A program made the translations under genes and the position numbers. This document shows positions 1-32,667 of a stretch of DNA of 32,667 nucleotides, in pieces. The notes below the pieces were generated by a model. The model was given only the letters and a program-made list of their open reading frames with translations. It was not told the DNA's origin and ran no database searches. This stretch comes from a virus: the IMG/VR virus record IMGVR_UViG_3300008450_000238, positions 1 through 32,667 of that record. One strand, written 5' to 3'. The stretch's first letter is position 1. Each line of letters opens with the position of its first letter.

Positions 1-1
1 A

Positions 2-151
2 GAAAAAATCGAGTTATTATTTGAAGAGTTTAAAGCAGAACATGCTAAAACTACTAAAGCAGCTCATGGTCGTGCCCGTAAGGCATTAGGTGAAATCAAG
101 AAATTGGTTACCGAATACCGTAAAGCCTCTATCGACGAAGATAAAAAATAA
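2..151 (+). CDS. Histone H1-like (Hc1 type) DNA-binding protein, C-terminal part
   Basis: This is an open frame entering from the left edge and ending at TAA 149-151; the start lies outside the window. The 49 visible residues are rich in Lys, Arg and Ala and contain AAHGRARKALGEIKKL followed by a charged tail ending DEDKK. This matches the short helical Hc1/histone H1-like proteins common in Bacteroidota, which have a GTRARKALQEIKKL-type core. Such proteins bind DNA and compact it. In a phage it could coat packaged or replicating DNA, or alter host nucleoid organisation (inference). The next gene starts 5 nt downstream. The family call rests on one conserved stretch of a truncated protein. 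Confidence 0.62.
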   Translation, partial: EKIELLFEEFKAEHAKTTKAAHGRARKALGEIKKLVTEYRKASIDEDKK

Positions 152-156
152 TAACT

Positions 157-1677
157 ATGCTTAACGAACGCGAACTTTCCAAATCTGAATTAGAAAAACG
201 TGAAAACGTTTTAAAAGACCTTAAAAAACAAAAAAAGTCTTTTGTAAAAAGATATGGAAAGGACGCGGAAGCAGTTATGTATGGACGAGCTACCAACATA
301 GCTAAAAAACAAGCCGAATCAATGAACAAAGAAAAAATAAAAGAACTTGTTAAATCTTCACTAATGAAAGAAGATAATAATGAAGTATCAGCTTTAATGT
401 CTGATTTAGAAAGTAAACTAAAATCCCACGATTGGTGGTATATGATGTCTGATGACAATAGAGCTTACTCTAGAGGCTCAGCTCAATTAGCAGATATTAG
501 ACAAGTAATGAAAAACCTAAGTGATTTAGGTAAAGGCGAAGAAGCAAAAGCATTATTTAATCAATACGCCCCTAATGGTCCTGACAATAGTACTTTAAAA
601 GTAAAAGAAGCTAAAAAAGAATTTCCTGATTTAACAGGTGATGGTAAAGTAACTAAAGCCGATATTTTAAAAGGTAGAGGTATTGATTTAAAAAAATCAT
701 TAAAAGAAGAATCAGATGTTGAAGCTTTAGCTTTAACTTTTAAAGACCCAAATGAATTTGAAAGAGCTAAAAATCACTTTGAATCCAATTCAGATTTTTA
801 TCCTTTTGATATAAGTGATGAGTTTAAAACTTTTTATTTTCAAGTACAAGATCAAGCAGATGCTGATAGTACTGAGTTTTATTTAACTCAAGAATTAGAA
901 GGTAATACAGATTTACAAGGATATTATTTTTCTATGGAATCTTCTCCATTAAGTGAAGATTTAGATTTAGGTCATGAAGATAACGAACCACATATGATTA
1001 AAGGTGAGTTATATAAAATAGGCAAATACGCTATGGAACTCTATCAAATGGTAGACCAGTTTGAAGGACAAGGTGAGGTTGATTTTCCTGCTTGGTGGCA
1101 ATCAAAAGTTACTAAAGCTTGTTCAATGATTAGTAGTGCAAAACATTATCTTGAGTTTGAATTAAAAGAACCAGAAATTGATGCTATGGTAGGTGTTGCC
1201 TCTGATGAGGAAATACTTGACAATGAAATTGAAGAAGGTATTCATGATAGAGATATTACCTCTGCTCCTCAAACTAACGTAAAAGGAACAATGGGTGATT
1301 ATGATCCTAAAAAAAGGGCTGCTAGCTTAGCTAAATTAAAAAACTTTGGTCCTAAAGGTAAAGAAATCAAAGAAGATGAAATTGGTAAAGATGAAATATT
1401 AGCTGGTAAATTATATAAAATTAAAAACTTTGTACAACCTGCATTTTACCAAAAAATTAGAAGCCTAATTAATTCAGGCGATTTAGAAACAGCTGAATTC
1501 TTTATTAGTAGAATGGAACCAGCAGCCGCTAAAAACGATAGGGAAATGGCTAAAATGAAAGGCGATTTAGAAGATATAGATGCTGTAACTTCTCAACGTA
1601 AAAGAGAAAGACAAATGGCTAATATTTTTACTGAAGAACTTAAAGATAAAATAGCAAAAAAATTAAAGTCTAACTAA
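157..1677 (+). CDS. Putative virion structural protein with EF-hand-like loop
   Basis: This 506-residue protein has no firm named function. Residues about 24-56 (KKSFVKRYGKDAEAVMYGRA) form a basic helix of a kind that recurs in structural proteins of marine T4-like phages. Residues 158-169 read DLTGDGKVTKAD, which fits a dockerin/EF-hand calcium loop. A mixed alpha/beta segment follows (about 188-265), then a helical stretch containing EGQGEVDFPAWWQSKV, another recurring marine-myovirus motif. The C terminus is strongly charged and helical. It overlaps the next gene by one base (TAATG at 1675-1679), so translation is probably coupled. The ATG at 157 is the first in frame after the upstream stop. 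A virion or head-associated role is inferred from position and shared motifs. Confidence 0.7.
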   Translation: MLNERELSKSELEKRENVLKDLKKQKKSFVKRYGKDAEAVMYGRATNIAKKQAESMNKEKIKELVKSSLMKEDNNEVSALMSDLESKLKSHDWWYMMSDDNRAYSRGSAQLADIRQVMKNLSDLGKGEEAKALFNQYAPNGPDNSTLKVKEAKKEFPDLTGDGKVTKADILKGRGIDLKKSLKEESDVEALALTFKDPNEFERAKNHFESNSDFYPFDISDEFKTFYFQVQDQADADSTEFYLTQELEGNTDLQGYYFSMESSPLSEDLDLGHEDNEPHMIKGELYKIGKYAMELYQMVDQFEGQGEVDFPAWWQSKVTKACSMISSAKHYLEFELKEPEIDAMVGVASDEEILDNEIEEGIHDRDITSAPQTNVKGTMGDYDPKKRAASLAKLKNFGPKGKEIKEDEIGKDEILAGKLYKIKNFVQPAFYQKIRSLINSGDLETAEFFISRMEPAAAKNDREMAKMKGDLEDIDAVTSQRKRERQMANIFTEELKDKIAKKLKSN

Positions 1678-2174
1678 TGACTGCTTCTGAACTAAAAGAT
1701 AAAATCAAATCTCTAGCTAAACAGGTGTATTCAAAAGATACGCCTGTTAACTTAGATACTCCATCACAAGTTGATTTGGATATAGCTGAAACTTTTCCTG
1801 TATTAGGTAAGTTTCCTGATTTGAAGCAAGTCATTATAGATTTATTTACAAAACAATACGAATTATTTATTGAAGATATTCAGTGGGTTGCCCCTCGTCC
1901 CACTACTTTTAGAATTATATTGGCCAATGGTGAGTCTTTTTTCTTACATTACACACCAAGAAGCTGGGTTGCTACTATTGAGGGAAAAAAATATTATCTT
2001 GCCAGCCTCGGTGAGGAAGAGCAAGCAGCACAAACCTTAGCAAGAATTTTATCCTATGGCCAAAAAACAGAAACCAGCACCGAAGAAGCAGGAGCAGAAG
2101 CCGGCGCCGAAGAAACAGGGCAAGAAGAAGTAACCCCCGCAGAAGAAACACCAGCTGAAGAACCAGCAGCATAA
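1677..2174 (+). CDS. Hypothetical protein with acidic Ala/Glu-rich tail
   Basis: This 165-residue protein is of unrecognised function. Residues about 1-125 look like a compact alpha/beta domain, with ETFPVLGKFPDLKQVIIDLF followed by strands around RPTTFRIILANGESFFLHY. The last 35-40 residues are low-complexity Glu/Ala/Pro/Thr (TEEAGAEAGAEETGQEE and similar), an unstructured acidic tail. Its ATG overlaps the stop of the preceding gene and the next gene starts 4 nt after its stop, so it belongs to the same coupled group of putative structural genes. The DNA encoding the tail is more GC-rich than its surroundings, which follows from the GCA/GCC/GAA codons. Confidence 0.6.
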   Translation: MTASELKDKIKSLAKQVYSKDTPVNLDTPSQVDLDIAETFPVLGKFPDLKQVIIDLFTKQYELFIEDIQWVAPRPTTFRIILANGESFFLHYTPRSWVATIEGKKYYLASLGEEEQAAQTLARILSYGQKTETSTEEAGAEAGAEETGQEEVTPAEETPAEEPAA

Positions 2175-2178
2175 TTTT

Positions 2179-3297
2179 ATGGACGCACTAGATTTATTTT
2201 TCAAAAAATACAGTTATAAATTTCCTAAAGGATATCCTGATTTAACGGATAAAAACGATATGATATTGCTTGAGTCATTATTAAATGAAATCTTAGATGA
2301 AAAAGTTTCATTAATTAGAGAAGGTGATGCTGAAGAAGCAATAGATATTCTTAAAAAAGAACTTAATCTTAAAGATGAAGATTTTATTAAACAATCTTCA
2401 GTAAGATATAAACTTTTAGTTCCAAGATCTGAAAGATATAACTATGTAGAAAAAATATCTAAAATACCCGGATTTACCTATGATGCTAATTTATCTGGAT
2501 CTTCAATTGGTGGTTTAAAATATAAAGGAGCCACATTCTTATTAAAACCATCAGGTGCTCAAGGTAGAGCATCAGCAGGTACCGAAAATGAAGACATTGT
2601 AGTTAATGAAATAAATAAATATATTGCTGAAGGAGCTAAAAATGTAGTATTTGATGCTCCAAATAAAGATTTAACAATCAATAATGTTAAAGAAGCAATT
2701 ACAGTAGGATATGATGTAGCCGGTGGTAAAAAAGCAGATATTATTGTAAAAGCAGATAAAGATTATCCAATTTCTATTAAAAAAGATAATGCTGGTTTCT
2801 GGGAAAGCTCAGATACAAGATATAAAGACGTAGTTAATACATTATCTAAAAAAATAAAAAGTGGTGATTTTGCTCCTGAATTAGTATTTATACCTTTTAA
2901 AGATAAATTAGGAAATACTAAAGAAGGTATTAATATAATGTATAACGAAAAAACCAAACAAAAAGTATCTGGTGTTTTAGTTACAGACTTACCATCTAAA
3001 GAAGAAGAATCAATTATATTTGGTTCAGATAAGGTAGTTGTTGTATATAGAAGTTATTCACCTGGAGATTTTAGATTAGAAGGTGATACTTTATATATTG
3101 AGGTTTCTAAAATTATAGAAACTATGTCTGATGTAGAGGAATTTGATTTAGAACCTGTATTAAATATAAGACACGACTCAACAAGAACTGCTACTGGTGG
3201 TTTAAGAGCTACAGTACAACCTAAAAATAAAGTTTATAAAGACGAAGAAGTAACAGGTAATAAAATTGAGTTGTCTTACAATGACATTATGTCTTAA
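2179..3297 (+). CDS. Conserved phage protein, possible PD-(D/E)XK nuclease fold
   Basis: This 372-residue protein has helical residues 1-65, then a mixed domain. Residues 136-150 (ENEDIVVNEINKYIA) give a helix with acidic residues, and residues 185-202 (KADIIVKADKDYPISIKK) form a beta-hairpin carrying D187 and an I-K-K end, followed by DNAGFWES. The order Glu helix, Asp strand, x-x-Lys strand resembles the PD-(D/E)XK nuclease core, though the second acidic position is Ser199 rather than Asp/Glu, so activity is uncertain. Weak beta-rich sequence follows to the C terminus. It lies in the same gene group as putative virion proteins, and its stop overlaps the first base of an ATATTTATAA motif. 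It could instead be a purely structural protein. Confidence 0.55.
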   Translation: MDALDLFFKKYSYKFPKGYPDLTDKNDMILLESLLNEILDEKVSLIREGDAEEAIDILKKELNLKDEDFIKQSSVRYKLLVPRSERYNYVEKISKIPGFTYDANLSGSSIGGLKYKGATFLLKPSGAQGRASAGTENEDIVVNEINKYIAEGAKNVVFDAPNKDLTINNVKEAITVGYDVAGGKKADIIVKADKDYPISIKKDNAGFWESSDTRYKDVVNTLSKKIKSGDFAPELVFIPFKDKLGNTKEGINIMYNEKTKQKVSGVLVTDLPSKEEESIIFGSDKVVVVYRSYSPGDFRLEGDTLYIEVSKIIETMSDVEEFDLEPVLNIRHDSTRTATGGLRATVQPKNKVYKDEEVTGNKIELSYNDIMS

Positions 3298-3306
3298 TAT
3301 TTATAA
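3297..3306 (+). promoter_or_regulatory. ATATTTATAA start-proximal motif, copy 1
   Basis: An exact ATATTTATAA ends 2 nt before the ATG at 3309 and overlaps the preceding stop codon. It is one of ten exact copies placed before + strand genes. The role is inferred as a late-gene expression signal. Confidence 0.6.
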
Positions 3307-3308
3307 TT

Positions 3309-3959
3309 ATGAATTTAAAACAATTAGTTAAAGAGGTACTAGAAAATAGAGATTGTTGCACAGCAACAAAACCTACTAAAGCGCCTATATTAAACGAAAG
3401 TTTGGCTCCGCGTGAGATATTGTCTGAGGGTCTTAAATATCATATAGACAATAATAAACCATTAACTGAGCATGTATATCGTGCTGGGTCCGAAAATTAT
3501 TTTAATTTATGGGCAGAGGCAAAATCACTATATATTAGAGGTATATTAAACTTTTCAGGTGATGATTTAGAGATATTAACTGAAACTGATTTAGGTCATT
3601 TTGGCATGTATGAAGGTCAAAAGGTTCCATTAGATTTTATAATGGAGGAAATTGAGGAAGAATTAGACGAGGCTAAAAAGAAACCTAAGAAAAAGAACCC
3701 ACCAATTGGTAAACCAAAACGTGGTGGTTCTAAAAAGTTTTATGTTTATGTAAGAGACAAAGGTAAAATTAAAAAAGTATCATTTGGTCAAGCAGGTATG
3801 TCTGCTAAAATTAATGATCCTAAAGCACGTAGAGCATTTGCTGCTCGTCACGATTGTAAAAATAAAAAAGATAGAACAAAACCATCATACTGGTCTTGCA
3901 GATTGCCAAGATATGCGAAGCTATTAGGATTAAAGTCCAATTTTTCAGGATTCTGGTAA
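3309..3959 (+). CDS. Putative structural protein with basic Cys-containing C-terminal domain
   Basis: This 216-residue protein starts MNLKQLVKEVLE, a short amphipathic helix. A central region (about 52-110) contains LTEHVYRAGSENYFNLWAE, and an acidic helix follows (IMEEIEEELDEA). The C-terminal domain (about 123-208) is very basic, with GSKKFYVYVRDKGKIKKVSF, FAARHDC and a closing C-x(9)-YWSC, giving two cysteines spaced as C-x(12)-C. I recall this YVYV...RHxC...YWSC domain from structural or hypothetical proteins of marine T4-like phages; it may bind metal or nucleic acid, which is not shown here. It is the first gene of a four-gene overlapping group (3309-5114) and has its own ATATTTATAA motif upstream. 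Its stop overlaps the next start by one base. Confidence 0.66.
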   Translation: MNLKQLVKEVLENRDCCTATKPTKAPILNESLAPREILSEGLKYHIDNNKPLTEHVYRAGSENYFNLWAEAKSLYIRGILNFSGDDLEILTETDLGHFGMYEGQKVPLDFIMEEIEEELDEAKKKPKKKNPPIGKPKRGGSKKFYVYVRDKGKIKKVSFGQAGMSAKINDPKARRAFAARHDCKNKKDRTKPSYWSCRLPRYAKLLGLKSNFSGFW

Positions 3960-4228
3960 TGATAAAATTAACCGAACTATTAAACGAATCACCTCAAAGT
4001 GAATATCCACCATACATGTATTCACCTGTAGGGTTTGGATGTCATGTTTGTAAATACCATTATATAGAGGGAGAAAAACATATGTGTTCTAACAAATACT
4101 ACCAAGAATACATTTCAGAACAATTTCCAAAATTAGAAGATCCAGCAGAATTAGTGGATAATAATGGTGAACCTATTAAAGACCCTTCTAAATGGTGTTC
4201 AAATTGGTTTATGCCTAAAGGTAAATGA
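3959..4228 (+). CDS. Small four-cysteine protein, possible metal or Fe-S binding
   Basis: This 89-residue protein starts at the ATG overlapping the preceding TAA (TAATG), rather than at an in-frame ATG at 3896 inside the previous gene. The coupled start gives MIKLTELLNE, typical of neighbouring phage proteins. Cysteines occur as GCHVCKYHY, then HMCSNKYY, then KWCSNWF: C-x2-C-x(n)-C-x(n)-WCSxW. This order resembles high-potential iron-sulfur proteins (C-x2-C, C, and a terminal GWCSxW), although a structural zinc site would fit equally well. It overlaps the next gene by 4 nt (ATGA). No function is assigned. Confidence 0.62.
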   Translation: MIKLTELLNESPQSEYPPYMYSPVGFGCHVCKYHYIEGEKHMCSNKYYQEYISEQFPKLEDPAELVDNNGEPIKDPSKWCSNWFMPKGK

Positions 4229-4494
4229 GACCCTATAAAGATTTAGAAGTCACAGATGAATACGTCATCAGAGAATTTGATGATAATATTGACCCAATAG
4301 AGTTAATGTGGCACCGTGATGATGAAGATAGATTAGTAGAAATCATAGATCCAGGTAATGGTTGGAAATTTCAATTTGAAAATGAATTACCTTGGGATTT
4401 GGAACCAAACATGTCAATATGTATATTAAGACACGAATGGCATCGTGTTATAAAAGGAACAGGAATATTAAAATTAAAGATAAATAAATCATGA
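4225..4494 (+). CDS. Small conserved phage protein, cupin-like pattern
   Basis: This 89-residue protein contains LMWHRDDEDRLVEIIDPGNGWKF, then FENELPWDLEPNMSI and a closing HEWHRVIKGTG. The alternating strand pattern and the histidines at WHRD and EWHRVIKG resemble a small cupin-type barrel, in which such His residues can bind metal, but the full two-motif cupin signature is not present. I recall similar sequences from other T4-like phages without a known role. Its ATG overlaps the preceding TGA (ATGA) and its own stop overlaps the next ATG by 4 nt, so all four genes of this group are probably translated together. Confidence 0.6.
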   Translation: MRPYKDLEVTDEYVIREFDDNIDPIELMWHRDDEDRLVEIIDPGNGWKFQFENELPWDLEPNMSICILRHEWHRVIKGTGILKLKINKS

Positions 4495-5114
4495 TTTTAA
4501 CAGAAGAAATATTATTACTTCAAAAAAGAGCAGGTATTATTACTGAGACCGAATATAAAGAAAAATTAGCTGAAGTTAATATTAATTTAGACGATAAAGA
4601 ACAAGCTGTGGTTGATGATGTAAAAGACGAAATGTCTGATATATTAAAAACTATGGATACTGAATTTGAAAAAGCATCAAAATCCACCAATGAAGGTGTA
4701 ATTACAATAGCTAGTATTGCTATTGCATTACCTGCTATTATGGGACTAATTGCTAAATTTGGTAAAGCAGCGGGTAATATGGTTAATAAAGTATTAGGTA
4801 ATAAACCAAGTGAGGATGATGCTTACCAAAAATGGATGTCTAAACTAGGTCATATTGCTGATGAGTTACATCATTTGTATATGGCCCCAATTGAGGCAAT
4901 TACTAAGAAATTTGTAAAAGATGAAAAAATGGCTAAAAATATAGCAAATGGTATATTTCATGCTATTGTAGCTACTTTTTTACTTGCATCAGGAGTAACA
5001 GCAGTACAAGCTTTACAATCTAAAAACTTATCTTTAGCTACCTTAGAAAGTGCTCTAAGTGCAGTTAAAGGAGGAGAATTAAAACAATTCTTTACAGGAT
5101 TATTTAATTCATAA
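4491..5114 (+). CDS. Two-helix membrane-associated hypothetical protein
   Basis: This 207-residue protein begins with a short helix and an acidic region (MILTEEILLLQKRAGIITE, then DDKEQAVVDDVKDE). It has two hydrophobic segments, residues about 70-88 (VITIASIAIALPAIMGLI) and about 152-175 (ANGIFHAIVATFLLASGV). Between them is a charged loop with HIADELHHLYMAPIEAI. Membrane insertion is predicted from these helices only. The location between putative structural proteins leaves a virion protein, a membrane-interacting ejection protein or a host-membrane effector all possible. It is the last gene of the overlapping group and is followed by a strong terminator at 5170. Confidence 0.6.
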   Translation: MILTEEILLLQKRAGIITETEYKEKLAEVNINLDDKEQAVVDDVKDEMSDILKTMDTEFEKASKSTNEGVITIASIAIALPAIMGLIAKFGKAAGNMVNKVLGNKPSEDDAYQKWMSKLGHIADELHHLYMAPIEAITKKFVKDEKMAKNIANGIFHAIVATFLLASGVTAVQALQSKNLSLATLESALSAVKGGELKQFFTGLFNS

Positions 5115-5169
5115 TTTACAGACTGATTCATAGCCAGTCGATCCCAGGGGTTAAATTTTTAAAGGAGCT

Positions 5170-5199
5170 GTGGCCCACCTTAAAAAGTGGGCCACTTTT
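5170..5199 (+). terminator. Rho-independent terminator
   Basis: GTGGCCCAC (5170-5178) pairs perfectly with GTGGGCCAC (5187-5195) around an 8-nt A-rich loop and is followed by TTTT and further T/A. It ends the 3309-5114 gene group. Confidence 0.85.
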
Positions 5200-5201
5200 A
5201 A

Positions 5202-5231
5202 TTTGGAAAATAGTAAAAAATATATTATATT
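5202..5231 (+). promoter_or_regulatory. Promoter-like site upstream of FAD dehydrogenase gene
   Basis: TTTGGAAAA at 5202 is followed, 21 nt start to start, by TATTATATT at 5223. The same two boxes with the same 21-nt spacing occur at 6614-6643. It sits between a terminator and an isolated gene. A TTTG upstream box with an AT-rich downstream box resembles Bacteroidota sigma-ABfr promoters (TTTG/TAnnTTTG). Confidence 0.65.
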
Positions 5232-5245
5232 TAAACGTTAAACAT

Positions 5246-6613
5246 ATGAGATTCAAGAAAATTGTAATTGTAGGAGCAGGTGTAGCAGGTGTAAATGCTG
5301 CCACTAAATTAGTTGACAATGGTTTTCCGGGTAAAAATATTACCATTATTGATATGGGAAATGATCCATATAAACGAAAACCTGAGGAAGTAATGACCGG
5401 ATTTTTAGGTGCTGGAGGATGGAGTGATGGTAAATTAACTTACCACACAGCAATTGGAGGACAATTATCTAAGTATGTTGGTGAAGAAAAAGCAATGAAA
5501 TTAATGGATGAAGTCATTAATAATTTCAAACGTTTTCATCCAAAACCTGAAGAAGTACAATGCTCAAATCCAGTAGAAGAACCTGATTTTATCAAACCAT
5601 ATTTTGGTTTACGTTTATTTCCAGTATGGCACGTTGGTACAGATTACCTTCATGAAATTGGTAAAAACTGGTACGATTATTTAGTATCTAAAGGTGTTGA
5701 TTTTGTATGGAATGAAAGAGTATTCAAAGTTGATTTTGAATCTAGTCTAGTATATCACACAATTAAAGGTAAAGAAGGTCAATATGCTATTGATTATGAC
5801 CAATTAATTTTTGGAGTAGGTAAATCAGGTATTGATTTTGCTCAAGAAATTCAAGATGAATACCAACTAGAAACTGAACCAAAATCAGTACAAATTGGAG
5901 TTAGATTTGAGGCACCACAAAAACACTTCCAAAAATTGATTGATATTAGTTATGATTTTAAATTGTATCGTAAATTTGAGGATAAAGGTGTTTCATTAAG
6001 ATCATTCTGTACTAATAATAATGCTGCTTATGTTGCTGTAGAAGATACTTATGGTAATCATAGTTACAATGGTCATGCTAAAAAAGATCCTAAATACAGA
6101 AATGATATGACTAATTTTGGTATCTTGATGGAAATTAATGGTATTAAAAATCCATTTGAATGGTCTCGTAAAGTTGTTGAAGCTTGTCAAGCTAATAAAA
6201 CAGGACTTTATTATTCTCCTGATATGACACGTAACCCAAGTTTAACATCTGAAGGAGAAACAGTATCAGCTTGGGAAATTTCAAAATATTCATTAGCTAA
6301 TGTTAGGCATGTTATGGAAGGTTATTTTGAATATATTGAAGATTTTATCGAAGATATGAAAAAAGTATTCCCAACACTAGGTGATGATTGGGGTATTTAT
6401 ATTCCTGAGGTAAAATATCTGTCTCCTGAACCACTTGTAAATTATAATGACTTATCACTATCAGAATACCCAGATGTTCATTTTGTAGGAGATGCTTTAT
6501 CAGCAAGAGGAATTACAGTTTCAGGGGCACAAGGTATTTTATCAGTAGAAAAACTAATAAGTAAAGAATGTCCTTGGGATAATATTCAAGGAGATATAAT
6601 TAATTGGAAATAA
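5246..6613 (+). CDS. FAD-dependent dehydrogenase/oxidoreductase
   Basis: This 455-residue protein has an N-terminal Rossmann fold, IVIVGAGVAGVNAA with G10-x-G12-x2-G15, and an acidic end to the second strand (IID36). GAGGWSDGKLT at 55-65 matches the GGAGxxSDGKL motif of the uncharacterised FAD-dependent dehydrogenase family COG2509. Near the C terminus, VHFVGDALSARGITVSGAQG is the second FAD-contacting motif. Length fits the family, so the protein looks intact. The electron donor and substrate cannot be told from sequence. It is flanked by a terminator upstream and two matching promoter-like sites, suggesting expression separate from the late head genes. A redox or cofactor-recycling auxiliary function during infection is inference. 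Confidence 0.8.
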   Translation: MRFKKIVIVGAGVAGVNAATKLVDNGFPGKNITIIDMGNDPYKRKPEEVMTGFLGAGGWSDGKLTYHTAIGGQLSKYVGEEKAMKLMDEVINNFKRFHPKPEEVQCSNPVEEPDFIKPYFGLRLFPVWHVGTDYLHEIGKNWYDYLVSKGVDFVWNERVFKVDFESSLVYHTIKGKEGQYAIDYDQLIFGVGKSGIDFAQEIQDEYQLETEPKSVQIGVRFEAPQKHFQKLIDISYDFKLYRKFEDKGVSLRSFCTNNNAAYVAVEDTYGNHSYNGHAKKDPKYRNDMTNFGILMEINGIKNPFEWSRKVVEACQANKTGLYYSPDMTRNPSLTSEGETVSAWEISKYSLANVRHVMEGYFEYIEDFIEDMKKVFPTLGDDWGIYIPEVKYLSPEPLVNYNDLSLSEYPDVHFVGDALSARGITVSGAQGILSVEKLISKECPWDNIQGDIINWK

Positions 6614-6643
6614 TTTGGAAAAGCAACAAAAGGTTATTATATT
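6614..6643 (+). promoter_or_regulatory. Promoter-like site upstream of the MORN-like gene
   Basis: TTTGGAAAA (6614) and TATTATATT (6635) repeat the boxes and 21-nt spacing of the site at 5202. The downstream box ends 6 nt before the ATG at 6650, so a transcript from it would be leaderless or nearly so. Confidence 0.62.
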
Positions 6644-6649
6644 AACGAT

Positions 6650-6892
6650 ATGAACGAAAAATTTCAACCAAGTAAAAAACTAACTAAAGCAGATGGTACT
6701 GTTGCTTATGTTTGGGAAGGTAAATTACATAATTGGGAAGGTCCAGCATTAATTAATGCTGATGGTAAAAAAGAATACCATATACATGGTATTAAGTATA
6801 CATTGGATGGTTGGAAAGAAGCAAGACGTAATCGTGAGGGTTTGCCTTGGTTTAAAAATCCTTCTATTACAAATTCTAGAAACGCTGGTTAA
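6650..6892 (+). CDS. Small MORN-like repeat protein
   Basis: This 80-residue protein carries YVWEGKLHNWEGPALINADG followed by KKEYHIHGIKYT. This is the xGKLHxxxGPAxxxxDGxxxYxxxG pattern of MORN-like repeats found in many phage and bacterial proteins of unknown role; about one and a half repeats are visible. The C terminus is short and basic. It is preceded by a promoter-like site and followed after 2 nt by a P-loop gene, with which it is probably co-transcribed. No enzymatic motif is present; a protein- or surface-binding role is typical of such repeats but not shown here. Confidence 0.62.
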   Translation: MNEKFQPSKKLTKADGTVAYVWEGKLHNWEGPALINADGKKEYHIHGIKYTLDGWKEARRNREGLPWFKNPSITNSRNAG

Positions 6893-6894
6893 TT

Positions 6895-7425
6895 ATGAAA
6901 ATAGGTTTATGTGGAACAATGAGTGTAGGTAAAACTACATTAGTAAATACTTTAAAGGAATTACCTGAATTTGCAAATTATAATTTTGCTACTGAACGTT
7001 CAAAATATTTGCGTGATTTAGGTATTCCTTTGAATACTGATTCAACATTAAAAGGTCAATTTGTATTTTTGGCTGAACGTTGTGCTGAGTTAATGAATGA
7101 AAATATTATTACAGATCGTACTATTATTGATGTAATGGCATTTACTAAAGCAGCTAAATCTATTGATTATTATGAGGCTGAGGCATTTTGTGATGCTGCT
7201 TATAAGTTGTTGCCTGAATATGATTATATTTTTTATGTTTCTCCTGAAGGAGTAGATATGGAAGATAATGGTGTTCGTGAAACTGATTTAAAATATAGAG
7301 AAACTATTGATGATATAATTAAATTAGTACTTTATAGAAGCAATCATAAAATTAAAAGTTTAACTGAACTATCAGGTACTACTGAGGAACGCATTAATAA
7401 AATGAAAGAAACAATTTTTGGATAA
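6895..7425 (+). CDS. P-loop NTPase/kinase, NadR-like AAA_28 type
   Basis: This 176-residue protein has Walker A GTMSVGKTT at residues 7-15, directly after the first strand MKIGLCG. ATERSKYLRDLGI supplies conserved Arg/Glu residues, and ITDRTIIDVMAFTKA fits the DR-x(n)-D segment of AAA_28 kinases, the fold of the nicotinamide-riboside kinase domain of NadR and related phage kinases. DYIFYVSPEG is the following core strand, and GVRETDLKYRE looks like the lid with catalytic Arg. Length fits a single kinase domain. The substrate is unknown; a nucleotide, nucleoside or NAD precursor would be typical. It sits with the FAD dehydrogenase, which makes a cofactor or redox link possible but unproven. 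Confidence 0.72.
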   Translation: MKIGLCGTMSVGKTTLVNTLKELPEFANYNFATERSKYLRDLGIPLNTDSTLKGQFVFLAERCAELMNENIITDRTIIDVMAFTKAAKSIDYYEAEAFCDAAYKLLPEYDYIFYVSPEGVDMEDNGVRETDLKYRETIDDIIKLVLYRSNHKIKSLTELSGTTEERINKMKETIFG

Positions 7426-7434
7426 TATTTATAA
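7425..7434 (+). promoter_or_regulatory. ATATTTATAA start-proximal motif, copy 2
   Basis: An exact ATATTTATAA starts at the last base of the preceding stop codon and ends 2 nt before the ATG at 7437, the first gene of the 7437-10116 group. Confidence 0.6.
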
Positions 7435-7436
7435 TC

Positions 7437-7868
7437 ATGAAGAAATCTGAATTAGCTACAGAAATTAAAAATCAAATATACGAACTTTTATCTGAAGTTG
7501 ATGTTGACCCTAAAGTAGGTTCAGTAGTAATGAAAAAAGGTGCTAATCCTGCTGATATTAAAAAAGTAACTTCTCAAGGCATTGATGTTGAATTAAGAGA
7601 AGAAGAAGATGATAAAGAACCTACTAAAGCTGAACTTGAAAAAGAAAAAGTAAAAGGTGCACCTTCTAAATTTAAAGTATCAAATGATCAATTTAATGAT
7701 TTTAAAGAAAGATTAAAAACTTTAGTTAAGAAAATTAAAGATATGGAAAAAGGAGCCGAAAAAGATAAAAAAATGGCTGCCCTAAAACAATTTATTAAGA
7801 AACCTGAATTAGTTAAAGCGTTTAAAGAAAGAGACGTTAAAATTGATACTGGTGGATTAGTAGGATAA
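7437..7868 (+). CDS. Conserved hypothetical phage protein, charged and helical
   Basis: This 143-residue protein starts MKKSELATEIKNQIYELLSE, an amphipathic helix ending L-x-E. A short segment PADIKKVTSQGIDVELREEE follows, then a Lys/Glu-rich helical region to the C terminus. No catalytic motif is recognised. The N-terminal helix ending in LSE resembles the T4 capsid-targeting/cleavage pattern and several neighbours show the same kind of start, so an internal head protein is one possibility. The spacing to the next gene is 1 nt. Confidence 0.58.
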   Translation: MKKSELATEIKNQIYELLSEVDVDPKVGSVVMKKGANPADIKKVTSQGIDVELREEEDDKEPTKAELEKEKVKGAPSKFKVSNDQFNDFKERLKTLVKKIKDMEKGAEKDKKMAALKQFIKKPELVKAFKERDVKIDTGGLVG

Positions 7869-7869
7869 T

Positions 7870-8211
7870 ATGAAAAATATTATTAAAAATATAGTTATAA
7901 TTTGTCTATTAGGTGTTATACTTTATGGAATGTATAATTATAAACAAGGTTATTCTAATGACAATATCGAAAAATATCAAAACACAATCGATTCATTAGC
8001 TATTGAGATTGGTAAAAAAGATAAAGTAATTGGTTCCTTAGATTCTACTAGAGGAGTTTTAGATTCTTTATTAATTTTAGATAAAGCTAAATTAGCAAAA
8101 ATTGCTAAAGAAGCAGATAAATATAAAAAACAATATGAAAAAGAACGTGATCGCTTTAATACTATGTCTGATGATGATGTCATCAGCGAGTTCACAGCAT
8201 CGTTTAAATGA
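7870..8211 (+). CDS. Candidate i-spanin (Rz-like), N-terminal TM plus coiled coil
   Basis: This 113-residue protein has one N-terminal membrane helix (about 5-20, IKNIVIICLLGVILYG). A long heptad-rich helical region (about 32-97) follows, including KYQNTIDSLAIEIGKKDK and DKYKKQYEKERDRFN, and it ends MSDDDVISEFTASFK. This is the architecture of inner-membrane spanins: N-in/C-out, periplasmic coiled coil, about 100-150 residues. The next gene overlaps it by 77 nt in the +1 frame and encodes an exported protein, as in Rz/Rz1 pairs. No holin or endolysin is seen nearby, so the lysis role is inferred from topology and gene overlap. Confidence 0.58.
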   Translation: MKNIIKNIVIICLLGVILYGMYNYKQGYSNDNIEKYQNTIDSLAIEIGKKDKVIGSLDSTRGVLDSLLILDKAKLAKIAKEADKYKKQYEKERDRFNTMSDDDVISEFTASFK

Positions 8212-8542
8212 TTCAACAGCAATAGTTCCTATTAAATCATTAAGAAATGCTCTATTAGTTAAAGCCGATAGAGATAATCTTAAGAATCAATTAGGAATTG
8301 CTAGAGATTCAATTAAATATATGGATACTATTATTTTAAGACAAGATAGTATTATTCATGTTTGTGATTCAACCCGTTTAGTATTAGATTCTCAAATTTC
8401 CGATTATAAAGGTACTATTGTAGCTAAAGACGGAATAATTAATGAACAAAATAATAAAATAACAGATCTTACAAATAAACTTACAGGAGCAATAATTACT
8501 CTAGCTTTAAGTACTGTAGGTTTTATTTTAATTCTTTTATGA
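8135..8542 (+). CDS. Exported coiled-coil protein overlapping the spanin-like gene
   Basis: The start is taken at ATG 8135, which gives a clean signal peptide, MKKNVIALILCLMMMSSASS; an in-frame ATG at 8102 would add 11 residues before it. The protein has 135 residues. The mature region is helical, with KADRDNLKNQLGIARDSI and NEQNNKITDLTNKL, and the C terminus is a hydrophobic helix (LTGAIITLALSTVGFILILL, residues about 116-135). There is no lipobox, so it is not a classical Rz1-type lipoprotein. It overlaps the preceding gene by 77 nt in +1 and the terminase gene by 4 nt (ATGA). Together with its neighbour it looks like a two-component envelope-spanning pair; a superinfection or membrane role is the alternative. 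Confidence 0.56.
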   Translation: MKKNVIALILCLMMMSSASSQHRLNDSTAIVPIKSLRNALLVKADRDNLKNQLGIARDSIKYMDTIILRQDSIIHVCDSTRLVLDSQISDYKGTIVAKDGIINEQNNKITDLTNKLTGAIITLALSTVGFILILL

Positions 8543-10116
8543 GTGAAAATGTAAATTTAAAAGAAGTCATAAGGCAGGAATATATTAAATGTTTAAATGA
8601 TCCTGCCCATTTCATGAAAAAATACTGCCACATTCAGCATCCTCAACGTGGCAGAGTATTATTTAATTTATATCCCTTCCAGGAAAAAACATTACGTTTA
8701 TTTAGAGATAATCCATACTCAATTGTATTAAAATCAAGACAATTAGGTATCTCAACACTAGCCGCAGGTTATTCTTTATGGTTAATGTTATTTCATAAAG
8801 ATAAAAACGTACTTTGTATTGCAACTAAACAAGAAACTGCTCGTAACATGGTTACGAAAGTTAAGTTTATGTTTGATAATTTACCTTCATGGTTAAAAAT
8901 ACAAGCAGAAGAAAATAATAAACTGTCATTACGATTAAGTAATGGTTCTCAAATTAAAGCCACTTCAGCAAGTAGTGATGCTGGTCGATCAGAAGCAGTA
9001 TCTTTGTTGTTAGTGGATGAGGCAGCATTTATTGAACAAATTGGAGAAATATGGGCATCAGCACAACAAACATTAGCAACAGGTGGTGGAGCAATTGTAC
9101 TTTCAACACCATATGGAACTGGAAACTGGTTTCATAAAACATGGGTATCAGCAGAAAATGCTGAAAATGATTTTTTACCTATTAAATTACCTTGGTATGT
9201 ACATCCTGAACGAGATGATGCTTGGAGAAAACGTCAAGATGAATTATTAGGTGACCCAAGATTAGCATCACAAGAATGTGATTGTGATTTTAGTACATCT
9301 GGTGATGTTGTTTTTTACAATGAATGGGTTGATTTTATTAAAGAAACATCCATCCAAGATCCAGTTGAAAGAAGAGGAGCCGACCAAAATTTATGGATAT
9401 GGGAACCTGCAGACTATACAAGAGATTATATGGTAGTAGCAGACGTAGCTAGAGGTGATGGTAAGGACTTCTCAACATTTCACGTAATGGATATTGTAAC
9501 TAACACACAAGTTGCAGAATATAAAGGTCAAATGCCTCCTAAAGAATTTGGATACTTTTTAGTTGCTATTTCTACCGAATATAACCAAGCACTTTTAGTA
9601 GTAGAAAATGCCTCTATTGGTTGGGCAGCTATTGAATCAGTATTAGAAAGAGGATATAGAAACCTCTATTATTCACCTAAGAGTGATAATTTAACAGTTG
9701 ATTCGTATTTTCATAAGTACGAAAATAGTGATAATGTTACTCCTGGTTTTACTATCTCATTAAAAACTCGTCCTTTAATTGTAAATAAATTTAGAGAATA
9801 CGTTGGAGATAAATCAGTAACAATTCGCTCAAAAAGATTGTTAGAAGAAATGAAAGTATTTGTTTGGAAAAACGGTAGACCAGAAGCACAAACTGGTTAT
9901 AATGATGATTTAGTAATGCCTTTTGGTATTGCTATGTATCTAAGAGATACTTCATTAAAATTCCAACAACAATCTCATGATTTAACAAGAGCTACTCTTG
10001 GTAGTTTTTCAAAAGGCACATCAGGTTTTAATGGTGCTTATAACTCAAATAATGTTCCTAATCCTTATTCTATTGAAACAAACAACGGAATGGAAGACAT
10101 TAAGTGGCTTTTATAA
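8539..10116 (+). CDS. terL: Terminase large subunit (T4 gp17-like)
   Basis: This 525-residue protein is the DNA-packaging motor ATPase and headful nuclease. The N-terminal ATPase has a deviant Walker A, KSRQLGIST at 65-73, where Lys is shifted upstream of the Gly-x-Ser-Thr as in several terminases. Walker B is LLLVDEAAF with D160-E161, and LSTPYGTGNWFHK (189-200) is the coupling motif. The C-terminal RNase H-like nuclease shows the three acidic sites: D302 in VVADVARGDG, E356 in LLVVENASIGW and D456/D457 in GYNDDLVMPFG. The length is a little below T4 gp17 (610 residues). Its ATG overlaps the previous stop by 4 nt, and the portal gene follows after 18 nt and an ATATTTATAA motif. Confidence 0.96.
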   Translation: MSENVNLKEVIRQEYIKCLNDPAHFMKKYCHIQHPQRGRVLFNLYPFQEKTLRLFRDNPYSIVLKSRQLGISTLAAGYSLWLMLFHKDKNVLCIATKQETARNMVTKVKFMFDNLPSWLKIQAEENNKLSLRLSNGSQIKATSASSDAGRSEAVSLLLVDEAAFIEQIGEIWASAQQTLATGGGAIVLSTPYGTGNWFHKTWVSAENAENDFLPIKLPWYVHPERDDAWRKRQDELLGDPRLASQECDCDFSTSGDVVFYNEWVDFIKETSIQDPVERRGADQNLWIWEPADYTRDYMVVADVARGDGKDFSTFHVMDIVTNTQVAEYKGQMPPKEFGYFLVAISTEYNQALLVVENASIGWAAIESVLERGYRNLYYSPKSDNLTVDSYFHKYENSDNVTPGFTISLKTRPLIVNKFREYVGDKSVTIRSKRLLEEMKVFVWKNGRPEAQTGYNDDLVMPFGIAMYLRDTSLKFQQQSHDLTRATLGSFSKGTSGFNGAYNSNNVPNPYSIETNNGMEDIKWLL

Positions 10117-10125
10117 TATTTATAA
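10116..10125 (+). promoter_or_regulatory. ATATTTATAA start-proximal motif, copy 3
   Basis: An exact ATATTTATAA lies between terL and the portal gene, ending 9 nt before the ATG at 10135 and overlapping the last base of the terL stop codon. Confidence 0.6.
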
Positions 10126-10134
10126 TATATTTCT

Positions 10135-12012
10135 ATGGCAAATACTAATTTATTCACACGTTTACAACGATTATTCTCTACTGATGTTATCATCAGAAAC
10201 CAAGGTGGAGGAGAATTAAAAGTTTTAGACGTAGATAGCATACAAAGATCAGGTGATGTAGCTACAAATTCATTAATGGATAGATATAATAGAATCTATT
10301 CACCAGCGGTTTCATCTTTGTATGGTGCTCAGGTTAATATCAACTATCAGTATTTAAGAACATTTATTTATTCGGATTATGATATTATGGACAATGACGC
10401 TATTGTAGCATCTGCTTTAGATATTATATCAGAGGAAGCTACCTTAAGAAATGAAATGGGTGAGGTGCTTCAAATTAGATCTAATGACGAGGATATTCAA
10501 CAAGTACTTTATAATTTATTTTATGATGTATTAAATATTGAATTTAACCTTTGGTCTTGGATTCGCCAAATGTGTAAATACGGTGACTTTTTCCTTAAAT
10601 TAGAGATTGCCGAAAAATACGGTGTTTATAATGTTATTCCATTTACCGCTTATCATATTGAAAGACAAGAACAATATGATAAAGAACATCCAAATGCTGT
10701 AAGATTTAAATACTCTCCAGAAGGCATTTATGGTGGTAGTTCAGGTTATTATCCTACCCCTAATGTAAATGCTCAAAAAGATGCTAACTTTGTTTATTTT
10801 GATAATTATGAAATGGCTCACTTCCGTTTAATGACGGATGTTAACTATTTACCTTATGGTAGAAGTTATTTAGAGCCTGCTCGTAGAATTTATAAACAAT
10901 ATGCTTTAATGGAAGATGCTATGTTGATTCATAGAATCTCTCGCTCACCTGACCGTCGTATATTTTATATTAATGTAGGTTCTATTCCTCCTAATGAGGT
11001 AGATAACTTCATGCAGAAAACTATTTCTACAATGAAGCGTACCCCGTTACAAGATAGACAAACAGGTGAATATAACTTAAAGTATAATATGCAAAACCTT
11101 TTGGAAGATTTTTATATCCCAATTAGAGGTAATGACCAAACAACCAAAATTGAGACAGCACCTGGTTTAGCATATACTGGTATTGATGATGTTACTTACT
11201 TAAGAGATAAATTATTTGCTGCCCTTAAAGTACCTAAAGCATTTATGGGTTATGATGAAAATCTTCAAGGTAAAGCAACATTGGCTGCCGAGGATATTAG
11301 ATTTGCTCGTACAATTGACAGATTACAACGTATTGTATTATCTGAATTATATAAAATTGCATTAGTACATTTATATACTCAAGGTTATACAGCAGACAAT
11401 TTAACTAATTTTGAATTATCATTAACCACTCCTTCTATTATATACGACCAAGAACGTATTGCATTAATGAAGGAAAAAATGGATTTGGCTGCCCAAATGA
11501 TGGAAACTAAATTAGTTCCTACAGATTGGATTTATGAAAACATATTCCACTTCAGCCAAGACCAGTATGAAGAATATAGAGATCTAATTGCTCAAGACCA
11601 AAAACGTTCATTCAGATTTAACCAAATAGCCGAAGAAGGTAATGATCCTTTAGAAACAGGTAAATCATATGGTACACCACACGATTTAGCATCATTATAT
11701 GGTAGAGGAAGATACCAAGATAATTCAGTTCCTGATGGATATGATGAAAAGAATCCTTTAGGTCGTCCAAAAGAAAAAGTATCCAACATTAATACCCAAG
11801 ATAATGCATTTGGTAAAGATAGATTAGGTAGAGATTCAATGAAAAATGATGACCAAGAGGGATATGGTAGACCAGTAAAAGATGTTTCTCCATTAGCTTT
11901 AGAAATAAAAGCTAAAAATAAAACATTACTAGAATCACTACAAAAAGTAAACATTTTCAATAAAGAAAAAAGTGGTGAGTCATTGTTAGATGAATCTAAT
12001 TTGAAGGAGTAA
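10135..12012 (+). CDS. Portal protein (T4 gp20-like)
   Basis: This 625-residue protein forms the dodecameric portal vertex through which DNA enters and leaves. Diagnostic stretches include YSDYDIMDNDAIVASALDII near residue 85, WIRQMCKYGDFFLKLE (about 142-157), SRSPDRRIFYINVGSIPPNE (about 269-288) and the stem/crown segment KVPKAFMGYDENLQGKATLA (about 365-384), all typical of T4-like gp20. The length slightly exceeds T4 gp20 (524 residues) because of an extended polar C terminus. It follows terL directly, without the tail sheath and tube genes (gp18, gp19) that separate 17 from 20 in T4. The C-terminal tail ends in acidic residues (SLLDESNLKE). Confidence 0.95.
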   Translation: MANTNLFTRLQRLFSTDVIIRNQGGGELKVLDVDSIQRSGDVATNSLMDRYNRIYSPAVSSLYGAQVNINYQYLRTFIYSDYDIMDNDAIVASALDIISEEATLRNEMGEVLQIRSNDEDIQQVLYNLFYDVLNIEFNLWSWIRQMCKYGDFFLKLEIAEKYGVYNVIPFTAYHIERQEQYDKEHPNAVRFKYSPEGIYGGSSGYYPTPNVNAQKDANFVYFDNYEMAHFRLMTDVNYLPYGRSYLEPARRIYKQYALMEDAMLIHRISRSPDRRIFYINVGSIPPNEVDNFMQKTISTMKRTPLQDRQTGEYNLKYNMQNLLEDFYIPIRGNDQTTKIETAPGLAYTGIDDVTYLRDKLFAALKVPKAFMGYDENLQGKATLAAEDIRFARTIDRLQRIVLSELYKIALVHLYTQGYTADNLTNFELSLTTPSIIYDQERIALMKEKMDLAAQMMETKLVPTDWIYENIFHFSQDQYEEYRDLIAQDQKRSFRFNQIAEEGNDPLETGKSYGTPHDLASLYGRGRYQDNSVPDGYDEKNPLGRPKEKVSNINTQDNAFGKDRLGRDSMKNDDQEGYGRPVKDVSPLALEIKAKNKTLLESLQKVNIFNKEKSGESLLDESNLKE

Positions 12013-12022
12013 GAATCTTTAT

Positions 12023-12032
12023 ATATTTATAA
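12023..12032 (+). promoter_or_regulatory. ATATTTATAA start-proximal motif, copy 4
   Basis: An exact ATATTTATAA followed by CAAAA ends 13 nt before the ATG at 12046, the first gene of the 12046-14344 group. Confidence 0.6.
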
Positions 12033-12045
12033 CAAAACTATAGGA

Positions 12046-12903
12046 ATGAATATTAAACATTCTAAATATAAGAATACGGGACTTTTATTTGAACTTTTGG
12101 TTAGGCAAATTACCGCTGATACTTTATCTGGTAAGGATTCTAAAGCAACGGGTATATTAAAAAAATACTTTGTTAAAACTGAGTTAGGTAGAGAGTATAA
12201 ATTATATGAGGCTTTATCTAAATACAAATATATTACAGAAGGTAAAGCCGAAACCGTAATCAATACATTAATTGAGTCCTCTAAAGATTTAAATAGGGGG
12301 GCTTTAAAAAGACAAAAATATAATTTAATTAACGAGATTCAAAAGCATTATAATTTAGAAGAATTTTTTAAAACTAAATTACCTAATTATAAAGCTTATG
12401 CTTCATTATATACGTTAATAGAAGTATACAACAGCGAAAATTTATCTAATCCGGACCAAATTATATCTAATAAAATTTCCCTATTAGAACATTTATCTTC
12501 TAAATTAGTTGAAAAACAAAAAGTTGAAGATGATTTAATGACAGAATTCCAGTCATACGATAAAGACCTTAGAATTTTAACATATAAAGTTATGTTAGAA
12601 AAATTCAACGGTAAATATGCTGAATTAAATGATAACCAAAAAGTAGTTTTAAGAGAATTTATTAATTCAGTAGATTCTACTCCTAAATTAAGAGAATTTT
12701 ATAATTCTAAAGTAGAGGAAATTAGATTAGAATTAACAGAATTAACTTCTAAAATTACAAACAAAGCAACAAAAATTAAGTTACAAGAAATAAAAAATAT
12801 TATCAACCCATTAGATAAAACATCCAAAATAGGTAATGATGATTTGGTTAATCTTTTACAATATTACGAATTATTAGATGAATTAACTAAAATACATGGG
12901 TAA
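12046..12903 (+). CDS. Conserved head-cluster protein, helical
   Basis: This 285-residue protein is almost entirely helical. The N-terminal signature KYKNTGLLFELLVRQITADT and the nearby KKYFVKTELGREYKLYEAL are, from memory, conserved in marine T4-like phages beside the portal gene, with no proven role. The C-terminal half is a long Lys/Glu coiled-coil-like region (ELTELTSKITNKATKIKLQE). The position between portal and prohead protease suggests a capsid assembly or prohead core function, which is inference. It overlaps the next gene by 8 nt in another frame. Confidence 0.65.
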   Translation: MNIKHSKYKNTGLLFELLVRQITADTLSGKDSKATGILKKYFVKTELGREYKLYEALSKYKYITEGKAETVINTLIESSKDLNRGALKRQKYNLINEIQKHYNLEEFFKTKLPNYKAYASLYTLIEVYNSENLSNPDQIISNKISLLEHLSSKLVEKQKVEDDLMTEFQSYDKDLRILTYKVMLEKFNGKYAELNDNQKVVLREFINSVDSTPKLREFYNSKVEEIRLELTELTSKITNKATKIKLQEIKNIINPLDKTSKIGNDDLVNLLQYYELLDELTKIHG

Positions 12904-13804
12904 TTTTAAGTATAAAATAAGTGAAGCTAGAGAAACCCTTAAACCAAAGGATGTTGACCCTGCTTTACTTAAAAGATTAGAGGCCCAATATGGTCCTGTT
13001 GATATGGAAAATGACTTCTTTTCTAGTGATTTAAAAACTTATTTTAAAGCCGAAGACGTTAATACTGAAACTGGATCTGTAAGTAGTAAAATTATTAAAT
13101 TAGCTTCTTTTGGTGAAAGTTTACAGAAATTGTATAATACTTTAGAGGCCTTAAAAGCATTATCTCTTACCCCTGAAGGAAGAAATGATAAAAAAGTAAT
13201 TGAAACTTTAGTTAAAGTTAGAGAAGCATTTAATGGATTCAGAACTTATTTACGTAAATATTATCCTGACCAATATGATGCTATTAAAAGCCAATTAGAT
13301 GAAATGTCAGCCACAGGTACAGGAGCAAGTTTTACCTCAGGTACTGAAGGTGAAAATTATGCCACTAAATATGCTTTTAAGAAAAAAATAAAAGAAGGTC
13401 CTGGAGCTACTGTAGGTCCTGGTCCCGCAGCTGGTCCTGAAGGAGTTACTAATAATACTTACGTTAAAAGTTTTAAGTATAAATTAGTTGATAAAAAAGC
13501 ATTAAATAAAGCCGCTAAAGGAATAGAGGTAAAACAATTGTGGGAAGCTGATTTTGATATAAATCAATTAGTTAAGGATTTAAACATTACTAATCCTGCT
13601 ATGGTTGAATGGATTTCAAAAAGAGTAGCTGCATTTGATACTTTAGAAAGACAATTAAATCAATTAATCCCGTTATTACAACAAGCTAAAAAAGAAACCA
13701 TTAAACAATATAGTCAAAAACCTAGTTTTGGTGTTATTTATGGTACAGATTTAGCAGAAGAATATTTACAAGACATTATAGAATTATTTAAACAACCCGA
13801 ATAA
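12896..13804 (+). CDS. Putative head structural/core protein
   Basis: This 302-residue protein has an N-terminal helix ending KYKISEARE (an I-S-E/A site of T4 prohead-protease type). A central helical region (about 60-140) precedes the motif SFTSGTEGENYATKYAF at about 145-161 and a Gly/Pro linker (GPGATVGPGPAAGPEG). A C-terminal helical domain contains DFDINQLVKDLNITNPAMVEW and DLAEEYLQDIIELF. The motif SFTSGT[E/Q]GEN is shared with the N terminus of the major capsid protein in this window. The start at 12896 overlaps the previous gene by 8 nt, indicating coupling. It is a capsid-associated protein by context; the exact role is unknown. Confidence 0.62.
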   Translation: MGNFKYKISEARETLKPKDVDPALLKRLEAQYGPVDMENDFFSSDLKTYFKAEDVNTETGSVSSKIIKLASFGESLQKLYNTLEALKALSLTPEGRNDKKVIETLVKVREAFNGFRTYLRKYYPDQYDAIKSQLDEMSATGTGASFTSGTEGENYATKYAFKKKIKEGPGATVGPGPAAGPEGVTNNTYVKSFKYKLVDKKALNKAAKGIEVKQLWEADFDINQLVKDLNITNPAMVEWISKRVAAFDTLERQLNQLIPLLQQAKKETIKQYSQKPSFGVIYGTDLAEEYLQDIIELFKQPE

Positions 13805-13805
13805 A

Positions 13806-14069
13806 ATGGCAAATATACCAGTAAATGCAACAGCAATATCTTTACAAGGAGGTCAATCAATAACTGGTTCATTTGCCGGTTTTATAGGTTGTTCTAATAC
13901 ATTAAATACTTATATTCACTTTACAGGACTTAGAGATGCAAACGGATTTCAACTAGTAACATCTGGATCTACTCCTGCTTTATATTTTAAAGAAGGTCAA
14001 GTAATTCCTTTATTTATAACTAGTGCATCCTTAGATGCTACTAGTGCTAACGTTGTTTTCTTTACTTAA
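13806..14069 (+). CDS. Small beta-rich head-cluster protein, duplicate A
   Basis: This 87-residue protein begins MANIPVNATAISLQGGQSIT and has repeated strands with GSFAGF, HFTGLRDANG, LYFKEGQVIPLFITSASL and SANVVFFT. It is a close paralogue of the next gene (same length, same motif order). It has a hydrophobic, beta-sandwich-like composition without cysteines at key sites and no catalytic motif. Two copies lying between core-protein genes suggest a capsid decoration or vertex protein, which is inference. It starts 1 nt after the previous stop. Confidence 0.62.
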   Translation: MANIPVNATAISLQGGQSITGSFAGFIGCSNTLNTYIHFTGLRDANGFQLVTSGSTPALYFKEGQVIPLFITSASLDATSANVVFFT

Positions 14070-14080
14070 AAAAATAAATT

Positions 14081-14344
14081 ATGGCAAATATTCCCGCAAA
14101 TCCAACAGCACGATTATTAATACAAGGTCAATCAATAACCGGATCATTCGCTGGTTTTACAGTATCAGCAACTACCGGAGGATCATACGCTGTTTTTACT
14201 GGTCTTAAAGATGCTAATGGAACCGAATTAGCAATTTCAGGTTCTCCTGCTACTTTAAGATTTTTAGAAGGTCAAACTTATCCGATATTTGTAACTAGTG
14301 CTTCCTTAGCAGCATCTAGTGCTAACGTTTTATTTTATACATAA
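14081..14344 (+). CDS. Small beta-rich head-cluster protein, duplicate B
   Basis: This 87-residue paralogue of the preceding gene shares MANIPxNxTA, the stretch GQSITGSFAGF, FTGLxDANG, the EGQxxPxFxTSASL block and the SANVxFxT ending. DNA identity is high over GGTCAATCAATAAC and over the 3' TAGTGCTAACGTT, so this is a tandem gene duplication that has since diverged in the middle. It is separated from copy A by an 11-nt A-rich leader (AAAAAAATAAATT type), typical of Bacteroidota starts. The function is unknown, and probably the same structural role as copy A. Confidence 0.62.
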   Translation: MANIPANPTARLLIQGQSITGSFAGFTVSATTGGSYAVFTGLKDANGTELAISGSPATLRFLEGQTYPIFVTSASLAASSANVLFYT

Positions 14345-14353
14345 TATTTATAA
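14344..14353 (+). promoter_or_regulatory. ATATTTATAA start-proximal motif, copy 5
   Basis: An exact ATATTTATAA begins at the last base of the preceding stop and ends 4 nt before ATG 14358. It decides the start of the next gene: the upstream in-frame ATG at 14319 would place the motif inside the coding region. Confidence 0.6.
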
Positions 14354-14357
14354 TAAA

Positions 14358-14966
14358 ATGGAAAAAACATTACAACAACAATATGTCCTTATTAAAGAAG
14401 GAAAAGGCGATAAAGATCACTTTTTAAAAAGTGCTCGCCGTGTGTTTCCTGATTTAATTGCTCCTTTAACTGACTACAATACTGCTGTTACTATCTTAAA
14501 GAACAAAAGTATTTTATCTGAAGGTGTAGGTGGAATAACTACTGGTAGAAAAGATTGGTTTAAAATCTTTAATGATAATTTAGCTGAGGCTGTAGGAGTT
14601 AAAAATAAAAAAGAATACGGTGATCAAAATGAATTTGAAAAAATCGATTCTGGAGTTCAAAAGACTTTAGATAATGCTAATTTTGATTATAAAGATCCTA
14701 AAAACATAGACAATGTTTATGGTCAATCATTTTTAATGGGATACTATACAGAAATGAAAGATCCTAAAAATGCTAAAAAAACCGTTGATGAATTAAAACA
14801 GATTGTATTAAAAAACATGGCTAAAGACGTTAACTATTATCACACAAATGCCTCTTTTGGTGTTAAAGGTATTGGTTATACTAAAGATGTAGTTAGTGGT
14901 GGTGACTCAAAAGCACCTAAAGGTAAATATAAATCAAGTGGCTACGGTGATTTAGATAAAAAATAA
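14358..14966 (+). CDS. Conserved head-cluster protein upstream of prohead protease
   Basis: This 202-residue protein starts at ATG 14358 (MEKTLQQQYVLIKEGKGDKD), chosen because an ATATTTATAA motif lies just before it and an earlier in-frame ATG at 14319 falls inside the previous gene. The N-terminal YVLIKEGKGDKDHFLKSARR segment, with Arg-rich helix and FPDLIAPL, is as I recall a conserved start of a small protein next to gp21 in marine T4-like phages. Later segments include VYGQSFLMGYYTEMKDPKN and HTNASFGVKGIGYTKDV. L-I-K-E-G near residue 14 fits a prohead-protease site. A prohead core or internal protein is the likely role (inference). The stop overlaps the protease start by one base. Confidence 0.66.
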   Translation: MEKTLQQQYVLIKEGKGDKDHFLKSARRVFPDLIAPLTDYNTAVTILKNKSILSEGVGGITTGRKDWFKIFNDNLAEAVGVKNKKEYGDQNEFEKIDSGVQKTLDNANFDYKDPKNIDNVYGQSFLMGYYTEMKDPKNAKKTVDELKQIVLKNMAKDVNYYHTNASFGVKGIGYTKDVVSGGDSKAPKGKYKSSGYGDLDKK

Positions 14967-15571
14967 TGAAACAAGTACTAATTGAAACTATACCATTTAG
15001 TGTATCTCGCACACAATTACATGAGGGTTTAAGAGCACCTTCGGGTAATCCTTTAGTTGAAGGAATACTTGCTACAGCCGAGGTAAAAAATGGTAATGGT
15101 CGTTATTATCCTAAAGAGTTATGGGAAAGAGAAATTGATAAGTATCAACAAATGGTTAAAGAAAATAGAGCAACAGGTGAATTAGATCATCCTGAATCCT
15201 CTATTATATCTTTAAAAAATGTATCTCATATTATCAGAGAAATTTGGTGGAACGGTGATAAGGTAATGGGTAAATTAGAAATTTTACCTACAGTATCGGG
15301 TAATATCTTAAAAGCTCTTATTGATAATAACGTAACAGTAGGTGTATCTTCTCGTGGAATGGGTTCATTAAAACAAATGAGTGAAGGTACATTAGAAGTA
15401 CAAGATGATTTCGAATTATTATGTTGGGACTTTGTATCTACCCCATCTAATCCAGGATCATATATGCATTTAGTAAAAGAAGGATTAGAAAGATCAACTA
15501 TTGATTATTCAAAAGTTAATTCTATTATTACAGAAATACTTTGTGCTCAGGGTACTTGCCCTATTTTTTAA
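14966..15571 (+). CDS. Prohead core protease (T4 gp21-like)
   Basis: This 201-residue serine protease cleaves scaffold and capsid proteins inside the prohead. Visible signatures are NGNGRYYPKELWER (42-55), the catalytic-His motif TGELDHPE with H75, and VGVSSRGMGS with nucleophile S128 or S129. LLCWDFVSTPSNPGSY (151-166) contributes a conserved Asp near the third catalytic position. The length matches T4 gp21 (212 residues). Its own sites LHE20/G and LVE32/G in the propeptide resemble the [L/I]-x-E recognition rule. It is coupled to the upstream gene by TAATG and followed by a terminator before the scaffold gene. Confidence 0.92.
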   Translation: MKQVLIETIPFSVSRTQLHEGLRAPSGNPLVEGILATAEVKNGNGRYYPKELWEREIDKYQQMVKENRATGELDHPESSIISLKNVSHIIREIWWNGDKVMGKLEILPTVSGNILKALIDNNVTVGVSSRGMGSLKQMSEGTLEVQDDFELLCWDFVSTPSNPGSYMHLVKEGLERSTIDYSKVNSIITEILCAQGTCPIF

Positions 15572-15602
15572 GTACCCCTCCTTAGATAGTATCTTTGGAC
15601 CG

Positions 15603-15627
15603 ACCCTCCCCTAAAAAAGGAGGGTTT
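15603..15627 (+). terminator. Rho-independent terminator after prohead protease gene
   Basis: ACCCTCC (15603-15609) pairs with GGAGGGT (15619-15625) over a 9-nt loop containing AAAAAA, followed by TT. The T tract is short, so read-through is possible. Confidence 0.7.
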
Positions 15628-15779
15628 CATATTTTCGGTGTTTTGAAGAATCCCCATATATGTATATTCGAATATGCGATCTCTATATCGCATTAAGATT
15701 TTAAATATCTATTACGCTTCGAGTAATCTATAATAAGCGTACTTCCAACAAAAATTATTTGAGGACAAAAAACAAACAA
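15628..15779 (+). promoter_or_regulatory. Structured leader/promoter region of scaffold-capsid operon
   Basis: This 150-nt gene-free stretch lies between a terminator and the scaffold start. It holds TATATGTATA (15657-15666, also found at 18594-18603 after the next terminator), the palindrome ATATTCGAATAT, a GCGAT/ATCGC hairpin around 15675-15690, and TACGCTT (from about 15711) able to pair with AAGCGTA (from about 15734). The final 20 nt are A-rich. A promoter plus structured 5' leader is inferred. Confidence 0.5.
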
Positions 15780-16805
15780 ATGGCAAACAGAGACTTACTT
15801 AAAGAAGCCATTGCCGATGCTAAAGCTGTTAAGGAAACAGCCATCGCCAATGCAAAGGCCGCTCTTGAAGAAGCTTTTACTCCATTCCTAAAAGAAAAGT
15901 TAGCTGCAAAGCTTTCTGAGATGGATGAAATGGATGAAGCTAAAGAAGAGTTGGACGAAATGAAAGAAAAGGAAGTTAAGGAAACCTACGAAATTGATGA
16001 AGCTGATGAAATGGATGAAATGAAAATGGACATGGATGAAGCTGAAAAAATGGATGAGGTTGATCTTGATGAACTTTTAAGAGAATTAGATGAATTAGAA
16101 GAAGGTGGATTCGGTAAATTTTCAACCGACGGAACTGAAGGATTTAGTGGTGAAGAAGATGGTGAAGTAAAACTTCAATTAAAAGCTTTAGATGAAGCTG
16201 AAGGTGAAGAAGAAGAAGGTGAAGAAGAGGAAGAAATCGATCTTGAAAACATGTCTGAAGACGACCTAAAATCATTCATCGAATCAGTAATTGCTGATAT
16301 GGTATCTTCTGGTGAACTAGAAGGTAACATAGAAGCTGGTGAAGAAGAAGGTGAAGAAGAAATGGAAAGTGAAGAGGAAGAAATGGAAATGCCTATGGCT
16401 GAGGAAAAAGAAATGGACGAAGCTAAGGAAATGGAAATGGAAGCAATGAAAAAAGAACTTGAAGAAGCTTATGCTGCTTTAGAAACAGTTAAAACTGAAT
16501 TAAACGAAGTTAATCTTTTAAATGCTAAATTACTTTACACTAACAAAATCTTCAAAGCTAAAAACTTAACCGAATCACAAAAAGTAAAAGTGTTAGAAGC
16601 TTTCGATAAAGCCGCTAGCGTTAAAGAAGCTAAATTAGTTTTCGAAACATTATCTGGTAATTTTGCATCAACTGCTAAAAAGCCTATGAATGAATCGTTA
16701 ATTAAAGGTGGTGCTTCTAAACCAGCAGGTGTTTCTGAAAAGAAACCAATTATGGAAGCAAACGACCAGGTTGCAAGATGGCAGAAATTAGCCGGTATTA
16801 AATAA
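15780..16805 (+). CDS. Prohead scaffold/core protein (T4 gp22-like)
   Basis: This 341-residue protein is extremely acidic, with a long helical region of alternating MDE/EEGEEE clusters. The start is ATG 15780 (MANRDLLKEAIADAKAVKE); the in-frame TTG at 15759 upstream is less likely because an A-rich leader precedes 15780. The C-terminal part (about 220-305) is a coiled coil (EEAYAALETVKTELNEVNLL), and the end is RWQKLAGIK, a capsid-interacting tail of gp22-type scaffolds. Its position directly before the capsid gene and after the protease, with a composition suited to a degradable core, supports the call. FSTDGTEGFSGEED (about 117-130) echoes the shared SGTEGEN-type motif. It is expected to be cleaved by gp21 during maturation. 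Confidence 0.85.
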   Translation: MANRDLLKEAIADAKAVKETAIANAKAALEEAFTPFLKEKLAAKLSEMDEMDEAKEELDEMKEKEVKETYEIDEADEMDEMKMDMDEAEKMDEVDLDELLRELDELEEGGFGKFSTDGTEGFSGEEDGEVKLQLKALDEAEGEEEEGEEEEEIDLENMSEDDLKSFIESVIADMVSSGELEGNIEAGEEEGEEEMESEEEEMEMPMAEEKEMDEAKEMEMEAMKKELEEAYAALETVKTELNEVNLLNAKLLYTNKIFKAKNLTESQKVKVLEAFDKAASVKEAKLVFETLSGNFASTAKKPMNESLIKGGASKPAGVSEKKPIMEANDQVARWQKLAGIK

Positions 16806-16836
16806 TTTAAAAAAACAAACAAAAAATAAAAAAACA
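16806..16836 (+). promoter_or_regulatory. A-rich translation leader of major capsid gene
   Basis: The gap before the capsid ATG is nearly all A with a few C and T (AAAAAAACAAACAAAAAAT type) and contains no Shine-Dalgarno sequence. A-rich leaders without SD are known to drive strong initiation in Bacteroidota, which fits the most abundant virion protein. Confidence 0.55.
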
Positions 16837-18516
16837 ATGTCACAAGTACAACAATTATTAGAAAGCGCTGCAGGATCTTGGAAGAGCTTGCAAAGCGACG
16901 CAGCTAGATTGGCCAACAAATGGACCAAAACTGGTTTGTTAGAAGGCTTGGGCGAGATTGATAAAAACAACATGTCAATCTTGTTAGAAAACCAAGCTAA
17001 ACAGTTAGTAACAGAAAACAACATTATCTCTACTAACTCTTCATTCACTAGCGGTACCCAAGGTGAAAACTGGGCTGGTATTGCTTTACCTTTGGTTCGT
17101 AAGGTATTCGGAACTATCGTAGCGAAAGAATTCGTTTCAGTTCAACCTATGAACATGCCTTCTGGTCTAGTATTCTTCTTAGATTTCCAATACGGAAACG
17201 CTAAAAACCCATTCGGTTTAGGTGATTCTTTATATGGTCAAAGAAATGCTTCTGGTCAGTTCCCATTTGCTACTCAAGCTCCTTCAGGTGCTTTGTATGG
17301 TGCAGGTAAATTTACTTACTCTACTAACCAAACTTCATCTGCTGTAGTAACTACTTCAGGTTCAAACGTATCTTCAGCTTCTTTTGCTGACGTTAACTTT
17401 GATTCTTCTTTCTCTGCTTCTGTAGCTAACGGTACAGTTAAGAAAATTGCTATCTCTAGTTCTAGAGCTACCAACTTACCTAGCATGGATTTAGATGGTG
17501 TTCGTGGTTTCATTATTACTTCAGGTTCAGTAGTAGTTGGTGATAACTTCCCTCAGTTTACTACTTACGATTACACTAACGATACTATTAACTTCTTCGT
17601 TTCTGCTTCTACAGCCGAAATCGGTGGTGCTTCAGGTGTTAACACTTACACTATTTTCTACAATAAGTTAACTACAGATCAGTTTAGAGGTGATTTCGAA
17701 GATTCTTCTTCTTATGCTGTTCCTAACGCTGCTTCTACTTCAACTATCGTTATCCCTGAGATCAACGTTAAAATGCAATCTCAAGCTATCACTGCTAAAA
17801 CCAAGAAATTGAAAGCAGTATGGACTCCTGAATTTGCACAAGATTTAGCTGCTTACCAGAACATCGATGCTGAAGCTGAATTGACTAACATCATGAGCGA
17901 GTACATTTCAATGGAAATTGATTTGGAAATTTTGGATATGTTGATCGAAGATGCTGCCGCTGGTACTGAATATTGGTCAGCTGTTAACAACACCATAATC
18001 ACTGGTTCTGGTGCTACAGCAGGTCCTATCACTTTAGCTTCTGGTTACTACAATACTCAAGGTCAATGGTTCCAAACTTTAGGAACTAAGATCCAAAAGT
18101 TAAGCAACAGAATCCACCAGTTAACTCTTCGTGGAGGTGCTAACTTCTTAGTAACTTCTCCTACAGTTGCTACTGTATTAGAATCTATCCCTGGATTCGC
18201 TTCTACTTCAAACGGTGAGGCTGATCAAATGGAATATGCTTTCGGAGTACAGAAAGTAGGTAGCGTAAACGGTCGTTACAAGGTTTACAAGAACCCTTAC
18301 ATGACTGAAAACTTAATCTTATTAGGTTACAAAGGTAGCCAATTCTTGGAAACTGGTGCTGTATTTGCTCCTTACATTCCAATGATTATGACTCCTTTGG
18401 TGTACGATCCAGATACCTTCACTCCACGTAAAGGTTTATTGACTCGTTACGCTAAGAAGATGTTACGTCCCGAGTTTTATGCGAAAATTTATGTTAATGG
18501 TTTAAACACCATCTAA
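16837..18516 (+). CDS. Major capsid protein (T4 gp23-like)
   Basis: This 559-residue protein forms the hexamers of the head lattice. The block FVSVQPMNMPSGLVFFLDFQYG (99-120) aligns with the T4 gp23 ICGVQPMNSPTGQVF segment. WTPEFAQDLAAYQNIDAEAE (about 329-348) and the C-terminal YDPDTFTPRKGLLTRYAKK (about 525-543) are further gp23 signatures. The N-terminal 60 residues are a probable delta domain removed by the prohead protease; SILLE51/N and LVTE60/N are candidate sites. Residues about 127-250 are Ser/Thr/Gly-rich and probably an outward insertion. Codons favour C-ending forms (AAC, TTC, TAC) and TTG more than neighbouring genes, fitting high expression. It is followed by a strong terminator. 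Confidence 0.95.
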   Translation: MSQVQQLLESAAGSWKSLQSDAARLANKWTKTGLLEGLGEIDKNNMSILLENQAKQLVTENNIISTNSSFTSGTQGENWAGIALPLVRKVFGTIVAKEFVSVQPMNMPSGLVFFLDFQYGNAKNPFGLGDSLYGQRNASGQFPFATQAPSGALYGAGKFTYSTNQTSSAVVTTSGSNVSSASFADVNFDSSFSASVANGTVKKIAISSSRATNLPSMDLDGVRGFIITSGSVVVGDNFPQFTTYDYTNDTINFFVSASTAEIGGASGVNTYTIFYNKLTTDQFRGDFEDSSSYAVPNAASTSTIVIPEINVKMQSQAITAKTKKLKAVWTPEFAQDLAAYQNIDAEAELTNIMSEYISMEIDLEILDMLIEDAAAGTEYWSAVNNTIITGSGATAGPITLASGYYNTQGQWFQTLGTKIQKLSNRIHQLTLRGGANFLVTSPTVATVLESIPGFASTSNGEADQMEYAFGVQKVGSVNGRYKVYKNPYMTENLILLGYKGSQFLETGAVFAPYIPMIMTPLVYDPDTFTPRKGLLTRYAKKMLRPEFYAKIYVNGLNTI

Positions 18517-18549
18517 TCTAGTATAGAAAGGATAATTTTCTAATAAAAG

Positions 18550-18575
18550 AGCCCCGAGAAATCGGGGCTTTTTTT
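18550..18575 (+). terminator. Rho-independent terminator after capsid gene
   Basis: AGCCCCGA (18550-18557) and TCGGGGCT (18562-18569) form a perfect 8-bp stem capped by a GAAA tetraloop and followed by TTTTTT. It is the strongest terminator in the window. Confidence 0.93.
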
Positions 18576-18593
18576 GTTTTAGGTAGTTTCTAC

Positions 18594-18603
18594 TATATGT
18601 ATA
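18594..18603 (+). promoter_or_regulatory. TATATGTATA element upstream of amidinotransferase gene
   Basis: The 10-mer TATATGTATA, 19 nt after the terminator T tract and 26 nt before ATG 18630, also occurs at 15657-15666 after the previous terminator. It is a possible core promoter element shared by the two units. Confidence 0.4.
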
Positions 18604-18629
18604 GGCAACATAGTTATTAAAACAATTTT

Positions 18630-19544
18630 ATGAAACAAACACCAAGTCAGTTACCTATTCAAAGTTATGTAATGAACTTTCCTTTTACCTTATCAACCAA
18701 AGATCCAAATAATATTTGGATGCAAGAATTAACAGATGAGGAATTAACAGTTAATAAACCTAAAGCCTACAAACAATTTATGGATTTATACCAGTTTATG
18801 GCTGGTGGATCTTTAGTTTATTTGTTACCATCTGAAGGAAATTTTCAAGACCAGGTTTATGTAGCTAATTTAGGTATTCATTTACCTCATATTAAAAATG
18901 AAAACCATGTTATTTTATCTAACTTTACCTCTGATCCTCGTAAAGGTGAGGAATTAGTTGGTGAGAAATTTTTCCAACAAATGGGTTATAAAACAGCAAT
19001 CTCTCCTTACAAATGGGAAGGTGAGGCTGATTTGAAATATCTTTATGGTAACAAATACATTGGTGGTTATGGTATTCGTTCTAATATTAAAACTTATGAA
19101 TGGATGGAGGAAAATTACAACATGGACATTCTCAAAGTAGCTATGGTTGATGAGTATCTTTATCATTTAGATTGTTCTATATTCCCATTAAACACAGAAC
19201 AAACATTAATTTGTACAGAATTATTTGATCCTGAAGAAATTAAGTTAATAGAAAAAGAAACAGAAATTATTGATATCAATGTTGATGATGCTTTAGGAGG
19301 AATAACTAATTCTGTTAGATATGGTAATATGATTTTATGTGCCTCTAATATTTCTGAATTAAAAAAATCTCATGAATATTATGAGGGTGAGGTTAATAAA
19401 ATAAAAACATTAGAAAAAATTTGTTCTGATGCTGGTATGGAACCAGTTATCTTCAATTTATCAGAATACATGAAATCAGGCGCTATGTTATCCTGTATGG
19501 TTATGCATTTAAATAGAGTTGATCATAATAAAATCTTACTATAA
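18630..19544 (+). CDS. Amidinotransferase/DDAH-superfamily enzyme
   Basis: This 304-residue protein carries the ordered signatures of the guanidine-modifying (arginine deiminase, dimethylarginine dimethylaminohydrolase, glycine amidinotransferase) superfamily. FQDQVYVANLG (72-82) matches the pDxVFxxN substrate strand, and SNFTSDPRKGEE (97-108) carries the conserved Arg/Glu. WEGEAD (129-134) matches the FEGxGD motif, GGYGIRSN (145-152) the GxxxRs turn, and YHLDCSIFPL (178-187) the catalytic HLD. SGAMLSCMVMHL (283-294) supplies the nucleophilic Cys289. A Cys-His-Glu/Asp set is therefore present. Substrate choice (arginine, methylarginine, agmatine or a transfer acceptor) cannot be read. It overlaps the decarboxylase gene by one base and lies behind the capsid terminator. 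Confidence 0.8.
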   Translation: MKQTPSQLPIQSYVMNFPFTLSTKDPNNIWMQELTDEELTVNKPKAYKQFMDLYQFMAGGSLVYLLPSEGNFQDQVYVANLGIHLPHIKNENHVILSNFTSDPRKGEELVGEKFFQQMGYKTAISPYKWEGEADLKYLYGNKYIGGYGIRSNIKTYEWMEENYNMDILKVAMVDEYLYHLDCSIFPLNTEQTLICTELFDPEEIKLIEKETEIIDINVDDALGGITNSVRYGNMILCASNISELKKSHEYYEGEVNKIKTLEKICSDAGMEPVIFNLSEYMKSGAMLSCMVMHLNRVDHNKILL

Positions 19545-20263
19545 TGGCACAGACTTTAGAGGAATGGTTAAATGGTGAGGTTAAACAACTTCAAAAATTA
19601 CCTGTAGGTGATTTATCTAATACTTTCTTTTTTAGAGACCCAATTAGACCTAATTTTATAGATCATGAACATTTTTATAGTCCAGCTGATGGAACTATTT
19701 TATATCAAAGGTTTATTAAAGATCCTTCCGAACCAGTAGTTGAAATTAAGGGTCTAAATTATACATTACAAGATGTCGTAGGTGACGATGAATATGATAA
19801 ACCATCATTAGTCATTGGTATATTCATGTCATTCTACGATGTTCATATCAATCGCGTACCTTATGGAGGTATGCTTAAATATAAACCACTAGACGCGATA
19901 CAATCAACTAATAAACCGATGTTGGCTGTAGAAAAGGATATCTTAAGAAAAAAGATTAATCCCGCTAATATGGAATATTTAAAATATAATGAGAGAATGT
20001 GGAACTCAATTTATTCACCTTCTTTAGATTACACTTATTATTTAATTCAGATTGCTGATGAGGATGTAAACGTAATTGCTCCATTTACAAATTCACAAAA
20101 CGATATATTTGCTCAAAATGAGAGATTTTCTTTAATAAGATGGGGTTCTCAAGTCGATTTAGTACTCCCTCTGGATGATAGATTCGATTTTGAACTTTGC
20201 CTTGAAGATGCTATGCATGTTAATGCTGGCTTAGACAAATTGGTAAAAATCAACTTTAATTAA
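19544..20263 (+). CDS. Phosphatidylserine decarboxylase-like enzyme
   Basis: This 239-residue protein shows the core pattern of the pyruvoyl-dependent phosphatidylserine decarboxylase family (PF02666): FFFRDPIR (28-35), YSPADGTIL (45-53) with D49, FMSFYDVHINRVPYGGML (94-111) with H101, and RFSLIRWGSQVDLVLP (194-209), where G201-S202 is the expected self-cleavage site giving the pyruvoyl group. The Asp-His-Ser triad is thus complete. The hydrophobic N-terminal helices of many bacterial enzymes are absent. PSD makes phosphatidylethanolamine at the membrane; here the true substrate could be a lipid or a small amino-acid derivative. Its start is coupled to the amidinotransferase stop (TAATG), implying joint expression. 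Confidence 0.8.
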   Translation: MAQTLEEWLNGEVKQLQKLPVGDLSNTFFFRDPIRPNFIDHEHFYSPADGTILYQRFIKDPSEPVVEIKGLNYTLQDVVGDDEYDKPSLVIGIFMSFYDVHINRVPYGGMLKYKPLDAIQSTNKPMLAVEKDILRKKINPANMEYLKYNERMWNSIYSPSLDYTYYLIQIADEDVNVIAPFTNSQNDIFAQNERFSLIRWGSQVDLVLPLDDRFDFELCLEDAMHVNAGLDKLVKINFN

Positions 20264-20268
20264 AAAAT

Positions 20269-20958
20269 ATGGCTTCAAATAATTATGATGATGACGTTTT
20301 TAAGAACAAACGCATTCCTAAAAACCCAATCAAATTTGGAATAACCTTAAACGAGGAACAAAAACGAGCTAAAGAAGACATTTTAAACAATGACATCGTG
20401 GCTTTAAAAGGTAAAGCAGGTTCAGGTAAAACCGCTACCGCTTTACAAGTGGCTTTAGATCAATTATTTAAAAAAGAAATTGAAAAAATTATCATTGCTC
20501 GACCTTATGTTACAGCTGGAGAAGACATAGGACACTTACCAGGAGGGGTTGATGATAAATTAGCTTACTTGACTGCCCCTATCTACAATATAATGCATGA
20601 GCTAGTAGGTAAGGAAAAATCAGAAAAATTAGTTAATGAAGGACAAGTATTAGTAGCACCTTTTGGATTTTTAAGAGGTAATACATTTTCTAACTGTTAT
20701 GTTTTGATTGATGAGGCACAAAATGCCTCTATGAAACAAACCGAGTTAATGATTGGTCGTTTAGGTAGAAACTCTAAAATGATTTTTTGCGGTGATATGT
20801 CTCAATGTGATTTAAAAAATAAAAAAGACTCTGGATTTGATTTCTTCTTAAAATTAGAAATTGAAGTACCTAAAGTTAAAGTAATTACATTAGAAAAGAA
20901 CCACAGACACGAGATAGTAGAACCTGTACTTAAGGTATTTGCAGCATACAGAGATTAA
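20269..20958 (+). CDS. phoH: PhoH-like P-loop ATPase
   Basis: This 229-residue protein has Walker A GKAGSGKT at 48-55, Walker B VLIDEAQ at 145-151 and the sensor-like FCGDMSQCDL. IIIARPYVTAGEDIGHLPGG (74-93) and LEKNHRHEIV are standard PhoH-family stretches. The family has an SF1-helicase-like ATPase core and is very widespread in marine phages; its role (RNA or phosphate-stress related) is not settled. It begins 5 nt after the decarboxylase stop, so it is probably co-transcribed with the two preceding enzymes. The protein looks complete at single-domain length. Confidence 0.93.
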   Translation: MASNNYDDDVFKNKRIPKNPIKFGITLNEEQKRAKEDILNNDIVALKGKAGSGKTATALQVALDQLFKKEIEKIIIARPYVTAGEDIGHLPGGVDDKLAYLTAPIYNIMHELVGKEKSEKLVNEGQVLVAPFGFLRGNTFSNCYVLIDEAQNASMKQTELMIGRLGRNSKMIFCGDMSQCDLKNKKDSGFDFFLKLEIEVPKVKVITLEKNHRHEIVEPVLKVFAAYRD

Positions 20959-20973
20959 CAGATTTTAAATCTG
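20959..20973. repeat. Short perfect inverted repeat after phoH
   Basis: CAGATTTTAAATCTG is an inverted repeat around a central T, directly after the phoH stop and 4 nt before an ATATTTATAA motif. There is no T tract, so it is not a terminator; it could be an operator or a weak hairpin. Confidence 0.4.
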
Positions 20974-20977
20974 CTCC

Positions 20978-20987
20978 ATATTTATAA
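20978..20987 (+). promoter_or_regulatory. ATATTTATAA start-proximal motif, copy 6
   Basis: An exact ATATTTATAA followed by CAAAA ends 7 nt before ATG 20995, the first of the tail-fibre genes. Confidence 0.6.
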
Positions 20988-20994
20988 CAAAATT

Positions 20995-21390
20995 ATGTCT
21001 GCAGGTAGATACAGCTTTACTATAGAACAAGGAGCCACCTTCCAATTAAATCTTCAATACAAGGATTCAAATGGAGATCCTGTAGATTTAACTGGTTATT
21101 ATGGAAGAATGCAAATTAGACCCTCTGTGACTTCAAACACAGTTTATCTAACATTATCTTCATCTTTAAATTCTGATGGAACAGGACTAAACTTTTCAGG
21201 ATCAAACAGTAACCAACCTCCTTCATCAGGATCAATAGGTATTTATATTGCCTCTTGTACAAGTTCCTTGTTAAATTTTGATGGACAAGCATATTATGAT
21301 CTAGAAATTTATTCAGGATCTGGTGCATGTCCTTACACAGTACGATTAATTGAAGGACAAGTTAATTTAAGTAAAGAAGTAACTCGATAA
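20995..21390 (+). CDS. Putative baseplate/tail protein, beta-sandwich
   Basis: This 131-residue protein begins SAGRYSFTIEQGATFQLNLQYKDSNG with DPVDLTGYYGRMQIR soon after, then SSGSIGIYIASCTSS and ending YDLEIYSGSG...VRLIEGQVNLS. The EQGATF...YKDSxGxPxDLTGY...MQIR pattern is recurrent in small tail or baseplate-associated proteins of T4-like phages from aquatic habitats, with an immunoglobulin or BppU-N-like beta sandwich. It precedes a collagen-like fibre gene and overlaps it by one base (TAATG). The precise place in the virion is not determinable. Confidence 0.62.
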   Translation: MSAGRYSFTIEQGATFQLNLQYKDSNGDPVDLTGYYGRMQIRPSVTSNTVYLTLSSSLNSDGTGLNFSGSNSNQPPSSGSIGIYIASCTSSLLNFDGQAYYDLEIYSGSGACPYTVRLIEGQVNLSKEVTR

Positions 21391-21614
21391 TGCAAACCAT
21401 TATTGTAAATACTCCCGGACCAAGAGGGCCACAAGGACCAGCAGGACCTTCAGGCTCTATTGTTAACCTTACTGGTTCAGCAGAAATATCAGGATCATTA
21501 ACTGTTGTAGGAACAGTTTCTGCCTCAGCATATTCAGGAGACGGTTCCGGACTTTCTAATCTAAACATTCCACCTTCCACAGGAGGTGATTTATACTTAT
21601 TTTATAATTATTAA
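21390..21614 (+). CDS. Short collagen-like fibre fragment
   Basis: This 74-residue protein begins MQTIIVNTPGPRGPQGPAGPSG, a short Gly-x-Pro collagen-like run, followed by Thr/Gly/Ser beta-rich SGSLTVVGTVSASAYSGDGSGLSNL. It then stops after GGDLYLFYNY. The YSGDGSGLSNL stretch is common inside long fibres of Bacteroidota phages, so this looks like the stem of a fibre whose distal part is missing. The next three genes differ in composition, so truncation by insertion of another cassette is plausible. It could alternatively be a genuine short connector protein. Confidence 0.62.
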   Translation: MQTIIVNTPGPRGPQGPAGPSGSIVNLTGSAEISGSLTVVGTVSASAYSGDGSGLSNLNIPPSTGGDLYLFYNY

Positions 21615-21617
21615 ACC

Positions 21618-22022
21618 ATGTCAGCAAACACATCCCCAATATTTGCCCTAGTTCCTGAAACCTCTATTGTTACAGTAACATTAGCAACCACAGACAGAAC
21701 AGGAGCTATTACTAATAACTTATCCGATTTATTAACAGCCTCAACCGACGGAACAAAAATAACCCAAATAGGGGCAAAGGTTGCAGGGAATAACGTGGCA
21801 ACAAACGTATTAATTTTTATCACAAATACAAGCGGAACGAGTCCTAAGTTATTTGATGAAATTGCCCTACCAGCAGTTACCGCTTCAACTACGGCAACAT
21901 CGCAAAGACAAGTAACTGCATATAGTGATTTGCAATTAAAAAGCGGTCAAAAAGTACTTGTAGGAATTACCGTTGCAATATCCGATGGAGTTAATATTTT
22001 TGCAATAAAAGGAGATTATTAA
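21618..22022 (+). CDS. Hypothetical beta-rich tail-region protein
   Basis: This 134-residue protein has SIVTVTLATTDRTGAITNN, LLTASTDGTKITQIGAKVAG, NVLIFITNTSG and LQLKSGQKVLVGITVAISDG. It has the alternating strands and small-residue composition of trimeric fibre-associated or adaptor proteins. A similar small protein occurs later at 24060. It starts 3 nt after the truncated fibre gene and overlaps the next gene by one base. It shows fewer of the Thr-Gly-Ser repeats of its neighbours and somewhat more GC-rich third positions. No specific function is recognised. Confidence 0.55.
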   Translation: MSANTSPIFALVPETSIVTVTLATTDRTGAITNNLSDLLTASTDGTKITQIGAKVAGNNVATNVLIFITNTSGTSPKLFDEIALPAVTASTTATSQRQVTAYSDLQLKSGQKVLVGITVAISDGVNIFAIKGDY

Positions 22023-22852
22023 TGCCTGATTTCGGTATTTTTAGAGGGTTTAGTGAAAGTGCATTTAGTGATAAACTATTTGCGGGACAATTGCCTACTG
22101 AATTGGGTTTAATAGGAACTGATAACAGTGTATTTGAATCCGAATATAGGGCAGTAATTGCATACGCTAAATCAAGAAATTATACCTTACCAAGTTCATC
22201 ACAGCAAATTTTACAAAACAATTTATTATCATCTTTAAAAACCGCTGGTATTTGGGCAAAATTAGATTCATTTTGTTTATTTGCTACAAATGGAAGTAGT
22301 GATTTTGCTTTAATAGATTGGAAAAGATTGACGCAATATACCGCAGTTAATAGTCCTACATTTACGAGCAATCAAGGTTTTCAAAGTAATGGAACAACAA
22401 GTTTTATCAATACAAACTTTAACCCTGCTATTGACGGTATAAATTATCAGTTAGACAATGCAAGTAGATATATGTGGAATTTTACTACAAGTGCAGGTTC
22501 ACGATATTTTGATGGTAACGAAAATTCTAACTCAAATCATATTTACTCCAACAACTCAAATGTACATAAGATAAATACAACTAATAACTTAAGTGCAACT
22601 GTAGCATTAAATACTACTGGATTAATTGGAATAAATAGAACGTCATCAACAAATGTCGAGTTGTTTGACGATACAACGCAATTTTCAAGGACTGCAACAA
22701 GCACCGGTATAACAGATGATCCACAATGGATTTCACGATCTGCAAATAACTACGGTACACAAAGAACAAGTATGTACTTAATGGGTGCTTCTTTAGTAAC
22801 TGAAAATACGGATTTATATAATGCTATGAATACATATATGACTTCAATATGA
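22022..22852 (+). CDS. Putative receptor-binding/tail protein, lectin-like C-terminal region
   Basis: This 276-residue protein is helical in the first 80 residues (YRAVIAYAKSRNYTLPSSSQ and LLSSLKTAGIWAKLDSFCLF). The rest is beta-rich, with FQSNGTTSFINTNFNPAIDG resembling the SIVFDGTNDYV strand of LamG-type domains, then GLIGINRTSSTNVELFDD and MYLMGASLVTENTDLYNAM. The overall layout resembles tail proteins of Bacteroidota phages and prophages with a jellyroll distal domain. It is coupled to both neighbours by overlaps of 1 nt and 4 nt. The receptor-binding role is inferred from position among fibre genes. Confidence 0.55.
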   Translation: MPDFGIFRGFSESAFSDKLFAGQLPTELGLIGTDNSVFESEYRAVIAYAKSRNYTLPSSSQQILQNNLLSSLKTAGIWAKLDSFCLFATNGSSDFALIDWKRLTQYTAVNSPTFTSNQGFQSNGTTSFINTNFNPAIDGINYQLDNASRYMWNFTTSAGSRYFDGNENSNSNHIYSNNSNVHKINTTNNLSATVALNTTGLIGINRTSSTNVELFDDTTQFSRTATSTGITDDPQWISRSANNYGTQRTSMYLMGASLVTENTDLYNAMNTYMTSI

Positions 22853-23061
22853 TAATATTACATCCAAATAATCAACAATATATTGCATTAAATAAATATA
22901 AAAATAATGCAAGTGAACTGCTATTTGTCAAGGACGGCAGTGGTAGATATATAGTAGGATTAGAAGTTTTAGATGACCCTAACTTTTTATCAATCCACAA
23001 CCAATTAAACGAACTTGAAAGAATAGAATATACACCTTTCCCACCCGAACCTGAAATCTAA
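22849..23061 (+). CDS. Small fibre-associated protein
   Basis: This 70-residue protein (MIILHPNNQQYIALNKYKNN, then ELLFVKDGSGRYIVGLEVLD and QLNELERIEYTPFPPEPEI) has the size and position of a small protein downstream of a receptor-binding gene, often a tail-fibre attachment or assembly factor; the sequence itself does not prove this. It overlaps the preceding gene by 4 nt (ATGA). It is the last gene of the 21618-23061 block before the next ATATTTATAA motif. Confidence 0.5.
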   Translation: MIILHPNNQQYIALNKYKNNASELLFVKDGSGRYIVGLEVLDDPNFLSIHNQLNELERIEYTPFPPEPEI

Positions 23062-23079
23062 CAATAAGACCATTTGGCA

Positions 23080-23089
23080 ATATTTATAA
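23080..23089 (+). promoter_or_regulatory. ATATTTATAA start-proximal motif, copy 7
   Basis: An exact ATATTTATAA followed by CAA ends 3 nt before ATG 23093, the start of the collagen-containing fibre gene. Confidence 0.6.
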
Positions 23090-23092
23090 CAA

Positions 23093-24037
23093 ATGGCCAA
23101 CAACACAGTCAATCCTACCAATTCCCCTAACACCATTATAATAACTGATAAAGATCAAAATCAGATCTCAGTTACACAACCGATTACCTCGGTATTGGAG
23201 GTTGGTTCCGTTGGTCCACAAGGTCAAAAAGGTGATACTGGTCCTCAAGGTCCTCAAGGTGATCCGGGTCCACAAGGTCCTCCTGGTACCTTAGAGGCTT
23301 TTGAAGGTATTGTAGTAACTGGTTCCTCTATTTTTTCTGGTTCAACAGAATTTACTACTTTACCTACAATCCAAATTACAGGATCAATTACGATATCGGG
23401 ATCGGCTTTATTAAATGGTACAGGTTTATTAACACAGGCTTTTACTGCCTCTTTTAATACTTTTACAGCCTCTTATTATACAGATTCCTCTAGTTTTAAT
23501 ACTAGAATAACGGATTTAGAGGATTTTTCCTCATCATTAGATGCTACCTTTGTAACTAATGCCGAATTAAATACCGCTACTGCATCTTTAAGTGCCTCTA
23601 TTTCTTATTTATCGGCTAGTTATTTAGAAAGTAGTGCTAGTTTTAATACTAGAATTACAAATAACACTTCAAACATAAATACCCTTTCGGGCTCATTTAT
23701 AAATTTTTCTAGCTCTTATTTAACCGATAGTGCTAGTTTTAATACACGGATTATAAACAATAGTTCCTCTATTGCTTTTTTATCATCCTCATTTCTATCA
23801 TTTTCTGGTTCTTATAGAACAGGATCTTTTACAGGTAGTTTTACAGGTAGTGCTAGATTAACAGAATTAATTTTAACAGGAAGTTTTAATCACTCAGGTA
23901 GCTATAATCTAATAGGCAACGTTATACAAACGGGAAGTACAAATATGACAGGGTCACTGAATGTTGTAGGACCTATTATATCAAACGGTATTAACGTTGT
24001 AGATAATGCTATTGCTATGGCGATTGCTTTGGGTTAA
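23093..24037 (+). CDS. Tail fibre protein with collagen-like segment
   Basis: This 314-residue fibre has a globular N terminus (about 1-38). A collagen-like Gly-x-y run follows at about 38-65 (GPQGQKGDTGPQGPQGDPG), then Ser/Thr/Gly beta-structure and a repeated coiled-coil-like unit containing SYxxxSxSFNTRI. That unit occurs three times (SSSFNTRITDLE, SASFNTRITNNT, SASFNTRIINNS). The C-terminal part is TGS-rich. Such repeated SFNTRI modules resemble trimeric fibre shafts. It has its own upstream motif and belongs with the following fibre genes. Confidence 0.72.
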   Translation: MANNTVNPTNSPNTIIITDKDQNQISVTQPITSVLEVGSVGPQGQKGDTGPQGPQGDPGPQGPPGTLEAFEGIVVTGSSIFSGSTEFTTLPTIQITGSITISGSALLNGTGLLTQAFTASFNTFTASYYTDSSSFNTRITDLEDFSSSLDATFVTNAELNTATASLSASISYLSASYLESSASFNTRITNNTSNINTLSGSFINFSSSYLTDSASFNTRIINNSSSIAFLSSSFLSFSGSYRTGSFTGSFTGSARLTELILTGSFNHSGSYNLIGNVIQTGSTNMTGSLNVVGPIISNGINVVDNAIAMAIALG

Positions 24038-24040
24038 AAC

Positions 24041-24050
24041 ATATTTATAA
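24041..24050 (+). promoter_or_regulatory. ATATTTATAA start-proximal motif, copy 8
   Basis: An exact ATATTTATAA followed by CAAATAATT ends 9 nt before ATG 24060. Confidence 0.6.
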
Positions 24051-24059
24051 CAAATAATT

Positions 24060-24392
24060 ATGGCTAATACTTTTAAAAATAGCATATCCGGTTCAATTGG
24101 GGTAACCGAAACAACCGTATATACTACTCCTGCCTCAAATACAACCACAGTAATTGGTATTGCTGTAGCAAATAGAGTAGCTACCGACATTAGAGTAGAT
24201 GTTAAAATATATGACAGTTCAGCAGCACAAAATATTTTTCTATGTACAGGAAGTTTAGTACCAGTAGGTTCAAATCTTGTTTTAGTGGGTGGTGAGCAAA
24301 AAGTAGTATTAGAGCAAAACGATTATTTGACTTTAAAATCAAATACAGCCTCTTCTGCAGATATTATAGTATCAGTACTAGAAATTAGTTAA
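24060..24392 (+). CDS. Small beta-rich tail-region protein
   Basis: This 110-residue protein begins MANTFKNSISGSIGVTETTV and continues with TTTVIGIAVANRVATDIRVD, GSLVPVGSNLVLVGGEQKVV and LEQNDYLTLKSNTASSADII. The strand pattern and the GGEQKVVLEQNDYLTL stretch are typical of small phage proteins next to fibre genes, probably forming a jellyroll trimer. It is the first gene downstream of motif copy 8, and the long fibre gene follows after 3 nt. It resembles the 21618 protein in layout but not clearly in sequence. Function is not assigned. Confidence 0.58.
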   Translation: MANTFKNSISGSIGVTETTVYTTPASNTTTVIGIAVANRVATDIRVDVKIYDSSAAQNIFLCTGSLVPVGSNLVLVGGEQKVVLEQNDYLTLKSNTASSADIIVSVLEIS

Positions 24393-24395
24393 TAA

Positions 24396-26957
24396 ATGAT
24401 ATACAGTGGTAGAATCCCATATGGAACAAATCAGGTACAAAGTAGTTCATTAGCAATTACTGTTGAAAACACTGATGTAGCAGTTTTTACTACTGGTTCT
24501 TTACTAGTTTCTGGTTCCTTAACCTCATTAGGTGGTTTTACAGGATCATTTTCAGGTAGCTTTACAGGTTCTGCCAATTTTACTACTTTAACATCCTCAA
24601 ATGCTTTAATAACAGGTAATGTAATAGTATTAGGTACTGCCTCTATTAATACTTTGGTTATTAACCAAACACAATTATCAACAGGTTCAAACCAGTTAGG
24701 TGATAATGCTGATGACTTTCAAACTTTATTTGGTACTGTAAGAATACCAACAGGTAGTTTAACAGTGACTGGTTCAACTATTATTTCTAGTTCAGCCGCT
24801 ACTCAATTACAGGTTGGAAGTAATAGTTTATTTGTTTCTAGTTCAGGGCAAGTAGGTATAGGAGTAACTAACCCAACAGGTTCTTTAACAACAAACGGTA
24901 ATATCCAAATAAATAATAATGGAGGATTAACTTTTTATAACGCTAATAGTATATTTTCTTCTCATTATATAACTACCTCAAATGAAGTATTAACAGCTAC
25001 TAGTTACAATAGTTTTGGTGCTTGGAAGTTTAATGGTTATAATGTATCTATAGCTAAAAATTTAGCAGTAGGTACTACTTTAACAGACTTTGTTGTCCCT
25101 TCTCAAACCTTTTTAGTAAGTGGATCTACAGTACTTAAAGGTAATGTTACAATATCAGGTTCAGCAACTAACTCATTATTAATTAGAGGATCAGGTACTA
25201 CAAGTGCTACAACATCCCTAAGAGTAGAAAATTCTTCTGCTAGTCCCTCTTTAACAGTATTAGATAATGGATTTGTAGGTATAGGAGTATCATCACCTAA
25301 TTTCCGACTAGATGTTTCTGGCTCATCAGAATTTATAGGTAATATCCAAGTAACAGGTTCTACCTTTATATCAGCCTCAGCATCAACCTCCTCAGCAGCC
25401 CTACAAGTATATAAATCAGGTTCAACTGTTTTAAACGTTGAAGGTTCCTCAGGACAATTATTTTCAATCACAGATTCTCTAACAGGATCTTTATTTTCAG
25501 TAAATACAGTTGCTGGTTTACCAGTAATAGAGGCATTCTCGGACAATACAGTCAATATTGGTAAATTTGGTATTTACCCAATTAAAGTAGCGGCAACAGG
25601 TACTTTGGCTGTAATTACAGGTTCATTTACTGGATCTTTGGCAGGTGTTTCTGCTACCGCCTCTTTTGTTAATCCATTAACACAGAGTGTGTTAATAACT
25701 GGTTCTTTAACAGTAACTGGTTCTACAACAATTACAGGAACACAAGTTGCTTCTTCCGGAATAGGAAGAACAATGTTGATAACTTCTTCAATATCTGCTT
25801 CTGCAAATAATGATACTTTAGTAGGATTAGATATTAATCCTTCTTTTAACAATGGGGCATTTACTGGAGTTAATAACTATGGTTTTAGAGTTTCAAATAA
25901 CGGAACTTTAAGAACACAGATTGATCAATTAGGTAGACAGGAATGGTATCTAAATGGAGGATCTGCAGAAGTAGGTAAAATTGCTTATAGCACACCAGGA
26001 GCTAACCCTGGAATAATAATTTGGACAGGAGCAACCTACAATTTAAATAGATTTAATCTTATTAATAATGGTACCTATTTTGGTTTAGCATTTGATGCAG
26101 ATGGTTCTGGTCTAGGTCGATTAAATATATTTAATGGAGGTGTTGGTATAGGAACAAGTACAAATTCTGGATTTCAATTAGATGTAAATGGAACAGGTAG
26201 ATTCTCAGGCAACCTAACAGTTACAGGTTCAGCAACTAACTCATTATTAGTTAAAGGATCAGGTACAACCTCCTCCACTACCTCTTTCCGAGTAGAAAAC
26301 TCTGCAGCTACAGCTCGTTTAACCATTTTAGATGATGGTACTTCTGCTTTCAACACAAACAACCTTTATATTAGTTCTAGCGGAAACATTGGTATAGGAA
26401 CATCCTCTCCTACCTCTAGATTATTTGTAAATGGTAATACTTATTTATCAGGCTCAGCAGGTACAGGTTCGGCCCTAACAGTCTACAAATCAGGTTCAAC
26501 AGTAGTATCTATACAAGGTTCACAAGGTGAGTTATTTAGTATCACCGACTCACTTTCAGGATCTTTATTTTCTGTAAGTAACATATCAGGATTACCAATC
26601 CTAGAGGTATTCTCAGACAATACCACTCTAATAGGTAATTACCTAGATCCAATGTTGGTTACCACACAATTGGTAACAGCTAACTCCGGATCAACTACTG
26701 TTTACAGTCTACCGACTGCCTCATACGATGGTGCCTTTTATGATTATGTTGTAAGATCCGGTTCTAACTCTAGGGCAGGTCAAATCATGGCTATTTGGTC
26801 AGGCTCGTCTGTAAATTATACAGATAATTCTACAACAGATTTTGGTTCAACAGCTAATTTGTCTTTCAACGTTATAGTATCGGGTTCTAATATGGTATTG
26901 CGTAGTACTGTGACAACCGGAAGCTGGACAGTAAAAACGATAATAAGAAGTATATAA
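24396..26957 (+). CDS. Long tail fibre/adhesin with internal duplication
   Basis: This 853-residue protein is Thr/Gly/Ser-rich throughout (repeated GSLTVTGSTxI and GSFTGS elements), the pattern of beta-helical trimeric fibres in Bacteroidota and marine phages. A block of about 140 residues occurs twice, near residues 252-390 and 608-748: NSLLIRGSGTTSATTSLRVE against NSLLVKGSGTTSSTTSFRVE, later LQVYKSGSTVLNVEGSSGQ against LTVYKSGSTVVSIQGSQGE, both followed by LFSITDSLxGSLFSV and FSDNT. The region between the copies (NGGSAEVGKIAYS...GLAFDADG) is less repetitive. The C terminus (VVRSGSNSRAGQIMAIWSGS) is a plausible tip domain. The first LamG gene starts 1 nt after its stop. Confidence 0.75.
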   Translation: MIYSGRIPYGTNQVQSSSLAITVENTDVAVFTTGSLLVSGSLTSLGGFTGSFSGSFTGSANFTTLTSSNALITGNVIVLGTASINTLVINQTQLSTGSNQLGDNADDFQTLFGTVRIPTGSLTVTGSTIISSSAATQLQVGSNSLFVSSSGQVGIGVTNPTGSLTTNGNIQINNNGGLTFYNANSIFSSHYITTSNEVLTATSYNSFGAWKFNGYNVSIAKNLAVGTTLTDFVVPSQTFLVSGSTVLKGNVTISGSATNSLLIRGSGTTSATTSLRVENSSASPSLTVLDNGFVGIGVSSPNFRLDVSGSSEFIGNIQVTGSTFISASASTSSAALQVYKSGSTVLNVEGSSGQLFSITDSLTGSLFSVNTVAGLPVIEAFSDNTVNIGKFGIYPIKVAATGTLAVITGSFTGSLAGVSATASFVNPLTQSVLITGSLTVTGSTTITGTQVASSGIGRTMLITSSISASANNDTLVGLDINPSFNNGAFTGVNNYGFRVSNNGTLRTQIDQLGRQEWYLNGGSAEVGKIAYSTPGANPGIIIWTGATYNLNRFNLINNGTYFGLAFDADGSGLGRLNIFNGGVGIGTSTNSGFQLDVNGTGRFSGNLTVTGSATNSLLVKGSGTTSSTTSFRVENSAATARLTILDDGTSAFNTNNLYISSSGNIGIGTSSPTSRLFVNGNTYLSGSAGTGSALTVYKSGSTVVSIQGSQGELFSITDSLSGSLFSVSNISGLPILEVFSDNTTLIGNYLDPMLVTTQLVTANSGSTTVYSLPTASYDGAFYDYVVRSGSNSRAGQIMAIWSGSSVNYTDNSTTDFGSTANLSFNVIVSGSNMVLRSTVTTGSWTVKTIIRSI
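25144..25565 (+). repeat. Internal direct repeat copy 1 in long fibre gene
   Basis: This is the DNA counterpart of the first fibre block. It shares GGTTCAGCAACTAACTCATT and further stretches with the copy beginning near 26217. Boundaries are approximate, read by eye. Confidence 0.65.
26217..26637 (+). repeat. Internal direct repeat copy 2 in long fibre gene
   Basis: This is the second copy of the fibre block, with GGTTCAGCAACTAACTCATT at its left end, ATCAGGTTCAAC midway and TTCTCGGACAATAC-like sequence at its right end. It has diverged in the middle. Boundaries are approximate. Confidence 0.65.
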
Positions 26958-26958
26958 C

Positions 26959-27609
26959 ATGGCTTTTGCGTATAGTCCTAAAATAGTTACTGATGGTTTG
27001 GTTTTGTATTTAGATGCGGCCAATCCTTATTCTTATGTAAGTGGTTCTACAGCTTGGAATGATATTTCTAGAGGTGGAAACAATGGTACATTAATAAATG
27101 GACCTACTTTTAGCTCGGCTAATAACGGGTCGATTGTATTTGATGGAACTAATGATTATGTTAATTGTGGAAATTTATCCTTAGGATCAACTGTTACATT
27201 AAATATTTGGTTTAAACAAACAACAACTACAAATAATAAAGGTTTAATAGCACTTGGTAATACTCATTTTTACCTAGGGGGACCACCTCTTAGCATTACT
27301 GTATTCAGTGGTAGTCCTCTTTTTGTATATGGTCCTGGTTTAACACTCCCTTCAAGTTCAACAATTTGGACAATGGCAACATGTGTGATAGATTCTTCTA
27401 ATATTTCCCTATTTTTAAATGGAGGGTCAAAAATAACAGGAACTAACACTTTACAGACATCAGGAAATGTGCGACTTGGATCTTATCCAGGAGGAGCAAA
27501 TCCATTTAATGGTAATATAGGACTAGCGCAAATTTATAATCGAGCACTTACAGATGCAGAAGTCCTACAAAACTACAACGCAACAAAAGGCCGTTTTGGT
27601 CTAACATAA
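26959..27609 (+). CDS. LamG/ConA-like domain protein, array member 1
   Basis: This 216-residue single-domain protein is an apparent jellyroll (LamG_3, concanavalin-A-like). The left signature is KIVTDGLVLYLDAANPYSYV, then WNDISRGGNNGTLINGPTF and SIVFDGTNDYVNCG. The centre is individual (TVTLNIWFKQTTTTNNKGLI). The right signature is AQIYNRALTDAEVLQNYNATKGRFGL. Such domains typically bind carbohydrate, and a host-surface adhesion role fits its place after the long fibre. There is no signal peptide, as expected for virion proteins. It starts 1 nt after the fibre stop, and the next member starts 1 nt after its own stop. Confidence 0.78.
   Translation: MAFAYSPKIVTDGLVLYLDAANPYSYVSGSTAWNDISRGGNNGTLINGPTFSSANNGSIVFDGTNDYVNCGNLSLGSTVTLNIWFKQTTTTNNKGLIALGNTHFYLGGPPLSITVFSGSPLFVYGPGLTLPSSSTIWTMATCVIDSSNISLFLNGGSKITGTNTLQTSGNVRLGSYPGGANPFNGNIGLAQIYNRALTDAEVLQNYNATKGRFGLT
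27535..27603 (+). repeat. Conserved 3' block of LamG genes, array member 1
   Basis: This encodes YNRALxxxEVLQNYNATKGRFG. The block recurs at the 3' end of every complete LamG unit: 28261-28327, 28943-29010, 29668-29736, 30632-30700, 31291-31359 and 31973-32031. Five of these share TACAACCGCGCCCT exactly, with conserved AACTATAACGCAAC-like sequence near the end. The block is more GC-rich than the gene interiors. Boundaries were read by eye. Confidence 0.7.
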
Positions 27610-27610
27610 T

Positions 27611-29014
27611 ATGGCAGGTAGAATAGCATATTACGGCAACATAGCAACCCAAGGTCTGGTTTTAAACTTGGATGCAGCCATTCAAGGATCTTATCCTAAA
27701 ACAGGTTCAACCTGGTTTGACATTTCAAACAATGGAAACAATGGTACTTTAACTAATGGACCTTTGTATACTGGATCTGATTATGGGGCAATTAGGTTTG
27801 ATGGAACTAATGATTATGTAACGGGTTCGGTTATTAATACACCTAATCAATTAAGTGTCTTTTGTTTTAGAAATCCTAAACCTAGAGCAGGTACTGTTTA
27901 TCCATCAGCTATTAATAAATGGTTTGCTCAACCTGGTGATAATAGAAGTTGGACTATAGGAAGCCAACCTGGAGGAGTTGATTATGTGATGATATCATCT
28001 GATGGTACTTATACAAACTCAACTATAAAACGATTTGAATTTTCCTCTAGTGTTTCAAATAATATATGGACACAAGTTGGATTTACTTTTAATAATGGAA
28101 CTTTAGTACCATATTTAAATGGTGCTCCTGCTAGTTACACGGCTTCTTTAAACGCTAATATAACAAGTATCTATACATCAAGTATTGGCTATAGTCTAGG
28201 ATATCAAAAAGATGGGGCATTTGATACTTACTTTTCAGGATCAATAGCAACCGCACAAATATACAACCAATCCCTCTCCCAATTCCAAGTATGGCAAAAC
28301 TTTAATGCTTATAAATCCAGGTATGGAATACCAGACATAGTAACCGACGGACTGGTCTTAAACCTAGATGCAGGTAATCCTTATTCTTATTTATCAGGAT
28401 CTTCAGGTACTACTTGGTCTAATACAGTACCAGCTAGTAGTAGTATTTCTGGGTCATTAGAAAATGGAACTACTTATTCAAATGGGGCTATGGTGTTTGA
28501 TGGGGTGGATGATTATGTTAACAATGGAACCTCCTTTGTAAATCTAACAACACAATTAACAATTTGTTTTTGGGGTAAAATTGCGGGAAGTCCAAATGAT
28601 GGTATACTAGTAACAAAAGGAGAAAACGATGGATCAATTACAAGTAATTTTGGATTTCAAATTTCTAATATAGGAGGTCCTAATAGACTTAGACTCTATG
28701 CTAAAGCATCAGGCCAAAACTACATTACTATAGATAGTAGTGATAATATAAGAGATAATAATATTAATCTATATACTTTAACTTTTAATTCAGGTACTGT
28801 TATTTTTTATAAAAATAGTAGTTTATATTCTTCTCACAGTTTTGGATTATCCACATTACCCTCAACTACAGGGCCTTTATATGTAGGAGCTTTAAAAGGG
28901 TATTCAGCTTATTATCCTGGAAATATTTACAGTATCCAAATCTACAACCGCGCCCTAAGCGCAACCGAAGTCCAACAAAACTTTAACGCCCTAAGAGGCA
29001 GATACGGAATATGA
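27611..29014 (+). CDS. Two-domain LamG/ConA-like protein, array member 2
   Basis: This 467-residue protein is two array units fused in frame. Domain 1 (about 1-240) runs from QGLVLNLDAAIQGSYPKTGS to AQIYNQSLSQFQVWQNFNAY and KSRYGI. Domain 2 begins at once with PDIVTDGLVLNLDAGNPYSY and ends IYNRALSATEVQQNFNALRG with RYGI. The junction near base 28330 lacks the stop and ATG that separate all other members, so it looks like a recombination product or an ancestral dimer. The domain 1 right edge has diverged most (NQSLSQFQVW in place of NRALSxxEVL). It overlaps the next member by 4 nt (ATGA). Confidence 0.78.
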   Translation: MAGRIAYYGNIATQGLVLNLDAAIQGSYPKTGSTWFDISNNGNNGTLTNGPLYTGSDYGAIRFDGTNDYVTGSVINTPNQLSVFCFRNPKPRAGTVYPSAINKWFAQPGDNRSWTIGSQPGGVDYVMISSDGTYTNSTIKRFEFSSSVSNNIWTQVGFTFNNGTLVPYLNGAPASYTASLNANITSIYTSSIGYSLGYQKDGAFDTYFSGSIATAQIYNQSLSQFQVWQNFNAYKSRYGIPDIVTDGLVLNLDAGNPYSYLSGSSGTTWSNTVPASSSISGSLENGTTYSNGAMVFDGVDDYVNNGTSFVNLTTQLTICFWGKIAGSPNDGILVTKGENDGSITSNFGFQISNIGGPNRLRLYAKASGQNYITIDSSDNIRDNNINLYTLTFNSGTVIFYKNSSLYSSHSFGLSTLPSTTGPLYVGALKGYSAYYPGNIYSIQIYNRALSATEVQQNFNALRGRYGI

Positions 29015-29739
29015 GTACACTAAACGGAGGACCAGGCAATATAGTAACCAATGGATTGGTATTGTATTTGGATGCGGCCAATTATCTTTCTTATACCTCA
29101 GGATCAACTGTTTGGAGAGATTTATCCTCTAGTAATAACAGTGGATCTTTAATAAATGGACCTACATTTAATACTGGGAGTGCTGGATCAATTGTGTTTG
29201 ATGGGACTAATGATTATTGTATTTTTGGTTCTTCAATAATACCTACAACTTCTAACTGGACTTATTCTAGTTTTTTTAATTTAAATACTTTAGTAACAGG
29301 AAGTGTTTTATATGGTCAATACATAGCAGCGGGAGGAAATGGAAGATTTTTAATAAGATTATCGGACGATGTAAACAATACTAATAAATTTAGTTTATTT
29401 TTAGGAAGTGGTGGTAGTTATAGCAATGCTTTTTTATACACAAATATTACCGCTAGTATTAATACAACTTATAATCTCACAATAGTTAGAGAAAATCAAA
29501 CCTTTAATTTTTATATAAATGGAGTATATAATACAGGAAGTACAGTAAATTTTACAGCTAGTCTATTACAGACCACTCCTATTATAGGAGGTAGAACAAA
29601 CTCAGGAACAAACCCAACTCCTGTAGATGTTGATTTTTTAAATAGTAGAATATTCAATACTCAGATATACAACCGCGCCCTCTCCCCCTCAGAAATCCTC
29701 CAAAATTATAACGCAACCAAAGCACGCTTTGGATTATAA
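29011..29739 (+). CDS. LamG/ConA-like domain protein, array member 3
   Basis: This 242-residue protein has NIVTNGLVLYLDAANYLSYT, WRDLSSSNNSGSLINGPTF and SIVFDGTNDYCIFG on the left and TQIYNRALSPSEILQNYNAT with KARFGL on the right. The middle (LNTLVTGSVLYGQYIAAGGN, YNLTIVRENQTFNFYINGVY) is unlike the other members apart from a shared strand pattern with a FYxNG turn. It overlaps member 2 by 4 nt and is followed by an ATATTTATAA motif. A probable adhesin or fibre-tip module; the target glycan is unknown. Confidence 0.78.
   Translation: MSTLNGGPGNIVTNGLVLYLDAANYLSYTSGSTVWRDLSSSNNSGSLINGPTFNTGSAGSIVFDGTNDYCIFGSSIIPTTSNWTYSSFFNLNTLVTGSVLYGQYIAAGGNGRFLIRLSDDVNNTNKFSLFLGSGGSYSNAFLYTNITASINTTYNLTIVRENQTFNFYINGVYNTGSTVNFTASLLQTTPIIGGRTNSGTNPTPVDVDFLNSRIFNTQIYNRALSPSEILQNYNATKARFGL
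29668..29736 (+). repeat. Conserved 3' block of LamG genes, array member 3
   Basis: It contains TACAACCGCGCCCTCTCC at its left end and encodes the NRALSPSEILQNYNATKARF edge. TACAACCGCGCCCTCTC is shared exactly with the blocks of members 4, 5 and 6, although the genes' centres are unrelated at DNA level. Confidence 0.7.
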
Positions 29740-29740
29740 A

Positions 29741-29750
29741 ATATTTATAA
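29741..29750 (+). promoter_or_regulatory. ATATTTATAA start-proximal motif, copy 9
   Basis: An exact ATATTTATAA ends 3 nt before ATG 29754. It lies inside the LamG array and splits it into two expression groups. Confidence 0.6.
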
Positions 29751-29753
29751 CAT

Positions 29754-30035
29754 ATGACACAAGTAACAGATTACGACAACAGAACATTCATGATATTTGA
29801 AGTATCAGAACTAGATCAAATTGATTTTACCCAAGTATGTGAAACTTCAGCAGACACAGTACGTAAGTCTGTTGATGAAACAAAAACATTTGTTAAATGG
29901 GATGGGGTAATGCCTACATGCGTTGCTGATTTATATACAAAAGAAGGACCTTACACTTATGAGGAAATTTTAGTTATTTTAGCTACTGATGAGTGGACTG
30001 ATCCTAATCCAATTGGAATGATGGGAGGAGAATAA
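29754..30035 (+). CDS. Small acidic hypothetical protein within the LamG array
   Basis: This 93-residue protein (MTQVTDYDNRTFMIFEVSEL, then DFTQVCETSADTVRKSVDET, FVKWDGVMPTCVADLYTKEG and EEILVILATDEWTDPNPIG) has no LamG signature. It is acidic and alpha/beta, with two cysteines. I do not recognise its family. It starts a new group behind motif copy 9 and overlaps the next LamG gene by one base, so it is co-translated with it; a chaperone or attachment factor for the adhesins is possible, with no direct evidence. Confidence 0.6.
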   Translation: MTQVTDYDNRTFMIFEVSELDQIDFTQVCETSADTVRKSVDETKTFVKWDGVMPTCVADLYTKEGPYTYEEILVILATDEWTDPNPIGMMGGE

Positions 30036-30703
30036 TGAGTTTTAACAACGGACCTACAGTAGTAACAAACGGCCTAGTATTGGCATTAGATGCTGGGGAT
30101 AGAAATTCCTATGCTGGTTCTGGTACTACGTGGTTTGATTTAATTGGAAGTAATAACAGTACGTTATTTAATGGTCCTACATTTGATACCGCTAATGGAG
30201 GTTCAATAGTAACAGATGGATCAAATGATGTAATATCTGGGTCAATAACAATGCCTTCATCTTTTACTTGTAATTTTTGGTTTAATCCAACTCAAGTAGC
30301 TGATTATAATCCAAACTTTCAAATTAGTGAAGCATGGGGAAATTTTGTATGGCATTCTACAAGTGCTGGTTCTATATACTGTGGTACTGACATTACTAAT
30401 AGATTTACTCCATCTTCCCCAGGATGTGGTAATGGAGCAGTGGTTTTAAATACAATACAAAATTTTACTTATACTTTTAGTAGTAATGTTGGTTCTTTAT
30501 ATAAAAACGGAAGACTTTTAGTATCATCAAATAGCCACCAAACACCTGTAAGTGCCTCTAATGTACAACCTTATTTTGTGTTAGCTGCTCCGGCACAATT
30601 TGGAAGAGGAAAAGCTTATATCTTCCAACTATACAACCGCGCCCTCTCCTCTGACGAAGTCCTACAAAACTATAACGCAACAAAAGGGAGGTTTGGTTTA
30701 TAA
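30035..30703 (+). CDS. LamG/ConA-like domain protein, array member 4
   Basis: This 222-residue protein has the left edge TVVTNGLVLALDAGDRNSYA, WFDLIGSNNSTLFNGPTFD and SIVTDGSNDVISG, where the usual VFDG is replaced by VTDG. The right edge is FQLYNRALSSDEVLQNYNAT with KGRFGL. The middle is distinct: CNFWFNPTQVADYNPNFQIS and YCGTDITNRFTPSSPGCGNG, with two cysteines that could pair. The start overlaps the preceding stop (TAATG), and member 5 starts in the same overlapping way at its own stop. Confidence 0.78.
   Translation: MSFNNGPTVVTNGLVLALDAGDRNSYAGSGTTWFDLIGSNNSTLFNGPTFDTANGGSIVTDGSNDVISGSITMPSSFTCNFWFNPTQVADYNPNFQISEAWGNFVWHSTSAGSIYCGTDITNRFTPSSPGCGNGAVVLNTIQNFTYTFSSNVGSLYKNGRLLVSSNSHQTPVSASNVQPYFVLAAPAQFGRGKAYIFQLYNRALSSDEVLQNYNATKGRFGL
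30632..30700 (+). repeat. Conserved 3' block of LamG genes, array member 4
   Basis: It contains TACAACCGCGCCCTCTCC followed by GAAGTCCTACAAAACTATAA. The second stretch is identical in member 5. Confidence 0.7.
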
Positions 30704-31362
30704 TGGGAGTAGCAGGTGGACCAGATATGATTGAAAACGGATTAGTATTATCTCTTGATGCATCAGATAGAAACTCTTATGTATCCGGTTCTACAACATG
30801 GTTTGATTTATCTGGAAATAACAATTCAGGATCTTTAGTTAATGGACCTACTTTTAATACAGGGTCATTAGGGTCAATTGTGTTTGATGGTGTGGATGAT
30901 TATGTGAGTGCTCCATCATCTTTATATGTTGATAATTTTACTTTAAATGCATGGGTTTATAAAACAACCTCAGGAATTCAAAATATAATAGCAAAAGGTA
31001 ATGTGTCTTTTCAATTAAATTTTTATTTAAGGATCGCTGGAAATTCTGGTTTTTTTGGAGCTAGCGGTGGTTTTACTGAGATTACTATAGCTGACCTTAC
31101 ATTAAATACTTGGAATAATACAGTTTTAACATATGATAAAAACAATTTAAGATATTTTTTAAATGGTGTATTTATAAACCAAGTTAGTGCTACTAATACC
31201 CCCACTTCATCATCCAGTAACACTATAATAGGTAGATTAGGTGATTTTAATGGACAATATTGGACAGGAAGAATAGCATCTACCTCAATCTACAACCGCG
31301 CCCTCTCAGCCCAAGAAGTCCTACAAAACTATAACGCAACTAAAGCCCGTTTCGGATTATAA
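30703..31362 (+). CDS. LamG/ConA-like domain protein, array member 5
   Basis: This 219-residue protein has the left edge DMIENGLVLSLDASDRNSYV, WFDLSGNNNSGSLVNGPTF and SIVFDGVDDYVSAP. The centre shows the classical LamG strand order, FTLNAWVYKTTSGIQNIIAK then WNNTVLTYDKNNLRYFLNGV. The right edge is TSIYNRALSAQEVLQNYNAT with KARFGL. FDGVDDYV, W-N-V and FLNG are standard LamG_3 positions. It is coupled to member 4 by TAATG; the next member follows after 6 nt. Confidence 0.8.
   Translation: MGVAGGPDMIENGLVLSLDASDRNSYVSGSTTWFDLSGNNNSGSLVNGPTFNTGSLGSIVFDGVDDYVSAPSSLYVDNFTLNAWVYKTTSGIQNIIAKGNVSFQLNFYLRIAGNSGFFGASGGFTEITIADLTLNTWNNTVLTYDKNNLRYFLNGVFINQVSATNTPTSSSSNTIIGRLGDFNGQYWTGRIASTSIYNRALSAQEVLQNYNATKARFGL
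31291..31359 (+). repeat. Conserved 3' block of LamG genes, array member 5
   Basis: It contains TACAACCGCGCCCTCTC and GAAGTCCTACAAAACTATAA, as in member 4. It encodes NRALSAQEVLQNYNATKARF. Confidence 0.7.
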
Positions 31363-31368
31363 CACAAT

Positions 31369-32034
31369 ATGGCAACACAATATTCTTTTGGTAAAATAGT
31401 AACAGACGGTCTAGTATTATGTTTAGATGCTGCCGACAGAAACTCCTATGTGTCTGGTTCAACAGTATGGAGAGATGTGGCCAGTTCTAATAATGGTACT
31501 TTAACTAATGGACCTACATTTAATACTGGGAGTGGAGGTAGTATTGTGTTTGATGGGGTGAATGATTATGTTGTACATCCTTCCTTAGATTTAGGGACTA
31601 TATGTTCTTGGAGTGTATGGATTAATTATGTTAGAGCTAATAACTCAAATGAAGCTTTTGTAGTTTTAGGTGCTAATCAAAATAATAGATATAATTTATT
31701 TTATAACTTTCCAGATAAAACATTTTATATTAGTTATGGTAATAATCAATTTGCTAGTTTTACTTACAGCCCAGGATTAAATGCTAGTACCTGGTATAAT
31801 ATAACCCATGTAAGGGAAGGAAGTGTAACAACTATTTATTTAAACGGAACTTTTATAGGAACAATAACAAGGGTATCAAGTGTATCTTCTTTATTTAATC
31901 TTATAGGTACGGAAACAACAGCTGCTTATTTTTCAAATATAAGATTATCAACAGTTTCTTATTACAACCGCGCCCTCTCTTCCACAGAAATCCTTCAAAA
32001 CTACAACGCACAAAAATCACGCTTTGGACTATAA
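31369..32034 (+). CDS. LamG/ConA-like domain protein, array member 6
   Basis: This 221-residue protein has the left edge KIVTDGLVLCLDAADRNSYV, WRDVASSNNGTLTNGPTF and SIVFDGVNDYVVHP. The middle is CSWSVWINYVRANNSNEAFV and STWYNITHVREGSVTTIYLN. The right edge is VSYYNRALSSTEILQNYNAQ with KSRFGL. All core LamG_3 strands are recognisable and the length equals that of members 4 and 5. It is followed by motif copy 10 and another array member. Confidence 0.8.
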   Translation: MATQYSFGKIVTDGLVLCLDAADRNSYVSGSTVWRDVASSNNGTLTNGPTFNTGSGGSIVFDGVNDYVVHPSLDLGTICSWSVWINYVRANNSNEAFVVLGANQNNRYNLFYNFPDKTFYISYGNNQFASFTYSPGLNASTWYNITHVREGSVTTIYLNGTFIGTITRVSSVSSLFNLIGTETTAAYFSNIRLSTVSYYNRALSSTEILQNYNAQKSRFGL

Positions 32035-32036
32035 CC

Positions 32037-32046
32037 ATATTTATAA
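32037..32046 (+). promoter_or_regulatory. ATATTTATAA start-proximal motif, copy 10
   Basis: An exact ATATTTATAA followed by CATATT ends 6 nt before ATG 32053. Confidence 0.6.
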
Positions 32047-32052
32047 CATATT

Positions 32053-32667
32053 ATGCCAGTAAAAGGAGGACCAAACATCAGAACCAGCCAAGCCATTGTA
32101 TGGCTAGATGCTGCCGACAAATCCTCATATCCCGGAACCGGTACTACTTGGGTTAACTCGGTTACACCAGGTACCTACAATGGTACTTTAACTAACACAA
32201 GTTTTAATTCCACAGATGCCTTAGGTGCTTTGTTTTTCTCCGGCTCAAACACATTTGCCGATATGGGAAATATAGGGGCTATTTCTGCCTCTTACACTTT
32301 TCAAGTGGCGGTAAAACCTTTACCAACAGGTTCCCCTTATACTATCCTATCTTATACCTCCGGGTCAGGAACAGGATCAGTTACTTTTAGATTGGATTAT
32401 TCCTCATCTATACAAACAGCCGTTTTTTCGGCTTTTGCAAGTTCAGGGTCAGTAAATAAAACCTATAGTTTATCAACTACTATTCCTACAGGATCTTGGT
32501 CTATATTGCATGGGGTGTTTGGAGGTGTTTCTTTAGGTCTTTATAAAAATGGCTCTTTCATTAACTCTACTTTTATTACAGGCTCTACTGTTGGTTATTC
32601 AGCCAATAATAGGTTTTTAGTGGGTGGTATCTCCCAATTTACAGGATCTTATTTATCAGGTTCTGTA
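32053..32667 (+). CDS. LamG/ConA-like domain protein, array member 7, partial
   Basis: This frame is open from ATG 32053 to the window end (205 codons, no stop). It begins MPVKGGPNIRTSQAIVWLDA with ADKSSYPGTGTTW next, a divergent left edge (IVWLDA in place of LVLxLDA). TYNGTLTNTSFNST and ALFFSGSNTFADMG follow in place of the VFDGxNDYV strand. The downstream sequence is TGS-rich (TSGSGTGSVTFRLDYSSS and LGLYKNGSFINSTFITGS), a mix of LamG strands and fibre-like composition. The right signature NRALS is not reached, so this member is probably longer than the others. The start is supported by motif copy 10 six nt upstream. Confidence 0.72.
   Translation, partial: MPVKGGPNIRTSQAIVWLDAADKSSYPGTGTTWVNSVTPGTYNGTLTNTSFNSTDALGALFFSGSNTFADMGNIGAISASYTFQVAVKPLPTGSPYTILSYTSGSGTGSVTFRLDYSSSIQTAVFSAFASSGSVNKTYSLSTTIPTGSWSILHGVFGGVSLGLYKNGSFINSTFITGSTVGYSANNRFLVGGISQFTGSYLSGSV

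Follow-up and report, generated by a model that had tools for sequence, protein, structure and literature searches.

In T-even phages, recombination between conserved motifs swaps the specificity of the adhesin. Swapping of this kind in the distal tail-fibre adhesins gp37/gp38 was reportedly described by Tetart, Desplats and Krisch in 1998 (J Mol Biol 282:543). That paper is listed among the references of PMC12529663 and PMC7468147. Near-identical phage backbones carrying unrelated alternatives in their host-recognition genes have been attributed to recombination (PMC10684548; PMC7468147), the typical case in the relevant passages being a single gene with a constant N-terminus and a swapped C-terminus; the same passages make no mention of LamG, lectin or concanavalin. 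The locus considered here departs from that case: neither end of a unit varies, and it is the core that is exchanged, time and again, along a tandem array. With T-even gp37/gp38 the locus appears to have in common a tail-locus gene of T4-type phages in which conserved motifs flank variable recognition segments, and the segments so flanked are exchanged between phages in the LamG arrays also. However, the genes described here encode LamG jelly rolls without a match to the gp37/gp38 families, possess a single variable core with a constant edge on either side rather than alternating glycine-rich motifs and hypervariable loops, and occur as many tandem genes with a conserved partner gene (SM) rather than as a single adhesin. 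By analogy, the LamG array would appear to work like T-even adhesin exchange without being a member of it. The logic of swapping is known from T-even phages; what is added is its appearance as a multigene array. Many T4-like phages that have not been cultured carry such arrays, and the natural pairs among them are numerous enough for replacement to be measured.

The literature outside subscription papers yielded no account of phage LamG arrays. The T4-like cyanophages S-PM2 and S-SKS1 encode a LamG domain with recognisable edges (34–38% amino acid identity), and in S-SKS1 an SM homologue (59% identity) lies directly 3' of a LamG protein gene, yet the matching domains form part of proteins of ~960–1058 aa instead of being encoded one to a gene in an array. 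In Flavobacterium phage immuto (Immutovirus), LamG genes follow a tail-fibre-like gene and a diverged SM-like gene (33.6%) is found two genes further on, the LamG series being shorter than the one described below.

The window, by which we mean the whole 32,667 nt stretch analysed (positions 1 to 32,667 of IMG/VR virus record IMGVR_UViG_3300008450_000238), contains T4-type terminase, portal and major capsid protein genes (phrog_2, phrog_213 and phrog_138; E 3.5e-51 to 1.5e-70). Its capsid protein is 57% identical to gp23 of immuto, and the window is a fragment of a T4-like (gp23-type) phage, in which genes for T4-type head and tail proteins adjoin the LamG locus. The tandem array that had been predicted was borne out: seven plus-strand ORFs, starting at 26959, 27611, 29011, 30035, 30703, 31369 and 32053, encode eight LamG domains. 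Each of the six complete genes matches the PF13385 (Laminin_G_3) profile above the cut-off of 27.6 bits (E 1.8e-27 to 3.9e-9), and the last, truncated by the contig end, scores slightly below this curated value (25.4 bits, E 1.7e-5; E 8.5e-8 in an own-record search). On the basis of the profile and alignment, unit U1 occupies 26959..27609 (E 3.6e-16; N-edge ~26959–27162, C-edge ~27529–27606), a fused gene at 27611..29014 (E 1.8e-27, in two stretches) holds U2a (27611–28324) and U2b (28325–29011), U3 lies at 29011..29739 (C-edge ~29666–29736) and U4 at 30035..30703 (C-edge ~30630–30700). U5 (30703..31362) and U6 (31369..32034) were assigned by the profile and comparison with other loci, and U7 (32053..32667) by the profile and the own-record search. 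Immediately upstream, also on the plus strand, is a repeat-rich gene of 853 aa, probably encoding a fibre (24396..26957); related stretches (30–68% identity) are present in many array-bearing loci, and in several of these lie just upstream of the array.

The units follow a common plan, in which a left edge (approximately residues 1–66, to VFDGVDDYV) and a right edge (approximately the last 20–28 residues, YNRALS..EVLQNYNA.K.RFGL) are constant and the core of ~130 residues between them is variable. When the units of the window are aligned, N- and C-edges are alike and the centres are near random (~0.12–0.35 amino acid and 0.32–0.48 nucleotide identity), as anticipated in the original prediction, which had noted similar left edges and centres mostly unrelated in DNA. 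Environmental DNA contains many large T4-like phages with rows of LamG genes whose ends are constant in this way.

An AlphaFold2 model of a LamG unit is a confident LamG jelly roll (pLDDT 85, pTM 0.86), and Foldseek matched it to lectin-like jelly rolls, the best viral matches being LamG/ConA-like phage proteins. Fold matches to sialidase and clostridial binding-domain structures in the PDB reflect the generic jelly roll (≤22% identity) and say nothing about function. Pfam and PHROG scans of the array returned LamG families and, only marginally (0.004), one tail fibre family. Two LamG-array proteins of immuto, an isolate, bear the annotation ‘structural protein’, the basis of which was looked for and not found. 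The fold, the LamG/ConA-like viral matches, the T4-type head and tail neighbours and the immuto annotation all count in favour of an adhesin-type array, and the products are most likely receptor-binding or adhesin proteins of the virion. Judging by their superfamily, these proteins would be expected to bind glycans, with the variable cores presumably setting glycan specificity.

A near-identical, GC-rich 17 nt block had been claimed for the ends of the units, which overstates its distribution: only U3, U4, U5 and U6 carry TACAACCGCGCCCTCTC exactly, U2b has the near variant TACAACCGCGCCCTAAGC, and the sequences in U2a (TACAACCAATCCCTCTC) and U1 (TATAATCGAGCACTTAC) have diverged. Where present, the block is not due to chance, because its codons TAC, AAC, CGC, GCC and CTC supply 25, 32, 4, 13 and 0.7% of the codons for their respective amino acids in the window's other genes and the GC3 of the stretch is 0.46, compared with ~0.10–0.18 in unit interiors. 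A general rise in GC3 at the gene ends of this phage was ruled out (last 30 codons 0.15–0.20 elsewhere, 0.30–0.50 in the LamG genes). An exact search of viral contigs for the full block pattern recovered one locus, which indicates that as DNA the block is lineage-specific. Synonymous conservation within the array proved modest. Same-residue synonymous identity over residues 31–63 was 0.57 against 0.46 expected (z 3.3) and that of the C-edge 0.57 against 0.49–0.54 (z 0.6–1.1 across all units); since the few same-residue sites of the core likewise exceed expectation (z 4.8), the test fails to separate edges from core and, with such sites close to saturation, is nearly uninformative within the array. 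It is the comparison between phages that decides.

We compared 97 pairs of LamG units from different phages (63 phage pairs), anchored by flanks at least 78% identical, which are not independent events because loci and phages are shared and some are near-duplicates. The cores were unrelated in 88 of the 97 pairs (0.16–0.31 amino acid identity) and kept in nine (0.85–1.0); an intermediate value was found in none, at flank identities of 78–98%. Conversely, cores 84–92% identical in DNA were found within scaffolds only 63–81% identical: in L048/L050 (L numbers denote individual loci) the core is 0.92 identical in nucleotides and the edges 0.63 and 0.74, in L047/L189 the values are 0.92, 0.71 and 0.67, and in L166/L183 they are 0.88, 0.76 and 0.65. 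Tandem duplication followed by rapid diversifying selection on the core through point mutation, with the edges under purifying selection and without exchange, would accommodate the retained fold of the cores, the protein motifs common to paralogous edges and the modest synonymous excess within the array. We consider it very unlikely, because the bimodal distribution argues against a gradual process, which would yield intermediates, and because cores closer in DNA than protein-conserved edges, as in L048/L050 and L047/L189, are impossible by descent with mutation; exact cores in different scaffolds also contradict it. Replacement is all-or-none, and among the pairs sampled it outnumbers retention as soon as phages are more than a few per cent apart.

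Individual loci display the same features, and the predicted exchange of cores between intact edges was supported by them as well as by the survey. Between L018 and L193 the flanks are 92.6% identical over 4.1 kb and 88% over 5 kb and the junctions and SM 83–92%, while all three matched cores are unrelated and L018 has three extra units, so that units are gained and lost whole at junctions. L023 and L031 have flanks 92.2% and 98.4% identical, one unit junction at 91% and middle cores that cannot be aligned, and the pattern recurs in L064/L177/L189, L041/L213, L014/L019 and L051/L211. The core of window U5 is present in L009 too, there in another scaffold (unit L009:7: core 75.6% amino acid and 77% nucleotide identity, edges 63% and 69% in nucleotides). 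Unit 1 of L009 is a mosaic, with a U5-like core followed by a C-edge, SM and next N-edge 91.8% like those of L193, and the U4 core is 63% identical in amino acids to L032:70. With L011 the window has in common three junctions at 81–85%, the cores being unalignable in DNA: the internal junction of the fused gene (28232–28518; 84.7%, L011 345–631), U4|U5 (30656–30890; 81.4%) and U5|U6 (31287–31572; 80.8%, L011 3254–3537; core 25% in amino acids). The U2b C-edge (28967–29016) is 96% identical to L011 1080–1129, again with unalignable cores in the fused gene, and junction U2b|U3 is 81% identical over 281 nt to L174. No relative of the window with a backbone more than 90% identical was found, and for its own lineage replacement is accordingly read from the 81–85% junctions.

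As these are metagenomic contigs with repetitive arrays, including exact internal repeats of 86 nt in L018 and at least 200 nt in L191, chimeric assemblies, joined where the edges repeat, might be envisaged. This is extremely improbable: of the 21 arrays checked, 18 have no exact repeat longer than 29 nt, well under typical read length, and array orders recur across differently numbered metagenome records (for example L213/L215–L218, L160/L197, L196/L201 and L222/L228).

Our working hypothesis, which we hold to be quite probable, is that recombination swaps whole cores between the constant edges of this tail-locus array and adds or deletes units at the junctions. Crossover would take place in or near the edges, whether the partners are different phages or units within a single array, with edge homology presumably as its substrate; cores would be replaced as whole cassettes, and the junctions (a right edge plus the left edge of the next unit), SM and flanking genes would descend together. 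Fitted breakpoints fall mostly in model columns 62–68 and 194–218, after ‘VFDGVDDYV’ and around ‘YNRALS..EVLQNYNA’. These are the ends of the jelly-roll core, where breakpoints would also be seen if illegitimate recombination struck anywhere and selection kept foldable chimeras, edge homology having no role. The edges of donor and recipient, often only 60–75% identical in DNA, fit such a process, but we regard it as rather unlikely, given that the edges are conserved as DNA in places (units 9337 and 10001 within L018 share an exact 86 nt N-edge stretch and a C-edge at 0.88, with a core at 0.23 in amino acids; the GC-rich C-edge block uses rare codons) and that unit number changes exactly at junctions.

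Exchange may sometimes be started by homing endonucleases borne on junctions. In L016 two LamG ORFs have an HNH gene precisely between them, GIY-YIG genes are found at unit junctions in L213–L218, L021 and L165, and the endonuclease gene of L213 is missing from its sister L041, the adjoining unit having an N-edge at 0.99 and a core at 0.20. That such enzymes drive the exchange, by cutting arrays that lack them and co-converting the neighbouring core, is nevertheless improbable: only a few array loci carry one, most replaced cores have none adjoining, and the seven of ~20 endonuclease hits that adjoin LamG or SM are not an established excess over gene-junction expectation in LamG-centred loci. 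Reverse transcriptase (PF00078) and serine recombinase/resolvase (PF00239) families were absent from ten array-bearing records other than the window, possibly fragments, with controls positive; within these ten, neither a diversity-generating retroelement nor a Gin/shufflon-type invertible tail-fibre system is indicated.

By swapping a core, a phage might alter its recognition of hosts in one step. The arrays provide a catalogue of lectin cores that are interchangeable, together with a constant, testable scaffold and, tied to it, the uncharacterised SM family. It is tempting to speculate, as a tentative possibility, that the array has evolved as a cassette platform, in which junctions provide standing homology, SM as a general assembly factor accepts any core, junction-borne endonucleases prime exchange and otherwise unrelated T4-like lineages pool glycan-binding cores. 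SM (29754..30035, plus strand; 93 aa) had been taken for an unrelated interruption of the array, a view that the comparison does not sustain. SM gave no significant match in Pfam, PHROG, PDB sequences or Foldseek and no relative in a search of genome contigs; it may act as an assembly factor. It is 69–85% identical to 33 relatives and belongs to a conserved family (~90 aa) present at 132 loci in many phages, where 121 of 154 copies lie directly downstream of a LamG gene.

The window, an entire 32,667-base IMG/VR record and a piece of a larger virus, is T4-like, as shown by genes for terminase, portal, PhoH and a gp23-type capsid. The capsid protein shares 57% identity with its counterpart in Flavobacterium phage immuto. 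Matches to PF13385 bore out the prediction of seven LamG genes with eight domains at the right end, all on the plus strand. One gene (27611-29014, plus strand) is a two-domain fusion (U2a and U2b), the seventh is interrupted by the contig end, and a 93-aa gene (29754-30035), here called SM, lies between the third and fourth. Codon alignment of the units (U1-U7) showed conservation of residues 1-66 and the final ~25, the N- and C-edges, and none of the central ~130, the core. The GC-rich block TACAACCGCGCCCTCTC expected at unit ends is exact in U3-U6 and near-exact in U2b, but has diverged in both U2a and U1. Other genes of this phage seldom use its codons (CGC 10 of 265 Arg, CTC 5 of 755 Leu), and its GC3 is 0.46 versus 0.10-0.18 in unit interiors, which indicates that its likeness among units reflects common origin, not chance. 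Synonymous conservation, assessed by a codon-shuffle test, was only modestly in excess at the edges (z 3.3 for residues 31-63; z 0.6-1.1 for the C-edge), and the few core sites with the same residue exceeded expectation too (z 4.8). The window array by itself would not decide the exchange question raised in the original prediction.

Relatives were gathered by three IMG/VR scans, giving about 220 loci, some overlapping, of which 160 contained 558 LamG units (most commonly three per locus, in 59 loci; maximum 14). Pairs of distinct units in which each edge reaches 74% DNA identity or more had core amino acid identities of either 0.1-0.4 (57 pairs) or at least 0.7 (15 pairs), with none between. 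Under the stricter requirement of a DNA match outside the unit and different phages, the proposed replacement of cores within intact edges was found in 88 of 97 pairs, with 9 cores retained and 0 intermediate (63 phage pairs; the 97 have loci in common and are not independent events). Flank identity between loci L018 and L193 is 92.6% across 4.1 kb and 88% across 5 kb, and SM and the junctions (a C-edge plus the next N-edge) are 83-92% identical, while all three matched cores are unrelated; L018 carries three additional units, and a third alternative core occupies the same place in L009. Loci L064, L189 and L177 combine core replacement with a shift of one core from position 1 to position 2. 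The window shares three junctions with L011 (81-85% identity), the cores being unalignable in DNA, and a fourth with L174 (81%).

Vertical descent predicts that edges, the protein-conserved part, should be more alike than cores. Judged by nucleotide identity, cores are sometimes closer to each other than their scaffolds are: 0.92 against edges of 0.63 and 0.74 (L048/L050), 0.92 against 0.71 and 0.67 (L047/L189), 0.88 against 0.76 and 0.65 (L166/L183), and 0.77 against 0.63 and 0.69 (window U5/L009). The first unit of L009 is a clear mosaic, its core resembling U5 and its C-edge, SM and next N-edge matching L193 (92%). Fitted breakpoints fall for the most part at model columns 62-68 and 194-218. 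Metagenome chimeras are an unlikely source of the mosaics, because exact repeats are no longer than 29 nt in 18 of 21 arrays checked and identical arrays reappear in separate metagenome records; the longer repeats of L018 (86 nt), L072 (41 nt) and L191 (at least 200 nt) call for care. In L191 (3-1322), two adjacent units have cores 98% identical in amino acids, which include that long exact repeat (200 nt or more), set within differing edges (0.86 and 0.83), reflecting either core conversion inside one array or an assembly artefact.

Homing endonuclease genes of the HNH or GIY-YIG type lie at LamG junctions in L016 (2265-3065), L213-L218 (L213, 738-1460) and L021 (10784-11536), and one separates SM from LamG in L165 (2066-2779); others abut LamG units in L017 (679-1401) and L051 (3510-4211). 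The L213 gene is missing from the sister locus L041, and the unit next to it differs in core between the two. These are too few for homing endonucleases to be the general motor of exchange. The L021 gene starts about 30-40 nt past a LamG-like N-edge start. Searches of 10 array-bearing records turned up no reverse transcriptase and no resolvase.

The SM gene, originally considered unrelated to the array, encodes a member of a LamG-associated family present in 132 loci, as a single copy in 120. It starts within 120 nt of a LamG gene end in 121 of 154 copies, and in Synechococcus phage S-SKS1 a homologue (59% identical) directly follows a LamG protein gene. As one locus set was picked by LamG and another by SM, the association is valid both ways. 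Identity to the window copy is 69-85% in 33 aligned relatives, exceeding the conservation of LamG units. Family, sequence and fold searches matched SM to no known family or fold, and its predicted structure has a pTM of just 0.64; position and conservation suggest that it may act in assembly or as a chaperone. LamG genes together with SM are also present in contigs of very large size, reaching 373 kb (L160, L161, L162 and L197), and this group has a second, diverged SM copy (7401-7637 of the locus).

The LamG proteins may bind receptors, as suggested by their fold, their tail-locus location and a 'structural protein' annotation in immuto. Exchange between conserved motifs resembles T-even adhesin swapping, although profile searches found no gp37/gp38 homology in the array. 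PMC10684548 and PMC7468147 describe receptor-binding-protein mosaicism in phages, a broad phenomenon of which LamG exchange is a member, set apart from known cases by the tandem array, the constant frame flanking a variable core on both sides and the SM partner. In a fold search with U5, LamG proteins of Aureococcus anophagefferens virus, an algal giant virus, ranked third and fifth (35-36% identity), as near as cyanophage ones; it is possible that this LamG type circulates widely.

A motif with a TATTTATAA core occurs in the window just 5' of ATG at gene junctions, on the sense strand only (3298, 7426, 10117, 12024, 14345, 20979, 23081, 24042, 29742 and 32038, plus strand). In LamG loci, overlapping ones included, the sense strand carries 254 copies of ATATTTATAA and the opposite strand 31, and 190 of the 254 have an ATG within 24 nt; the reverse complement of the motif includes TATAAATA, the core of the T4 late promoter. 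Elsewhere in the window, the gene at 22022-22852 has its first ~35 residues 64-82% conserved in many loci and the remainder unrelated, and looks like an attachment tip with exchanged C-terminal domains; the gene upstream (21618-22022) remains 71-88% identical across loci.
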